NCBI RefSeq assembly: GCF_003121985.1
Contig: NZ_QEWP01000008.1
Coordinates: forward strand, 124,001-188,000
DNA from: Marinilabilia rubra
Lineage (GTDB): Bacteria; Bacteroidota; Bacteroidia; Bacteroidales; Marinilabiliaceae
Length of the DNA stretch: 64,000 bases
Reading direction: 5' to 3'
Below, piece by piece: positions 1 to 64,000 of the stretch (within the stretch, counting starts at the first letter, position 1; each line of letters opens with the position of its first letter). The translations under genes and the position numbers were made by a program. The notes under the pieces are model-generated. The model did not search any database. It was given only the letters and a program-made list of their open reading frames with translations, and was not told the DNA's origin.

Positions 1-249
1 ATGTTGATGGGTTTGAATTGTAATTGCCTTTTGCATGTTTAATCCTTTTTCTGATTTTTTTCATCCGAAAGCTAAGTTAAGACAATCCATTTCGAAGTCA
101 AAAGAGGTATTTGAGAAATATTATATTTTTGTTTGTTTGCAAAAATTAACTAAATTTAGCGGTCCCGGAGGCACATTCTTTGCAGCACGTTTTAACGGTT
201 ATGCATATGTTTGTGAGCTTTATTCACCTTAGAAAAATCCATCCCTGAA
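1..249. other. Upstream non-coding stretch
   Basis: No convincing gene is seen here. A 65-codon open frame at 35-232 has low-complexity, Phe/Lys-rich content and no recognisable domain. A TATTTTTG box at 124-131 resembles a Bacteroidota -7 element and could serve the lipase gene at 250, but no well-spaced -33 TTTG accompanies it. Confidence 0.4.
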
Positions 250-1101
250 ATGCAAAACAGAGAGTTTAATCTGGTTGCCAGCGATGGCACCTTTCTGGTA
301 GGTCGATTTTGGAAACCAAGTGGTTATCCTGCTGCAGTGATCTGTCTTGTACATGGTATAGGTGAACACTCAGGGCGCTATCACAGTTGGGCGCAGAAAT
401 TCTGCAATGACGGTTTTATGGTTTACTCTGTTGACCTTAGAGGGCATGGATTATCTGAAGGTAAACGCGGGCACATCGATCACTTATCTAATTATCTCGA
501 TGATATTAATAGTCTCGTTCGTAGAGTAAAGCATAATTGGGATGATATTCCCATATTTATTTACGGGCACAGCATGGGGGGAAATCTGGTTCTTAACTTT
601 TTGCTAAGAAAGAGGCAGGATTTTTCAGGTGCCATAATTACCTCGCCATGGTTGAAATTGGTCCATCCACCTTCACCAATCGTTTTAAAATTGGCTGAGA
701 CTCTGGATAAAATATTTCCCAAATTGATTTTTCATACCGGGATAAAATCGACACAATTAACTTCTGATACCAACGAACAGGAAACGAGTGATAATGATTC
801 TTTGATGCATGGTCGAATATCGCTTCGTTTATTTAATGAGCTCCATAAATCAGCTGAGGAACTAATTGAAAGAAGCAGTCGGATCGTAATTCCTGTTTTT
901 TTTGCTCATGGCACCAGGGATGAAATTACCGATATTGAGACAACCCGCAATTTAGCTGATAAATTGGGTGAAACTGCTACCTTTTATGATGCACAGGACG
1001 CAAAGCATGAAATTCACCGCGAACCAGTTTCAGATAAACTATTTGAAAGTGTCACATGTTGGATAGACCTAGTATTAAAAAGAGTTGAGCATGCCATTTG
1101 A
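250..1101 (+). CDS. Alpha/beta hydrolase, monoacylglycerol lipase-like
   Basis: This 283-residue protein is a serine hydrolase of the lysophospholipase/monoglyceride lipase group (Hydrolase_4 type). The sequence shows an HGIGEHSGRY oxyanion-region motif near residue 35 and a GHSMGG nucleophile elbow with Ser108. Asp224 (in HGTRDE) and His253 (in KHEIHRE) complete a plausible catalytic triad. There is no signal peptide, so it is probably cytoplasmic. The expected reaction is hydrolysis of monoacylglycerols or lysophospholipids, but the substrate is inferred from family only. The stop overlaps the start of the GSCFA gene by 17 bases, so the two are likely co-transcribed and translationally coupled. 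Confidence 0.88.
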   Translation: MQNREFNLVASDGTFLVGRFWKPSGYPAAVICLVHGIGEHSGRYHSWAQKFCNDGFMVYSVDLRGHGLSEGKRGHIDHLSNYLDDINSLVRRVKHNWDDIPIFIYGHSMGGNLVLNFLLRKRQDFSGAIITSPWLKLVHPPSPIVLKLAETLDKIFPKLIFHTGIKSTQLTSDTNEQETSDNDSLMHGRISLRLFNELHKSAEELIERSSRIVIPVFFAHGTRDEITDIETTRNLADKLGETATFYDAQDAKHEIHREPVSDKLFESVTCWIDLVLKRVEHAI

Positions 1102-2086
1102 ATTTCGAACTGTTGTTGATCCCGGTATATTTGAAGACAGAATCGATGTTGGGTCTCCGGTTTTTTTAATAGGTTCTTGTTTTGCCGATAATGTGGGTGA
1201 AAAATTATTGGAGAGCCGGCTTCATTCGCTGACAAATCCTTTTGGAGTTTTGTACAATCCTGTTTCAATAGCCAAAAGTATTGAAAGGATTATCAATCGG
1301 AATTTTTGTGAGAAAGAAGAGTTGGTCTTTCATAATAATTTATGGCATCACTTCGATTTTCATGGGCGGTTCAATAATGCTGACCAGGATCTTGTCTGCG
1401 ATGCGATAAATGAGGAGATTGAAAGAGCACATGCTTTTCTTGGGAGATCTGAATTTCTTATTATCACTTTTGGTTCCTCTTTTGTTTATGAACGTAACGA
1501 TACTTCCGAAATAGTAGCTAACTGCCACAAGTTTCCAAATAATTTCTTTGACCGATATAAGCTGGAGCCTGATGAAATTGTTTCTCTTTATAAAGATTTG
1601 ATTATTTCTCTTCGGATTTTTAATCCCAATTTGAAAGTGATTTTTACCGTTAGTCCTGTTCGTCATTGGAAAGACGGGGCACATGGTAACCAGTTGAGCA
1701 AGGCAACATTGCTTTTAGCCATTGATAAGCTTTGCAATTTGTTTGAGAAAATATGGTATTTCCCGGCTTACGAGATTATGATGGATGATCTGCGAGATTA
1801 CAGGTTTTATGAACCAGGCATGCTCAATCCTTCTGGTCAGGCTGTTGATTATATTTGGTCTCGTTTTACTGAAGTGCTTTTTTCAGAGAAGGCACAAAAA
1901 TTCATATCCCGGATAAGAAAGATTCATTTGGCGCGCCAGCACCGATTTCTTAATGCCCCCGACGAACGATATTTCAATTTTATTCGCAAAAATCTCCAAT
2001 TGATTGAGGATATTCAGCGACAGTTCATGGAAGCAAATTTGGAAGATGACCGCAATTATTTCAGTTCTTTGGCTGAAAAAAAATAA
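1085..2086 (+). CDS. GSCFA family protein
   Basis: The 333-residue product carries the family-defining GSCFADNVGEKL segment near residues 30-41, followed by the (T/S)FGSSFVYE and SPVRHWKDG segments typical of GSCFA proteins. The fold is related to SGNH hydrolases, with GSCFA corresponding to the nucleophile block, but no substrate is established for bacterial members. The start overlaps the preceding lipase by 17 bases. An alternative ATG lies two codons downstream at 1091; the first is used here because both give the same family N-terminus. Pairing with a lipase suggests an esterase-like role in lipid or glycan turnover; that is inference. Confidence 0.85.
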   Translation: MSMPFEFRTVVDPGIFEDRIDVGSPVFLIGSCFADNVGEKLLESRLHSLTNPFGVLYNPVSIAKSIERIINRNFCEKEELVFHNNLWHHFDFHGRFNNADQDLVCDAINEEIERAHAFLGRSEFLIITFGSSFVYERNDTSEIVANCHKFPNNFFDRYKLEPDEIVSLYKDLIISLRIFNPNLKVIFTVSPVRHWKDGAHGNQLSKATLLLAIDKLCNLFEKIWYFPAYEIMMDDLRDYRFYEPGMLNPSGQAVDYIWSRFTEVLFSEKAQKFISRIRKIHLARQHRFLNAPDERYFNFIRKNLQLIEDIQRQFMEANLEDDRNYFSSLAEKK

Positions 2087-2185
2087 GTCCTGTCCTTTAG
2101 GTTTTTATATCCTCTTCATCTTCATAAATCCACTGATAGGGGAGGGATAATTTTTTCTGTCGGTTAATAAAGGTTAATTAATGTT

Positions 2186-2215
2186 TTTGTTTCGATAATA
2201 ATTATTTTATCTTTA
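2186..2215 (+). promoter_or_regulatory. Possible promoter of glycogen operon
   Basis: A TTTG at 2186-2189 is followed after 18 bases by TATCTTTA at 2208-2215, one base from the Bacteroidota -7 consensus TAnnTTTG. It lies about 570 bases before the debranching enzyme start, so the assignment is weak. Confidence 0.3.
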
Positions 2216-2429
2216 GTACAACAAAAACAGGAATTCTTTTCAGGAACATGGGGCTTGAGTCGAAAAGATTTATCGGCCTGCTTTGAGGTGAATCGTTCCA
2301 AAATCAATCATTCTAAAGGTTAAATGGAAAAGTTGAAAGTTGGTGAAAACATCTTTCAAAGGTGTATTTCGTCTCGTAATAAGTTGAATTTCATAATTAT
2401 GGAAACGTTTTAATATACCGTTAATTTAT

Positions 2430-2444
2430 TCAATAGATCGTTAG
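2430..2444 (-). repeat. Dispersed-repeat core, inverted copy
   Basis: TCAATAGATCGTTAG here is the reverse complement of the core CTAACGATCTATTGA found at 12353-12371 and 15811-15829 (one mismatch at 51361-51383). Similarity does not visibly extend beyond the core in this copy. Confidence 0.5.
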
Positions 2445-2786
2445 TCACAAAGCTCCGGGATAGATATAGGATAAATCATATAGTTCTGGTTGTTTGGGTT
2501 TTGAGTTGGGCTTACTCCTGGTCGCAAGTAGATGATTGTTTGCCTTTCACAAAAGCTTAACGGGGTATTGTTATCTTGTATTTGATGCATTGGTTGATTT
2601 CCTGAAAGCTCAATAAAAGATTAGAATGGTGTTTTTAACAATTGATTTTTGATATCATTCTCGTTAACTTGAATCCCGATATGAACTGCTGTTTTCAATA
2701 AAGAGTGGGGAGTATCTGGCCCCCAATAATTAATTAAATATGGAAGTTCTTAAAATGAAAAAATAAACTAACCTAAAATATATTAT

Positions 2787-4724
2787 ATGGCCTACTATCA
2801 ACTTGAAAAAGCCCGGCTTGTTAATTTGGAATACGCCCTATACAGGGAAATTCTCAGAACCAACAGAGCCGGATCTTATTGCAGCACCACCATCATCGGT
2901 TGCAATACCCGTAAATATCACGGTTTATTGGTATGCCCGCTGGAGAATTTTGGTGGAGATCTTTTTGTTCTTTTATCGGCGTTGGATGTGTCGGTTGTTC
3001 AGCATGACCGGGAGTTCAATCTTGGTATCCACAAATATCAGGGCAGTCATTATGAACCTAAAGGACATAAATATCTTACCGGACTTGAGGTGGATGATAT
3101 TCCCAAACGATATTACCGCGTGGGAGGTGTTATTCTCTCCACAGAAATGGTGCTTGTGGAAAAAGAAGAACAATTATTATTCAAAGTCACTCTTGAAGAG
3201 GCTCATTCAGATACCAAAATTCGCTTTAAACCTTTTCTGGCTTTTAGGAGTATTCATGAACTAACCCATCAGAATCTTAATGCCAACACACGGTACCAAA
3301 AGGTTAATAATGGAGTCTCGCTGAAAATGTATGATGGATTTCCCAGTCTCAATCTTCAGTCCAGTAAGGAAACCGAATTCATACCTGTTCCTGATTGGTA
3401 TCTGGGCGTTGAATACCTTAAAGAACAACATCGGGGATACGCTTTTAAGGAAGATTTATTTGTTCCGGGATATTTTGAAACCGACATCCGGAAAGGTGAG
3501 AGTATTGTGATGTCCGCAAGTACTTCAGAGGTTAAGCCAAACGGACTTAAAGCTAAGTTTACAAGGGAAAAGAAGAAAAGAATTCCCCGCGACAGTATGA
3601 TTAATAATCTCCTTAATTCAGGACAACAGTTTCTTTTGGACAAAGGAACCGATGTTCGCTTACTGGCAGGCTTTCATTGGTATGGAGAAAGACATCGCGA
3701 TACCTTGCTTTCTCTTCCCGGTTTGTCAGTTTACCAGGAAGAAAAAAAGGCTTACAAGAATATTCTGGAGTATATCTCAAGGGAAATTGAGGAAAAATAT
3801 CTATACAATAATAAAAGCCTTCTTAATAGAGACATTGATGTACCATTGTGGTTTTTCTGGACATTGAAAAAATGTCCTACCAATTGCAGTCCTGAAAATA
3901 TCTGGTCCAAATACAAGGAGATTATGCAGGCAATTCTGGATCATTATAGAAATCTTGATCAGACAACTATGTATATGAACGGCTCAGGGTTGCTCTATGC
4001 AAAAAAGGCCGGAGTTCCTCTTACCTGGATGGAAGCAATTGTAGACGACGAACCGGTTACATGGCGTCCTGGCTTCACTGTTGAGTTAAATGCCTTGTGG
4101 TACAATGCTTTGATGACTTTTTCTGAACTTGCCAATAAAGCCGGGGAGGAAGAGATTGCAAAACCTTATCTGGATTTGGCGGAAAGAGTGAAGGATGCAT
4201 TTGTTCCTGCCTTTTGGAATGGGGAAAGCGAGTGCCTCTTTGATTATGTTGACGGTAATTATAAGGACGCATCTATCCGGCCCAATCAAATATTTGCAGC
4301 TTCATTACCATATAGTCCTCTCTCCGTTGAGCAGCGGAAGGCTATTGTTGATGTCGTGAAAAAAGAATTGCTTACACCACGTGGATTAAGAACCCTCTCC
4401 CCACAGGATCCTAAGTATAAAGGTGTTTTTGAGGGGGGACAGCGCATGCGGGATAAATCAATGCATCAGGGGACTGTTTTTCCATGGTTGGCTGCTTTTT
4501 TTGCAGAGGCATACCTGGATATTCATAAGCAGGGAGGATTGTCTTTTGTTAAGCGGATATTAGAGGGCTTTGAGGAAGAAATGGGCAATCATTGTCTTGG
4601 ATCCATCTCCGAGTGTTTCAATGGTAACCCGCCTCATTTAGGAAAAGGAGCGATATCAATGGCCTGGAATGTTGCAGGGGTTCTTCACATTATTTATTTA
4701 ATCGAAAAATACAGTATCGCATGA
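2787..4724 (+). CDS. Glycogen debranching enzyme (amylo-alpha-1,6-glucosidase, GH133)
   Basis: The 645-residue product matches the two-part layout of bacterial/archaeal amylo-alpha-1,6-glucosidases. An N-terminal beta-rich GDE_N domain (about residues 20-240, with the NTRKYHGLL segment near the start) is followed by an (alpha/alpha)6 AGL C-terminal domain (about 270-640). The C-terminal domain contains WMEAIVDDEPVTWRPG, the conserved acidic segment around the proposed catalytic residues. It hydrolyses alpha-1,6 branch points of glycogen limit dextrins in the cytoplasm. The last four bases overlap the following glycosyltransferase (ATGA), a clear operon sign. The start at 2787 has an A/T-rich leader and no Shine-Dalgarno, as is usual in this phylum. 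Confidence 0.92.
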   Translation: MAYYQLEKARLVNLEYALYREILRTNRAGSYCSTTIIGCNTRKYHGLLVCPLENFGGDLFVLLSALDVSVVQHDREFNLGIHKYQGSHYEPKGHKYLTGLEVDDIPKRYYRVGGVILSTEMVLVEKEEQLLFKVTLEEAHSDTKIRFKPFLAFRSIHELTHQNLNANTRYQKVNNGVSLKMYDGFPSLNLQSSKETEFIPVPDWYLGVEYLKEQHRGYAFKEDLFVPGYFETDIRKGESIVMSASTSEVKPNGLKAKFTREKKKRIPRDSMINNLLNSGQQFLLDKGTDVRLLAGFHWYGERHRDTLLSLPGLSVYQEEKKAYKNILEYISREIEEKYLYNNKSLLNRDIDVPLWFFWTLKKCPTNCSPENIWSKYKEIMQAILDHYRNLDQTTMYMNGSGLLYAKKAGVPLTWMEAIVDDEPVTWRPGFTVELNALWYNALMTFSELANKAGEEEIAKPYLDLAERVKDAFVPAFWNGESECLFDYVDGNYKDASIRPNQIFAASLPYSPLSVEQRKAIVDVVKKELLTPRGLRTLSPQDPKYKGVFEGGQRMRDKSMHQGTVFPWLAAFFAEAYLDIHKQGGLSFVKRILEGFEEEMGNHCLGSISECFNGNPPHLGKGAISMAWNVAGVLHIIYLIEKYSIA

Positions 4725-6022
4725 GGGTATTAATGTTTGGGTGGGAATTTCCACCTCATATATCCGGAGGCTTGGGGACTGCTTGTTTTGGACTAACCCG
4801 CGGGTTGTCCTATATCTCCGATTTGCAGGTTTTATTTGTTGTGCCGAAGGCATACGGTGATGAAGAACAGCATGGGATTAGCCTTGTAGGGGCCAACAAC
4901 GTACCTGTTAAGCATCGAAAACTCAATCTCAAACATTTCAGCAAAAAGCTTGATTATATTGAGGTGGGTTCCAGGCTTATGCCGTATACCGACCCGGATG
5001 AATATTATCAGATTCAAAAATCTAAAACCGAGAAAAAGGCTTTTCAATACATCCAGACCGATGAGTTTGGGAAAATCCCCTTTACAGGGGCCTATGGCGC
5101 CAGTTTATTACAGGAAATACATAACTACGGCCTGGTGGCTAATGTAATTGCACAGGATTATTCTTTCGATTTGATTCATGCCCATGACTGGCTTACTTAT
5201 CCTGCAGGAATAGCTGCCAAAGAGGCTACGGGTAAACCTCTGGTAGTGCATGTTCATGCCACAGATTTTGATCGTAGCGGAGGTAGCGTTAACCCGGTTG
5301 TTTTCGATATTGAGAAAAGAGGAATGGAAGCCGCCGATAAGGTTATAGCAGTAAGTAACCTTACACGGCGTACTGTTATCGAGAAATATGGTATTCCCGC
5401 CGAAAAAGTGACAACTGTTTACAATGCGGTGGAACCTCTTGAAAAGAAAGATAAACCGGTATTTCAAAAAGGAACCAATGAAAAGGTAGTTACTTTTTTA
5501 GGGCGTATCACCATGCAGAAAGGGCCTGAATACTTTGTTGAAGCTGCCCACAGGGTGTTGCAGCGCATCGATAATGTGCGTTTTGTAATGGCCGGTAGTG
5601 GAGATATGATGCATCGGATGGTGCGACGGGCAGCTCAATTGAAAATTATGGATAAGTTTCACTTTACAGGGTTTTTGAGAGGAGATGAGGTTTTTAGTAT
5701 GTTGGCGATGAGTGATTTGTATGTTATGCCGTCTGTTTCAGAGCCTTTTGGTATTTCCCCTCTCGAAGCCATGCAAAGCAATGTGCCTGTGTTGATTTCC
5801 CACCAATCGGGAGTTGCAGAGATACTTACCTACGCCATAAAGACAAACTTTTGGGATGTGGATGCTATGGCTGATTCTATTTATGGTGTTTTGAAATATC
5901 CCGCACTCTCCAAAATGTTTGTCAAGTATGGTAAAAAAGAAGTTGATTCCCTGAAGTGGGAGAAATCCGCGCTCAATGTTAAAGAGGTTTACGACTGGGC
6001 TGTTAAAGAACACAACCAATAA
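4721..6022 (+). CDS. GT4 glycosyltransferase of the glycogen cluster
   Basis: The 433-residue GT-B fold protein begins MRVLMFGWEFPPHISGGLGT, the donor/acceptor glycine loop typical of GT4/GT5 glucan synthases. It carries HAHDWLT near residue 155 and the retaining-GT EX7E motif SEPFGISPLE with Glu341 and Glu349. Members next to GH133 and GH57 genes in Bacteroidota are usually annotated as glycogen synthase or group 1 glycosyltransferase. The sugar donor cannot be read from sequence. It overlaps the debranching gene by four bases. Because the downstream fusion protein already carries a GT3 synthase, this gene may act in priming or make a different alpha-glucan; that is inference. Confidence 0.85.
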   Translation: MRVLMFGWEFPPHISGGLGTACFGLTRGLSYISDLQVLFVVPKAYGDEEQHGISLVGANNVPVKHRKLNLKHFSKKLDYIEVGSRLMPYTDPDEYYQIQKSKTEKKAFQYIQTDEFGKIPFTGAYGASLLQEIHNYGLVANVIAQDYSFDLIHAHDWLTYPAGIAAKEATGKPLVVHVHATDFDRSGGSVNPVVFDIEKRGMEAADKVIAVSNLTRRTVIEKYGIPAEKVTTVYNAVEPLEKKDKPVFQKGTNEKVVTFLGRITMQKGPEYFVEAAHRVLQRIDNVRFVMAGSGDMMHRMVRRAAQLKIMDKFHFTGFLRGDEVFSMLAMSDLYVMPSVSEPFGISPLEAMQSNVPVLISHQSGVAEILTYAIKTNFWDVDAMADSIYGVLKYPALSKMFVKYGKKEVDSLKWEKSALNVKEVYDWAVKEHNQ

Positions 6023-6284
6023 ATGAGATATCCCGGGTTAGGTTGGTTTGCTGATTTAGAGTCGCTTCCGGAAAATCTTGAATTTATGGGAAAAGCATTG
6101 AAGCCCTGTTTTTACTTCATGAAAGTCGAAGCTCCGGGAATTGCATTTGAATGGAGCTTGGAAGAAAAGAATATAAATAGGAATAATAGAATGAAACAGG
6201 TATGGCTCAGTCTTTTTCCAAAAGTAGTATGAAAGAGACCAGTTGAGAGTTTCATACGATCATAAAATAGTAAATAATACAGTT

Positions 6285-7646
6285 ATGAAAACAATATGCT
6301 TATACTTTCAGGTACATCAACCATTCAGATTTCGCCGTTACCGTTTTTTTGACATTGGTAATGATCATTATTACTTTGATGATTACACCAACGAGTCTAT
6401 TCTCAATAAAATTGCCAAAGATTGCTATTTGCCGGCGAATGAACTTTTGTTGAAGATGATTAATAAACACAAGGGCAAATTTAAAGTGGCATTCAGTATC
6501 ACCGGAGTTGCCATCGAGCAATTTAAACTATATGCCCCTGAGGTTTTGGAGAGTTTTCGGGCTCTTGCAGCTACCGGGCAGGTTGAATTTCTTGCCGAGA
6601 CTTATGCCCACTCACTCGTTGCCTTAAAAGATGAGGAGGCTTTTAAAGATCAGGTGACCATGCATGCAAAAATGGTTGAAGAGCTATTCGGCCAGAAACC
6701 AAAGGTTTTTCGCAATACAGAATTAGTTTATTCAGATAAAATAGGGGATATGGTGGCTCGCATGGGCTTTAAAGCTATGCTGACAGAAGGGGCCAAACAT
6801 GTGCTGGGGTGGAAGAGCCCAAATTTTTTGTATTGCAATGCTTTAAATCCCCGGTTGAAGATTTTGCTTAAAAACTTTAAACTGAGCGATGATATCGCTT
6901 TTCGTTTTGGCAATAAGGATTGGAGTGAGTGGCCTCTGACAAGTGCAAAATTTGCAAAATGGATTAAACAATTGGATAAAAAGGAGGAGGTGATCAATTT
7001 GTTTATGGACTATGAAACTTTTGGGGAACATCAGTCTAAAGAAACGGGTATTTTTGATTTTCTGGAACATTTACCTGCCGAAATTCTTAAGTATAAGGAT
7101 ATGAGTTTTTCTGTACCTTCTGAAGTTGCTTCCGAACTTCAGGTGGTAGCTCCTGCTAATGTTCCAAACCCCATTTCCTGGGCAGACGAAGAGCGGGATC
7201 TGACTGCATGGTTAGGAAATGAAATGCAACAGGAGGCTTTCGATAAACTCTATTCTTTGTTGCCAAAAATGAAAAGGTGCACCGACTCTAAGTTGATGAA
7301 GGATTGGAATTACATGCAGTGTAGTGACCATTTTTACTATATGTGCACCAAGTTTTTCTCTGATGGAGATGTACACGCATATTTTAACCCATATGAAACA
7401 CCTTATGAGGCTTTTATTAATTATATGAATGTATTAAGTGACTTTACTTTACGGTTAAATGCAGCGGTTCCTTTTAACTCTGAAGAAAAGGAACTGGCTA
7501 ATCTGGCAGGTATACTCGAAGAGCGAGACATTAAAATCAAGAAACTTGAAGAGGAGTTGCAAAAACTTCGGAGTCGAAAAAAACGAAACAGCAATAAAAA
7601 AAATCCAACGCAGAAAAGAACCCGCGCAAAGAAAGTTGAAGAGTGA
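6285..7646 (+). CDS. GH57 alpha-amylase / alpha-glucanotransferase
   Basis: The product is 453 residues from the ATG at 6285. An upstream in-frame ATG at 6243 would add 14 residues, but the GH57 family start (MKTICLYFQVHQPFRF) fits 6285. Conserved GH57 regions are visible: HQPFRF with His11, FRNTELVYSD with the presumed nucleophile Glu146, and MDYETFGEH with the presumed acid/base Asp242. The family cleaves or transfers alpha-1,4-glucan chains. The last ~50 residues form a short coiled coil followed by a Lys/Arg-rich tail that is not part of the catalytic domain and may bind polymer or other proteins. It lies 262 bases after the GT4 gene and 50 bases before the synthase-phosphorylase fusion. 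Confidence 0.9.
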   Translation: MKTICLYFQVHQPFRFRRYRFFDIGNDHYYFDDYTNESILNKIAKDCYLPANELLLKMINKHKGKFKVAFSITGVAIEQFKLYAPEVLESFRALAATGQVEFLAETYAHSLVALKDEEAFKDQVTMHAKMVEELFGQKPKVFRNTELVYSDKIGDMVARMGFKAMLTEGAKHVLGWKSPNFLYCNALNPRLKILLKNFKLSDDIAFRFGNKDWSEWPLTSAKFAKWIKQLDKKEEVINLFMDYETFGEHQSKETGIFDFLEHLPAEILKYKDMSFSVPSEVASELQVVAPANVPNPISWADEERDLTAWLGNEMQQEAFDKLYSLLPKMKRCTDSKLMKDWNYMQCSDHFYYMCTKFFSDGDVHAYFNPYETPYEAFINYMNVLSDFTLRLNAAVPFNSEEKELANLAGILEERDIKIKKLEEELQKLRSRKKRNSNKKNPTQKRTRAKKVEE

Positions 7647-7696
7647 TACATAGGATAGTTCTATGTGAGTTAAGTAAAAATCAAAACTGAGAAAGA

Positions 7697-10600
7697 ATGA
7701 TGGATAGTTTTCTTAAGCCGGACTTTGTATTTGAAACAAGCTGGGAAGTCTGCAACAAAACAGGAGGAATTCATACCGTATTAGCTTCAAAAGCTAAAAC
7801 TTTAGCAGATCAGTTTGGAGATCAACTGGTTTTTATCGGACCTGACGTCTGGCGTGGGCCTCATCAAAATCCTGAATTTATTCCGGATCATACCTTGTTT
7901 GCCGAGTGGCAGGAGGTTTTGAAAGGTGAAGGGTTAAGAGTTAAAACCGGGCGATGGAATATTCCGGGAACACCGATTGTTTTTCTGGTTGATTTCAGCC
8001 CCCTGGTTGCGAGAAAGAACGAAATTCTTGCCCGTCTTTGGGAATCTTTTAAACTGGATAGTTTGTCCGGACAATGGGATTATGTAGAACCTGCATTGTT
8101 TGGATATGCTGCCGGTATGGTGATCGATAGTTACTACAGGTTTTATATCCCCGACAGCGAAAAGGTTGTTGCTCATTTTAACGAATGGATGACCGGTAGC
8201 GGGGCCCTTTATCTGCGGGATCATTTGCTTCAGATCGGAACGGTATTTACTACTCATGCCACTGTTGTAGGAAGGGCTCTGGCTGGAAAGGGGGCTTTGG
8301 TTTATGAGCATCTGAATGAGTATGATGCCGATTCAAAAGCCGGGGAGTTAAATGTGGTTTCCAAACATTCCATGGAGAAAGTTACCGCAGGGAATGTGGA
8401 TTGCTTCACCACCGTTTCTGATATCACCTCACATGAGTGCGCCCGGTTTTTGGCGCGAGAAGTGGATGTGGTTACCCCAAATGGCTTTGACACCAGCATT
8501 GTTCCATCGGAGGCGGATTATCAGGACAGACGAAATAAGGCCCGTGAGCGATTAATTAAAGTTACCGAGGCGCTTTTGGGAATAAAAGTGAGTGAAGATG
8601 CGTTTTTTATTGCCAACAGTGGAAGATATGAGTACCGTAACAAAGGAGCTGATGTTTTTCTCGATGTCCTGAAAAAGCTAAATGAAGAAGCGAATAGTCA
8701 GAGGGAAATACTGGCTTTTGTATTAATTCCCGCCAACACTTACGGGCCTCGAAAAGACTTGATGGGCAAATTGAAAAAAGGGGGTGATAAAAAACCTTTG
8801 CCAAATCCGTTTTTGACCCATGGACTTAACGACATTGGTTACGACCCCATTATTAATAAAATTCAGGACATCCATCTCAGCAATGAGGCTTCTGAACGAG
8901 TGAAGCTTATATTCGTTCCCAGTTATTTGAATGGGGATGATGGTATTTTTGATATTCCATATTACGATCTCCTGCTGGGGATGGATCTCACAGTTTTTCC
9001 ATCTTACTATGAACCATGGGGATATACGCCGCAAGAAAGCGTGTCTTATGGGGTGCCTGCCGTTACAACCACCCTTGCCGGTTTTGGACTTTGGGCTTCA
9101 AAACATTCCAAAGGAATTGATGAAGGAGTGGAGGTAGTTCCCAGAAATGATAAGAATTACGATCAGGTTGTAACAAATATCGCATCTGTGGTGGAAAATT
9201 TCTCCCAAAAATCAGAGGAAGAAATTGTCACAATACATTCTAAAGCGCGTAAGTTAGGTCAACTTCTGGAATGGGAATCTCTGATAAAGAATTACTATCA
9301 GGCCTATGATATTGCCCTTAAGGAAGTAAACAACCGGCGCGATAAATTTACTGCTGTTAAGCGTGATGTTCGCATTCGTCTGGTACCTGAAACCAGTGCA
9401 GTTCCCGGTTGGAAAAAACTGGTTGTTAAGTCTCGCTTACCAGAGCGAATTAAAGTCTTGCACGAGCTTACCCGTAACCTTTGGTGGGCCTGGAATTACA
9501 AACTTGTAGAACTCTTCGAAACCATTGATCCTGAAAAATGGGAAGAGGTCGGCAAAAACCCGGTTCAATTGCTCGATAAAGTTTCTTTTGACCGTTTGAG
9601 TGAGCTGGCTTCTGATGATCAATTCGTGGAAAAACTGGATTCTATCTATGCAGAGTTCCGTGAATACATGGATCATGATTTCACACAAGAGCCTCGCATA
9701 GCCTATTTCAGTATGGAGTATGGCTTGAGCAATGTACTTAAAATTTATTCGGGAGGTCTTGGGATTTTAGCCGGAGATTATCTCAAGGAGGCAAGTGACA
9801 GAGGGGTGAAGATGGTTGCCGTTGGCTTACTCTATCGATTTGGATATTTTACCCAAACATTGTCGATTAATGGTGAGCAGTCTGCCAATTATGAAATGCA
9901 GGATTTCTCTCAGCTTCCATTGGAAGAAGTACGTGGTAAAGATGGCCAACCACTATATGTATTCATCGAACTTCCGGGAAGAAGTTTGTACGCCAAAGTC
10001 TGGAAAGCACAGGTCGGAAGAGTGTCTCTCTATTTAATGGATACTGATACTGATAGAAATACACCCGCTGACCGGCAAATAACACATCAACTGTATGGCG
10101 GTGATTGGGAAAATCGCCTCAAGCAGGAAATTTTACTGGGTCTGGGGGGAATTCGTTTATTGCAGGCACTCGATGCCCATGTGGATATTTTCCATGCAAA
10201 CGAGGGCCATGCTGCCCTGATTAATGTTGAACGGCTTGTAAATCTCGTTGGTCAAAAGTACAGCTTTGCCGAAGCTATGGAGATTGTAAGAGCTTCTTCA
10301 TTATTTACCACCCATACACCTGTGCCGGCAGGTCATGATAAATTTGAGGAGGACATGTTCAGGGTTTATCTCCGGCATATCCCTGAAAAGATCAATATCT
10401 CATGGGAAGAGTTTATGGATATGGGACGTGAGCATCCCGGGGGAAAAGAGAAATTCTCAATGAGTGTGCTGGCTGCCAAAACTTCTCAGGAAATGAATGG
10501 CGTAAGTCTTTTGCATGGAGATGTATCAAAGAAAATGTTCCAGAGTTTATGGCGGGGGTATTTCCCTGAAGAGTTACATGTGGATTATGTCACCAACGGA

Positions 10601-11929
10601 GTTCATTACGGAACCTGGACTGTATCTGAATGGCAAAATTTCTACAGGGAAATATTTGGAGAGAAATTTCTCAGTGATGTTTCCGATAAAAAATTCTGGA
10701 AAAAAATATACGATGTTCCGGATGAAAAAATATGGGAAGTTAGACACACTTTACGAAAGAAATTGATGGATTTTATCCGTTATCGTCTGGAGGGTAGTAT
10801 GTCTCAGCGCCATGATTCCCCGGGGCATATTGTGGAGGTACTGGACATTTTGAATGAGGATGCTTTGACTATTGGGTTTGCACGGCGATTTGCCACATAT
10901 AAAAGAGCTCACTTACTTTTCCGCGATCTGGAACGGTTATCCGAGATTGTAAATAATTCAGATTACCCTGTTCAGTTTATTTTTGCCGGAAAAGCTCACC
11001 CTGCAGATGAAGGAGGTCAGGCCCTTATCAAACATATTGTTGAGATATCCAAGCGACCGGAATTTGTAGGCAAAATAATTTTCCTTGAAAATTACGATAT
11101 GGAACTGGCCAAAAGATTGGTCAGTGGTGTGGATGTCTGGTTAAATACACCTACAAGGCCGCTGGAAGCATCCGGAACCAGTGGGCAAAAAGCTGAGCTG
11201 AACGGTGTGCTTAATTTTAGTGTTCTTGATGGCTGGTGGTATGAAGGTTTTGAAAAGGAGGCCGGTTGGAGCCTTACTGAAAGACGCTCCTTTGAAAATC
11301 AGGATTATCAGGATGACCTGGATGCAGCTACCATTTATAGTATTCTGGAAAATGAAATTATTCCTTTGTTTTACGATGTGAATGAGAAAAGTATTCCGGA
11401 AGGCTGGGTACGCTATATCAAGAATTCTATCGCACATATTGCACCTCAGTTTACCACACGCAGGATGATTGATGATTACTTGGACAAGTTTTATAACCCT
11501 ATGTTTGAAAGACTTGAAGAGCTATGTGTTAATGAATGTGCCCTTGTCCATGAAATTGCTTCATGGAAAAGACAGGTTTCAGCGGGTTGGGACAGTGTTG
11601 AATTGGTTGAGGTTAACATGCCGGATATAGCCCGTCAGGAACTCGGTATAGGTGATGATTACATTGTTGATGTAACGCTAAACCTTAAAAAACTGGAAGG
11701 TGTTGATGTTGGTTTGGAAATGCTGATTCTGGAGTCCACCGATGAAGAGTTTCCACCCATTCTTCACAAAGAACCTTTTAAATTGATAAAGAAAGAAGGT
11801 GCAATTGTATGTTATGAGATGAAATATCAGCTCAACCTTCCGGGGTCATTTAAGTTTGGCATTCGTATGTTTCCTCGAAACAAACATTTGCCTCATCAGC
11901 AGGATTTTGGATTGGTGAGATGGTTCTGA
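7697..11929 (+). CDS. Glycogen synthase (GT3) - alpha-glucan phosphorylase (GT35) fusion
   Basis: This 1410-residue protein joins two opposing enzymes. Residues ~7-550 are a GT3 (animal/fungal-type) glycogen synthase: it opens with FETSWEVCNKTGGIHTVL, has HFNEWMTG, and carries the EX7E pair Glu439/Glu447 in YYEPWGYTPQES. Residues ~580-1300 are a short-type GT35 phosphorylase beginning RIKVLHELTRNLWWAWN, with YSGGLGILAGDYLKEASD and the pyridoxal-phosphate lysine Lys1165 in EASGTSGQKAELNG. A C-terminal beta-rich extension of ~100 residues follows. GT3 enzymes normally use UDP-glucose; the phosphorylase releases glucose-1-phosphate. Similar fusions are known in Bacteroidota. No frameshift or linker stop is seen, so the fusion is not an artefact. 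A hairpin terminator follows. Confidence 0.93.
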   Translation: MMDSFLKPDFVFETSWEVCNKTGGIHTVLASKAKTLADQFGDQLVFIGPDVWRGPHQNPEFIPDHTLFAEWQEVLKGEGLRVKTGRWNIPGTPIVFLVDFSPLVARKNEILARLWESFKLDSLSGQWDYVEPALFGYAAGMVIDSYYRFYIPDSEKVVAHFNEWMTGSGALYLRDHLLQIGTVFTTHATVVGRALAGKGALVYEHLNEYDADSKAGELNVVSKHSMEKVTAGNVDCFTTVSDITSHECARFLAREVDVVTPNGFDTSIVPSEADYQDRRNKARERLIKVTEALLGIKVSEDAFFIANSGRYEYRNKGADVFLDVLKKLNEEANSQREILAFVLIPANTYGPRKDLMGKLKKGGDKKPLPNPFLTHGLNDIGYDPIINKIQDIHLSNEASERVKLIFVPSYLNGDDGIFDIPYYDLLLGMDLTVFPSYYEPWGYTPQESVSYGVPAVTTTLAGFGLWASKHSKGIDEGVEVVPRNDKNYDQVVTNIASVVENFSQKSEEEIVTIHSKARKLGQLLEWESLIKNYYQAYDIALKEVNNRRDKFTAVKRDVRIRLVPETSAVPGWKKLVVKSRLPERIKVLHELTRNLWWAWNYKLVELFETIDPEKWEEVGKNPVQLLDKVSFDRLSELASDDQFVEKLDSIYAEFREYMDHDFTQEPRIAYFSMEYGLSNVLKIYSGGLGILAGDYLKEASDRGVKMVAVGLLYRFGYFTQTLSINGEQSANYEMQDFSQLPLEEVRGKDGQPLYVFIELPGRSLYAKVWKAQVGRVSLYLMDTDTDRNTPADRQITHQLYGGDWENRLKQEILLGLGGIRLLQALDAHVDIFHANEGHAALINVERLVNLVGQKYSFAEAMEIVRASSLFTTHTPVPAGHDKFEEDMFRVYLRHIPEKINISWEEFMDMGREHPGGKEKFSMSVLAAKTSQEMNGVSLLHGDVSKKMFQSLWRGYFPEELHVDYVTNGVHYGTWTVSEWQNFYREIFGEKFLSDVSDKKFWKKIYDVPDEKIWEVRHTLRKKLMDFIRYRLEGSMSQRHDSPGHIVEVLDILNEDALTIGFARRFATYKRAHLLFRDLERLSEIVNNSDYPVQFIFAGKAHPADEGGQALIKHIVEISKRPEFVGKIIFLENYDMELAKRLVSGVDVWLNTPTRPLEASGTSGQKAELNGVLNFSVLDGWWYEGFEKEAGWSLTERRSFENQDYQDDLDAATIYSILENEIIPLFYDVNEKSIPEGWVRYIKNSIAHIAPQFTTRRMIDDYLDKFYNPMFERLEELCVNECALVHEIASWKRQVSAGWDSVELVEVNMPDIARQELGIGDDYIVDVTLNLKKLEGVDVGLEMLILESTDEEFPPILHKEPFKLIKKEGAIVCYEMKYQLNLPGSFKFGIRMFPRNKHLPHQQDFGLVRWF

Positions 11930-11954
11930 TGTTTGATAGCACAATAAGCATATA

Positions 11955-11991
11955 AAAAACCCTGTCGGTAGTATTCCGGCAGGGTTTTTTT
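11955..11991 (+). terminator. Rho-independent terminator after the glycogen operon
   Basis: AAAACCCTGTCGG pairs with CCGGCAGGGTTTTT across a seven-base loop and ends in a T run. The A-rich left flank would let it also work for transcription from the convergent branching-enzyme side. Confidence 0.85.
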
Positions 11992-12214
11992 GATTGGGGA
12001 GTGCTGAAAAACGCATGTTTTATTACTTGTTTTAAGTAGGAGCTGCTGAAAAAGTCAAAAGGACAAAATTTACTACATCATCCGAATCTCGAAGTATTTC
12101 AATATATCTTCGATTGGGGGGCTTGTAAATTTTGCCTCTTTCTGCGCTCCCTAAGTATCCCATTAACTAATTGTTGCAAGGTTATTTTCCTGCAAACTCT
12201 AATTTCATCGCTCT

Positions 12215-12393
12215 TTTAACGTTCAATACTCCGTTATCCCGATTGTTCGGGATTGTAAAAGGCTATCAATCAATTTTTTGGAATTGCACGCACAGTCATT
12301 CTAAAGGCCTGGTAATTAGTAATATTGATTCGTCTTAAATCTTTCATCTAAAAATCTAACGATCTATTGAACGTTGCAATTGTCTTTAATTCA
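12215..12393 (+). repeat. Dispersed intergenic repeat, copy A
   Basis: This stretch aligns by eye with 51219-51413: shared runs include CAATACTCCGTT, TTCGTCTTAAATCTT, CTAAAAATCTAA and GATCTATTGAA in the same order and spacing. It contains a short palindrome (12236-12253) absent from copy B. It lies in the convergent gap between the fusion gene and glgB and has no open frame. Confidence 0.75.
12236..12253. repeat. Short palindrome inside repeat copy A
   Basis: ATCCCGA and TCGGGAT form a 7-base stem with a 4-base loop. A very similar hairpin occurs at 45315-45330, suggesting a family of small GC-rich palindromes. Confidence 0.6.
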
Positions 12394-12408
12394 CTTTCTG
12401 CTGATGCT

Positions 12409-14427
12409 TTAATGAACTCTTGGTGTTGGAATCTTCCTTAAGATTAGTCCGGTTCTGTTAGGCAGATATAGTTTTAATTGGTGGCCGTTTTTAGGATTGC
12501 CCCCTACTGGTTCCGAAAAATACAGAGGTGCTTGGTCTATTCTGTCAAACCCTCCATACTCCGGGCGGTCAGAGTTCAATAATATCTTGTATTTGCCGGG
12601 AGCCACTGGTATGCCGTAGTCTGGAAATGAGGCTGAAGGATGAAAATTGAATACCATCAGAAAATCTCCACGATTAAACACCAGTATTTTATCGCCTTCG
12701 TTGGCCAGGTTCTGATAAACCGGCAGCGGAGTTAAAACTTTTTCTTCGACAACGGTATTGATCATGGCCGTGTCAAAGGCCTTTAGCCATTCGTATTTCA
12801 GGGTTTTATCATCTGCAAGGTTCCATTGTCTCCTGGCGTATTTGTAAGACCAATTGTTGCCTTCCCTGGGGAAATCAATCCATTCGGGATGTCCAAATTC
12901 ATTGCCCATAAAGTTAAGGTAACCTCCGTTGGCGGTTGTTAACGTTACCAGGCGAATAAGTTTGTGCAAGGCTATGGCCCTGTCGATTACCAGGCTGGGG
13001 GTATCCTTGCTCATGAAGTCATACATTTCCTTATCCGCCAGTCGGAAGATAATTGTTTTATCGCCTACCAAAGCCTGATCATGCGATTCGGCATAAGAAA
13101 TGGTTCTCTCTTCCGGTCTGTGTTGTGTGAGTTCATGGAAAATTGTGCCCATGTCCCAATCTTCATCTGGTAACTCTTTGATGAGTTTTATCCAAAAATC
13201 CGGAACCCCCATTGAGAGACGAAAGTTGAATCCCAGGCCACCCTCCTCCGGTGGGGCTCCTGTTCCGGGGAATCCGCTCATTTCTTCAGCAACAGAGATG
13301 GCCTTAGGCTTGATCTTGTGAATGAGATGATTGGCAAGCATTAGGTAGACCAATGCATTCCTGTCCTGACTGCCATCAAAATAGTCGTTGTAGTTGGTAA
13401 AAGCTTTTTCTAAACCATGGTGATGATAAAGCATGCTGGTAACACCATCAAAGCGGTAACCGTCGAAGTGATATTCTTCCAACCAGAACCGGCAATTGGA
13501 AAGCAGAAATGCCTGAACCTCTTTTTTCCCGTAATCAAAGCACCTCGAATCCCAGGCAGGGTGAAACCCCCTGTCTCCGGGATAAAAATATTGATCCAGG
13601 GTTCCGTCAAAACGGCTTAAGCCTTCCTCCTCATTTTTTACAGCATGAGAGTGGACAATGTCCATGATAACCGCTATGCCTAACTCGTGGGCACGGTTTA
13701 CCAACTCTTTTAAATCTTCGGGGGTGCCAAAACGGCTGCTGGCAGCAAAGAAATTGGATACATGGTAGCCAAAACTGCCGTAGTAAGGGTGCTCCTGAAC
13801 CGCCATCAGTTGAATGACATTGTATCCGGCTTCATTAATTCTGGGCAGAATGTTATTTGTAAACTCCTTGTAGGTTCCTACCTTTTCATCTTTCTCGGCC
13901 ATTCCCACATGTGCTTCATATATGACCGGATGTTTGAATGCGGGTTGAAAATCATTATCGGTCCAGTTAAATGGTGTTTGGGGTTGCCATACCTGAGCGC
14001 TGAAGATCAGGGTTTGAGGATCTTGAATCACTCTTTTTGCATAAGCAGGGATACGATGGCCGGTCCCGAATTCCCATTCTACATATAATTTGTAAAGATC
14101 CATATGCTTCAGGGTATTTGCAGGAAAGAAAATTTCCCAAATGCCATGGTCTTTCTGCTGTAAGCGATAGGATTCCACTGGTTGCCAGTTGGAAAAATCA
14201 CCGATGAGGTGAATTTTTTTTGCATTTGGAGCCCATTCGCGGAAGACCCAACCATCTCCGTAAGGGTGCAATCCAAAGAACAGATGATTGCCTGCAAAAT
14301 TTACAATGCCATCATGACTGTCACCGAATTCGTCCAGTAAATCCTTATAATTATGGAAGGTGGCTTCAATGGCCCCCTGGTGGGGGCTCAGCCATGCATC
14401 TTTTTCAAGTAGGGATAGTTTGCTCAT
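12409..14427 (-). CDS. glgB: 1,4-alpha-glucan branching enzyme (GH13)
   Basis: The 672-residue product has an N-terminal carbohydrate-binding/CBM48 region (FREWAPNAKKIHLIGDFSNW, about residues 60-100), a GH13 barrel and a C-terminal all-beta domain. Catalytic residues are visible: Asp327 in YRFDGVTSM (nucleophile), Glu381 in VAEEMSGFPG (acid/base) and Asp450 in ESHDQALVGD. The AEEMSGFPG form resembles the eukaryotic-type branching enzymes rather than E. coli GlgB. It creates alpha-1,6 branches in glycogen. It is transcribed towards the synthase-phosphorylase operon, so it forms the converging half of the glycogen locus. The start is ATG at 14427. Confidence 0.95.
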   Translation of the reverse strand: MSKLSLLEKDAWLSPHQGAIEATFHNYKDLLDEFGDSHDGIVNFAGNHLFFGLHPYGDGWVFREWAPNAKKIHLIGDFSNWQPVESYRLQQKDHGIWEIFFPANTLKHMDLYKLYVEWEFGTGHRIPAYAKRVIQDPQTLIFSAQVWQPQTPFNWTDNDFQPAFKHPVIYEAHVGMAEKDEKVGTYKEFTNNILPRINEAGYNVIQLMAVQEHPYYGSFGYHVSNFFAASSRFGTPEDLKELVNRAHELGIAVIMDIVHSHAVKNEEEGLSRFDGTLDQYFYPGDRGFHPAWDSRCFDYGKKEVQAFLLSNCRFWLEEYHFDGYRFDGVTSMLYHHHGLEKAFTNYNDYFDGSQDRNALVYLMLANHLIHKIKPKAISVAEEMSGFPGTGAPPEEGGLGFNFRLSMGVPDFWIKLIKELPDEDWDMGTIFHELTQHRPEERTISYAESHDQALVGDKTIIFRLADKEMYDFMSKDTPSLVIDRAIALHKLIRLVTLTTANGGYLNFMGNEFGHPEWIDFPREGNNWSYKYARRQWNLADDKTLKYEWLKAFDTAMINTVVEEKVLTPLPVYQNLANEGDKILVFNRGDFLMVFNFHPSASFPDYGIPVAPGKYKILLNSDRPEYGGFDRIDQAPLYFSEPVGGNPKNGHQLKLYLPNRTGLILRKIPTPRVH

Positions 14428-14497
14428 AGTACTGGCTTTGCTCTACAATATAGCAAAAATGCAGGAAACGGAGGAGGATTTTTCCCTGTCTTTTTTG

Positions 14498-15256
14498 TTA
14501 AAAAACGCCCTTTTTCTTTAGCTCATCAATGTCCATAGGGGTATCGATAGACCAGCTTTCAAATTCTGTTTTTCGGGTGGCTATGATGTAACCATTCTCC
14601 AGCCATCTGAGCTGTTCCAAAGATTCTGCCATTTCCAGTGAAGTTGGTTTCAGGAGTGTTATTTCCCGCAAAACATCTGTGCGATAGGCGTAAAGACCAA
14701 CGTGAACCAAATAACTGTGACGGGTATGCCACTCGTCTTCAGGGATGTTTCGAACATACGGGATAGGGGACCTGCTGAAATAAAGGGCCTGGGAACTTGC
14801 ATTCAAGACAACCTTTGGTTTATTGGGATCAAAGAGCTCTTCTTTCTTTTTCAGAGGTTTAACCAAGGTGGCAATTTCTGTGTCGGCATTGTGAAAACAA
14901 GATGTGAGCCTGTCAATTTGTTCCGGTTGCACAAAGGGTTCATCTCCCTGAATGTTAACAACTACTTTGTATGATTTGCCGTGCTTTTTTTCAGCAAGAT
15001 TAAGCGCTTCTGCACATCGGTCTGTTCCACTTTGATGTTCTTCGGAAGTCATAACCGATTCACCACCAAAATCGCTCACTGCCTTAAGAATCCGTTCATC
15101 ATCTGTGGCAACAATTACATTGTTCAAAACCTTTTTGGTTTGTTCATAAACCCTTTGAATCATCTGTTTTCCACCAATGTCAGCCAGGGGTTTTCCTGGG
15201 AATCGGGTAGAACCATACCTTGCAGGTATGATACCCAGAATATCTTCATTTTTCAT
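14498..15256 (-). CDS. kdsB: 3-deoxy-manno-octulosonate cytidylyltransferase
   Basis: The 252-residue protein opens with IIPARYGSTRFPGKPL, the nucleotide-binding signature of CMP-Kdo synthetases, and contains NIQGDEPFVQPEQI and the SRSPIPYVR segment typical of KdsB. It activates Kdo with CTP for lipid A-core assembly in the cytoplasm. Length matches the family (about 250). It lies 70 bases upstream (in the transcribed sense) of glgB, but there is no functional link. This gene shows that the organism makes a Kdo-containing lipopolysaccharide. Confidence 0.95.
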   Translation of the reverse strand: MKNEDILGIIPARYGSTRFPGKPLADIGGKQMIQRVYEQTKKVLNNVIVATDDERILKAVSDFGGESVMTSEEHQSGTDRCAEALNLAEKKHGKSYKVVVNIQGDEPFVQPEQIDRLTSCFHNADTEIATLVKPLKKKEELFDPNKPKVVLNASSQALYFSRSPIPYVRNIPEDEWHTRHSYLVHVGLYAYRTDVLREITLLKPTSLEMAESLEQLRWLENGYIIATRKTEFESWSIDTPMDIDELKKKGVF

Positions 15257-15810
15257 GATCCTGTTTTTTTATAAACTAATATTACTGATTTATTAAAACA
15301 CAACTATTTGTAATACTGTTGTTTGGTTCAATTAGGTATTGTCCTGTAAAGTCTAAATTATCAGCGTCATACAAAGCGATCTGGCTTTGGTTTAAAACAG
15401 CGTGTATATAGTCAGGTAACTTAAAAAGAAACGCTGCTGATGCGAATTTGAAATTCACACCTTATTAACAATGGATTTCTTTGTGAGCCAAACAGAGCGG
15501 TAATCCATTTAAATCAGGGGTTAGAGTAAGAGTCTTATTATTCTATTCATTAATAGAAATACAAGCTCTCCTTAAGGCTTAGAAATTGAGTTGAATGGAT
15601 GGATATCGCCATATTAAACCAGATCAACAATTTTTCTTTAATTTAAGATTAAACATTAGTGTGTTGTCATCTTTTAACTCATGTGCGTTAGATGTTTGCT
15701 TATCCGGCAAACTTTCTCAAAATGCTGAATGATGACTGACCTTTCAATGGTTTTTCTTCTGCTTTCTACCGTTTTCCATTCAAACTTCTGCCTGTTATTA
15801 CAAACAAAAT

Positions 15811-15829
15811 AATCTAACGATCTATTGAA
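15811..15829 (+). repeat. Dispersed-repeat core
   Basis: AATCTAACGATCTATTGAA is identical to the core at 12353-12371 of repeat copy A. Upstream sequence (AAAATAATCTAA against CTAAAAATCTAA) is partly similar; beyond that the similarity stops. Confidence 0.6.
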
Positions 15830-16139
15830 AACAACAATGATAACAAATACTTTTAAGACAATATAAGCATTTTCTATTTTGCCATCGCCTTTGTTTGCAT
15901 TTCTTTTGGCATCTTTTGAATGGCTGTTTTTTTATGATTAAGTGCAAAGAAATCCGAGTGTGATGTGGAATAACCTTGCACTTAGGAATTTGTTGATATG
16001 ATTTAAAGTATTAAACGCTAATAAAGTAGGTGTTTTTCAGGGCTCCCTAAAAGGAATGGAGCAATACTTAAAAATAGGGTTTTGTTTTGGTAAATACCAT
16101 TTTATTGATTTGTGAAATGGAAAAACAGACAAAGAATAG

Positions 16140-16147
16140 TAACTTTG
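16140..16147 (+). promoter_or_regulatory. -7 promoter box for the sigma-54 activator
   Basis: TAACTTTG matches TAnnTTTG, 31 bases before the start codon. The extended form AATAGTAACTTTG is repeated before the PorE-like gene at 63180. No -33 TTTG at usual spacing is seen. Confidence 0.4.
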
Positions 16148-16178
16148 TCAGTTGGTACTGAAAAAATAGCAGTCGGTT

Positions 16179-17450
16179 ATGATCAATATACAACAAATCA
16201 AGCAAAGATTCGGTATTATCGGGAATTCGGAGGCCCTTACCCGTGCCATTGATGTGGCCGTGCAGGTTGCTCCTACTGATTTGTCGGTGCTCATTACCGG
16301 TGAAAGTGGAACCGGTAAAGAGTCCTTTCCTCAAATAATTCATCAGTATAGTATTCGCAAACATGGTACTTATGTGGCCGTAAACTGTGGTGCGATACCT
16401 GAAGGAACCATTGATTCAGAGCTTTTTGGCCATGAGAAGGGAGCTTTTACAGGAGCATACTCCGACCGGAAGGGGTATTTTGAAGAAGCCAATGATGGTA
16501 CCATCTTTCTGGATGAGATAGGTGAGCTGCCCCTGGCTACGCAGGTACGCTTACTTCGTGTTTTGGAAACCGGTGAATTTATGCGTGTAGGATCTTCACG
16601 TATTATAAAAACAAATGTCCGTGTTGTAGCAGCAACCAATGTCAATCTTGAAAAAGCCATTGATGAAGGGGATTTTAGAGAGGATTTGTTTTACCGGTTG
16701 AATAGTGTCCCTATTAATATACCCCCGTTAAGGGATAGGGTTGAAGATATTTACCTTTTATTTAGGAAGTTTGCATCCGATTTTGCAGATCGTTACAGAA
16801 TGCCTGCTGTTAAGCTGGATGAAAGTGCACGGGAAATGCTGGAGCGGTATAGATGGCCCGGCAATATTCGTCAGCTCAAAAATATTACAGAACAAATTTC
16901 TATTATTGAAAAGGAGAGGGTCTTAACTGCCCACGAACTAGAAAGGTATTTACCTTACCATAAAGGTGATAATTTGCCGGCTTTAATTGGGGGCCATGAG
17001 CCAACCGGAGGGACAGACTTTTCAACAGAAAGAGAAATACTTTATAAGGTGCTTTTTGATATGAAGCGCGATATGAATGATCTGAAAAAGCTTGTGCTCG
17101 AGATAATGCAGCATGGCAATGACGTTAGTACGGAAGGTGAAAACGCCGAGATTATTCAAAATCTTTATCAGGAAACAGGCGAGGATTTGCATCGTGCTGC
17201 ACCTCTGGTCAATAAGGGGGCTATGATGCCCTACAATCAGACTAAATCAGAACAAAATACTCATCACAACCATATAGAGGATACTGAAGAATTTGTTGAA
17301 GAATCGCTTTCACTGGAGGATAAAGAAGTGGAGCTGATTCAAAAAGCATTGGAGAAACATGCAGGTAAACGCAAACTTGCTGCAAAAGAATTAGGTATCT
17401 CCGAACGAACGCTTTACCGAAAAATTAAGGAACATAATATTGATGGATAA
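16179..17450 (+). CDS. Sigma-54-dependent transcriptional activator
   Basis: The 423-residue protein is an AAA+ enhancer-binding protein without an N-terminal receiver or sensor domain. The ATPase region (about residues 10-245) has Walker A GESGTGKES with Lys47, the sigma-54-contacting loop GAFTGA at residues 88-93, Walker B TIFLDEIGEL, and the WPGNIRQLKN segment. A linker of ~100 residues follows, then a Fis-type helix-turn-helix at the C-terminus (RKLAAKELGISERTLYRKIK). It remodels RNA polymerase-sigma-54 complexes. Lacking a sensor, it is probably controlled by its own level or by a partner. It is five bases from the LptE-like gene, so it heads an operon with lptE, a TPR-like gene and secG. 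Confidence 0.93.
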   Translation: MINIQQIKQRFGIIGNSEALTRAIDVAVQVAPTDLSVLITGESGTGKESFPQIIHQYSIRKHGTYVAVNCGAIPEGTIDSELFGHEKGAFTGAYSDRKGYFEEANDGTIFLDEIGELPLATQVRLLRVLETGEFMRVGSSRIIKTNVRVVAATNVNLEKAIDEGDFREDLFYRLNSVPINIPPLRDRVEDIYLLFRKFASDFADRYRMPAVKLDESAREMLERYRWPGNIRQLKNITEQISIIEKERVLTAHELERYLPYHKGDNLPALIGGHEPTGGTDFSTEREILYKVLFDMKRDMNDLKKLVLEIMQHGNDVSTEGENAEIIQNLYQETGEDLHRAAPLVNKGAMMPYNQTKSEQNTHHNHIEDTEEFVEESLSLEDKEVELIQKALEKHAGKRKLAAKELGISERTLYRKIKEHNIDG

Positions 17451-17455
17451 TAGGT

Positions 17456-17983
17456 ATGAAGTTGACCATTTTTTCTAAAAGCCTTACAATTGGGGTTGTA
17501 TTGATTGCGCTTGTGTGCATGATCCAGGGATGTAAGATTCAAATGACATTTAACGGAGCCTCCATTCCGGAGAATATTCAAACAGCATCGGTTCAGTTGT
17601 TTGATAATCGGGCAGCTTATATTAATCCGGTTCTGGCCCAGACCTTCACCGAAGGTCTTAAAGACCGCATAATTAACGGATCGAGATTAACGTTGGCAGA
17701 GGAGACCGGAGATGTTGATTTTTCGGGGGCAATAACAGGCTATGAAACCGAGCCCCTGGCGATACAAGCTGATGCAAGGGCATCTGAAACCCGCTTGACT
17801 GTGCGTGTAAATGTTCGGTATGAAAACTTCAAAGACCCTGAAAAGAGCTGGGAATCATCATTTTCCGCTTACAGGGATTTCCCTAGCGATCAGAATATCA
17901 CGGCTATTGAAGGAGAGCTGGTCGACGAAATTGTAGAAGAACTCACTGAGAATATATTTAACAAAGCCTTTGCTGACTGGTAA
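17456..17983 (+). CDS. lptE: LptE-like outer-membrane lipoprotein
   Basis: The 175-residue protein has a lipoprotein signal peptide with hydrophobic stretch and a Cys near residue 24-26 (MIQGCK), then a compact domain containing SVQLFDNRAAYINPVLAQTFTEGLKDRI and a GAITGYETEPLA segment, both typical of Bacteroidota LptE (DUF4136-like/LptE family). LptE plugs the LptD barrel that inserts lipopolysaccharide into the outer membrane. It follows the sigma-54 activator by five bases and precedes the TPR-like gene by 15. Presence of kdsB nearby fits an LPS theme but the genes are on opposite strands. Confidence 0.82.
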   Translation: MKLTIFSKSLTIGVVLIALVCMIQGCKIQMTFNGASIPENIQTASVQLFDNRAAYINPVLAQTFTEGLKDRIINGSRLTLAEETGDVDFSGAITGYETEPLAIQADARASETRLTVRVNVRYENFKDPEKSWESSFSAYRDFPSDQNITAIEGELVDEIVEELTENIFNKAFADW

Positions 17984-17998
17984 AATAGAAAACATTTT

Positions 17999-19093
17999 AT
18001 GTCCCGTATGCGTCTGATTGATCTTTTATCGCATCCACAGGAACTGGATGAAAAAACGCTAGAAATGCTCAAGGAAGCATTGGATGCCTATCCGTTTTTT
18101 CAGGCAGGAAGGATGCTTTGGATCCAAAATTTGCATAAACTGGACCACATTCGTTACAACAATGAGCTTAAACTTGGAGCTGCGTTTATTCCGGATCGTT
18201 CAAAATTATTTTTTCTCATAAATGATGTATTCTCTTCTCTTTCAGTACCTGAAGATTTATCTTATGAAGATGATTCAGAGGCTGCATCAGAACCACAAAA
18301 AGAGAAGGACGCCAATGTTGCTGCAATTAAAGATGTAAAGGATGTTGAAGAAAATCAGATTGAAGATCTTAGTGAACACTCGGAGGTCGAAAAGGAATCA
18401 GCAAACCGTTCCCTTGATGAAGGGTTGAGTGGTGTTGTAGGAGCAGATGCCAACTATTTTGAAGTGGATGACTCCATTACTTCGGCGACAGGCGAGTTAA
18501 TTGATTTCTCTTTATCTGGCGGGGAAGAGTTTGGGGTGACCGCAGACGATGATTTCGATGGGGGTGAAGAACAGCATTTTTCCGGCGAAAATGACGAGTC
18601 GGTTTCCACGCCTTCTGAATTGTTGGATTATGAGAAAGAAACTTTTTCTTCAGCCTACTCTGTTGAAGAGGAAGTGCCTCCAACACCTTTAGACTTTAAT
18701 GAAAACCATTCTTTTTCTGAATGGTTAAATCTCTTGAAAAAGCAGCCGGCCCAGGTTGCTAATGAAGAAGAGGACTCATCGGCAGAAAAAAGTGAAAAAC
18801 AGCCCAAAAAATCCGGAATGGATTTGATTGAGAGCTTTTTGAATAGCTCGGGTAGTGAAAAACGTATTTTACCCCGGGAAGAGAAAGAGGTCACTAATGA
18901 AGATTTTTCAGCCAATAGTATTACGGAAAGTGAAGATTTGATGACCGAAACACTGGCCAATATTCATATTAAGCAGGAGAGATATCAAAAAGCTATTGAG
19001 ATATTCGAGGGTTTGAGCTTGAAATATCCCGAAAAAAGTGTTTACTTTGCACGTCGTATTAAAGAAATGGAAGATCTTATTAATAATCAGTAA
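17999..19093 (+). CDS. Conserved acidic protein with C-terminal TPR-like motif
   Basis: The 364-residue protein has three parts. Residues 1-80 are a helical conserved segment (LLSHPQELDEKTLEMLKEAL, then YPFFQAGRMLWIQNLHKLD). Residues ~85-300 are strongly acidic, Ser/Glu/Asp-rich and probably disordered. Residues ~310-364 look like one tetratricopeptide helix pair (TLANIHIKQERYQKAIEIFE). There is no signal peptide. It occurs between lptE and secG, an arrangement I recognise from Bacteroidota genomes, but no function is assigned. A role as an adaptor at the inner face of the secretion machinery is only a guess from position. Confidence 0.8.
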   Translation: MSRMRLIDLLSHPQELDEKTLEMLKEALDAYPFFQAGRMLWIQNLHKLDHIRYNNELKLGAAFIPDRSKLFFLINDVFSSLSVPEDLSYEDDSEAASEPQKEKDANVAAIKDVKDVEENQIEDLSEHSEVEKESANRSLDEGLSGVVGADANYFEVDDSITSATGELIDFSLSGGEEFGVTADDDFDGGEEQHFSGENDESVSTPSELLDYEKETFSSAYSVEEEVPPTPLDFNENHSFSEWLNLLKKQPAQVANEEEDSSAEKSEKQPKKSGMDLIESFLNSSGSEKRILPREEKEVTNEDFSANSITESEDLMTETLANIHIKQERYQKAIEIFEGLSLKYPEKSVYFARRIKEMEDLINNQ

Positions 19094-19104
19094 TTAAGAA
19101 AGAT

Positions 19105-19461
19105 ATGTATCAGTTTGTTTCAGTTTTGGTAATTCTGGTCAGTATTCTGTTGATACTGATAGTGCTAGTTCAGAATTCCAAAGGTGGTGGGCTAGCTTCA
19201 AATTTTTCAGCCTCAAACCAGGTTATGGGAGTTCGTAAAACTGCCGATTTTCTGGAGAAGGCAACTTGGACTCTTGCTAGTGGCCTTTTAGTGTTGGCTT
19301 TTGTGGCAGTAATGGTTTTGCCACGTGGCGAAATGCAGTCAGGGTCGGCCATCGATGAAGAAATTCAGAATATGAGTACACCTGGACAGGAGTTGCCCGA
19401 GTTCGGTATTGGTGAAGAAGATGCTGCTGCCGGACAGGAAGCTGCCGGAGATAGTTTGTAG
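19105..19461 (+). CDS. secG: Preprotein translocase subunit SecG
   Basis: The 118-residue protein has two transmembrane helices (about residues 3-22 and 54-73) around the conserved QNSKGGGLASNFSASNQVMG segment, the SecG signature. A Glu/Ala/Gly-rich acidic tail of ~40 residues is longer than in E. coli SecG but common in Bacteroidota. SecG associates with SecY and SecE in the inner membrane and speeds SecA-driven export. It is the last gene of the sigma-54 activator-lptE-TPR operon and is followed by a strong terminator. Confidence 0.95.
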   Translation: MYQFVSVLVILVSILLILIVLVQNSKGGGLASNFSASNQVMGVRKTADFLEKATWTLASGLLVLAFVAVMVLPRGEMQSGSAIDEEIQNMSTPGQELPEFGIGEEDAAAGQEAAGDSL

Positions 19462-19490
19462 GTATTAGGATACCTGTCAAAGACAGTGAC

Positions 19491-19523
19491 AGAGTGTCAG
19501 CGTTTGCTGACACTCTTTTTTTT
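19491..19523 (+). terminator. Terminator after secG
   Basis: GAGTGTCAGC pairs with GCTGACACTC around a short loop, followed by eight T residues. Confidence 0.9.
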
Positions 19524-19698
19524 GCTCTTGAGTTTATGATTTTTCTTCAGTGGATGTGATGGTTTGTTTGAAGATCAACGGATTAATGTCGACTCTTTTT
19601 TCCAAACAAGTCTGAGCAGGTGGAATGAAGGTAATTTTGAATGGTGAAAAAATGTCTGCTTTTTCGCTCGCAAGGGGATCATAAGGCCTTTGGCATAG

Positions 19699-19732
19699 TT
19701 TGTGATTTAATGCATGCGGAATAATTAATTTG
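19699..19732 (+). promoter_or_regulatory. Possible groESL promoter
   Basis: TTTG at 19699-19702 and TTAATTTG at 19725-19732 (one mismatch to TAnnTTTG) are separated by 22 bases, 24 bases before groES. No CIRCE inverted repeat (TTAGCACTC-N9-GAGTGCTAA) is seen in the region, so HrcA control is not indicated. Confidence 0.35.
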
Positions 19733-19755
19733 TTTAACATCTAAATAAAATAGAA

Positions 19756-20034
19756 ATGTCAACATTGAAAGGAAAAATTCTTGCCGGTAAGGTTTTGGTT
19801 AAACCACAGGCAGCCGAAGAAAAAACTTCAAGCGGAATTATCATTCCCGATTCAGCTCAGGAAAAGCCTTTGAAAGGTGAAGTGGTGCTGACAGGTACTG
19901 ATAAAAAAGATGAGCCAATGGAAGTAAAACCCGGTGATGTGGTTTTGTATGGGAAATATGCCGGAACCGAATTGAACATTGATGGTGAGGATTACCTGCT
20001 TATCTCTCAGAACGACATTTTGTACATAGCGTAA
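19756..20034 (+). CDS. groES: Co-chaperonin GroES
   Basis: The 92-residue protein contains the expected features: KILAGKVLVKPQAAEEKTSSGIIIPDSA, the mobile loop, and the C-terminal YLLISQNDILYI strand. It caps the GroEL ring. It lies 33 bases before groEL as a two-gene operon. The start ATG at 19756 follows an A-rich leader. Confidence 0.97.
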   Translation: MSTLKGKILAGKVLVKPQAAEEKTSSGIIIPDSAQEKPLKGEVVLTGTDKKDEPMEVKPGDVVLYGKYAGTELNIDGEDYLLISQNDILYIA

Positions 20035-20055
20035 CTAAAAAGTTTAAAACATTAA

Positions 20056-21711
<1,656 letters not shown>

Positions 21712-21736
21712 AAAACCGGACATGCGTCTGTTATAT

Positions 21737-21769
21737 AAAAAAAAGGGTGTCGGCTGACACCCTTTTTTT
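21737..21769. terminator. Bidirectional terminator between groEL and epimerase
   Basis: AAGGGTGTCGGCTGACACCCTT forms a GC-rich stem flanked by an A run on the left and a T run on the right, so it can stop transcription from both convergent genes. Confidence 0.9.
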
Positions 21770-21798
21770 AGTTTTGTTAGATGGGTGAATGGTTCCGG

Positions 21799-22770
21799 TT
21801 AAGCTTTGCTGATTAAAACTTTTTTGAACCAGTCCACAAAAGACTTAAGTCCATCCTCCAATGTTACCTCCGGTTTATAGCCAAACATTTTTCCTGCTTT
21901 GTCAATATTGGCAAAAGTGATATTGACATCTCCTGGCTGCATGGGCAATCTCTCAATCGTTGGTTGCGTTTGAGTGGCTTTCGCTATTTTATTAACGAGA
22001 TCACTTAATGATATTGGATGGTTGTTCCCAAGGTTCACTGTTTCAAAAACTTTATCGTGATTCAGAAGGTAGGAGATGGCCCCGATTATACCCGATACAG
22101 TATCCGAAATATAGGTGTAATCCCTTGACGTAGTTCCGTCTCCAAATAGGGTGAGAGGTGTGTCCTCAAACATCATTTTTATGAACTTGTGAATGGCCAG
22201 GTCCGGACGCTGGCGGGGGCCATATACCGTAAAAAATCGCATGTTTATGATGTCTAAATCATAAAGATGGTGCCACGTATGATTAAGTAATTCGCACGAC
22301 TTTTTCGAGAATGCATAAGGTGATATCGGGTTGTCCACATTCAGATTTTCACTCCATGGGGTATTGGGATTATTTCCATAAACGGATGAAGAACTTGCAA
22401 ATGCCATTTTTTTAATGTTGCTTTTTTGCATGGCACTTAAAACAACCCTTGTAGCGGTAATATTGTCCTCAATATAGCTCTGAGGATCTTCTATGCTTGG
22501 GCGAACCCCGGCTTTACCGGCCAAATGAACCACCAAATCTGCTCCTTTTTCAAATATCAGGAATGTGCTCCCTTCGCTGGTGAGATCATTCTCAAAAAAC
22601 TCGAAATTTTCATGTTCGATGAAATTTTCCAGATTAGATCTTTTAATGGCAGGATCGTAGAAAGGATCAAAATTATCGATTCCAATTACTTTATAACCTT
22701 TCTTTAATAATGTTTCTGAAAGGTGGGAGCCGATGAAACCGGCACATCCGGTGACAATTATTTTATACAT
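21799..22770 (-). CDS. NAD-dependent nucleotide-sugar epimerase (UDP-glucuronate 4-epimerase-like)
   Basis: The 323-residue extended short-chain dehydrogenase has the NAD-binding GCAGFIGSHL at residues ~8-17, an SSSVYG segment, and the catalytic pair Tyr152/Lys156 in YAFSKKS. FTVYGPRQRPD and the N-terminal IDNFDPFYDPAIKRSNL are typical of UDP-glucuronate 4-epimerases, which make UDP-galacturonate for surface polysaccharide. UDP-glucose 4-epimerase or a related C4-epimerase cannot be excluded. It is monocistronic in this window, so no polysaccharide cluster supports the choice. Confidence 0.85.
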   Translation of the reverse strand: MYKIIVTGCAGFIGSHLSETLLKKGYKVIGIDNFDPFYDPAIKRSNLENFIEHENFEFFENDLTSEGSTFLIFEKGADLVVHLAGKAGVRPSIEDPQSYIEDNITATRVVLSAMQKSNIKKMAFASSSSVYGNNPNTPWSENLNVDNPISPYAFSKKSCELLNHTWHHLYDLDIINMRFFTVYGPRQRPDLAIHKFIKMMFEDTPLTLFGDGTTSRDYTYISDTVSGIIGAISYLLNHDKVFETVNLGNNHPISLSDLVNKIAKATQTQPTIERLPMQPGDVNITFANIDKAGKMFGYKPEVTLEDGLKSFVDWFKKVLISKA

Positions 22771-23123
22771 GTATCAATGTTTTAACAGTGTTGCTATTTT
22801 AACCTATTTTCCTGCCAATTTCAAGGGCTGACGGTAATATATTTTTCCAAGGTTTACATTTATTTGGTGAGCACCGCTTTTTTTGAGATGAACCGAATTT
22901 GAACTTCAGGGTGACGGATTTTCAGGAAGGCACCTCGAAGAATTAAGAATATACATCGTGAGCTCCTTCTGATTTAGCATTTAGTCAGCTGAGTTTTGTC
23001 TTTTTAGTGTAAAATAACTGGTAATTCCGATGGTTGAAAAATAAATCAGCGTATGATTTTCAGGAATGTAATTTTCCCTTGTCTAAAAGTCTTAAGATCT
23101 ATAATATTAAGATTTTATTTGAA

Positions 23124-23131
23124 TATCTTTG
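23124..23131 (+). promoter_or_regulatory. Upstream -7 box of lepA
   Basis: TATCTTTG matches TAnnTTTG exactly and lies 61 bases before an identical box. The -33 region is not clear for this one. Confidence 0.45.
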
Positions 23132-23160
23132 CACCCTGGATTTAAGGGTGGCAGAAAGCA

Positions 23161-23192
23161 TTGCCATAATTTGAATGCGTCTGTTATCTTTG
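23161..23192 (+). promoter_or_regulatory. Promoter of lepA
   Basis: TTG at 23161-23163, a 21-base spacer, and TATCTTTG at 23185-23192 fit the Bacteroidota -33/-7 promoter. The predicted transcript would begin about 50 bases before the lepA start. Confidence 0.55.
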
Positions 23193-23249
23193 CATCAGAA
23201 GCGAAAAAAGATTCGCTTGGTTTACTGAGTTTTGAAAATATTGTAATTC

Positions 23250-25037
23250 ATGAAGCATATAAGGAATTTCTGCATTATTGCCCACATTGATCATGGGAAA
23301 AGCACGCTTGCAGACAGACTGCTGGAGCGTACAAAGACCGTGACTGACAGGGAGCTGTTGGAGCAGACGCTGGACAGTATGGATCTGGAGCGGGAGCGGG
23401 GCATTACGATAAAAAGTCATGCCATTCAAATGCAATACCCCAAGGATGATCAAATATATACTTTAAACCTTATTGACACGCCCGGACACGTTGACTTCTC
23501 TTACGAAGTATCGCGGTCAATTGCTGCCTGCGAAGGTGCTTTGCTGATTGTGGATGCCACCCAGGGCATACAGGCTCAGACGATAAGTAATTTATATCAG
23601 GCGGTAGATCATGATTTGACCATTATTCCTGTACTTAATAAAATGGATATGGATAGTGCCATGCCCGAAGAAGTAGAGGACCAGATTATTGATCTTATAG
23701 GTTGTGACCGGAGTGAAATCATTCGTGCCAGTGGTAAGACGGGCATGGGAGCTGACGATATCCTTGATGCTATTGTAGATCGAATTCTCCCGCCTGTTGG
23801 AGATGCTGATGGCCCTTTGCAGGCTTTGATTTTCGATTCAGTATTCAATAGTTTCCGGGGCATCATCGCCTATTTTAAAGTGGTGAATGGTGAGATTCGG
23901 AAAGGCGACAAAGTTAAGTTTGTTAATACTGCAAAGCAGTATGAAGCCGATGAGATTGGAGTTCTTAAACTTGGAATGGTTAAGCGGGATGTTCTCAAGG
24001 CCGGTGATGTAGGTTATATTATTTCAGGTATTAAGACAAGTAAAGAGGTTAAAGTGGGCGATACCATTACTCACGTTCAGCGACCATGTGACAAAGCCAT
24101 TTCTGGATTTGAGGAGGTTAAGCCCATGGTTTTTGCCGGTGTTTATCCTATTGATACCGACGATTATGAGGATCTTCGTACAGCGATTGAGAAATTGCAG
24201 CTGAATGATGCCTCGCTGACATTTGAACCTGAATCATCTGTTGCTTTAGGGTTCGGATTCCGTTGCGGGTTTTTGGGTATGCTTCACATGGAAATTGTTC
24301 AGGAAAGGCTTGACCGTGAATTTGGAATGGATGTAATTACTACCGTTCCAAACGTACCTTATAAAGTTTACACCAAGCAGGATGAAGTGCTGGAGGTGCA
24401 CAACCCATCTGGTTTGCCCGAACCTACACTGATTGAATCTGTGGAGGAGCCTTACATAAAAGCTCAAATGATTACGCATGCCGATTTTATAGGGCCAATA
24501 ATGACACTTTGTCTTAGCAAGCGTGGTGAACTGGTCAACCAGCACTATATTACCGCAGACCGAGTTGAATTAAGCTTTGATATGCCTCTTGCTGAAATTG
24601 TTTTTGACTTTTATGACAAACTGAAAAGTATCTCTAAGGGTTACGCTTCTTTTGATTATTATACTACCGGCTACCGGACATCGAAACTTGTACGTCTGGA
24701 TGTATTGCTCAATGGCGAGCCTGTTGATGCCTTGTCAACTCTTACTCACTTCGACAATGCATATACACTTGGTCGCCGGATGTGTGAAAAGTTGAAAGAA
24801 TTGATTCCCCGACAGCAGTTTGATGTTGCTATTCAGGCTGCAATAGGTGCTAAAATTATTGCCAGGGAGACCGTAAAAGCGCTTCGCAAGGATGTAACAG
24901 CAAAGTGTTATGGAGGGGATATTTCCCGTAAGCGTAAGCTTCTTGAGAAGCAGAAAAAGGGGAAAAAGCGGATGAAGCAGGTAGGTAATGTGGAAGTGCC
25001 CCAAAAAGCCTTTTTATCAGTGCTGAAACTGGATTAA
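23250..25037 (+). CDS. lepA: Elongation factor 4 (back-translocase LepA)
   Basis: The 595-residue GTPase has G1 [14 protein letters not shown], the ERERGITIK switch I, G3 DTPGHVDF and G4 NKMD. EF-G-like domains follow, and the C-terminal LepA-specific domain ends with the Lys-rich [19 protein letters not shown] segment. Length matches the family (about 600). LepA acts on ribosomes, affecting initiation and stalled elongation. The gene stands alone with its own promoter region and a hairpin terminator. Confidence 0.97.
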
Positions 25038-25051
25038 ATTAGATATAAATG

Positions 25052-25087
25052 AAAAAAACCGGTCCATTTAAGAGACCGGTTTTTTTA
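25052..25087. terminator. Bidirectional terminator after lepA
   Basis: AAACCGGTC pairs with GACCGGTTT, flanked by an A run and a T run. It serves lepA and also any transcript from the convergent regulator side. Confidence 0.85.
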
Positions 25088-25091
25088 TGTC

Positions 25092-25190
25092 CTAAAAAAC
25101 GAAAGAAGCACTAACAAAAATACCCGGCCCGTAATACACATTGTGCACCGAACCGGTGATATTTTGAAATATTCCTGACCAGAGGAGTAT
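25092..25190 (-). pseudogene. C-terminal remnant of an outer-membrane beta-barrel gene
   Basis: Reading the minus strand from about 25190 down to a TAG at 25092-25094 gives a peptide containing NITGSVHNVYYGPGIFVSAS and ending in Phe-Val-Phe. Alternating hydrophobic residues and a terminal Phe are the classic end of a TonB receptor or porin strand. Only about 30 codons survive, in a different frame from the response regulator that ends at 25193, so the rest of the gene has been lost. The call rests on pattern recognition; no start or signal remains. Confidence 0.42.
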
Positions 25191-25192
25191 AC

Positions 25193-25876
25193 TTAGAGAA
25201 CGAGTTTGTAACCTTTTCCGTGCACGTTGATGATTTCAACGGCAGGCTCGTCTTTTAGATGTTTCCTCAGTTTGGTGATGTAAACGTCCATACTTCGGGC
25301 ATTAAAGTAATTGTCGTCTACCCAAATTGTTTTCAGGGCAAAGTTACGCTCCAATACCTTGTTGGCGTTATTGCAAAGCAGTTTCAGAAGTTCAGACTCC
25401 TTTGTAGTAAGCTTAACTACTCTGTCACCGTCAATCAGTTGCTGTTTCTGAGTGTCAAATTTGTATTTGCCCAGCTGGAATACTTCCTGATTAGCCAATC
25501 CGCCTTTGGTGCGTCGTAAGATCGCTTCAATGCGGAATAAAAGCTCTTCCATGCTAAAAGGTTTGGCAATGTAATCGTCAGCACCGATCTTAAACCCTTG
25601 GAAAATATCCTCTTTCATTGATTTTGCAGTGAGGAAAATAATGGGTACATCGGTGTTTACCATCCGGATTTCTTTAGCCAGTGTAAAACCGTCTTTTTTA
25701 GGCATCATCACATCAAAAATACAAACATCGTATTTTTTGTTCATGAATGCATCGTAACCTTGTTCCCCATCTGGTAACAAGTCGGTTTCATAACCTTTGG
25801 CTTCGAGATATTCCCGGAGCAACATGCCTAAGTTCTCATCGTCTTCGGTCAGGAGAATTTTATACTCTTTTTCCAT
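25193..25876 (-). CDS. OmpR-family response regulator, RprY-like
   Basis: The 227-residue protein has an N-terminal receiver domain (Asp55 phosphoacceptor in CIFDVMMP, conserved Lys in DDYIAKPF) and a C-terminal winged-helix DNA-binding domain (residues ~130-227, ending in VHGKGYKLVL). The N-terminus EYKILLTEDDENLGMLLREY closely resembles Bacteroides RprY as I remember it. Its start overlaps the kinase gene by 28 bases, so the pair is translated from one message. RprY in Bacteroides controls envelope and stress functions; the targets here are unknown. Confidence 0.9.
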   Translation of the reverse strand: MEKEYKILLTEDDENLGMLLREYLEAKGYETDLLPDGEQGYDAFMNKKYDVCIFDVMMPKKDGFTLAKEIRMVNTDVPIIFLTAKSMKEDIFQGFKIGADDYIAKPFSMEELLFRIEAILRRTKGGLANQEVFQLGKYKFDTQKQQLIDGDRVVKLTTKESELLKLLCNNANKVLERNFALKTIWVDDNYFNARSMDVYITKLRKHLKDEPAVEIINVHGKGYKLVL

Positions 25877-27450
25877 TCCTTGGTGCTTTTAAAAGGTAAA
25901 AATATTTCAAATTTAGTGCCTGTATTCAATTCACTTTCAACGTTAATGGTACCCCCGTGGTCTTCCACGATCTTTTTTACGTAGGCAAGCCCCAGGCCAA
26001 ACCCTTTAACGTTGTGTATATTGCCGGTAGGAACCCGGTAAAACTTTTCAAAGATACGTTTTAAATTTTCTTTTGAAATACCCAGGCCGTTATCTTGTAC
26101 GGAAATTACGATTCCTCCTTTGGGCCTGTTCCATGTTTTTACTTGAAATACAGGCTTTCCACGGCGGTATTTCAGGGCGTTGTCCAATAAGTTGTGTATT
26201 ACATTTGTAAAATGTACTTCATCCACATAAGCCGTTGGTGTCTTAGCTTCCAGCTTCTCAATGATCTGACCTTCTTTATTCTCCACTTTCAGTTTAAAGT
26301 TGTTGGTGACTTTTGCAATGAGTTCATTGATGTTCACCTTCTTTATCTTTAAACTGTTGCTTCCTTTTTCAAAGATAGCCATTTGCAGGACTTTTTCAAC
26401 CTGAAAACTCAGTCTTTTGCTTTCGTCCTGAATGACACCTGATATATGTTTCAGACTATTAGGGCTTTTGGCAACCGATCCGTCTTTTAACATTTGTGAT
26501 GCTAAAGAGATTGTGGAGATCGGTGTCTTAAACTCATGGGTCATATTGTTGATAAAATCATTTTTGATCTCATCAAGCCTCTTTTGCTTTACAATAATAA
26601 CAATTGTTAAGATAGATGCCAAAACCATTATTAAAGTAAACACGGCACTGGGCAATACCATGCCCATCGATTCCATAATGTAATTGGGCCTTTCAGGGAA
26701 ATACAACTGAATGTGATTAGCCTTTGGATGGAGATCGTTGGGGAAGAGATATTTTTGATAAATAACATTGGCTTTTTTCTCGTTAAATCCGGAAGTTGAA
26801 ACGACCCGTTTGCCCCTTGAATCTACAATTGAAAACTCATAAGGTAATTTTATCCCCCTTTCCTCGAATTCTTTGAGAAGGAAAACATCAACAAGTTCCC
26901 GGTCTACCCTTTGCTCGATGGGACGATCATCTAATAGGTCCTTGAGAAGCCTTTCGCGCTGTTCATCCATTTTGTTTCGTACCTGGTGCTGGATGTTGTT
27001 GAAAGCTGTTGCAAAGGGGTCCATTTTCTCAGAGCTGTTGAGAATCATTGGGGTCGTTTCCCGGTATGAGAATACAAGAGAGTCCTTTTTGTAAGTTGAA
27101 AACTCAGTGTCCATTTTGGAGCCCCGGATAAAGAAGTCAAAAGTGATGTCCAACTGAGGGATTTCTTCCTTTGTTTGATCTCTGTTCTTTCCCGAAAAAT
27201 ACTTGTTCTCCTTCCTAAGTTCTTCCGGAAGATTGTTTATGGGGTTCAGCTTAAGTTTAGCGCCAAGACGTGATGTTTCGTTGATTTCAAGACGTGAAAT
27301 AACCTGGTCCATAGTTTGGCGGACCGTCTGATCGAAATGTTCTTCTTTGATTCTGGTAGCATTCTTAATCCAAAGGGTTTGTATGTAGATCAAACCCGTA
27401 AGTGTGAAGGCTATGATAAAGGTCAATACCCAAATAAATTTCCTGCTCAT
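25849..27450 (-). CDS. Sensor histidine kinase, RprX-like
   Basis: The 533-residue membrane kinase has a first transmembrane helix at residues ~4-24, a periplasmic sensor of ~220 residues, and a second helix at ~248-272 (VFTLIMVLASILTIVIIV). The HisKA box MTHEFKTPIS contains the phosphorylated His305, and the HATPase has N box NLLDNALKYR, G1 VQDNGLGIS and GFGLGLAYVKKI. It phosphorylates the downstream RprY-like regulator. The sensor domain has no recognised fold; its signal is unknown. The gene is the first of the two-gene operon. Confidence 0.92.
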   Translation of the reverse strand: MSRKFIWVLTFIIAFTLTGLIYIQTLWIKNATRIKEEHFDQTVRQTMDQVISRLEINETSRLGAKLKLNPINNLPEELRKENKYFSGKNRDQTKEEIPQLDITFDFFIRGSKMDTEFSTYKKDSLVFSYRETTPMILNSSEKMDPFATAFNNIQHQVRNKMDEQRERLLKDLLDDRPIEQRVDRELVDVFLLKEFEERGIKLPYEFSIVDSRGKRVVSTSGFNEKKANVIYQKYLFPNDLHPKANHIQLYFPERPNYIMESMGMVLPSAVFTLIMVLASILTIVIIVKQKRLDEIKNDFINNMTHEFKTPISTISLASQMLKDGSVAKSPNSLKHISGVIQDESKRLSFQVEKVLQMAIFEKGSNSLKIKKVNINELIAKVTNNFKLKVENKEGQIIEKLEAKTPTAYVDEVHFTNVIHNLLDNALKYRRGKPVFQVKTWNRPKGGIVISVQDNGLGISKENLKRIFEKFYRVPTGNIHNVKGFGLGLAYVKKIVEDHGGTINVESELNTGTKFEIFLPFKSTKEWKKSIKFS

Positions 27451-27560
27451 ACTACAAAAATAATGGGTTGTGCCGGATTATCCTTTTGATTAACATTAAT
27501 TAACTCTAGGTCTTGATTTTCAGTTAATAAAGGTTTATTAAAAAGTAAAAACGACCTCTG

Positions 27561-28301
27561 TTATGGTTCTTCTGATTCTACATTTTCAAGGGCTTCATTG
27601 GCTGCTTTTTGTTCGGCTTCTTTTTTGGAACTACCAATGCCTTGTCCGCTCACCTCCTCGTTAATTATGGCACGGGAAATAAACAATGGACCATTGTCTT
27701 CAGTTACCGGGTGCTCTTCAGTTACAAAATGTACATTGCACTTGTGTTTTTGCCCCCATTCAATGAGGATAGATTTGTAATTTGTGTCATTTTCAATGAT
27801 ATGTTGAAGATCCAGATATTCTGACAAAATGCGGTTTCGGACAAATTTTCTGGCACTTCCGTAGCCTTTATCCAGAAAAATGGCTCCAATGATAGCCTCA
27901 AGGGCATCGCCCAATATGTGGGTTTGAGAAATATCTCCCGGTGGATGAAATTTTATCCAGTTTTCAAGGCCCATGTCCTGGGCAATTTGATTGAGGTTGG
28001 CACGACTCACTATACGCGATCGTGTTTTCGTGAGAAATCCTTCATCTTCCAGTGGATAAAGTAAATACAATTCCTGAGCAACGATAGCACCCAGGATTGC
28101 ATCTCCAAGGTACTCCAAACGCTCATTATTGAAAGATTCTTTTGAGGAATATGGCCGTCTTAATACCGATTTGTGGACCATTGCCTGTCTATACAATTCG
28201 GTTTTGCCGGGACGAATACCGGTAGTTGATAGTATAAATCTATAAAACTTTCTTCCCTTGCGGGAAAAAAGCTTTATAGATTTGAAAAGCGGTATAAACA
28301 C
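27561..28301 (-). CDS. rnc: Ribonuclease III
   Basis: The 246-residue protein has the RNase III signature NERLEYLGDAILG and the second catalytic segment GDALEAIIGAIFLDKG, followed by a double-stranded RNA-binding domain (residues ~170-240). It cleaves double-stranded RNA in rRNA processing and regulation. It is two bases downstream of fabF, the usual acpP-fabF-rnc order in Bacteroidota, and is therefore co-transcribed with the fatty-acid genes. An N-terminal basic extension of ~25 residues is typical for the phylum. Confidence 0.96.
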   Translation of the reverse strand: MFIPLFKSIKLFSRKGRKFYRFILSTTGIRPGKTELYRQAMVHKSVLRRPYSSKESFNNERLEYLGDAILGAIVAQELYLLYPLEDEGFLTKTRSRIVSRANLNQIAQDMGLENWIKFHPPGDISQTHILGDALEAIIGAIFLDKGYGSARKFVRNRILSEYLDLQHIIENDTNYKSILIEWGQKHKCNVHFVTEEHPVTEDNGPLFISRAIINEEVSGQGIGSSKKEAEQKAANEALENVESEEP

Positions 28302-28303
28302 AA

Positions 28304-29554
28304 TTAATCTAATGCTTTGAACACCACGGATGCATTGTGACCTCCAAATCCAAACGTGTTGGATAATGCCACTTTTACTGAACGTTCCTGAGCCTTATTG
28401 AAGGTGAAATTGAGTTTTGAGTCTATTTCCGGATCGTCTTCGAAGTGATTGATTGTTGGTGGCACAATGCCATTTTTAATTGCTAAAATTGATGCAATGG
28501 ACTCTACAGCTCCGGCGGCACCTAAAAGGTGACCTGTCATCGATTTTGTGGAGCTGATGTTCAGCTTATACGCGTGATCTCCAAATACCTTTTGAATGGC
28601 AAGTGGTTCAGCGATGTCTCCCAATGGGGTGGATGTGCCGTGAACGTTGATGTAATCAACCTCTTCAGGTTTTATGTTTCCATCTTTCAGTGCATTGGCC
28701 ATTACTTTTTGCGCACCCAGTCCTTGCGGATGTGGGGCGGTTAGGTGGTGAGCATCGGCAGTCATGCCTGTTCCTACCACTTCACAATAAATTTTTGCAC
28801 CGCGTTTCACAGCATGTTCATATTCTTCTAATACCAGGGAACCAGCACCTTCACCCATAACAAAGCCATCACGGCCTTTGTCGAATGGTCTGGAGGCAGT
28901 GGTCGGATCATCGTTACGTGTCGAAATTGCCTGCATTGCATTAAATCCGCCTACACCTGCTTCATTTATAGCTGCTTCCGATCCTCCGGTGATAAACATT
29001 TTGGCTTTTCCCAAACGGATAAGATCGAATGCATTGCCAATGGCGTGCGTTGATGAGGCACAGGCTGATACAGTCCCGTAATTTGGACCTCTGAAACCAT
29101 ACTTCATGGAAATGTGTCCTGCTGCGATGTCAGAAATCATTTTGGGAATGAAGAATGGATTGAATCGAGGTACTTCGTTGTTCTTTACAAAAGAACGTGT
29201 TTCGTTGAGGAAAGTGATGATGCCACCAATGCCCGCACCCCAGATGACGCCTGCCATATCCTGGTCTATGGCCTGGGTGTCTATGCGTGCATCCTGGAAT
29301 GCCTGCTCAGCTGCAATCATTGCAAACTGAGCAAACATATCCAATTTTCTTGCCTCTTTACGATCGAAGTAATCGTTAGGATTGTAGTCTTTTACCTCGC
29401 AAGCAAATTTACTTTTAAAATGGGTGGCGTCAAATCGAGTAATGGGTGCAGCACCACTTACTCCTTGAACCAGGTTGTTCCAATACTCATCGATTGTTTT
29501 CCCAATCGGGGTAAAGGCGCCGAGCCCTGTAACTACTACTCTTTTTAACTCCAT
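28304..29554 (-). CDS. fabF: Beta-ketoacyl-ACP synthase II
   Basis: The 416-residue condensing enzyme begins KRVVVTGLGAFTPIG and has the Cys-His-His active site: Cys165 in TVSACASSTHAIG, His in VHGTSTPLGD, and His in KSMTGHLLGAAGAVE. It extends acyl-ACP with malonyl-ACP in type II fatty acid synthesis. Length matches FabF (about 415). It lies 37 bases after acpP and two bases before rnc. Confidence 0.97.
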   Translation of the reverse strand: MELKRVVVTGLGAFTPIGKTIDEYWNNLVQGVSGAAPITRFDATHFKSKFACEVKDYNPNDYFDRKEARKLDMFAQFAMIAAEQAFQDARIDTQAIDQDMAGVIWGAGIGGIITFLNETRSFVKNNEVPRFNPFFIPKMISDIAAGHISMKYGFRGPNYGTVSACASSTHAIGNAFDLIRLGKAKMFITGGSEAAINEAGVGGFNAMQAISTRNDDPTTASRPFDKGRDGFVMGEGAGSLVLEEYEHAVKRGAKIYCEVVGTGMTADAHHLTAPHPQGLGAQKVMANALKDGNIKPEEVDYINVHGTSTPLGDIAEPLAIQKVFGDHAYKLNISSTKSMTGHLLGAAGAVESIASILAIKNGIVPPTINHFEDDPEIDSKLNFTFNKAQERSVKVALSNTFGFGGHNASVVFKALD

Positions 29555-29591
29555 AACTGCTTTTAAAGTATAACTCTACTTTTTTGACTGA

Positions 29592-29828
29592 TTACTTTGC
29601 GTTCTCTTCAATGTAAGCAATGGCGTCACCCACTGTACCGATGTTCTCTGCCTGATCATCAGGAATGGCGATGTTGAATTCTTTCTCGAATTCCATGATC
29701 AGCTCTACAGTGTCAAGAGAGTCAGCACCCAAGTCGTTGGTGAAGCTAGCTTCGTTAGTAACTTCTGTTTCGTCAACTCCCAACTTGTCTACAATAATTG
29801 CCTTAACTCTTGATGCAATGTCTGACAT
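29592..29828 (-). CDS. acpP: Acyl carrier protein
   Basis: The 78-residue acidic protein carries the phosphopantetheine attachment site [10 protein letters not shown] with Ser37. A longer open frame begins 24 codons upstream, but the extension is hydrophobic/basic and not part of any [20 protein letters not shown] is the family start, so 29828 was chosen. It carries acyl intermediates in fatty acid and lipid A synthesis. It is the first gene of the acpP-fabF-rnc operon and is divergent from purN. Confidence 0.96.
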
Positions 29829-30000
29829 AGCTTTAAATTTTAAGTTAATAATTGAAAATTTGGTTTTAAAACAACTGTGCAAAGAAAAAGATTTGCCCAA
29901 AATAAATCAAATATTCCTCAAAGGAAATTAGTTTTCAGGTCTCTTTTTTCTAATTTTGGCTTCTGAAAACAGATTTTTCACCGCTTTTAAATAATTAACA

Positions 30001-30573
30001 ATGAAGAATATAGTATTGTTTGCTTCGGGGTCGGGAAGTAATGCTGAAAATATTTCACTTTTTTTTAAAAACCATCCCGATGTGAATGTTTCGTACATTT
30101 TATCCAATCGGTCGAATGCGGGTGTTTTGGATAGAGCTAAGAAGTTGAATATTAATGCAATGGTGTTCGATAAGGAGATGTTTTCTAATACCGATGAAGT
30201 CCTGAATTTCTTGCATCGTGAGTCTCCGGATCTCATTGTTTTAGCGGGTTTTCTGTGGTTAGTGCCCAAAAAGATTGTTGAGGCTTTTCCTGACCGTATT
30301 ATAAATATTCATCCTGCACTTTTACCTCAATATGGCGGAAAAGGAATGTATGGCGATCGTGTTCATCAGGCCGTCATTGACAATAACGAAAAGGAATCAG
30401 GTATCACCATTCATTTTGTTAATGAAAAATACGATGATGGTGATATAATTTTTCAGGGGCGTTGTAAGGTAGAGGAAGGTGATACCCCTGCAACTCTGGC
30501 TGAAAAAGTACATCAATTAGAATATAAATACTATCCGGAAGTTATCCGGCAGGTGCTGAATCAGCAGAAATAG
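30001..30573 (+). CDS. purN: Phosphoribosylglycinamide formyltransferase
   Basis: The 190-residue protein matches PurN: FASGSGSNAENI at the N-terminus (phosphate-binding loop), the NIHPALLPQYGGKGMYG segment containing catalytic Asn and His, and GITIHFVNEKYDDGDIIFQ containing the catalytic Asp. It transfers a formyl group from 10-formyl-tetrahydrofolate to GAR in purine synthesis. Its last 32 bases overlap the convergent M23 peptidase gene. Confidence 0.96.
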   Translation: MKNIVLFASGSGSNAENISLFFKNHPDVNVSYILSNRSNAGVLDRAKKLNINAMVFDKEMFSNTDEVLNFLHRESPDLIVLAGFLWLVPKKIVEAFPDRIINIHPALLPQYGGKGMYGDRVHQAVIDNNEKESGITIHFVNEKYDDGDIIFQGRCKVEEGDTPATLAEKVHQLEYKYYPEVIRQVLNQQK

Positions 30574-31861
30574 TGTTGCGTTCCCGGAAAAATGAGGTGG
30601 TCAGGGAATCCAGCTCGTTTTTCCGGGGCCGTATGTGTTCCAGGTATTCCGGTAATCTTTCTTTTTTAATAGGGTCAACCGGAGGTGCTTCCACTTTTAA
30701 AGGATCTATCGGCCTTCTGTTTTTATATACTCTGAAATCAAGGTGCGGACCTGTCGCCAGGCCTGTTTGACCTACATAACCAATGAGTTGTCCCTGATTG
30801 ACAAAGTCTCCTTTTTTTAGACCCTTAGCAAATCCCGATAAATGCATATAAACAGTCGTGTAAACACTGTTGTGTTTTATTTTAATATAATTCCCTCCAC
30901 CTTTGGTGTCCCATGCTCTGTGTGTTACTCTGCCATCTCCTAATGCATAGACCGGTGTTCCGGTTGCTGCAGCATAATCAATTCCGTGGTGGGGGCGCCT
31001 TATTTTTAATACCGGATGCAATCTGCTGTTGCTAAATCTGCTGCTGATGCGTGAGAATTTCAGAGGGGCTTTCAGAAAGGCTTTTCTGAGACTTGCTCCT
31101 TCCTCGTCAAAATAACTCATTATGCTGTCTTGCTCATAACGGAAAGCATAAAAAGGTTTACCCCGGTGATGAAAATAAGCTGTATGAATGGTGCCAATAC
31201 CAATGGGGATGCTATCGACATATTCTTCGTCATAGACAACCGTGAAATGGTCTCCTTTTTCAATTCCGAAGAAATCTACAGTCCAGGCAAAAATGTCGGA
31301 GAGGTCGAGAGCCAGGTTGGGATTTAGGTCCTGATCCTTGATGGTATTCCAGAGCGATGTTTCAATAACGCCGACATCGGTTCTTCTTTTGGTGATTACT
31401 TTTTTCTTTTCCCTATAAATAATGGTGTCCCCTTTTAATGACATTACCAAATACTCAATGGGATCTATTTCGTATACAAACCACGCCGGGTGTTCAATGG
31501 AATCCTTTTGATTAAAGAATAAAGTGTAGGAATTGCCGGCTTTTATGTCCCGAACGTCAAAAACGTCTTTTGATTTCTGTGCCAGGTGATGGATGATGCT
31601 GTAATCTACATCGTGGGATGATAAAATGGTGGCCAGATTTTGGGCATATCTGATTCGGCCTTTCTCTATTCGGAAAGAATCTTTTTCAATTCCATAGAGC
31701 AATTCCGGGGGAGGGGGTGGAGGCATTTTAACTTGTCCCAGACTATCCGTTAATTCTTTTGGATCCGGAGTTTTTAATCCTCCGAATTGCCGGTAACACC
31801 ATACTGTTGAGAATACTAAGATGATTAATACAGCAATGCCAAGTATATGTTTCTTTTTCAT
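30542..31861 (-). CDS. M23 family metallopeptidase (cell-wall endopeptidase)
   Basis: The 439-residue protein has an N-terminal signal anchor (residues 4-22), a Pro-rich linker (MPPPPPPEL), a periplasmic region, and a C-terminal LytM/M23 domain. Zinc ligands are visible: His and Asp in RRPHHGIDYAAATGT and the final HLD in ATGPHLDFRVYK, with HLSGF between. The catalytic set is complete, so it is probably an active peptidoglycan endopeptidase rather than an EnvC-type activator. A ~50-residue tail follows. The 3' end overlaps purN by 32 bases tail to tail. Confidence 0.92.
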   Translation of the reverse strand: MKKKHILGIAVLIILVFSTVWCYRQFGGLKTPDPKELTDSLGQVKMPPPPPPELLYGIEKDSFRIEKGRIRYAQNLATILSSHDVDYSIIHHLAQKSKDVFDVRDIKAGNSYTLFFNQKDSIEHPAWFVYEIDPIEYLVMSLKGDTIIYREKKKVITKRRTDVGVIETSLWNTIKDQDLNPNLALDLSDIFAWTVDFFGIEKGDHFTVVYDEEYVDSIPIGIGTIHTAYFHHRGKPFYAFRYEQDSIMSYFDEEGASLRKAFLKAPLKFSRISSRFSNSRLHPVLKIRRPHHGIDYAAATGTPVYALGDGRVTHRAWDTKGGGNYIKIKHNSVYTTVYMHLSGFAKGLKKGDFVNQGQLIGYVGQTGLATGPHLDFRVYKNRRPIDPLKVEAPPVDPIKKERLPEYLEHIRPRKNELDSLTTSFFRERNTISADSAPAG

Positions 31862-32084
31862 TTTTGTCTCTGTTGTTTGTGTAAAGCCTTAATTTACGGG
31901 TTCTCAGGTGTTAAGGTTTTTTTTTGTTAGGTTAAACAAGAGTCAGAAGAAGATCGTTCATGTTTCCTAATTGTCAGAATTGAAGTAGGCTGTCCCGATT
32001 TGAATGGCTCCTTAATTGATCTGCAATGCAAATTGCGGTAATATAAGACTTTTCAGATAATTATTACGGAGGCTGTCCCTTGCT

Positions 32085-32993
32085 TTAAAGTTCTGCTTCT
32101 ATTTCATTAAGGGGCTTTTGCTTTTTTCTTCTGATTTTCAGTTTATCGTATCCTTCTCCATAAATTCCCATTACGTTACCCATGGTGATGAATGCCTCCG
32201 GGTCAACACTTTTAATAATTCTGAATAAGATGGAAGACTCTTTTTTTCTGGCATAGACCATTAAAATCTTAATATCTTCGCCTGTGTATCCCCCATAGGC
32301 AGGAATTATAGTCAGCCCTTTTTTCCCGGTATAAACAATCTGTTCGGCCAGTTCTTTGTGTTTTCTGGAGAAAATAAAGAATTGAACTGTTTGCTTGTTA
32401 CCTGAAATTACGAGGTCGATGGTATATGCAATAACAGCCATGGTCATAAAGCCATAAACCAGTGTTTCGATGGATTTGAATATGGGATAGGCCGTAGCAA
32501 TAATAATACCATCCATTGCCAGCAACAACCGGCCCATGCTAATGTTCTGGTATTTGTTGATGATTCGGGCAATGATGTCGGTGCCTCCGGCACTGCCTCC
32601 GTGGGTGAAGATCAATCCTCCCCCAACTCCGCTTAAGATGCCTCCGGTTACAGCAGCCATCATTTTTTCAGATACCAATGGTTCAGTGAAAATGTTGCTG
32701 AAGAAGGAAAGAAATCCTGCAAAAACCACCACACTATAGATGGACTTTATTCCAAAAGAGGCGCCGAGGATTTTCATGGCCAAAAGCAGAAGTCCTACAT
32801 TGATAATCAGGCTGCTCATTCCGACGTCAATGTCGAATAAGAAGAAAAGAATACTTGAAATACCGGTAAGGCCACCACCAATTATTTCACTGGGTATGAT
32901 GAAACCTGTCCAGCCGATTGCGCCTGAAGCAAGGCCGGCGGTAATAATTAAATACGACTTTATTTCTCTCCAAAGATATTCTTTCTTCATCAT
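32085..32993 (-). CDS. YitT family membrane protein
   Basis: The 302-residue protein has five or six hydrophobic helices in residues ~15-205 (the YitT_membrane/DUF161 region, with GGGLTGISSILFF and GGSAGGTDIIARII) followed by a soluble DUF2179 domain (about 210-290, FITMGNVMGIYGEGYDKLKI). Function is not established; some members are linked to metabolite or ion transport. It lies 64 bases upstream of the leuS 3' end on the same strand. A second in-frame ATG at 32990 is equally possible as start. Confidence 0.88.
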   Translation of the reverse strand: MMKKEYLWREIKSYLIITAGLASGAIGWTGFIIPSEIIGGGLTGISSILFFLFDIDVGMSSLIINVGLLLLAMKILGASFGIKSIYSVVVFAGFLSFFSNIFTEPLVSEKMMAAVTGGILSGVGGGLIFTHGGSAGGTDIIARIINKYQNISMGRLLLAMDGIIIATAYPIFKSIETLVYGFMTMAVIAYTIDLVISGNKQTVQFFIFSRKHKELAEQIVYTGKKGLTIIPAYGGYTGEDIKILMVYARKKESSILFRIIKSVDPEAFITMGNVMGIYGEGYDKLKIRRKKQKPLNEIEAEL

Positions 32994-33057
32994 ATTATAA
33001 AGAAAACCACCGGAAAAGAGAATCTTCTCCGGAGGTATATATTTTTATGTTGCTGTT

Positions 33058-35847
33058 TTATCCAACAACAATATTAACTATTTTCCCGGGTACAACAATG
33101 ACCTTGCGGACAGTTTTTCCTTCTGTCCATTTGGCAGCTCCTTCATGTGCAAGTGCGGCTTTCTCGATCTCTTCTTTGCCCGCATCTGCAGGCATCTCAA
33201 GTTTAAAACGCATTTTCCCGTTAAACGAGACCGGATACACTACACTATCATCCTTGAGGTACTTATCCTCAGCCTTTGGCCATGGGGCATCTACAATGGA
33301 TGTTTTATGTCCGAGCATGTGCCATAGTTCTTCTGCCATGTGTGGGGCAAAAGGAGACAAAAGAATGGCCAATGGCTCCAGGATGCTACGTTTGTGGCAT
33401 TTAAGGTCGTTTAACTCGTTGACGCAAATCATAAATGCACTTACACAGGTGTTGAACGAGAACCGTTCAATGTCATCACTTATTTTAGCGATGGCCCGGT
33501 GCAGTACTTTTAATTCGTCTTTTGATGGTTCTTTATCTGTAACCAGAATACCATTGTCACGGTCAATAAAAAGGCGCCATGCCTTTCTGAGGAATTTATG
33601 GACTCCGTCAATTCCGTTGGTGTCCCAAGGCTTGGACTGTTCTAATGGTCCCAGAAACATTTCGTAAAGACGAAGTGTGTCGGCTCCGTATTGTTCAATA
33701 ATGTCATCAGGATTGACCACATTAAACATCGATTTTGACATTTTTTCCACAGCCCATCCGCAAACATATTTTCCTCCATCTTCAAGGATGAATTCTGCAT
33801 CCTTGTATTCCGGATTCCAGTTTTTGAAAGCTTCGATGTCCAAAATGTCGTTCTGAACTATATTGACATCAACATGGATTGGTGTGGTGTCGTAGTCTTT
33901 CTTTAGATTGTACGAAACAAACTTGTTGGTGCCTTTAAGGCGATAGACAAAGTTTGAACGTCCCTGAATCATTCCCTGGTTCACAAGTTTACGGAAAGGT
34001 TCTGATTGGCATACTTCTCCAATGTCGTAAAGAAATTTGTTCCAGAACCTTGAGTAAATCAGGTGCCCTGTAGCATGCTCGGTTCCTCCAATATAGAGAT
34101 CCACATCCTTCCAGTACTCATTGGCTTCCTGACTTACAAGTTGCTTGTTGTTGTGAGGATCCATATACCTTAAGTAGTAGGCAGATGACCCTGCAAATCC
34201 TGGCATGGTGTTCAGTTCAAGCGGATACCCCTCCTCGGTTTTCCAGTTTTTTGCACGTCCCAGTGGAGGCTCACCTTGCTCAGTTGGCAGATATTTGTCC
34301 ACTTCCGGAAGTTCCAATGGTAAATTTGATACATCCAAAGTGTAGGGCATGTCATCCTTGTAATAAACAGGGAATGGTTCCCCCCAGTAACGCTGACGGC
34401 TGAAAATGGCATCACGAAGACGGTAGTTGACATTAACTTCTCCAATTCCTTTTTTGCGGATGTATTCCTTTGTTTTATGGATGGCTTCCGGGACATCCAA
34501 ACCATTGATGAAGCCGGAGTTAACCATGTAACCCTCCTTTGAATCAATGGAGTCATCCCATTGGTCTGTGTCGGCAGGTTCTTCTCCGTGAGGAACCACT
34601 ACTTGTGTGACGGGAAGGTCAAAAGTACGTGCAAAAGCAAAGTCACGACTGTCGTGAGCAGGAACAGCCATAATAGCCCCGGTACCATAGCCGGCCAGCA
34701 CATAATCACTTACCCAAACCGGGACTTCCTCATTGGTCAATGGATTAACAGCATAAGCCCCCGTGAAAACACCTGTCATTTTTTTGACTTCCGACATGCG
34801 TTCACGTTCGGTGCGTTTTTTGGCATCGGCAATATATTGCTCTACTTCTTTTTTATGATCGGAATGAACCACCTGATTTACCAGTTCGCTTTCCGGAGCC
34901 AAAACCATGAAAGTTACACCAAATACAGTGTCTGCACGGGTAGTGAAGATCTTCATCTCGACATCCGAGTTTTTTACCGGAAAAATCATTTCAGCACCTT
35001 CGGAGCGGCCGATCCAGTTTTTCTGTATTTCTTTCAAAGAGTCTGACCAGTCAATGTTGTCCAGTCCGATAAGTAAGCGCTCTGCGTAAGCGGAAACTCT
35101 CAGTGACCACTGTCGCATTACTTTTTGCTCAACGGGATGTCCACCTCTTAAGGAAACCCCCTCTTTTACTTCATCGTTGGCAAGAACGGTTCCTAATTCC
35201 GGACACCAGTTGACCATGGTGTCGGCCAGGTAAGCAATACGGTAGTTTAATAGAATTTCCTGCTGTTCTTTTTCGGTCTTGCCGTTCCATTCATCTGCCG
35301 TAAAAGAGAGTTCATCAGAACAGGCTGCATCGATGTCTTTGGTTCCTTTTGCTTTAAAGTGATCGATCAAGTCATTGACTGGCAGGGCTTTTTCTGCTTT
35401 GTTGTCGTAGTAGTGGTGAAACATTTGAATAAAAGCCCACTGTGTCCATTTGTAATATTCCGGATCACAGGTTTTTACTTCTCTATTCCAGTCGTATGAA
35501 AAACCTATCTTGTCTAACTGCTCGCGATAGCGCTTAATGTTTTTTTCGGTTGTAATGGCCGGATGTTGCCCTGTTTGAATGGCATATTGCTCTGCAGGCA
35601 ATCCGTAGGCATCATAACCCATAGGGTGGAGTACGTTAAAACCATTCAACCGCTTAAACCGGCTGAAAATATCCGAAGCAATATAGCCAAGAGGGTGTCC
35701 CACATGGAGTCCGGCTCCCGAGGGGTAAGGAAACATGTCAAGTACATAGTACTTTGGCTTTTCTTTGTCAACGTCTACCTGGTAAGTTTTCTGATCTTTC
35801 CAGTGCTTTTGCCACTTTTTTTCAATCTCTTTAAAATTGTACTCCAT
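33058..35847 (-). CDS. leuS: Leucyl-tRNA synthetase
   Basis: The 929-residue class I synthetase has the HIGH-type motif HVGH at residues 48-51 within [15 protein letters not shown] and the KMSKS motif in [15 protein letters not shown] near residue 700. Between them lies the CP1 editing domain with the TRADTVFG and [15 protein letters not shown] segments. An extra open stretch of 19 codons precedes the ATG at 35847; the family start [16 protein letters not shown] decides for 35847. It attaches leucine to tRNA-Leu. The closest downstream gene on its strand is the YitT gene. Confidence 0.97.
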
Positions 35848-35998
35848 GATGCAGTAAAATATAGTATTTCTATCTTTTTTGTTCTCAAAGCTGCGAAAAT
35901 ACAAAAAGTTTCAGAGAATTGTAAGGTCTTTTACGTGTTCGTTATTCCTTAAAAACCAGGGGCAGAAAAAGATTCTCAAAGGGATTATTTAAACAGAG

Positions 35999-36029
35999 TT
36001 TGAGTGATGCGTAAAAAATCCTATATTTG
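35999..36029 (+). promoter_or_regulatory. Promoter of tRNA-Arg
   Basis: TTTG at 35999-36002, a 19-base spacer, and TATATTTG at 36022-36029 form a perfect Bacteroidota -33/-7 promoter 12 bases before the tRNA. Confidence 0.75.
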
Positions 36030-36040
36030 CGGCGCAAAAG

Positions 36041-36113
36041 GGCTCCGTAGTTTAACTGGATAGAACGTGGGATTCCGGTTCCTATGGTGGGGGTTCGAGT
36101 CCTCCCGGAGTCA
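36041..36113 (+). tRNA. tRNA-Arg (anticodon CCG)
   Basis: The 73-base cloverleaf has acceptor GGCTCCG paired to CGGAGTC (one G-T), a D arm closed by GTT/AAC, anticodon stem TGGGA/TCCTA with loop TTCCGGT (anticodon CCG at 36075-36077, G37 next to it), and a T arm GGGGG-TTCGAGT-CCTCC. CCA is not encoded. It has its own promoter and a terminator follows. Confidence 0.93.
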
Positions 36114-36435
36114 CTGGGAATAAACCGCAATTCAATGTAAGCCATTGTTTTGCGGTTTTTGTTTTTTGTGTGCCAGTTTCTGGGTGATTAGATTATGTGA
36201 GCTTTTTGTTTTCTTAGCACTCCACAATAATTATCCCGATTTGATGGAGCTATTCTTTCTTTTTTTCCTTTAAACTTGAAGAGGTCAATTTTTGGGTGTG
36301 ATGCAAATGAGTCCTCTTTGTTAAAAAAACGGGTAAGTTTTTTTTTACAACATTTGCCGGGGAATTGCGTAGTAATTTTACAACCTGAAAACATGTAAAA
36401 CGTCAATTAAATAATCTAATTTTAAACATTAACTT
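36114..36435. other. Intergenic stretch between tRNA-Arg and the lipoprotein gene
   Basis: After the tRNA terminator (36122-36160) I see no gene. TAATTTTA near 36374, one base off the -7 consensus, could be the lipoprotein promoter. Confidence 0.45.
36122..36160 (+). terminator. Terminator of tRNA-Arg
   Basis: AAACCGCAA pairs with TTGCGGTTT and an inner CAATG/CATTG helix extends the stem-loop; a T run follows. Confidence 0.75.
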
Positions 36436-37665
36436 ATGAAGATCAAAGTATTATTTGTATCGGTTTTAGCGTTTGCCCTGGCAGTAGGTTGCCAGGAAGA
36501 TGAAAAAGGAGAAAAAATGAGCCCACTGGGTGTCGAGGAACATAAGGCCAATTTGGAGCAAAGTGGTTTGAATGTAGTCGACAAAATGGATGCCATGAGC
36601 GACATGGAAGCCCTTCATGTTGTCAATGAATTTGTGTCTCTGATCGAAAATACCTCAGGAGAGGAATCCGGGATTGTTTCTGAGCAATCCGGAGTGGTTA
36701 CAGTTATGAAATCAGTAGGAGAATTTGAAAATGGAATGGAAGCCGCGGTAAACCTCAAGTCCACTACTGTTGACAACACTACCCTGGCCGGGGAATTTGA
36801 CCAGGAGGCTGGGATTTATACCTATGATCCTGAGACGCAATCATGGATTAAAGGAGAAAGTGGCGACCAGATTACTTATCATTTTCCTGTGAATGGCAGC
36901 GAAACCAACAATGCCACTATTTCGGTTACTAATTTCAGCGCCTTTACAACCACCAATCCCGATCTTGCAGAAGTGGAGGATCTGTTGGAATCGGTTAATA
37001 TTTCTCTGACAGTAAATGAGGAACAACTGATCTTGTTTGAATTTGAAGCTTCCTATGACGAAAATGATATTCCTGAATCCATCACCGAGAGTCTTACTTT
37101 AGGAAAATACATTATTGAAACTTCAGTGGAAAAGGACAATTCAACCATGGCTTTTGAGCAATCATTTGAATTTGACGGTAACAATATTATTTCTTACCAT
37201 TTTGAAAGCAATGGTGAATTCACTTATGACAATATTGAGGATAATACTTCAGAAGAGCCCAATCCTTTTGATCAATCTGTTGTGAATTCTGCAAATTCCT
37301 GGGTTGCCGTTGACAATCTTAAGCTGGAAGGAACCATTGACTGGAAAGGCTTTCAAAATGATGCCGGAAATATTGACGAAGATAGCTTTGAATCAGAGCA
37401 GGTATGGGTGGAAACTCTGGCCGGACTCATTAACAACAATGCCAGTATTGAATTGAAGTACAACGACAGCAATGAAATTATTGCAGTTGGAGAAGCTTAC
37501 TCTGCAGATTCTGATGAGGGCTGGGAGTTAGATTTTCGTGTGAAATTCAGCGATGGATCTTATATGGATGACTCTTTCTTTGGGGAAGAAAATTTCACTG
37601 ATTTTGTGAATAGTGTTGATGAAATGATCAATGAAGTAGAAACCAATTATGGTATGTCTGAATAA
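36436..37665 (+). CDS. Acidic lipoprotein of unknown function, likely surface-exposed
   Basis: The 409-residue protein begins with a lipoprotein signal peptide ending LAVGC, with Cys19 as the lipid site. It is followed at once by QEDEKGEK, which resembles the acidic lipoprotein export signal that sends Bacteroidota lipoproteins to the cell surface. The mature part is strongly acidic, Asn/Glu/Ser-rich, with predicted beta content and segments such as YTYDPETQSWIKGES, but I recognise no family. No Cys follows the first one. It is monocistronic with a terminator behind it. A binding or surface-layer role is possible but not shown. Confidence 0.8.
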   Translation: MKIKVLFVSVLAFALAVGCQEDEKGEKMSPLGVEEHKANLEQSGLNVVDKMDAMSDMEALHVVNEFVSLIENTSGEESGIVSEQSGVVTVMKSVGEFENGMEAAVNLKSTTVDNTTLAGEFDQEAGIYTYDPETQSWIKGESGDQITYHFPVNGSETNNATISVTNFSAFTTTNPDLAEVEDLLESVNISLTVNEEQLILFEFEASYDENDIPESITESLTLGKYIIETSVEKDNSTMAFEQSFEFDGNNIISYHFESNGEFTYDNIEDNTSEEPNPFDQSVVNSANSWVAVDNLKLEGTIDWKGFQNDAGNIDEDSFESEQVWVETLAGLINNNASIELKYNDSNEIIAVGEAYSADSDEGWELDFRVKFSDGSYMDDSFFGEENFTDFVNSVDEMINEVETNYGMSE

Positions 37666-37689
37666 TCTATGGAGAGCTTATTTTGATTG

Positions 37690-37732
37690 AAAAAAACTTG
37701 GAGGCTACGTATTTCGTGGTCTCCAAGTTTTT
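37690..37732 (+). terminator. Terminator after the acidic lipoprotein gene
   Basis: A long hairpin with stem AAAACTTGGAG/CTCCAAGTTTT continues inward through GCTACG/CGTGGT, followed by a T run. Confidence 0.85.
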
Positions 37733-37810
37733 GTTTATGGCGTAAAGTTTTAAGAAAAAAAATTAGGCTCGTTTTAATGGGAAGTATTGTTTTACTTCAC
37801 TGCAAATAAT

Positions 37811-40168
37811 ATGGATTCCCTGAATCGTATGATGAAATCGTTCTTTCATATTTCACTGACTACCGGATTGGCTTTTCTGCTTCCATTTCTGGCAGGAGCC
37901 CAGGATCATTGCCTTCGGGGCAGGGTGGTTGAAGCGGAGTCAGGTAATCCTGTGCAGGATGCACATATATGGGAGAGTGTTGGCGAAACCGGAACCGTAA
38001 CCGATTCCGTTGGCTTTTTTAAAATTTGCAGCGAACGTCCCGGTCAGTCAATGATTTTTGTAAGTCATACTACCTATAAAGATACATCTGTTGTAATTCA
38101 AATGGATTCTCCTGACATTGCCGTAATTGAACTTCGCACGAAAGAATTTTTGGCTGATGAGGTGAGAATCACAGGGAGGGACGGAAGTTATGCAAATAAG
38201 GTAGTTCCCGGGCAGAGTCAACTTAAATCTTCCGAGCTGTTCAATCTTCCATCTGTAATGGGAGAAGCCGATGTGGTAAGAGGCTTGCAGCAGATGACAG
38301 GGATTCAGTCTGTAAGTGAGGGTATCGGAGGAATCTATGTAAGAGGAGGCGGACCCGGGCAAAACCGGGTGGCTCTGGATGACATGGAATTAATGAATCC
38401 GGTTCATTTGATGGGCGTTTATTCTGTCTTTAATCCGCTAACCACCAAACGTGCTGATGTTTTTAAAGGGCATGCCCCGGCTTCTGTTCGCAGTGGACTC
38501 TCCTCTTCTATTCTTGTAACATCCAAAGATCCTCTGTTGGAAGAGAGTCAGATAAATGGGGCACTTGGAAATTTGGCTGCCAATTTGACTTTTTCCTGGA
38601 GATCGAAGAACCAAAAACTAGGAATAACAGCTGGTTTTCGGCGCAGTTACCTGGAACTTTACAGATCAGTTTCTTCTCTCTTTATTTCTGAAGAAGACAA
38701 TTATTTTAAGCGAAGTTTCTATCGGTTTTATGATTTTAACGGAAAGATGGCTTTTAAACCCTGGCCAAATACCCGCTTTTTGTTGACCTGGTATTTGGGA
38801 GCTGATGATTTTTCGATTGATAATGATGAAATTGGTTATAATGCCGGTACCAATTATGGCAATAGGGCAGTAGCTTTTAAATGGAATCAGCGATTAGGCA
38901 GTGGTCAGTCATTTTCTTCCACACTGAGTTACTCGGGGGCCTGGTCCGATTTTGATGGTGAGATAATTGACAATGACTTGTGGTTTAAAAGTTGGCATGA
39001 GAGGTTTTCATTTAAAAATCAGTGGCTGATTGAAGGTAGTGATCATATGGTGAAGTTTGGTGCCGATGCTTATCTGTACAACACCAAACCTCAGGATATG
39101 GAATTGATAATGCCTGATGATACCACCCAAACAGAAGACCGCTTCAAAAATGCAGCTTTGAGTGTATTTCTGGAAGACACATATGATGTTACCCCTGATT
39201 TTAGTGTTTATGCAGGTTTAAGAGGGTTTTATTATATGGTGCTTGGGCCTTATTCGTATTCCGCTTCCGGCAGATCCATTTCAATAGATGATGGCAACTG
39301 GTTAGAGGGTGATTTTTACTGGTCGCCATCCGTTTCATTATCTTACACTCCCGATTTAAATCAGGAATTTCGTTTGGCCTGGTCGCGGAATGTTCAGTTT
39401 ATGCATCTGGCCGCATTGAGTTCCATGCCATTGCCCAACGATATTTGGATGATGGCTTCCCCGCGTCTGAAACCTCAGAAAAGTCATCAGTTTTCAATTG
39501 AATATAATCGACAGTGGCCATCGTTTTCTTTTACAACAGGGGCTTTTGCCCGGTGGATGGAAAATCAGTTGATTTTTAATGTGAATGTTGATGGTCGCGA
39601 AATGAATTTCGAAGATCATTTTTATCATGGAAAGGGACGTGCTTACGGTCTGGAATTTTCTCTGCAAAAAGTGCGCGGCGACTTACAAGGGGCTCTAAAT
39701 TATACACTTTCCAGGTCTGAGAGAGCATTTCCCGAGATATTTAATGGCGAATGGTTTAATGAAAAATTTGACCGTACACACGATCTTTCGCTTCAAGCAT
39801 CTTATGAATTGAATGAAAAATGGACCATCAATGCCAACTGGATTTATGCCACCGGAAATAATATGACTCTTCCCTCCGGACGAATGTGGATGATGGGAAC
39901 CATTATGAACGATTACGATGGATATAACAATTTCAGACTTCCCCCTTATCACCGGTTGGATTTGTCTGCCAGACTCAGGTTAACGAGTGATGTTTTTAAG
40001 GAATCGGTTCTCGATTTTTCAATCGTAAATGTCTACAACAGGGCCAATCCATATTTCGTATTTTACAAAGTTATCAGAGGTGACAGTAATTACGATATTG
40101 ATATTAATATTGCCCAGGTATCGCTTTTCCCCGTGATGCCATCCGTTAGCTGGAAATTTAAATTTTAA
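37811..40168 (+). CDS. TonB-dependent outer-membrane receptor with carboxypeptidase-like N-terminal domain
   Basis: From the ATG at 37811 the product is 785 residues; a TTG eight codons upstream is less likely, and ATGs at 37829/37832 are also possible. A signal peptide ends near LAGAQ. A carboxypeptidase-regulatory-like domain follows (about residues 35-115, LRGRVVEAESGNPVQDAHI), then a plug domain with VRGGGPGQNRVALDDMELMN, and a 22-strand-type barrel ending in WKFKF with terminal Phe. It imports a ligand across the outer membrane using TonB energy; the ligand is unknown. The DUF4249 lipoprotein gene follows after three bases, a pairing seen repeatedly in Bacteroidota. Confidence 0.92.
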   Translation: MDSLNRMMKSFFHISLTTGLAFLLPFLAGAQDHCLRGRVVEAESGNPVQDAHIWESVGETGTVTDSVGFFKICSERPGQSMIFVSHTTYKDTSVVIQMDSPDIAVIELRTKEFLADEVRITGRDGSYANKVVPGQSQLKSSELFNLPSVMGEADVVRGLQQMTGIQSVSEGIGGIYVRGGGPGQNRVALDDMELMNPVHLMGVYSVFNPLTTKRADVFKGHAPASVRSGLSSSILVTSKDPLLEESQINGALGNLAANLTFSWRSKNQKLGITAGFRRSYLELYRSVSSLFISEEDNYFKRSFYRFYDFNGKMAFKPWPNTRFLLTWYLGADDFSIDNDEIGYNAGTNYGNRAVAFKWNQRLGSGQSFSSTLSYSGAWSDFDGEIIDNDLWFKSWHERFSFKNQWLIEGSDHMVKFGADAYLYNTKPQDMELIMPDDTTQTEDRFKNAALSVFLEDTYDVTPDFSVYAGLRGFYYMVLGPYSYSASGRSISIDDGNWLEGDFYWSPSVSLSYTPDLNQEFRLAWSRNVQFMHLAALSSMPLPNDIWMMASPRLKPQKSHQFSIEYNRQWPSFSFTTGAFARWMENQLIFNVNVDGREMNFEDHFYHGKGRAYGLEFSLQKVRGDLQGALNYTLSRSERAFPEIFNGEWFNEKFDRTHDLSLQASYELNEKWTINANWIYATGNNMTLPSGRMWMMGTIMNDYDGYNNFRLPPYHRLDLSARLRLTSDVFKESVLDFSIVNVYNRANPYFVFYKVIRGDSNYDIDINIAQVSLFPVMPSVSWKFKF

Positions 40169-40171
40169 CAG

Positions 40172-41074
40172 ATGAGGTTTGCGTTAAGTATTTTGTTGCT
40201 ATTGGTTTTTGTTTCCTGCACCAAGGAAGTCGATTTGGATCAACCTTTTTATGAACGGCAAATTGTGGTTGACGGATACATTGAAACTGACCGTCCGGCT
40301 CATGTTTTCCTGACCCTGAGTACTCCCTATTTGACGCATTATGATTCAGCCTCTATCAGAAGTTCTTTTTTGAACTATGCAAAAATCACTCTTTCCTCTT
40401 CAAAGGGAGAGGATGAAGTTCTGACCATTTTCCGCGAAAAAGCCTTTTTTCCGCCCTTTGTTTACAAAAGTGTGGAAATGAAAGGAGAAGAGGGAGTGCA
40501 ATATGACTTAAAAGTGGAAGTTTTCGGTCGTACAATTACTGCAGTTACCACTATCCCTGAGGTGTTGCCGATAGAAGAAACCAGAGTGAAAGCGACATCT
40601 GACACAACCGGTTTCCTTGAGTTTGCAGTTAAGCCATCCGGTCAAAAAATCCATTACTATTTTTCAAGGATTGCCAGTCGTTTGGAAGATGACGACCTTC
40701 ATCCTTCTTATGAGCCTATGGAGTTGATAAAAGGGGAAGGGGGGAATCTTATTTGGAACCGGTTGTTAAGAAGCACCGAGACCAGCTTGTACCTTGAAGA
40801 TTCTGTTTCTGATTTTTATTCTGATTATCCCCGTTTTGAATACGATTTGCGCGATACTGTAAAATTGATGGTTGGCACCGTAGATTCCGTGTCCTATAAA
40901 GTTCTGAATAGTTTGTTTACCGACCGGGCCAATCAGGAAAATCCTTTTGCATTTAATGGCAACAGTATTCAAAGCAATATTAAAGACGGCATTGGGCGAT
41001 GGACAGGCATTGGCATCTCAGGCGTGAAAGAAGTGGTTCTGAAAGAGCAGCCATCAGCAGGTGATATGGAATAA
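40172..41074 (+). CDS. DUF4249 family lipoprotein
   Basis: The 300-residue protein has a lipoprotein signal (VFVSC, Cys16) followed by TKEVDLDQPFYERQIVVDGYIETDRPAHVFLTLS-type sequence (residues 17 onward), the characteristic DUF4249 N-terminus with a beta-rich domain. Members are encoded beside TonB receptors and may act as a surface lid or ligand-binding partner, but no mechanism is established. It lies three bases after the receptor. Its last 21 bases overlap a convergent small gene. Confidence 0.85.
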   Translation: MRFALSILLLLVFVSCTKEVDLDQPFYERQIVVDGYIETDRPAHVFLTLSTPYLTHYDSASIRSSFLNYAKITLSSSKGEDEVLTIFREKAFFPPFVYKSVEMKGEEGVQYDLKVEVFGRTITAVTTIPEVLPIEETRVKATSDTTGFLEFAVKPSGQKIHYYFSRIASRLEDDDLHPSYEPMELIKGEGGNLIWNRLLRSTETSLYLEDSVSDFYSDYPRFEYDLRDTVKLMVGTVDSVSYKVLNSLFTDRANQENPFAFNGNSIQSNIKDGIGRWTGIGISGVKEVVLKEQPSAGDME

Positions 41075-41419
41075 TCCCAGAAGGTGTTTGTCCTCAGTCA
41101 TGTTCCACTTTTCAATAGCAATAGGCGTTGGATAAAGCTGTACTTTACAACTATTTTGCTCAAAAAAAGTCTCAGCTTCTTTTGATAACTCAACATAACC
41201 GGTTTGCCCGGTACCAATGATTAATTCAGAAGGATGTCCTTTGAAAATGAACCTGGCTTCAGCTTCTGAGATGATGTGAGAAGTGCCATAAACAGATTTT
41301 GAGAGTTTCTTTTTTCGCTTCAATATTTCACCGCTTGGGGTAATTACAACATCGTGGTTGTAAGAATTCCCTTCAATGGTAATGCTGCCAAAACTGGTGT
41401 TGTAAATCCTTGGTTTCAT
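41054..41419 (-). CDS. Mth938/AAMDC-domain protein
   Basis: The 121-residue protein fits the Mth938 (DUF498) fold: an N-terminal FGSITIEGNSYNHDVVI beta region, then SELIIGTGQTGYVELSKEAE and a C-terminal helix with PTPIAIEKWN. The IIGTGQTG loop is the family hallmark. Its biochemical role is not established; relatives include NDUFAF3 and AAMDC. There is no signal peptide. It overlaps the DUF4249 gene tail to tail by 21 bases. Confidence 0.82.
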   Translation of the reverse strand: MKPRIYNTSFGSITIEGNSYNHDVVITPSGEILKRKKKLSKSVYGTSHIISEAEARFIFKGHPSELIIGTGQTGYVELSKEAETFFEQNSCKVQLYPTPIAIEKWNMTEDKHLLGLFHITC

Positions 41420-41582
41420 TTGAGAATGCGTTATTTCAGTTATGGATAATTTTGGTTGGTCTAATCTAACCCTCTATTGCTAAAGGTAGTTACCAGGATG
41501 CGGGCTGTCAATCCCTTTCGAGTCTCGAATCTTGAGTCGCAAATAGGGTCAGGTATTCCTGTGTAAATCCCTTATTTTTATT

Positions 41583-41590
41583 TAATTTTG
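41583..41590 (+). promoter_or_regulatory. -7 box of the ribbon-helix-helix-like gene
   Basis: TAATTTTG matches TAnnTTTG. Its last three bases form an in-frame TTG that extends the open frame, but as part of a promoter it cannot be the start codon; the start is therefore the ATG at 41618. Confidence 0.5.
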
Positions 41591-41617
41591 CCTCATCCAA
41601 AAAAGAAAAATGCTAAT

Positions 41618-41887
41618 ATGGCCAGGAAAGCCAAAGGTTCTGATAATAATTACGTTGATAGAAATGCGGCCTATAAGCGCAAGCATAAAGCGACTTTTTT
41701 GTTGAACGACAAAGAGATGGAGGCCTTTGAGGTGTATTGCAAAAGATACAAAGTAAAGAATAAGGCCCGCTTTATGCGCGAATCTGTTATGCGCGTGGTT
41801 ATGGATCAATTCATGGAAGATTATCCTACCCTGTTTGAGAAAAAAGATCTTGACCGGCTTCGGGTTGAGGGTGGTTCAAAAGAATAA
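41618..41887 (+). CDS. Small conserved protein, ribbon-helix-helix-like
   Basis: From the ATG at 41618 the product is 89 residues and very basic in its first 25 (MARKAKGSDNNYVDRNAAYK). The middle (HKATFLLNDKEMEAFEVYCK then NKARFMRESVM) has the strand-helix-helix rhythm of MetJ/Arc-type DNA-binding proteins, with a strand followed by two amphipathic helices. No partner toxin gene is adjacent, so a toxin-antitoxin role is not supported. It may be a small transcription factor. I do not recognise a named family. Confidence 0.65.
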   Translation: MARKAKGSDNNYVDRNAAYKRKHKATFLLNDKEMEAFEVYCKRYKVKNKARFMRESVMRVVMDQFMEDYPTLFEKKDLDRLRVEGGSKE

Positions 41888-41996
41888 AGGGGAAATGGTA
41901 TTCCCCCTCTGTATTTCAATAAAACCGTAATTGTTCTTTGGATGGCTTTTGCCGAATGCCCCGACCAGGTTATGGGTCAAGAGTTTTTCTGTATCT

Positions 41997-42539
41997 TTAG
42001 TGGTTGTCTGATTTTTTGCTTGCTTCGGTCTGGTATTGCTTTTCCAGAGCTTCTTTTAAATCTTCACTCCAGATGGCAATGCGGCCATCTGTTAAATCCG
42101 GTTCATTGTCTTCATCCAGAGGAAGCCCCACAAACATTCCATTTTTAAATGCTTTTGATTCACTAAAGTCATAATCGTCGGCCGGCCATTGTCCGATAAA
42201 CCTGGGTTTTTTACCTTCCAAAAGCTCATAGAGTTTTCCCATGCCATCGCAAAACGTGTCAGGATATGTCTGCTGATCTCCTAATCCAAACAGGGCAATT
42301 GTTTTATCTGATAAATCCAGGGTAAGAAACTTTTCCACAAATGTTTCAAAGTCATCCTGAATTTGCCCTACACCCCAGGTAGAGGTACCCATGATTAGAA
42401 AATGATAATCTTTTAATTTTTCAATATCGGCAGTTTCAGCGGCTATAAGATCAGCATCGGGAAACACTGCATGCACTTTTTCTGCTACAAAACGGGTATT
42501 ACCTACTGATGATCCATATATGATGGCGGCTTTTTGCAT
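41997..42539 (-). CDS. fldA: Flavodoxin, long-chain type
   Basis: The 180-residue protein begins KAAIIYGSSVGNTRFVAEKV, the FMN phosphate-binding loop (GSSVGNT in place of the commoner GSxTGNT), and contains MGTSTWGVGQIQDDFE and FGLGDQQTYPDTFCDGMG, both typical of long-chain flavodoxins. It carries one or two electrons between reductases and anaerobic enzymes in the cytoplasm. The open frame extends 16 codons upstream, but the family start is MQKAAIIYG at 42539. Isolated gene. Confidence 0.93.
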   Translation of the reverse strand: MQKAAIIYGSSVGNTRFVAEKVHAVFPDADLIAAETADIEKLKDYHFLIMGTSTWGVGQIQDDFETFVEKFLTLDLSDKTIALFGLGDQQTYPDTFCDGMGKLYELLEGKKPRFIGQWPADDYDFSESKAFKNGMFVGLPLDEDNEPDLTDGRIAIWSEDLKEALEKQYQTEASKKSDNH

Positions 42540-42774
42540 AATAAAATTTGTTTTGGCTGTTTGTGATGATGTTGATGAAACAGCCAAAACATTAAAGTGT
42601 TCAACCTATGTTGAGCAGTATGAGGGTGCTTAAGAAACACTTTTCTCAGTGTTAACTCCAAATGATAAAGCATTGGTCTCTTTGGTTTCAAAAGAGGACT
42701 TACATTTTCTAAACGGGTTCTTCAGGAATTTTTCAATCGGCATTAACACTGGCGTGCACAAAATTTGTATTAAG

Positions 42775-43437
42775 TCACTTTACTCTTATTATCATTAAGC
42801 CGTCCCGGATGGGCAGAATGACCTGTTCTACCCTTGGGTCATCTTTCACTTTGTTGTTAAATTCTAAAATCCCTTTGGTGTAATCATCCCCCGGATCAAG
42901 GGGTTCTATTACTTTTCCATTCCAGAGAATGTTATCGGCCAGAATATAGCCGCCAGGGTTCATCTTTCTTATTACTGCGTCGTAATAGGCCGGATACTCT
43001 CTTTTGTCACCATCCATAAACACAAGATCAAAGGATCGGTGGATATTCTCAATCACCTTGAGTGCATCTCCTATGTGCAGATTAATTTTGCCTTCCAGGC
43101 CTGCTTTTTGGAAATAATTTCTAATTAAAGGTTCCAACTCGTCATCTCTTTCGATGGTGTCCAATGTGGCATTATTGGCTGTTCCCCGGGCCATGCAAAT
43201 GGCAGAATAGCCGGTAAAAGTACCTATCTCCAAGATGGCTTTTGGACGGATCATCCGGCAAAGCATGGTGAGTAATTGTCCCTGCACCGGGCCTGAGACC
43301 ATACGCGGACGAAGCACTTTCAAATGTGTTTGTCTGCGCAATTCGTAAAGCACCTCGTCTTCCTGGGAGGTGTGTTGTTCTATGTAATTCTCAAGGTCGG
43401 GGCTGGGATTACCTGTCTGATTTTTATGATTGCTCAT
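42775..43437 (-). CDS. Class I SAM-dependent O-methyltransferase
   Basis: The 220-residue protein belongs to the caffeoyl-CoA O-methyltransferase-like (Methyltransf_3) group. It has the SAM-binding ILEIGTFTGYSAICMA, the acidic end of strand 2 (TIERDDE), the metal-site FMDGDKREYPAYYD and ADNILWNGKV. Substrate in bacteria of this group is usually unknown; tRNA 5-hydroxyuridine methyltransferase TrmR belongs to the same fold and is possible. It overlaps the upstream M16 gene by 14 bases, so both are co-transcribed. Confidence 0.88.
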   Translation of the reverse strand: MSNHKNQTGNPSPDLENYIEQHTSQEDEVLYELRRQTHLKVLRPRMVSGPVQGQLLTMLCRMIRPKAILEIGTFTGYSAICMARGTANNATLDTIERDDELEPLIRNYFQKAGLEGKINLHIGDALKVIENIHRSFDLVFMDGDKREYPAYYDAVIRKMNPGGYILADNILWNGKVIEPLDPGDDYTKGILEFNNKVKDDPRVEQVILPIRDGLMIIRVK

Positions 43438-44650
43438 AGATTAGATATGAGAGTTGTTTTTCATCAAATATTTCATTGGCAATTTCCAGTAAGTTCATCG
43501 CTGTTAGATTGTCAATTTTCTTGTAAATGTCTTCCAATGAGTCCACTTTGTTGTAAAGCAGGAAACTTTTACCAATGTTGAGCATCAGATTTTCTTTGTT
43601 TTCTGATGAAATGGTAATTTGCCCTTTGAGCTGACGTTTGGCTTTTTGAAGCTGCATCTGACCAAGTTTTGTTTTTCTTAGCTGCCCTAACTCGCGTCGG
43701 GCAATGCGCAGGCTTCTGTCTATATTTTGCTGATCGGTACCAAAATAAATGCTAAATACGCCGGTGCCATAGTATGGGGAGTATATGGATTCGATATTGT
43801 AAGCAATGCCGTTTTTTTCGCGTAAAGCGATGTTTAAACGGCTGTTCATACCCGGACCACCCAATAAATTATTGAGGAGTGACAGTCCAAGACGCTTTGG
43901 GTTTTCCAGGTCGTAAGCAATGTTGCCAATGGTAATGTGACTTTGGAAAGTATCCAGCTCTTTTCTGAATTCCGTAGGTTTATATTCCGGAGGGGCAGGA
44001 CGTTTTTGGGTGCGGTAATTGGGCTGCTCTACTCCAAAGTACTTTTCGGCTGCTTTCAAAACTTTAGTAGGGGGAAGATTGCCCACCATACAGAGTACCA
44101 TCTGATCTGTATGATAGTTGTTTTGAATGAATTTTAATATGTCTTCCCGGTTGAAGTTCTTGATGGATTCTGCTGTTCCAAGTATGTTGTGCCCCATTGG
44201 GCCCTCATTAAAAACCAATTCTTCAAAATCATCGATGATAAGTTCAGCCGGGTTGTCTTTGTAGGAATTTATCTCATCAATGATGACTTCCTTTTCCTTT
44301 TTTATTTCTTTCTCAGGAAAAACCGAGTGAAAAGTTATGTCATGAAGCAATTCCACTGCTCTTTGAAAATCCTGAATCAGGAACGAAGAATAAATAGCTG
44401 TTTCTTCTTTCGATGTGTAAGCATTGAGTTCTCCTCCCACATCATCCAGTCGGCTAAGTATGTGCCAGGTTTTTCTCTTTTGGGTGCCTTTAAAGATAAC
44501 GTGTTCAATGAAATGTGCCATGCCATGTTCATCGTTCTGCTCATCGCGTGATCCTGTGTTGATAATTAACCCGCAGTGTCCAACGGGGGAAGCTACACGG
44601 TGATGAATCAGTCTGATGCCATTGGGTAACGTATGTGTGAATAACTCCAT
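43424..44650 (-). CDS. M16 family zinc peptidase (processing protease-like)
   Basis: The product is 408 residues from the ATG at 44650; a TTG nine codons upstream is not used because MELFTHTLPNGIRLIHHRV is the family start. The inverted zinc motif HFIEH (in GMAHFIEHVIFKGT) and the downstream Glu (about 75 residues later, EKEVIIDEINSYKD) are complete, so it should be catalytic. Two M16 half domains are present. There is no signal peptide. Members resemble mitochondrial processing peptidase beta and are often cytoplasmic in bacteria. The O-methyltransferase follows with a 14-base overlap. Confidence 0.92.
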   Translation of the reverse strand: MELFTHTLPNGIRLIHHRVASPVGHCGLIINTGSRDEQNDEHGMAHFIEHVIFKGTQKRKTWHILSRLDDVGGELNAYTSKEETAIYSSFLIQDFQRAVELLHDITFHSVFPEKEIKKEKEVIIDEINSYKDNPAELIIDDFEELVFNEGPMGHNILGTAESIKNFNREDILKFIQNNYHTDQMVLCMVGNLPPTKVLKAAEKYFGVEQPNYRTQKRPAPPEYKPTEFRKELDTFQSHITIGNIAYDLENPKRLGLSLLNNLLGGPGMNSRLNIALREKNGIAYNIESIYSPYYGTGVFSIYFGTDQQNIDRSLRIARRELGQLRKTKLGQMQLQKAKRQLKGQITISSENKENLMLNIGKSFLLYNKVDSLEDIYKKIDNLTAMNLLEIANEIFDEKQLSYLIYEQS

Positions 44651-44744
44651 GTTCTTGTTTTTTTGATTCTTTGCCAAGCAAAAATGCTGATGAGGGGGTG
44701 TTGCTTTGCAATTTTGGATGATTTTTTTGAAAAAAATTCGCCCG

Positions 44745-44752
44745 CAAAAATA
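44745..44752 (-). promoter_or_regulatory. -7 box of the M16/O-methyltransferase operon
   Basis: The minus strand reads TATTTTTG, matching TAnnTTTG, about 95 bases before the M16 start. A minus-strand TTTG at 44777-44780 is 24 bases upstream, slightly longer than usual. Confidence 0.4.
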
Positions 44753-44816
44753 ACTAAACCTCAGCGAATATCACCTCAAAAAACAAAAAAGGAAAGAGTA
44801 AATTTTGTCATATGGT

Positions 44817-44846
44817 TTTGTCAAAACAAATCTTTCCGTATATTTG
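44817..44846 (+). promoter_or_regulatory. Promoter of first tRNA-Phe
   Basis: TTTG at 44817-44820, an 18-base spacer, and TATATTTG at 44839-44846 lie 16 bases before the tRNA. Confidence 0.7.
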
Positions 44847-44862
44847 CAACCGCTTTTGAAAA

Positions 44863-44938
<76 letters not shown>

Positions 44939-45026
44939 AGGTTGGTTTTGATTGGGCTGGCCTTCATAGTAAAAATGGAAATTATTCATTATTGTTTGGA
45001 TTGTTTCCAAAATAGAAAAAGGGTTA

Positions 45027-45055
45027 TTGATTGATTGGGTTTTTGGTTATTTTTG
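45027..45055 (+). promoter_or_regulatory. Promoter of second tRNA-Phe
   Basis: TTG at 45027-45029, an 18-base spacer, and TATTTTTG at 45048-45055 lie 30 bases before the tRNA. The two copies therefore appear to be separately transcribed. Confidence 0.6.
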
Positions 45056-45085
45056 CACCAATTGAAAAAAGTAAAAATAACAAAG

Positions 45086-45161
<76 letters not shown>

Positions 45162-45191
45162 AAAAAGCCGGTTTTTTACCGGCTTTTTTAT
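45162..45191 (+). terminator. Terminator of second tRNA-Phe
   Basis: AAAAAGCCGG and CCGGCTTTTT form a stem around a T-rich loop immediately after the tRNA. Confidence 0.85.
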
Positions 45192-45314
45192 TTTATAAAT
45201 CTTTGCTTTTTGGTACGTGAATTGTTGTTAGTGCCAGCAAGAAAACTCATGTTTTTCATCTGTGTTTGCAGGAAGGTGTCAAGTGCAAGGCTTGCGATGT
45301 CTGAAAAGCAGGAG

Positions 45315-45376
45315 TCCCGATGCTTCGGGATGACTGTATTGAAGACAAGCATTGAGTTTACCCCGACCCTTCGGGG
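45315..45376. repeat. Two small GC-rich palindromes
   Basis: TCCCGATGCTTCGGGA (45315-45330) and CCCCGACCCTTCGGGG (45361-45376) are hairpins with the same CGA-N4-TCG core. The first closely matches the palindrome inside repeat copy A at 12236. They lie before the frameshifted outer-membrane gene. Confidence 0.6.
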
Positions 45377-45438
45377 CAGCAATTGTCGTTTTCTTGCAAA
45401 CACTGGTTCTGTTAATTCAACCCAAAATTAATATCAAA

Positions 45439-46219
45439 ATGCGAATTTTTTTTATAACCCTGTTTCTGCTGGCTTCATTTCATTGCATGGCTCAAGTGCG
45501 CGATATTAAATCAAAAGTAAAGGAAGATAATCAACAAAAATTGCAACAGGTGGGGTTATTACCGCGGAGAAGCTTCAGGGTGGGATCCGCCTGAGTGGGA
45601 AGATGGAATTGCAGAATATATAGTAGGGAATCTTTTTTACTATTCTATTTATGGTGTTTACCGTGCAGCCGATTATGGACAATCACAGATGCAATACAGG
45701 CGCGTTGACCATCCGGAGATATTTTCTTTTCAGTCGGATGTAACTTCCGGGTTTGACTTTAATTCCAATGCCCTTTTAATCACTCCTTCAGTCAGAATAA
45801 ACCGGGGGCTTTTTGCTTCTGATCTTCGATATCATTACACCCATGATGTTACCGATGCCTTAAATGTGATTGATTGGCAGGTTCTGAAACTGCGATTGCC
45901 AATCAGTAATTTTAAGGTAGAGTATGGGATTGGGTTTAGTCATATTTTTGACCCTTCAAAAACCTATTTTGAACAATCTTTGGGATTTGACTGGTGTTTT
46001 CTAAAGAGAAAAACAACGGTGCAAGGAGAATACAGATGGACACAGTCAACAAACATAGGGGAAAGGTTTCGCAAGGAAGCCAGTGTTACGGGAGATTATG
46101 AAATTAAAAGAATTGATCAATTAAGTATATGCCCGACGCTGGGATTTGTTTACCAGAATTTTTTTGAAAGCACCCGCTTTCGTTTTTTTCGGGCAGGTTT
46201 GAGAATCAGGATTTACTAG
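45439..46219 (+). pseudogene. Frameshifted outer-membrane beta-barrel-type gene
   Basis: Two frames together encode one protein. Frame one (from ATG 45439) has a signal peptide (MRIFFITLFLLASFHCMAQ) and runs to a TGA near 45592. Frame two is open across the junction and continues as a beta-rich sequence to 46219, ending RFFRAGLRIRIY. Joining them at the GGGG at 45552-45555, with one G removed, gives QQVGYYRGEASGWDPPEWED and a 259-residue protein without stops. The alternating pattern and aromatic C-terminus suggest a small barrel or barrel-like periplasmic domain. The cause is one extra base: a real mutation, phase variation at a short G run, or a sequencing error. I do not recognise the family. 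Confidence 0.72.
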
Positions 46220-46276
46220 ACTTTGCTTGCTTTATGCTTTGTAGGGTTTTGTGTTGTTTTCCTGATTCACCCATCT

Positions 46277-46696
46277 TTAAGATTTTTTGCTGCAAATATT
46301 AAATGCTTCAACATCGAGCATCCAGTCCTGGACGGTTAAAATTTCCATCTTGTCTTCAAAAAGTCGTTCATCCAGCATCCAGCTTTCAACTTCTATCATT
46401 TCTTTTGAATCTGAAAAAAGGGTTTCGTCAAGCATCCAGTTTTTAACCTCAATTCTGGATTCAACCAAATAGTCAAAGTTGAGCATCCACTCTTTTACTT
46501 CCATTATTGCGTACTCTGTTTCAAATGTGTTCTCGTCCAACATCCACTCAGCTATTTCAAGGTTCTCCTCTGTTGCTTCATTTATGACTGAAAGAACATT
46601 TTCTGATGGAGGCAGAAGTTCGTTGTTTGGATTGGTTGCATTGACGTTAATGGTTAAAGCGGTAAAGATGATGGTGAAAAATACTGAAGTTTTCAT
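46277..46696 (-). CDS. Secreted 19-residue WML-repeat protein A
   Basis: The 139-residue protein has a Sec signal peptide (MKTSVFFTIIFTALTINVNA, cleavage after residue 20), a linker, then five copies of a repeat with Trp at residues 51, 70, 87, 106 and 125. Spacing is 19, 17, 19 and 19. The unit reads E-[IV]-x-x-W-M-L-[DN]-x3-[FL]-x4-5-E. The product is acidic. No lipobox is present; one Cys lies near the C-terminus. I know no family with this repeat. An unusually good Shine-Dalgarno, AGGAGG (46705-46710 on the minus strand), sits eight bases before the ATG, rare for this phylum. A paralogue lies at 47344-47718. Confidence 0.85.
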   Translation of the reverse strand: MKTSVFFTIIFTALTINVNATNPNNELLPPSENVLSVINEATEENLEIAEWMLDENTFETEYAIMEVKEWMLNFDYLVESRIEVKNWMLDETLFSDSKEMIEVESWMLDERLFEDKMEILTVQDWMLDVEAFNICSKKS

Positions 46697-46704
46697 ATCT
46701 AATT

Positions 46705-46710
46705 CCTCCT
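46705..46710 (-). promoter_or_regulatory. Strong Shine-Dalgarno of WML-repeat gene A
   Basis: The minus strand reads AGGAGG with eight bases to the ATG. Nearly all other genes in this window have A-rich leaders without such a site. Confidence 0.7.
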
Positions 46711-46749
46711 GTTTTAATTTTAAATAATTGTTCTTGTTAGGTTATTAAT

Positions 46750-46759
46750 CAATGCTTGT
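46750..46759 (-). promoter_or_regulatory. Conserved decamer upstream of WML-repeat gene A
   Basis: CAATGCTTGT (minus strand ACAAGCATTG) lies 53 bases before the start of gene A. The same decamer is 49 bases before gene B, and a third copy on the plus strand is at 45345-45354 upstream of the frameshifted gene. Confidence 0.5.
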
Positions 46760-46955
46760 GCCAAAAAGTGTAATAAGCAGTATTGTAGTTGTTTATGTTG
46801 GCGTGGGTGTTGTTTTGAACATAGAAAATTGTACGGAGGCGTAACAATATAGTGTGCGAAATCGAACGATGATTTTTCATTTAATAATCCAGGGAATGAT
46901 TTCGTTTAATTACCTCGAAGTATTTTGGCTCGTATATTCTAAAAGACATCATGAG

Positions 46956-47038
46956 ATTAAACTCAAATCAAACTCAATATAAAGTCATATTAAACTTTAA
47001 TTAAAAACGGTTATAATAGACTTTAATTTGAGTTTAAT
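46956..47038. repeat. AT-rich inverted repeat
   Basis: ATTAAACTCAAAT (46956-46968) and ATTTGAGTTTAAT (47026-47038) are perfect 13-base inverted copies with 57 bases between. The interior repeats AAACT and TTTAAT words. It may be a regulator-binding site or a long hairpin. Confidence 0.6.
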
Positions 47039-47343
47039 ATGCGTTTATCATGAATTAGTGCCTTTCCTGTTACAAACAAGAATGGAAGATGACCGAAAGA
47101 AGATTGCCGGTGAGAAAAGAATAGAAGGAGACAGTGATTACAAGCAAGACCGAACATGTGAAAATGTTTCAGCATGAGTCTTAATTTGTAGCATTGGGAA
47201 GTGCCGGTATTAATTCGGAATAATCACACCTAAACAGCTTTCTGGAGATCGGGAAGGATGTCAGGAGAGATACCTGGACAATAATGGCTGCCTCGGGGGC
47301 TTTGGGAGTACGCAAGTGATTGATGATGAGTGTTTGTGGGGTG

Positions 47344-47718
47344 TTATTTCTTCTGGAGTGCTTCCGGATCCAGCATCCAGTCCTCAATCTCTATGATCTC
47401 TTCATCAGAGGTGAAATCCTCAGGGGTTAACATCCAATCTTCAATTTCTACCAATTCTTCAGTTTTTTCAAATTCTGATTCATTGAGCATCCACTCTTCA
47501 ATCTCCAGAAGCTCCTCTTCTGTCTCGAATGATTCAATATCTAACATCCAGTCAGCGATTTCGGTGAAAGATTCCTCATATTCATTAGTGTTTATGTATT
47601 CGAAGAAATTAGCATTCAATCTGGCTAGTGTTTTGGTCAGGTTCAGGTTCGGATTTTCAGCATTAATGTTGATGGTTAATGCAAGGGCAATGGCGGAAAA
47701 AATAGCTGCGGTTTTCAT
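47344..47718 (-). CDS. Secreted 19-residue WML-repeat protein B
   Basis: The 124-residue paralogue of protein A has a near-identical signal peptide (MKTAAIFSAIALALTININA), a ~30-residue linker and four repeats with Trp at residues 57, 76, 95 and 114, exactly 19 apart. The unit is EIEDWMLxxxxFxxxEELLx; it is markedly acidic, with few basic residues until the final Lys-Lys. A strict period and the conserved Trp-Met-Leu suggest a chain of short amphipathic helices, each presenting one aromatic patch. The mature protein should be periplasmic or secreted. Function is unknown. The sharing of leader, repeat and upstream decamer with gene A shows recent duplication and common control. Confidence 0.85.
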   Translation of the reverse strand: MKTAAIFSAIALALTININAENPNLNLTKTLARLNANFFEYINTNEYEESFTEIADWMLDIESFETEEELLEIEEWMLNESEFEKTEELVEIEDWMLTPEDFTSDEEIIEIEDWMLDPEALQKK

Positions 47719-47767
47719 GATATAAATTTTTTAGTTTCGTTCGATTAGAGTATTCCAATAGATGTGC

Positions 47768-47777
47768 CAATGCTTGT
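47768..47777 (-). promoter_or_regulatory. Conserved decamer upstream of WML-repeat gene B
   Basis: CAATGCTTGT as at 46750, in the same orientation and at nearly the same distance (49 bases) from the start codon. Confidence 0.5.
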
Positions 47778-48058
47778 AACCAATTGTAGGGTAGGTGCTT
47801 AGGTTGAGTGTTTTGACGTTAGGGCAAAGGATTAATGTTCGTTTCTGCAACAAGTAAATGTTCGATTTCGGACATGCTTTTCAAGCCTGTTTCAAGGGTC
47901 AATTACTCAAAAATGAGTATGGACAAAAGGCCAATTCCTAAATAAATTTTGGTTTATATGGATAAGAGGGCTCTGTTCTGTGCCTCTGTCTTGGATGAAT
48001 TGTTTGACATTGAGGGGAATCGTCTTATGATTTTATAAGCGTTCGAACGATAATTGAA

Positions 48059-48223
48059 AAAAGGAGTTATGAAAAGAATTGTTGTGATTTTGCCGGGATT
48101 GGTCAAATATTGAACATCAGCCGCCATACTGTAGACATTCATCGTCGAAATATGCTGGCTAAATCCCGCCTTTGCAACACCGCTGAACTCATCGCTTTTT
48201 CAAACGAAAACCGTCTGCTTTAG
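48059..48223 (+). pseudogene. Remnant of a LuxR-type helix-turn-helix regulator
   Basis: The frame ending at TAG 48221-48223 encodes GIGQILNISRHTVDIHRRNM followed by LAKSRLCNTAELIAFSNENR. This is the recognition helix and C-terminal helix of a GerE/LuxR domain (compare the family pattern IA..L.IS..TV..HR.N...K). Upstream the frame is closed by TGA at 48056-48058, and the first helix (CCDFAG region) is degenerate. No N-terminal domain is found in any frame. It is a decayed regulator, possibly once controlling the WML-repeat genes. Confidence 0.7.
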
Positions 48224-48396
48224 ATATTTTTTTGTCATCCGGGAATTCATAAATCCCTTTTTAAGAAGCCTGTTCAATAATTTACCGGTGATGAAAATCA
48301 CCGCCAAAATGCTATTTCAGTCCCAACCTATTTTAGTTGTTTGCGTACAATGATGGGTTATCACTTTATTGATTAACAGAAAGGTTAAGCGGTTTG

Positions 48397-51192
48397 ATGA
48401 TGTCTGGTGCCAATAAAAAATATCAAGAGATACATGCCCGTAGAGACAAGATATTCGGTGTCCTTTCCGAATACTGTCTTTCGGGTGGCGATGCAAAAAG
48501 GGAAATACTGGATTTTGTTTGCGAAGGCGTAGCAATTCTTGATAATTTGGGAAATCCGGAGTTTATGAACATGGCATGGCAGCAATTTTTTCCTTTTGAA
48601 ATTAAGGATAAAGAAAAACTAATTATTCATTGGATTTCACAAGCTTCCGAAAATAAGCTGGATGATAAAACAAGTTTTTTTGAGTTTCAGCGTGAACTGG
48701 ACTTGTATGAATCTGAGGTTTCGGTGGAGTGCTTGTTTTTTGTAAAAAAGCAGAGATCTCATTCTGATATCGGATGTGCTTATCAGGTAATAATGTTTGA
48801 TGTTTCGTTTCTCAGTAACTTGAAATCTGACTGGAAGCAAAAACTGGATGCTGTTGACGACATTGTTTTTTTAGTGGATGAGAAATTGGAAATTACAGAA
48901 ACCAATCAAAAAGGATTAGATCTTACTTCATTGAGTATCCGGGATATTAAAGGGAAAAATATTTACGAATTATTGTTCGGGCACTCTCATGTCTGCAGGG
49001 AATGTTTAATTACCAATGCAAATAAAACCGGAAGGTCACAGTTTGTTGAAGAATTTTCACCGCTCTTCCAAAAATGGTTTTCGATAGATGTTACTCCCAT
49101 CAACAATAAACAGGGAGCATCTGAAGAGTTCTTTTTGTCTGTTCATGATATCTCTGATTTGAAAGCTCAGGAAACCAAACTCAGAGAGACCAATCAGCAA
49201 CTTAAAAAAAGAAATGCGGAATATGAACTGTTGAATGATGAGCTGGTTAGAAATAACATGCTCTTTGAAGCCACTCTTGAATCCACAGATAATGGTATTG
49301 TGGTTGTGGGGTGTGATGGAGATGTTTTGTTTTACAATAAAAGGTTTTTGGAATTGTGGAACCTTGACGAGAATATTTTTGTTCAGGGGGATGCAGACGG
49401 TTTGATGGAGGAAGTTAAAAGTCAGTTGAAATTTCCGAAAGCCTTTGAGAAAAAGATAAATGAGCTTAACGAAAATCCATCGATTTCAAGGGTTGATTAC
49501 CTGGAATTTAAGGATGGTCGCATATATGAACGGTTTTCAAAATCCATTTTTTGGAAAGAAACCCCTTATGCAAGGGTTTGGAGTTTCAGAGATATTACCC
49601 GTACAAAACGGGCTCAAAAACGGTTGAAAGAGAGCGAGCATCGCTATTTGGAGATGTTTCGGAACATGCGAAGCGGAGTCGCTGTTTATGAAAGTGTTGA
49701 AGGGGGGGCTGATTTTAAATTCGTTAACTTTAACCGGGCTGCCGAGCAAATTTCCAAAGTTTCAAAAGATGAGGTTGTTGGACGAAGGCTTACGAAAATT
49801 TTTCCCGGGATGAAGAAAGGGATGTTGATTGAGGCAATGAGAAAAGTTTTAAAGACTGGTGAGCCTCTTGATCTGCCTCCGTTTTATTATAAAGATCAAA
49901 CACGGGATGGATGGCGTAAGAATTATTTATACCGGCTTCCCTCTGGTGAAGTGGTTGCGATGTTTGACGATGTTTCGCTTGCTCTGGAGGCAGATAAAAA
50001 ATTAAAGCAACATAATGAAGAGCTAAACATCATTAATCAGGAACTCCTGCTTGCCAAAGAAGCAGCTCAGGAAAGTGATCGCCTTAAATCTGCTTTTCTG
50101 GCCAACATCAGTCATGAAATACGGACACCCATGAATGGCATCATAGGATTTTCAGAATTGCTGGCCGGTAAAAAACTTCCCGTTGAAAAGGTTCAGTTTT
50201 ATTCTAAAGTGATTGTTGACAGTGGACATCAATTGTTGAACCTTCTGGATGATGTTCTGGATACTTCCAAAATAGAATCCGGTTCATTAAAGTTGTCTGA
50301 GAAAGAGATTGTGGTGAATGATTTAATTAATGATCTTTTTGCCTTTTTCAACCCCATGACTGAAAACAAGGAGGTTTCTCTATATTTGCATAAGCCATTA
50401 AAAGATGAAGAGAGTTCCCTGAAAACGGATCCAAAGCGTTTACGTCAGGTGCTTACCAATCTATTATCAAATGCTTTTAAATTTACACTGAAAGGAGATG
50501 TCAGGTTTGGGTATGAAAAAAGGGGAAATACCTTCAGGTTTTTTGTGATAGATACCGGAATTGGAATAGCGAAGGATAACATTGAATTCGTTTTTGACCG
50601 TTTCTGGCAGGAGGAGAGTGGGATGAATAAAAATTTTGGAGGCACCGGCCTGGGATTGTCCATTTCCCAAAAACTTGTAGAAATATTGGGCGGCGATATT
50701 TGGGTAGAATCCCAAAAAGGTGAAGGGACGGCTTTTTATTTCGACATACCCGTTAAAAAAACTGAAATATCAGAGCCCGAAAAACCTGAAAAAGAAGAGC
50801 AGTCGGAAGTTCTCACAATTTTGGTAGCCGAAGATGAAGAGATAAACTACCTTTATCTTGAAGCTGTTTTATCCAAAGAGGATGTTGATGTAATACACGC
50901 TGTAAACGGTGCTGAAGCTGTTGATAAATATAAGTCTGTCAGCAATATAGATTTGGTGTTGATGGATATAAAAATGCCAGTGATGGATGGTTATGAAGCC
51001 CTGGATATTATTAAGGGGATAGATCCTCAAATGCCTGTAGTTGCACTGACTGCATATGCTATGGCTGAAGAGCGGGAGAAGGGACTTGAGCGCGGCTTTG
51101 ATGAGTATTTGTCTAAGCCCCTAAAAGTAGATCAGCTATATGGAATAATTAAAAAAATAGAGAACCATAATGGCAAACTTACTCAAAAGTAG
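48397..51192 (+). CDS. Hybrid histidine kinase with multiple PAS domains and receiver
   Basis: The 931-residue protein has no transmembrane helix, so it is cytoplasmic. Domains in order: four PAS-like sensors (about residues 45-125, 145-265, 300-415 and 425-550, with short coiled coils between), HisKA with His573 in ANISHEIRTPMNG, HATPase_c ending near residue 785 (N box NLLSNAFKF, G2 GTGLGLSISQKL), and a receiver domain (about 805-930) with Asp857 in VLMDIKMP. The second PAS contains a CxxC-like pair (HVCRECLI) that could bind metal or sense redox. There is no DNA-binding output; a phosphorelay partner must be elsewhere. The start ATG 48397 was chosen over an adjacent TTG; ATG 48400 is equivalent. 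Confidence 0.93.
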   Translation: MMSGANKKYQEIHARRDKIFGVLSEYCLSGGDAKREILDFVCEGVAILDNLGNPEFMNMAWQQFFPFEIKDKEKLIIHWISQASENKLDDKTSFFEFQRELDLYESEVSVECLFFVKKQRSHSDIGCAYQVIMFDVSFLSNLKSDWKQKLDAVDDIVFLVDEKLEITETNQKGLDLTSLSIRDIKGKNIYELLFGHSHVCRECLITNANKTGRSQFVEEFSPLFQKWFSIDVTPINNKQGASEEFFLSVHDISDLKAQETKLRETNQQLKKRNAEYELLNDELVRNNMLFEATLESTDNGIVVVGCDGDVLFYNKRFLELWNLDENIFVQGDADGLMEEVKSQLKFPKAFEKKINELNENPSISRVDYLEFKDGRIYERFSKSIFWKETPYARVWSFRDITRTKRAQKRLKESEHRYLEMFRNMRSGVAVYESVEGGADFKFVNFNRAAEQISKVSKDEVVGRRLTKIFPGMKKGMLIEAMRKVLKTGEPLDLPPFYYKDQTRDGWRKNYLYRLPSGEVVAMFDDVSLALEADKKLKQHNEELNIINQELLLAKEAAQESDRLKSAFLANISHEIRTPMNGIIGFSELLAGKKLPVEKVQFYSKVIVDSGHQLLNLLDDVLDTSKIESGSLKLSEKEIVVNDLINDLFAFFNPMTENKEVSLYLHKPLKDEESSLKTDPKRLRQVLTNLLSNAFKFTLKGDVRFGYEKRGNTFRFFVIDTGIGIAKDNIEFVFDRFWQEESGMNKNFGGTGLGLSISQKLVEILGGDIWVESQKGEGTAFYFDIPVKKTEISEPEKPEKEEQSEVLTILVAEDEEINYLYLEAVLSKEDVDVIHAVNGAEAVDKYKSVSNIDLVLMDIKMPVMDGYEALDIIKGIDPQMPVVALTAYAMAEEREKGLERGFDEYLSKPLKVDQLYGIIKKIENHNGKLTQK

Positions 51193-51218
51193 GAGAATCT
51201 GCGGCTTTAATCATTTCT

Positions 51219-51413
51219 ATTAAACTCAATACTCCGTTGGATTTTTGTAAGGTGCTATAATTCAAATTTTTGAAATTGTACGCATAATCACTTTAAAGCC
51301 CGGTTATTAGTGTTATGTGGTTCGTCTTAAATCTTACCTGACTGCCGTCAGGCAGGTATCTAAAAATCTAAGGATCTATTGAAACTCAATAGACCTTTCA
51401 ATTGTTATCTCAC
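51219..51413 (+). repeat. Dispersed intergenic repeat, copy B
   Basis: It aligns with copy A (12215-12393), sharing CAATACTCCGTT, TTCGTCTTAAATCTT, CTAAAAATCTAA and GATCTATTGAA in order. It carries an inserted palindrome at 51337-51356. It follows the kinase stop codon by 26 bases. Confidence 0.75.
51337..51356. repeat. Palindrome inserted in repeat copy B
   Basis: CCTGACTGCCGTCAGGCAGG is a near-palindrome of the CCTGCC/GGCAGG type. Copy A has only TTCATCT at this point, so it looks like an insertion. Confidence 0.65.
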
Positions 51414-51454
51414 AAAGCATGAACTTAATTGTTTAATTGTGAAAACAGATTGAA

Positions 51455-52036
51455 ATGGCATTTACGCTTGAGCCTGGGCAAAAAGCCCCTGATTTTAAAC
51501 TGCCTGCTACTGATGGGCAAGAGTATTCACTCAAAGACTTTAATTCATATCCATGGTTGGTGGTGTTTTTTACATGCAACCACTGTCCTTATGTCCTGGG
51601 ATCGGATGAAGAGACCAGAAAAACAGCAGAAAAATATGCCTCACAAGGCGTGAAGTTTTTAGGAGTCAACTCAAATAGCCAAAATACATATGCAGAGGAT
51701 AGTTTTGAGCATATGGTGGAACGCATGAAGCAGCATCAGTTTCCCTGGTTGTATTTACGCGACGAATCTCAGGAAGCAGCAACAGCTTACGGAGCTCTCC
51801 GTACTCCCCATTTTTTCGTGTTTAATAAGACAAGAAACCTCGTTTATACGGGAAGAGGAGTCGATTCTCCCAGAGATGCCGGTAGAATGACTGAAAATAC
51901 ACTTGACATTGTGTTGGACGCTCTTGTTTCCGGTAAAAAACCACCAGTGGAAAAAACCAACCCCATTGGGTGTAATGTAAAGTGGGATGGTAAAGACGCC
52001 CATTGGATGCCGGCTGATGCCTGTGACCTTGTATAA
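51455..52036 (+). CDS. Thioredoxin-fold redoxin (AhpC/TSA-like)
   Basis: The 193-residue protein begins [19 protein letters not shown], the redoxin N-terminus, and has a CxxC site in [31 protein letters not shown] contains the cis-proline region. It is probably a cytoplasmic thiol-disulfide oxidoreductase or peroxiredoxin-like protein. No signal peptide. The carotenoid oxygenase-like gene follows 19 bases later, so both may be co-transcribed and serve in oxidative protection; that link is inference. Confidence 0.88.
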
Positions 52037-52055
52037 CCATATTTGATTTTGGAAA

Positions 52056-52751
52056 ATGTCTGATAATTATAAAAACCGTGGAGTTATTATTGCCTCTTTG
52101 GTTGTCATCCTGTGGATAGGGCACCTTCTGTATGGCTTATTAGAGGTGGAGATCGCAGCAGATAATCCCTGGGTGTATTTACACATACTGGTGCAAACAC
52201 ATCTGTTTACCGGTCTTTTTATAACCGGCCATGATGGGATGCATGGTACCATAAAGCCACATAGTCCTGTCATAAATAAAGTATTTGGAACTGCAGCGAG
52301 TTTTTTGTATGCCGGGTTGTCTTTCACTAAACTTAAAAAAAATCATCAGAAGCATCACAATCATCCCGGAACACCTGAGGATCCGGACTACTGCGAAAGA
52401 TCTCAGAACTTTTTCGTCTGGTACTTTACTTTTATGTGGCGTTACCTCACGATATGGCAAATTTTGGTGATGGCTGTACTGTTTAATGTTCTGGGAGTTT
52501 GGTTTTCTGAAAGCCGGCTCATTCTTTTATGGATTGTACCTGCGTTTCTGTCTACATTTCAGATGTTTTATTTCGGGGTTTATGCCCCGCATAAGCAACC
52601 TCATCTTAACCAAATGATGCCTTACCGGTCCAGGACTATGAACAAGAATCATATTTGGGCTTTTTTGAGTTGCTGGTTCTTTGGGTATCATTATGAACAT
52701 CACCAATCTCCATGGACTCCCTGGTGGAAATTGCATGCTGTGAAGAAATGA
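52056..52751 (+). CDS. CrtW-like carotenoid oxygenase (fatty-acid desaturase superfamily)
   Basis: The 231-residue membrane protein has four hydrophobic helices and the three histidine clusters of the superfamily: HDGMHG, HQKHHNHP and HYEHHQSP. The spacing and the YFGVYAPHKQP and FGYHYEHH segments match beta-carotene ketolases of the CrtW type rather than typical desaturases. It would oxidise a carotenoid ring at the 4 position using di-iron and oxygen in the inner membrane. No other carotenoid gene is in the window, so the substrate source lies elsewhere. A related hydroxylase or desaturase is possible. Confidence 0.78.
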   Translation: MSDNYKNRGVIIASLVVILWIGHLLYGLLEVEIAADNPWVYLHILVQTHLFTGLFITGHDGMHGTIKPHSPVINKVFGTAASFLYAGLSFTKLKKNHQKHHNHPGTPEDPDYCERSQNFFVWYFTFMWRYLTIWQILVMAVLFNVLGVWFSESRLILLWIVPAFLSTFQMFYFGVYAPHKQPHLNQMMPYRSRTMNKNHIWAFLSCWFFGYHYEHHQSPWTPWWKLHAVKK

Positions 52752-52951
52752 TCCGTCTTTATTTCAGTTTTTTAACTTCCTTAACACCCTCTGCTTTTTT
52801 TTTGATGGCAAATTAGGTACTTTTGGCGCGCGTTGGAAAACTGAATGTGGAGAAGTTTGTTTCTACAATGTAAAACTGCTGAAAATCTGGTGTTTTATTT
52901 AGCCGGTTATTCGGTGATTTATTACAAAAATTCAATAAAAATAAAATAATC

Positions 52952-54478
52952 ATGGACAAAAAAACCATACTAATTATTCTCGACGGTTGGGGATACGGAA
53001 AAAAAGATAAGTCCGATGTTATCTCTGCCGGAGATACACCTTATTTCGACAGTCTTGTTAAAAACTACCCAAACTCTCAGCTTCAGGCTTCAGGCGAAAA
53101 TGTAGGATTGCCGGACGGACAAATGGGTAATTCTGAAGTTGGTCACCTGAATATTGGTGCTGGTCGTGTTGTTTATCAGGATTTGGTGAAAATTAACCTG
53201 GCCATCAAGGATAATAGTATTTCTGAAAATCCTGAATTGGTTAAAGCCTATAACTACGCCAAAGAAAATAATAAGCAGGTTCATTTCCTGGGCCTTGTTT
53301 CTAAAGGTGGTGTTCACAGTAGTCAGGAGCATCTCTATAAATTGACTGATGTAGCTAAAGACTTTGGCCTGGAAAAAGTATTTGTACACGCTTTCATGGA
53401 CGGTCGTGATACCGATCCCAAGAGCGGTAAAGGTTATATGAGCGAATTGGTTGACCATTTGAAAACATCAGCCGGACAGGTAGCTTCAGTGATTGGTCGT
53501 TATTATGCAATGGATCGCGATAAACGTTGGGAGCGGATCAAGGAGGCTTACGATTTGATGGTGAGCGGAAAAGGAAAAGAAACTTCCGACTTGATTTCTG
53601 CCATTCAGGAATCTTATGACAATGATGTAACCGATGAGTTTATTAAACCTATTGTCAATGTAGATGAAAACGGAAAACCTGTTGGAACCATTCAGGAAGG
53701 CGATGTGGTTGTTTTCTTTAACTTCCGTAACGATCGTGCACGTGAGATTACTCAGGTACTTACTCAGCAGGATATGCCTGAATATGATATGAAAACCATT
53801 CCGTTGCACTATTGTACATTGACACCTTACGACGCGACCTTTAAGGATATGCACATCCTTTTTGATAAGGACAATGTGAAAAATACCATGGGTGAGGTGG
53901 TTTCGCAAAACGGTCTTAAACAACTCCGCATCGCAGAAACTGAAAAATATGCTCACGTTACCTTCTTTTTCTCCGGAGGCAGAGAAGATGTTTTTGAAGG
54001 AGAAGATCGTATTTTGATTAACTCACCTAAGGTGCCGACTTACGATCATCAGCCCGAAATGAGTGCTTTTGAGGTGAAGGATGCCATTGTAGGTGAATTG
54101 AATAAACACAAATACGATTTTGTGTGTCTGAATTTTGCCAATGGTGATATGGTAGGGCATACAGGCGTTTATGATGCCATTAAGAAAGCCGTCAAAGCTG
54201 TTGATAACTGTTTGAAAGATGTGGTTGAAGCAGCCAAGAAGAACGGTTACGAGGCCATCGTTATTGCCGATCACGGAAATGCCGATAATGCTGTGAATCC
54301 CGATGGTTCACCTAATACTGCTCACTCTCTGAATCCGGTGCCTTTTATTTGGGTAACTGAACGTGAAGGTGACGTGAAGGATGGTATTCTGGCTGATGTA
54401 GCACCTTCATTATTGAAACTTATGGGTGTTGAAAAGCCTGGGGATATGACTGGTAACAGTCTTATTGATCTGAAATAA
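52952..54478 (+). CDS. gpmI: 2,3-bisphosphoglycerate-independent phosphoglycerate mutase
   Basis: The 508-residue protein is of the alkaline phosphatase superfamily. It has the metal-binding [11 protein letters not shown] at the N-terminus, the catalytic Ser in [31 protein letters not shown], and a final metal-binding [11 protein letters not shown]. It interconverts 3- and 2-phosphoglycerate in glycolysis with two Mn ions. Length matches GpmI. Codon use is biased, as expected for high expression. A terminator follows. Confidence 0.97.
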
Positions 54479-54540
54479 TATTGAATTTCTCCTTGTGCAG
54501 ATCCCCTGAGGTTTGCATATAATGTTAAGAAATATTTCAG

Positions 54541-54578
54541 AAGGACAGTAGTAATTTTAGCTGCTGTCCTTTTTTTGG
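54541..54578 (+). terminator. Terminator after gpmI
   Basis: AAGGACAGTAG pairs with CTGCTGTCCTT (one G-T) followed by a T run. Confidence 0.85.
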
Positions 54579-54654
54579 GCTTTTTTTTAAGAGGAATTCT
54601 GCGCAGGGGTAATGGGGTGATATCTGGTTTTTATTTCAGACCAGCCTCATGGAT

Positions 54655-54662
54655 TAATTTTG
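54655..54662 (+). promoter_or_regulatory. -7 box of guaC
   Basis: TAATTTTG matches TAnnTTTG, 71 bases before the start codon. No well-placed -33 TTTG is seen. Confidence 0.4.
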
Positions 54663-54733
54663 CACCCGCCCGGGTTTCGTTTTGTAATTGTTGAAGAGAA
54701 AATATTAACTTGTCTTGTTTAAAAACTTAAGAA

Positions 54734-55774
54734 ATGAGAATAGAGAACGACATTAAGCTGGGATTTAAAGATGTAATGTTCCGACCCAAGAGGTCAACTT
54801 TAAAAAGCCGCTCGCAGGTTGAGGTGGAAAGAACTTTTAAACTATTGCATGCTGGTTTCGATTGGACAGGAGTGCCCGTAATGGCTGCCAATATGGATAC
54901 GGTTGGCACATTTGAAATGGCCTTGGCTTTAGCCCAAAAGAAAATGTTTACTGCCATGCATAAACATTATTTGCCTGAGGAGTGGGATCAGTTTCTGGAA
55001 TCGGCTCCTGGAGGTATTGAAAATTACATTGCCGTAAGTACCGGAACCGGTCGACAGGATCTGGAAAAGGTGAAATCGATTTTTGAAAAGCACCCAAACT
55101 TAAAATTTCTCTGTATTGATGTTGCCAATGGTTATTCAGAGCAATTTGTCGCTTTCGTAAAAGAAGCCCGCAAACAGTTTCCGGACAAAGCCATTATAGC
55201 CGGAAATGTGGTGACGGGTGAAATGGTGGAGGAGTTACTGCTGGCCGGAGCAGATATTATTAAAGTGGGCATTGGCCCGGGATCTGTGTGTACTACGCGT
55301 GTAAAAACAGGTGTGGGTTACCCTCAGCTTTCAGCCATTATTGAGTGTGCAGATGCAGCGCACGGAATTGGAGGGCAGATTATCAGCGATGGAGGATGTG
55401 CAACTCCCGGCGATGTTGCCAAAGCTTTTGGAGCAGGAGCCGACTTTGTTATGCTGGGAGGGATGTTGGCCGGACATGACGAAAGTGGTGGTGAAATTGT
55501 TGAGAAAGAGGGGTGCAAGTATAAACAGTTTTATGGTATGAGTTCGGCTACAGCTATGGAAAAGCATGTTGGCGGTGTTGCTGAATACCGCGCCAGCGAA
55601 GGCAAAACTGTGGAGGTTGAATACCGCGGACCTGTTGATCAAACTGTTAAAGATATTTTAGGCGGTGTCCGTAGTACCTGCACTTATGTGGGTGCTTCAA
55701 AATTGAAAGAGCTGACCAAGAGAACAACCTTCATAAGAGTGGCAGAGCAGGAAAACCGGGTATACAATCAGTGA
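54734..55774 (+). CDS. guaC: GMP reductase
   Basis: The 346-residue TIM-barrel protein lacks CBS domains and begins [20 protein letters not shown], both features that separate GMP reductase from IMP dehydrogenase. The active-site loop is [18 protein letters not shown] with the catalytic Cys, and [21 protein letters not shown] binds the nucleotide. It reduces GMP to IMP with NADPH in purine salvage. Length matches the family (about 345). It is monocistronic. Confidence 0.95.
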
Positions 55775-55911
55775 TATGTTTTCGAAGACCTTTGCCTTCT
55801 GACTTGCGATTGTATGATTTGGGGGTATTTGTGACCCACTGTTGGTCTCTTTTTTACTTCCTGATAGTTTGGAATTTATATGCAAAATGTAGGAGCGTGT
55901 TAATATTTCTT

Positions 55912-55919
55912 TAACTTTG
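55912..55919 (+). promoter_or_regulatory. -7 box of the DUF3109 gene
   Basis: TAACTTTG matches TAnnTTTG, 36 bases before the start. Confidence 0.4.
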
Positions 55920-55955
55920 CAGGTTCAAACTTTTAAAGAATTCAGCGAGACGTAA

Positions 55956-56555
55956 ATGGTTCAGATTGACGATAAAATTATTAGCCTGGACATCTTTCAG
56001 AAACAGTTTTTGTGCGACCTGCCTAAATGTTTGGGAAGTTGTTGTGTAGAGGGTGAGTCAGGAGCACCTCTTGAAGATGAAGAGATCAAAATTATTGAGG
56101 GTCTTTACCCCAAAATCAAACATCTTCTGTCTCCTGAGGCAGTCGAGGTTATTGAGCAAAACGGAACCTGGGAAACCGATACTGATGGTGATAAGGTTAC
56201 GCCTATTATTCACGGTCGGGAGTGTGTTTATACCTATTTTGATGGTGACGGGGTTTGCAAATGTGCTATTGAAAAGGCACATGATGAAGGATTGGTCGAT
56301 TTCAAAAAGCCTGTCTCATGCCATCTTTACCCCGTCAGGGTTGACAAATACCCTGCCTATGAGGCTTTGAATTACCATGTTTGGCCGGTTTGTAATCCTG
56401 CCAGGGAATTGGGGAAGCAAATTGGATTACCAATATTCCGATTCCTGAAAGAACCAATAATTCGTAAATACGGAGAAGTCTTTTATAGTGAACTTGAGGA
56501 TGTTGCAATGCATCTTGAAAAACAAGAGTCAGAGAAATCCGGCGAATTGAAGTAA
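55956..56555 (+). CDS. DUF3109 family Cys-rich protein
   Basis: The 199-residue protein has conserved Cys residues: LCDLPKCLGSCC near residue 20-30, GRECVYTYFDGDGVCKCAIE in the middle, SCHLYPVRVDKYP and VCNPARELG. Cys spacing resembles YkgJ-type zinc- or iron-chelating domains. No signal peptide. It is widespread in Bacteroidota, but its function is unknown; a metal-binding or Fe-S role is inferred from the cysteines only. Confidence 0.85.
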   Translation: MVQIDDKIISLDIFQKQFLCDLPKCLGSCCVEGESGAPLEDEEIKIIEGLYPKIKHLLSPEAVEVIEQNGTWETDTDGDKVTPIIHGRECVYTYFDGDGVCKCAIEKAHDEGLVDFKKPVSCHLYPVRVDKYPAYEALNYHVWPVCNPARELGKQIGLPIFRFLKEPIIRKYGEVFYSELEDVAMHLEKQESEKSGELK

Positions 56556-56564
56556 AACAGGCAA

Positions 56565-56626
56565 CTAAAAAACTTAGGCCATTGCTTTATCGGAAAAAAA
56601 TCCGGAAGCTATGGCCTTCTTTTTTA
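56565..56626. terminator. Bidirectional terminator between DUF3109 and SGNH genes
   Basis: AGGCCAT-GCTT and AAGC-ATGGCCT form an imperfect stem with an inner CGG/CCG pair and an A-rich loop; the flanks are an A run (left) and a T run (right). Its right edge touches the stop codon of the SGNH gene. Confidence 0.75.
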
Positions 56627-57553
56627 ACGTCCGGGAATTAGTATCTTACCCGATGCAATGAAATTGTTGTTGCTTTCCAGTCGTACGATGTACAATCCTG
56701 CATTAACAGAACTTAGCGCGATCTCATGATTTTGCTGAGGGGATAATCTCCTTTTTTGGAGTATCAGTTTCCCTTCAAGGTTGTAAATTTTTAAGTCTGT
56801 AGTCACACCTGTCGTGAGATATAAGTGATTGCCATTCAATGTGAGCCTTAATTTAAGCTTTTGGTTTTCGATGAAGGTGTCATCTGTAAAAACGATGTCC
56901 TCCATAATTTGATCAACCCATAGTTTATACATCTCTCCACTTGGGTGTAGTTCATCATCAGCAACCAGGTTGGGTTCTTCCAGTCCTCTTCTCGAAATTG
57001 GGGTGATGTTGTGGTAGGCAATATTATATTCGTTCGTGATCTCTCTGTTTGCTGCATTGAAGTCGTCAATTTCCCGGCTAATTGAGGTTGAACCATTGCC
57101 AAAGGGAGTGTAAGCATAATCAGGAATTGAAACAACCATAACTTTAGATCTGTCTCCTCCTGCTAAATCAATAGCTGTTTGTAATAGCTCCTCAAATTCC
57201 ACCTCGTAGGCAGATAGGCTTCCTCCCTGGTACTGGTTGTTTACACCTATCAACAGAGAAACCAGATCGTACTCTTTCGTGAATGTTTGTGCATTAATGG
57301 CATCCTGTAAATTATCTGTACGCCAGCCTGTTTGAGCAATAATCCTTACTTCCTGAACATTGATGCCTCTGAATTGCAGAGCCTGCCCTAATTGAACCGG
57401 CCAACGTTCTCTTTCTTCCACGCTTTCCCCAATGGTATAGGAATCTCCCAATGCCAAAAAACTCAGTGAATTATTGGTGTTTATCGTTTGGGTGAAAATA
57501 TTTCCGGCAAAGAAAAAGGCCATTGTTGCTAATATGTATTTTAAACGTTTCAT
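56624..57553 (-). CDS. Secreted SGNH/GDSL hydrolase with T9SS sorting domain
   Basis: The 309-residue protein has a signal peptide (to about residue 22), an SGNH catalytic domain with block I GDSY (Ser38), the GVNN block III segment and DDELHPSG with the catalytic Asp and His. A C-terminal domain of ~75 residues ends with NAGLYIVRLESNN and GKILIPGR. That tail is a type A T9SS sorting domain (Por-secretion). The enzyme is therefore exported to the surface or medium. The substrate is probably an ester of lipid or polysaccharide; unknown. It is convergent with the DUF3109 gene. Confidence 0.9.
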   Translation of the reverse strand: MKRLKYILATMAFFFAGNIFTQTINTNNSLSFLALGDSYTIGESVEERERWPVQLGQALQFRGINVQEVRIIAQTGWRTDNLQDAINAQTFTKEYDLVSLLIGVNNQYQGGSLSAYEVEFEELLQTAIDLAGGDRSKVMVVSIPDYAYTPFGNGSTSISREIDDFNAANREITNEYNIAYHNITPISRRGLEEPNLVADDELHPSGEMYKLWVDQIMEDIVFTDDTFIENQKLKLRLTLNGNHLYLTTGVTTDLKIYNLEGKLILQKRRLSPQQNHEIALSSVNAGLYIVRLESNNNFIASGKILIPGR

Positions 57554-57673
57554 TTTTTAAGATAAAACACTCCGGATTATATATTTGTTTAGGGCTCTTA
57601 AAATGAGATAGGAGGCAAAGTTTTTTTCCTGAAAATAATAGTTGCTGAAAGAAGGAATTTTAAAAAACGGGTT

Positions 57674-57681
57674 TAAATTTG
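57674..57681 (+). promoter_or_regulatory. -7 box of yebC
   Basis: TAAATTTG matches TAnnTTTG. Its last three bases form an in-frame TTG that lengthens the open frame by 13 codons; the promoter reading argues for the ATG at 57718. Confidence 0.45.
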
Positions 57682-57717
57682 CGACGCAAAAATTTTTCAT
57701 CTAAAATCAGAATTAAA

Positions 57718-58428
57718 ATGGGACGCGCATTTGAATACAGAAAAGCCAGAAAACTTAAGAGATGGGGTAATATGGCTAAAACGTTTACTAAAATTGGTCG
57801 TGAAATTGCCATTGCAGTTAAAGATGGAGGTCCCGATCCTGCGGCAAACCCGCGTCTCCGTGTGTTGATTCAGAATGCCAAAACCGCTAATATGCCCAAA
57901 GACAATGTTGAGCGGGCAATAAAAAAGGCTTCGGGAAAAGATCAGGCCGATTATAAAGAGGTCGTTTACGAAGGATATGCTCCACATGGTATTGCTGTTT
58001 TGGTTGAAACCGCCACAGATAATCCCACTCGGACCGTTGCCAATGTCAGAAGTTACTTCAATAAAGCAGGAGGATCATTGGGAACATCCGGAAGTGTAGA
58101 TTATATGTTTGAGCACAAATGCAGCTTCAAAGCGAAAATGAAAGAAGGCATTGATCTTGAAGAATTGGAGCTGGAATTGATTGATTCAGGGGTGCAGGAA
58201 GTTTTTGCGGATGAAGGATTTATTATGATTTATGGAGACTTTGAAGCATTCGGGCCTATACAAAAGCACCTCGAAGAAAATGATTTCGAGATAGAAAATG
58301 CTGAATTTGAGCGCATTCCTCAGGATACACGAGAGCTTAACGAGGAGCAGAGTGCAGATATTGAGAAACTGTTGGCAAAATTTGAGGAAGATGAGGATGT
58401 GACAAACGTCTTTCACAATATGGGCTAA
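57718..58428 (+). CDS. yebC: YebC/PmpR family protein (TACO1-like)
   Basis: The 236-residue protein begins MGRAFEYRKARKLKRWGNMA, the family start, and contains NPRLRVLIQNAKTANMPKDN, GYAPHGIAVLVETATDNPTR and the acidic C-terminal helix. Family members are transcription regulators or translation factors that relieve ribosome stalling at proline runs. No Cys-rich or DNA-binding motif is otherwise seen. Its stop is followed by a bidirectional hairpin. Confidence 0.93.
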   Translation: MGRAFEYRKARKLKRWGNMAKTFTKIGREIAIAVKDGGPDPAANPRLRVLIQNAKTANMPKDNVERAIKKASGKDQADYKEVVYEGYAPHGIAVLVETATDNPTRTVANVRSYFNKAGGSLGTSGSVDYMFEHKCSFKAKMKEGIDLEELELELIDSGVQEVFADEGFIMIYGDFEAFGPIQKHLEENDFEIENAEFERIPQDTRELNEEQSADIEKLLAKFEEDEDVTNVFHNMG

Positions 58429-58469
58429 TCACCATTTAATAAGAGAATGGGTTGAAGTTTTTTACAAAT

Positions 58470-58509
58470 AAAAAAACCCGGGGCAGAACCTAATCTGTTC
58501 CGGGTTTTT
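58470..58509. terminator. Bidirectional terminator between yebC and DUF302 genes
   Basis: AAAAACCCGG and CCGGGTTTTT form the base of a hairpin with an inner CAGA/TCTG pair; A and T runs flank it. Confidence 0.8.
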
Positions 58510-58517
58510 AAGTTGCT

Positions 58518-58985
58518 TTAATCTTCAATAACCCCTTTAATTATATCATTTATATCATTTTGAACATTTGCCATTAATGCTTTTGTTTCCTGATCAGTGT
58601 TTTCAGAGAGAGCCTTGAGGTTCATCATAGATAAATATGTATTGCCATCAGCTTTTTCATAAACAGATACACGGCAGGGCATCAATGCCAGGAAGTGCTT
58701 CATTTGGTCGTTGTCCAATACCTTGAAAGCATGCTCCGCATTACATAGCACAATTATTTTGGTTGGCTTTACATCTTTGCCGGCCTTTTTCATGCTAGCC
58801 TGCATGTCGTGCTCGGTGGGAATGGACCAGCCGGCATCCTTTGCAGATTTTCGGATCGTTTCAACTGTCTTGTCAAGCTGAAATTTACTCTGTTTTTCAA
58901 TGGTGATGGACGGGGACTTTTGTGCATTGGCCACCATTGCGATTCCAATGAATAATAATGTTGCTAAAACTCTGAATTGTTTCAT
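58518..58985 (-). CDS. DUF302 family periplasmic protein
   Basis: The 155-residue protein (ATG 58985; a nine-codon upstream extension is not used because MKQFRVLATLLFIG is a good signal peptide) is exported, with cleavage near ANAQ. The mature domain shows the DUF302 pattern: TVETIRKSAKDAGWSIPTEHD, IIVLCNAEHAFKVL and MPCRVSVYEKADGNTYLSMMN. Its two Cys residues could form a disulfide. Function is unknown; DUF302 proteins are often annotated as redox or metal-related. It is convergent with yebC. Confidence 0.85.
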   Translation of the reverse strand: MKQFRVLATLLFIGIAMVANAQKSPSITIEKQSKFQLDKTVETIRKSAKDAGWSIPTEHDMQASMKKAGKDVKPTKIIVLCNAEHAFKVLDNDQMKHFLALMPCRVSVYEKADGNTYLSMMNLKALSENTDQETKALMANVQNDINDIIKGVIED

Positions 58986-59203
58986 GGCTTTTAGTTTTTT
59001 GCATAGAAACATTTAGATGTATCGAAATGTTCAGCGTTCTTTAATAACCTTGACATTGCTCATTCCATTTTTCGGGTAAATTGCCGTAATTTCGGTCAGG
59101 GTTGGGTTGAATTGAAAACAAAACAGCCCATTTGTTATTTTATAAGGTATAATATATGTGTCACCACCTTCTTTAGAAAAATTGAAGGATCAATAAAAGA
59201 TTT

Positions 59204-60574
59204 ATGCAAGACATTAAACAATACATTGAAGAGAACAAGGATCGTTTTTTAGAGGAATTGTTCGAGTTAATCAGGATTCCATCCATCAGCAGTGATTCAT
59301 CCCGAAAGGAAGATATGCGCAAAGCCTCCGAACAATGGGCGAGGATTCTTTTGGAAGCGGGAGCCGACAACGCCCGGGTGATGGAGACCAAAGGACATCC
59401 GGTTGTTTTCGGAGAGAAAAAGGTAGATGAAAATGCACCGACAGTTTTGGTTTACGGTCATACTGATGTAATGCCGGTGGATCCGGTGGATCTGTGGGAT
59501 ACAGATCCTTTTGAGCCGGTTATTAAAGATGGTAAGATTTGGGCCCGTGGCGCTGATGATGATAAGGGACAGGCTTTTATGCATGCTAAGGCATTTGAGT
59601 ATTTGGTAAAAACCAATCAGTTGAAATGTAATGTCAAATTTTTGATCGAAGGTGAGGAAGAGATCGGATCAGCGAATTTACCTGAGTTTTGTGAGAATAA
59701 TAAGGATTTACTTAAAGCAGATGTAATACTGGTTTCCGATACTTCCATGTTGGGGGCCGGAACACCCTCTATTACAACAGGGCTTAGAGGGTTGGCATAT
59801 TGGCAGGTGGATGTAACCGGACCAAACAGAGATTTGCATTCGGGAATTTATGGTGGAGCTGTGGCTAATCCTATTAATGTGCTGTCAAAGATGATTGGTG
59901 ATTTGATTGATGAAAACGGACACATTACCATACCCGGTTTTTATGATGATGTAATGGAGGTGAGTGAGCAGGAGCGCACTTTAATGGCCAAGGCCCCCTT
60001 TGATGAGGATGCATATAAGAAATCCATCGATGTAAAAGAACTTCATGGAGAGAAAGGATATGCCACTCCCGAGCGCACAGGAATAAGGCCTTCGTTTGAT
60101 GCCTGCGGAATATGGGGTGGATTTACCGGAGAGGGAGCTAAAACTGTTTTGCCTTCCAAGGCTCATGCTAAGTTGTCCTCCAGATTGGTTCCTAATCAAA
60201 ATCATGAGAAAATTGCGCAACAGTTTAAAGAGTACTTTGAATCTGTTGCTCCGGACTCTGTTAAGGTTGAAGTCTCCGTACTTCACGGAGGTCAGGCATA
60301 TGTTTGCCCTATTGATATGCCAGCTTATCAGGCAGCTGAAATGGCCTATCAGCAAACTTTTAAAAAGCGCCCGGTTCCTGTTCGCAGCGGTGGATCAATT
60401 CCGATTATTTCAACATTCGAACAAATCCTGGGTATAAAATCTGTACTTATGGGGTTTGGCCTCGAGAGTGATGCCATACACAGTCCTAATGAAAATTTTC
60501 CGTTGGACCAGTTTTTTAAAGGAATTGAAACCATTCCTTATTTTTACAAACATTACTCCGAAATGAAAAAGTGA
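59204..60574 (+). CDS. M20 family zinc dipeptidase
   Basis: The 456-residue protein has the M20 metal-site motifs: VYGHTDVMPVDP, WARGADDDKGQ, the general base in IEGEEEIGS, and DTSM. The dimerisation domain contains VTGPNRDLHSGIYGG, and the final metal His lies in ESDAIHSPNE. It resembles the carnosinase/CNDP-like dipeptidase group. It hydrolyses dipeptides in the cytoplasm with two zinc ions. Length matches the family. It stands alone with a terminator. Confidence 0.93.
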   Translation: MQDIKQYIEENKDRFLEELFELIRIPSISSDSSRKEDMRKASEQWARILLEAGADNARVMETKGHPVVFGEKKVDENAPTVLVYGHTDVMPVDPVDLWDTDPFEPVIKDGKIWARGADDDKGQAFMHAKAFEYLVKTNQLKCNVKFLIEGEEEIGSANLPEFCENNKDLLKADVILVSDTSMLGAGTPSITTGLRGLAYWQVDVTGPNRDLHSGIYGGAVANPINVLSKMIGDLIDENGHITIPGFYDDVMEVSEQERTLMAKAPFDEDAYKKSIDVKELHGEKGYATPERTGIRPSFDACGIWGGFTGEGAKTVLPSKAHAKLSSRLVPNQNHEKIAQQFKEYFESVAPDSVKVEVSVLHGGQAYVCPIDMPAYQAAEMAYQQTFKKRPVPVRSGGSIPIISTFEQILGIKSVLMGFGLESDAIHSPNENFPLDQFFKGIETIPYFYKHYSEMKK

Positions 60575-60617
60575 CAAAAATCAATCCTTGACAATAGAGT
60601 AGTGTGTTGATATATTT

Positions 60618-60650
60618 GAGGGTCATTTTTCCAATGACCCTCTTTTTTTT
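60618..60650 (+). terminator. Terminator after the M20 dipeptidase gene
   Basis: GAGGGTCAT and ATGACCCTC form a perfect stem with a seven-base loop, followed by nine T residues. Confidence 0.9.
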
Positions 60651-60833
60651 TGGATATGCTCAAAAAAACAATCTATTATGATTTGTAATGAGTGATTGTT
60701 TAAAAAGAGGGTTTTTATGGCTTTTTGTGTTGTTTATTTTTGATTTGGGTGAAAAAATGAAGGGTTTTGGATTGAAAAAACAATAAATTTTCAAAAAACA
60801 CCCCAAATAATTACTGGTTTGTAATAAAGTTTG

Positions 60834-60841
60834 TATATTTG
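60834..60841 (+). promoter_or_regulatory. -7 box of glnN
   Basis: TATATTTG matches TAnnTTTG, 27 bases before the ATG at 60869. An in-frame TTG at 60839 is part of this box and cannot be the start codon. Confidence 0.5.
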
Positions 60842-60868
60842 CCACAGCTAACTCGAAAAATAATTGTT

Positions 60869-63061
60869 ATGCCAAAGTTGAGATTTTCCGCACTGGAGGA
60901 GCTCCTTGAAAGGGAGCCAAAAAAAGTAGAGGGAACAAGGATTCCCACATCAGACTACTATGGAGAACTGGTTTTTGACCGTTCTAAAATGAAGAAATAC
61001 CTTTCTAAAGAGGCGTTTCAGCATGTTATTGAAACCATGGAAAAAGGGACCCGCATTGATCGCAAAATGGCTGATCAGATTGCTTTGGGGATGAAAGCCT
61101 GGGCCATGGAAAATGGGGCAACTCATTACACTCACTGGTTTCACCCGTTAACTGACGGAACTGCAGAGAAGCATGATGCATTCCTTACTTTTGGTGAGTT
61201 CGGTAGCATGGTTGAAAGTTTTTCAGGATCATTGCTGGTTCAGCAGGAGCCTGATGCTTCAAGCTTCCCATCAGGAGGTATTCGTAATACTTTCGAAGCT
61301 CGTGGTTACACTGCCTGGGACGTTTCATCTTCTGCCTTCATTGTTGGTACAACTTTATGTATCCCAACTATTTTTGTTTCCTATACAGGACACGCTCTTG
61401 ACTATAAAACACCATTGCTGAAAGCAGTGCATGCTGTTGATAAAGCAGCTGTAGATGTTTGTCAGTTTTTTGATAAAAATGTTTCAAAGGTTATCAGTAA
61501 CCTTGGATGGGAGCAGGAGTATTTCCTTATTGATGAAGCTCTTTACAATGCCCGTCCCGACCTTCACCTGACTGGTCGTACTTTGATGGGGCACTCTTCT
61601 GCTAAAGATCAGCAGTTAGATGACCACTATTTCGGTTCTATTCCTACCCGCGTAATTGCTTTTATGGAAGAATTCGAAATTGAAGCATACCGCCTGGGTA
61701 TTCCTGTTAAGACTCGTCACAATGAGGTAGCTCCTAACCAGTTTGAGGTAGCTCCAATTTTTGAAGAAGCCAACCTTGCCAACGATCATAACCAGATGGT
61801 GATGGACGTGATGAAGCGTGTGGCTCGCAAGCATAAATTCAGAGTACTCTTCCATGAGAAGCCATTTGCAGGTATCAATGGTTCAGGTAAGCACAATAAC
61901 TGGTCATTGAGTACCAATACCGGAGTAAACTTGCTTTCACCCGGGAAAAATCCAAAGAGCAACATGCAGTTCCTTACTTTCCTTGTGAACGTACTGAAAG
62001 CTGTTCATGATAACCAGGAGATTCTGCTTGGAAGTATTCTTACTGCCAGTAACTCTCACCGTCTGGGTGCTAACGAGGCTCCTCCGTCAATTATCTCTGC
62101 TTTCCTTGGAACTCAGATTTCAGCTATGCTCGACGAGCTTGAAACCAGGGTATCTGATAAAAAGATGACTCCGGATGAGAAGACTGCTCTTAAACTGGAT
62201 ATTGGTAAAATTCCTGAAATTCTTCTGGATAATACCGATCGTAACCGTACTTCTCCTTTCGCCTTTACCGGAAACCGTTTCGAGTTCCGTGCCGTTGGTT
62301 CTTCTGCTAACTGTGCTTCTGCTTTGATCGTTCTGAATACAGCGGTTGCTAATCAGTTGAAGGAATTTAAGACCGAGGTAGATGCCTTGATTGAGAAAGG
62401 TGTTAAGAAAGATGAAGCTATCTTCCAGGTAATTAAAGAATATATTACTGCTTCTAAAAATATTCGTTTTGATGGTGATGGTTACAGTCAGGAGTGGGTT
62501 GATGAAGCTGCCCGTCGCGGTTTGGCTAACATCTCCAATGTTCCTGAGGCTATTCAGTCATTCCTGATGGATAAGTCTAAGAAGCTGTTTACGGAAAATA
62601 ACGTATTCACAGAAGTTGAGCTGGAAGCCCGCTGCGAAGTTGAAATGGAGAAATTTGCTAAGAAAATCCAGATTGAAGCTCGTGTTTTGGGAGATCTTGC
62701 TCTTAATCACATAGTGCCAACTGCCGTTCAGTACATGAATACATTGATTGAAAATGTACAGGGACTGAAAGATGTATTTGGCGATACCGAAGACTTCCAG
62801 GATCTGGCTTCTGATCGTCTTGATTTGATCAAGAAGATTTCGAACCATATCAAGAGCATCAAGAATAAGACTCACGAAATGGTTGAAGCTCGTAAAGTTG
62901 CCAACAAGGAGGACGATATGACCAAGCTGGCTGAGCAATACGATCAGAATGTTCGTCCTTACCTTGATGATATCAGATATCACATTGATAAGCTTGAATT
63001 GACTGTTGATAACGCAATGTGGCCATTGCCTAAATACAGAGAACTTTTGTTTGCCCGTTAA
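60869..63061 (+). CDS. glnN: Glutamine synthetase type III
   Basis: The 730-residue enzyme matches GlnN of Bacteroidota, whose usual length is about 730. Visible family segments include MAWAMENGATHYTHWFHPLT-type sequence near residue 75-95, GWEQEYFLID (metal Glu), RHNEVAPNQFEVAP, HEKPFAGINGSGKHNNWS (ATP/metal), and ENRFEFRAVGSSAN-like FTGNRFEFRAVGSS. It makes glutamine from glutamate, ammonia and ATP as a dodecamer. The start was moved from an in-frame TTG to the ATG at 60869 because the TTG lies in the -7 box. Codon bias is strong, indicating high expression. A terminator follows. Confidence 0.96.
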   Translation: MPKLRFSALEELLEREPKKVEGTRIPTSDYYGELVFDRSKMKKYLSKEAFQHVIETMEKGTRIDRKMADQIALGMKAWAMENGATHYTHWFHPLTDGTAEKHDAFLTFGEFGSMVESFSGSLLVQQEPDASSFPSGGIRNTFEARGYTAWDVSSSAFIVGTTLCIPTIFVSYTGHALDYKTPLLKAVHAVDKAAVDVCQFFDKNVSKVISNLGWEQEYFLIDEALYNARPDLHLTGRTLMGHSSAKDQQLDDHYFGSIPTRVIAFMEEFEIEAYRLGIPVKTRHNEVAPNQFEVAPIFEEANLANDHNQMVMDVMKRVARKHKFRVLFHEKPFAGINGSGKHNNWSLSTNTGVNLLSPGKNPKSNMQFLTFLVNVLKAVHDNQEILLGSILTASNSHRLGANEAPPSIISAFLGTQISAMLDELETRVSDKKMTPDEKTALKLDIGKIPEILLDNTDRNRTSPFAFTGNRFEFRAVGSSANCASALIVLNTAVANQLKEFKTEVDALIEKGVKKDEAIFQVIKEYITASKNIRFDGDGYSQEWVDEAARRGLANISNVPEAIQSFLMDKSKKLFTENNVFTEVELEARCEVEMEKFAKKIQIEARVLGDLALNHIVPTAVQYMNTLIENVQGLKDVFGDTEDFQDLASDRLDLIKKISNHIKSIKNKTHEMVEARKVANKEDDMTKLAEQYDQNVRPYLDDIRYHIDKLELTVDNAMWPLPKYRELLFAR

Positions 63062-63086
63062 TATTGCGGGAGAGGTTTTGACTCCG

Positions 63087-63121
63087 GAATGCCTGTTGTT
63101 TTCAGCAGGCATTCTTTTTTT
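63087..63121 (+). terminator. Terminator after glnN
   Basis: GAATGCCTGTTG pairs with CAGCAGGCATTC around a TTTT loop, followed by a T run. Confidence 0.9.
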
Positions 63122-63179
63122 ATAACTGATCAATAAAAAAATAATTTTCTCATTTTTTCGTTACTGTTGAGGTTAATAG

Positions 63180-63187
63180 TAACTTTG
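63180..63187 (+). promoter_or_regulatory. -7 box of the PorE-like gene
   Basis: TAACTTTG in the extended form AATAGTAACTTTG, also seen before the sigma-54 activator at 16140. It lies 36 bases before the ATG at 63223. Confidence 0.4.
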
Positions 63188-63222
63188 AGAACTGTGTAAA
63201 CTGTAATAATGTGATCAGTCTA

Positions 63223-64000
63223 ATGCCCCTCATATTTTTTCGGATTTTTAAGAATATATTTTTTTCGGGCCTTTTGGTCGTTTTGTTTATAGGCTGTAGT
63301 GCTGAGACGAAACTGGCATCGGGTGTCAAGCTCTATGATATCGGCGAATACAATAGCGCGGTAGAAAAGTTTCGGAAAATGGACTTTGAAAACCGATATT
63401 ACCGGGGGCAAGCTGCTTTCTATCTGGCCATGTCTTACTATCAGATTGGTCAGGGACCCCGGGCCTCAGCTTATTTTGAACGGGCCATTCGTTATGGGTT
63501 TTCCGATCCTGTTGCGTATTTTTATTTAGGTCAGTCGCTACGGATGCGTGAGGAATATGAGGAGGCCGTAACAGCCTACGAAAAATTTCTTGAGCATGAT
63601 GTAGGGAATAGTGCTGCTCTTAATGGCATTCGGTCTTGTCGTATGGCTCTGAAAAATCCCAAAGAAACACGTTACGAATTGGAGGTGAACCGTGATTTAC
63701 GCTCCAGGGAGAGCGACTACTCTTCTGCTTTTGCCGGAGACGATTACTCTACGGTTTATTTTTCATCAATGCGTGGCGGAGATAAAAAGAAGATTACAAA
63801 TCCGATTACCGGACAGGGGAGTTCCCGCATATTTAGTGCCATTCAGGATGGAGAAGGAGGCTGGGAAGATCCTGTGCTTTTTGTGGGTGGGGAAGATCCT
63901 GTGTTTGATGACGGAACCCCTGCTTTTTCTTTTGACGGGAAAGAAATGTTTTTCACGCGGTGCACATTCTCTGAAGAAGGACCGCAGGGAGCATCGATTA
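63223..64000 (+). CDS. PorE-like lipoprotein of the type IX secretion system, 5' part
   Basis: This partial gene runs off the window end, so only 259 residues are seen. It has a lipoprotein signal ending LFIGC (Cys25), three or four TPR helices (about residues 30-140, with NRYYRGQAAFYLAMSYYQIG and AYFYLGQSLRMREEYEEAV), a linker, and the start of a PD40-type beta propeller (YSTVYFSSMRGGDKKKITNP, then FSFDGKEMFFTR). TPR followed by PD40 is the order of PorE and related OmpA-domain lipoproteins of the T9SS. If so, the missing part should include a carboxypeptidase-like domain and an OmpA peptidoglycan-binding domain. The sorting domain in the SGNH hydrolase supports a T9SS in this organism. Confidence 0.75.
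   Translation, partial: MPLIFFRIFKNIFFSGLLVVLFIGCSAETKLASGVKLYDIGEYNSAVEKFRKMDFENRYYRGQAAFYLAMSYYQIGQGPRASAYFERAIRYGFSDPVAYFYLGQSLRMREEYEEAVTAYEKFLEHDVGNSAALNGIRSCRMALKNPKETRYELEVNRDLRSRESDYSSAFAGDDYSTVYFSSMRGGDKKKITNPITGQGSSRIFSAIQDGEGGWEDPVLFVGGEDPVFDDGTPAFSFDGKEMFFTRCTFSEEGPQGASI

Follow-up and report, generated by a model that had tools for sequence, protein, structure and literature searches.

A family of small, acidic, apparently exported repeat proteins in Bacteroidales and its predicted sigma-54 regulon

The question raised by this locus is what Marinilabilia rubra does with two small proteins, A and B (Table 1), in which an apparent signal peptide is followed by a row of similar units, each bearing one Trp-Met pair (WM). 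They lie in a stretch of 64,000 nucleotides, called the window here. The minus-strand reading frames described in the first-pass annotation were confirmed at the same coordinates, as was the unit motif E-[IV]-x-x-W-M-L (five copies in A, four in B), and the spacing of the Trp residues, 19/17/19/19 in A and 19/19/19 in B, matches what had been noted. The two are paralogues, 42% identical over 123 residues; Met-Leu follows every Trp in both mature proteins, and the observed WML counts were reached by none of 200,000 composition-preserving shuffles. The plus-strand ORFs overlapping them (47330-47725, for instance) are shadows of the repeats and rich in Ser. Sec signal peptides have n, h and c regions and an A-x-A type site, with Q at +1 in many bacteroidotes; candidate sites such as ...NVNA and ...SISA-Q were read by eye, and both paralogues begin with a signal-peptide-like segment, as had been claimed. 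A third WM copy in the source genome (G000:C34:19207-19560) lies between isocitrate dehydrogenase and an SDR gene. The units of B are old, to judge from their mutual identity of 47-58% in amino acids and 49-63% in nucleotides; that nucleotide identity, together with the output of Tandem Repeats Finder, which gave weak short arrays only, led to the rejection of a tandem array at DNA level or a recent expansion in the window. A scan of viral contigs returned no matches. Elsewhere the window holds two tandem tRNA-Phe (GAA) genes (44863-44938 and 45086-45161) and, on the plus strand at 48041-48225, a LuxR-type HTH remnant (NISRHTVDIHRRNMLAKSRLCNTAELIAF) with no open gene around it, upstream of a hybrid histidine kinase at 48394.

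A and B are members of an undescribed Bacteroidales family whose proteins are small, acidic and apparently exported. With a search profile built from tandem pairs of WM units, relatives were detected in 32 of 71 genomes from the window's taxonomic family and in 15 of 393 sampled across the order; at phylum level, among 345 evenly sampled genomes, only the window's own genome matched. The initial impression that the pattern fits no recognised family was borne out by searches of Pfam, NCBIfam and the PDB, which gave no fitting model, no solved relative and no strong match to a characterised repeat family: the window proteins had nothing above the curated cut-offs of Pfam and NCBIfam, two relatives nothing above cut-off in NCBIfam, and the first member of set A3 nothing above cut-off in Pfam (its other members had only weak scattered matches), while the best PDB match, over 19 residues, was not significant (E=0.1). 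A literature search for the motif found no paper containing it.

Over 62 proteins and 323 units the family keeps the motif L-x-[IV]-E-x-W-M-[TL]-[DN]-x3-[FWY], with L/I at -5, I/V/L at -3, E at -2 (86%), W M, T/L at +2, D/N at +3 and F/W/Y at +7; the units were located by WM itself. The strict 19-residue period first proposed turns out to be local to the window proteins, as Trp-to-Trp distances over the 323 units are mostly 17-31, with peaks at 19-21 and 25-26, and the motif alone is constant. The acidic character was confirmed, the net charge of the mature part averaging -30 over the 62 proteins, and copy number varies among relatives as anticipated. Because orthologous positions are kept between genomes and dN/dS is 0.09-0.15 for the closest orthologue pairs, which points to purifying selection, the genes can be taken as real and constrained. 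One ten-unit relative (L044:9553-10356) contains a near-identical 37-residue double unit in tandem, and therefore offers evidence of recent copy-number growth; another (L116:7938-8378) has near-perfect 25-residue units.

WM genes look monocistronic and occupy conserved but functionally unrelated positions, among them icd-WM-SDR, the M16 peptidase/gpmI region, mdh-WM, and settings with cyclophilin or PorP-like neighbours. Since these neighbours are functionally unrelated, they were rejected as partners, and the synteny shows vertical descent only. The loci, read by eye, also bear on whether the proteins could be multicore precursors, with units that would be cut out as multiple copies of a bacteriocin or of a secreted peptide signal. 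Such a precursor would fit the recurrence of a conserved core between linkers that vary, in a copy number that varies too, and also the common promoter of exporter operons (below). We nevertheless regard it as very improbable: the linkers are acidic and variable, neither a constant cleavage site nor a basic processing site separates the units, the N-terminus resembles a Sec signal peptide, and no maturation enzyme was recognised in the loci read, in agreement with the earlier remark that no RiPP enzyme lies near the genes.

What the genes share is found upstream of them. A palindrome, TGTTCG-N4-CGAACA, is followed 86±2 bp on by a predicted sigma-54 promoter, TTTGGCACA-N4-TTGA, and at no more than 5 mismatches this composite of upstream activating sequence (UAS) and promoter precedes 49 of 61 WM genes versus 1 of 531 control ORFs (Fisher p=6e-59, computed over genes that are not phylogenetically independent). 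The sole positive control ORF is the divergent neighbour of a WM gene, with the palindrome 107 bp from a sigma-54-like site. Promoter regexes proved too strict, detecting 17 of 59. The distance from palindrome to promoter is 84-88 bp in all 49 genes, and 86 or 87 in 45 of them; the consensus reads TGTTCg.tttCGaACAcc...TTGTt.Ca....cG.aCa ... TTTTGGCACA.C.aTTGatatA. The signal spans several families of the order (L113, L114, L116, L119, L122, L124), and 12 of the 61 genes are without it. A -24/-12 element (GG...TGC/TGA near the start) is thus predicted from sequence, with upstream enhancer sites likewise predicted and a cognate bacterial enhancer-binding protein (bEBP) indicated by co-occurrence, and the WM genes are very probably under sigma-54 control. 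The first-pass annotation, right about a family of small acidic proteins, had missed this common promoter and enhancer architecture.

Table 1. WM-repeat genes of the window and their predicted control elements
Feature	Position	Strand	Description	Basis
WM-repeat protein A	46277..46696	-	139 aa; apparent signal peptide, then five W-M-L units	ORF, repeat spacing, paralogy with B
WM-repeat protein B	47344..47718	-	124 aa; apparent signal peptide, then four W-M-L units	ORF, repeat spacing, paralogy with A
Predicted sigma-54 (-24/-12) promoter of A	46749..46765	-	TTTGGCACAAGCATTGA, 0 mismatches to family consensus, 52 bp before ATG	
Predicted enhancer palindrome (UAS 1) of A	46853..46868	-	CGTTCGATTTCGCACA, 87 bp before promoter element	
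Predicted second enhancer site (UAS 2) of A	46830..46847	-	TTGTTACGCCTCCGTACA	Conserved in promoter consensus
Predicted sigma-54 promoter of B	47755..47771	-	ATTGGCACATCTATTGG, 36 bp before ATG	
Predicted enhancer palindrome (UAS 1) of B	47859..47874	-	TGTCCGAAATCGAACA, 87 bp before promoter element	
Predicted second enhancer site (UAS 2) of B	47836..47853	-	TTGTTGCAGAAACGAACA	

The genome has seven strong Sigma54_activat matches, and among the bEBP loci inspected convincing UAS palindromes were seen only beside G000:C45:163026-164399, which encodes an NtrC-type regulator with receiver, Sigma54_activat and Fis HTH domains and the motifs GENGTGK and GAFTDA (not GAFTGA). A bEBP inside the window (16179-17450) was rejected as the regulator, since it has no evident receiver domain and lacks UAS in its surroundings. 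The chosen locus was read in 12 other genomes, and its order, ABC permease, ATPase, UAS sites, regulator and two-TM kinase, is syntenic over the 13; a fourteenth stretch (L213) is a paralogue with a different layout. The ATPase gene is divergent from the regulator, with an FtsX/MacB permease (MacB_PCD and FtsX domains) behind it where within reach; Rex follows the kinase on the other strand, and L209 has an extra gene between ATPase and regulator. Of the 13 orthologous loci, 11 have UAS palindromes upstream of the regulator when up to 2 mismatches are allowed. By hydropathy, the two TM helices of the kinase are only a few residues apart, with almost no loop between them.

Every one of the family's 32 WM-bearing genomes has an orthologue of the regulator (E<=1e-180), as do 12 of its 39 WM-less genomes, whereas the other 27 have none (Fisher p=2e-10, a value that ignores phylogeny); in genus g3 five genomes have both WM genes and regulator and four have neither, so that the split falls within a genus. 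In the order sample the regulator occurs in 57 of 393 genomes, including 9 of the 15 that bear WM genes (p=4e-5) and 48 of the 378 without detected ones, and because of these last the WM proteins are to be seen as an accessory output of the regulon, not its core. Outside the family, the regulator (67-70% identity) accompanies signal-bearing WM genes in 6 of 6 genomes, and is found in 1 of 7 whose WM genes lack the signal (p=0.005). That its presence there tracks the signal is the strongest evidence that the regulator reads the site, and G000:C45:163026-164399 is probably the activator of the WM genes.

As predicted outputs of a sigma-54 response regulator, with UAS sites also beside the regulator itself, the WM genes resemble zraP. 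ZraP and CpxP are periplasmic accessory proteins of envelope-stress systems (PMC10848872), and an exported WM protein might, as they do, damp or reset its sensor, be it the kinase or the ABC partner. Such a feedback ligand seems to us improbable given that the kinase offers hardly any periplasmic loop for binding, that no WM gene adjoins the regulator in the loci read, and that the regulator occurs in many genomes where WM genes were not detected.

The predicted regulon extends further. The strict pattern gave 4 matches in the source genome versus none for the reversed control, and 38 versus 2 in the 71 genomes. The signal also precedes a MacB-type ATPase/permease/permease/HlyD/TolC operon, a 168-aa secreted protein and a secreted TPR protein, with a spacing of 74-75 bp, about one helical turn shorter, for the last two; a few additional matches, inside genes, look like chance. 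The 168-aa protein (L157:7722-8228, G000:C14) has conserved Cys and no Pfam or NCBIfam match; with orthologues near L172-L175, L180, L183 and L184, and also in genomes without detected WM genes, it may be the core output of the regulon. The TPR protein, of about 450 aa (L159:8702-10066, G000:C26; also L177 and L182), is encoded divergently from an AMP-binding (long-chain acyl-CoA ligase-like) gene. At L160:8823-9151 (G000:C24) a perfect TGTTCG-N4-CGAACA has a sensor gene on one side and, on the other, an ABC ATPase operon backed by RND efflux genes, and this locus is a possible further member.

The best NCBIfam match of the regulator is PrsR (TIGR02915; 396.9 bits, below the cut-off of 502.6). 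A PEP-CTERM gene has been found to be RpoN-dependent, with PrsK-PrsR as its presumed activator (PMC9850573), and by comparison the WM proteins could be small secreted adhesive or matrix parts of the cell surface. We think this unlikely, as WM sequences show no evident sorting signal at the C-terminus, as neither exosortase nor polysaccharide genes were recognised in the surroundings of WM genes or of the other regulon members seen, and as membrane-anchored WM variants exist.

These variants (L108-L111) have an uncleaved-looking N-terminal TM segment which, if the positive-inside rule holds, places the repeats in the periplasm, and we infer the same site for the family. As to the shape of the WM proteins, in two AlphaFold models (pTM 0.21 and 0.18; pLDDT 57-59) the signal peptide is helical and short helices stand isolated at the motifs, with no fold; the underlying alignments were shallow (13-16 sequences), and could miss a fold, including one formed on binding or oligomerisation. 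The range of 17-31 residues argues against a strict solenoid with a 19-residue period, and together with the isolated helices of these two shallow-alignment models it counts against the stacked array on a repetitive ligand that had originally been envisaged. Spacing that varies while the motif is kept, and the lack of a predicted fold, suggest flexible beads rather than a stack.

Trp-Met is the sole fully fixed part of the motif, with the reservation that the units were located by it, and Trp/Met sites for Cu(I) are known in CusF. Each acidic unit might accordingly bind Cu(I) through its Trp-Met pair, or the chain might serve as a sacrificial methionine pool. Either role is hardly likely: neither metal nor Msr genes were recognised among the regulon members and neighbourhoods seen, a density of about one Met in 20 residues is low for such a pool, and the conserved L-x-[IV]-E-x frame would be superfluous if Met alone mattered.

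Our main reading, to which we give a probability of about 55%, is that the WM proteins belong to a sigma-54 regulon, are induced by stress and, once exported, act by multivalent binding, as a chaperone or sponge. The regulon itself (promoter, regulator and targets) is, as a prediction, well supported by comparative genomics. The NtrC-type regulator and its kinase would bind the paired TGTTCG-N4-CGAACA sites and activate sigma-54 promoters some 86 bp downstream, those of the WM genes, the MacB-type exporter operon, the 168-aa secreted protein and the TPR protein. The signal would be envelope damage or antimicrobial peptides. We lean towards such an envelope-stress cue because the two-TM kinase with almost no loop is paired with a divergent FtsX/MacB ABC transporter, because the targets include MacB-type exporters, and because of the neighbours of WM genes in one lineage without the signal: in G586 two unlinked WM genes (L120:7289-8970, L121:6260-8800), neither with the sigma-54 signal, are each followed by PadR and PspC-domain genes. 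The PSP literature ties PadR and PspC to envelope stress (PMC11237479), and the WM family appears there to have changed its regulator but kept an envelope-stress setting. In the last and weakest step, the unfolded chain, in the periplasm or at the envelope, would present a string of acidic-hydrophobic motifs to hydrophobic or cationic partners, that is misfolded envelope proteins or amphipathic peptides, and multivalency would make the binding strong; this sponge or chaperone role is put forward tentatively. That the WM chains are a new class of periplasmic sponge, unfolded and acidic, turned on together with exporters and soaking up antimicrobial peptides or unfolded envelope proteins, is a more speculative and rather doubtful proposal.

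If true, this last proposal would give the Bacteroidales a sigma-54 envelope-defence system in which a kinase resembling the intramembrane-sensing type works with an NtrC-type regulator. To our knowledge, little has been written on the sigma-54 regulons of Bacteroidota. A survey from 2025 reports enrichment at the level of COGs, including COG0577, an antimicrobial-peptide transport permease, in Bacteroidia (PMC12316311). For one predicted regulon of Bacteroidales it is now possible to name a specific regulator, its binding site, the promoter spacing and a set of targets, among which an undescribed protein family stands out most. The regulon, and likewise what the WM motif does, can therefore be tested directly in culturable Bacteroidales.

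Several known systems invite comparison. The WM genes of G586, each followed by PadR and PspC, resemble PspC/HAAS-PadR/Toastrack loci, an arrangement seen in that one other lineage only and unlike that of the window's genus. With the PEP-CTERM proteins of PrsK-PrsR the WM family shares small size, export, scattered loci and RpoN promoters, as well as a regulator nearest the PrsR model; that regulator falls below the PrsR cut-off, however, and WM proteins have neither exosortase nor PEP-CTERM tail (C-termini read; Pfam and NCBIfam scans empty). ZraPSR and CpxP offer a small periplasmic protein under a two-component system, with a regulator in ZraSR that is of the sigma-54 type, as here (PMC10848872), but there is no sequence relation (no LTXXQ/Spy/CpxP match in Pfam scans, and no LTXXQ-type helical fold in the AlphaFold models), and the WM proteins differ in their repeat architecture and in being unlinked to the regulator gene. 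Bce modules for antimicrobial peptides (BceRS-BceAB) have a regulator of the OmpR type and a BceB-type permease whose extracellular loop is single and large; neither was found, and the regulator locus instead has a sigma-54 activator and a MacB/ADOP-like permease with its unit duplicated, in a Gram-negative bacteroidote host. What it does share with them, by hydropathy and by synteny in 13 genomes, is a two-TM kinase, within the Bce limit of about 25 aa for the extracytoplasmic loop and almost without one, encoded next to an ABC transporter of the FtsX type (PMC10314905).
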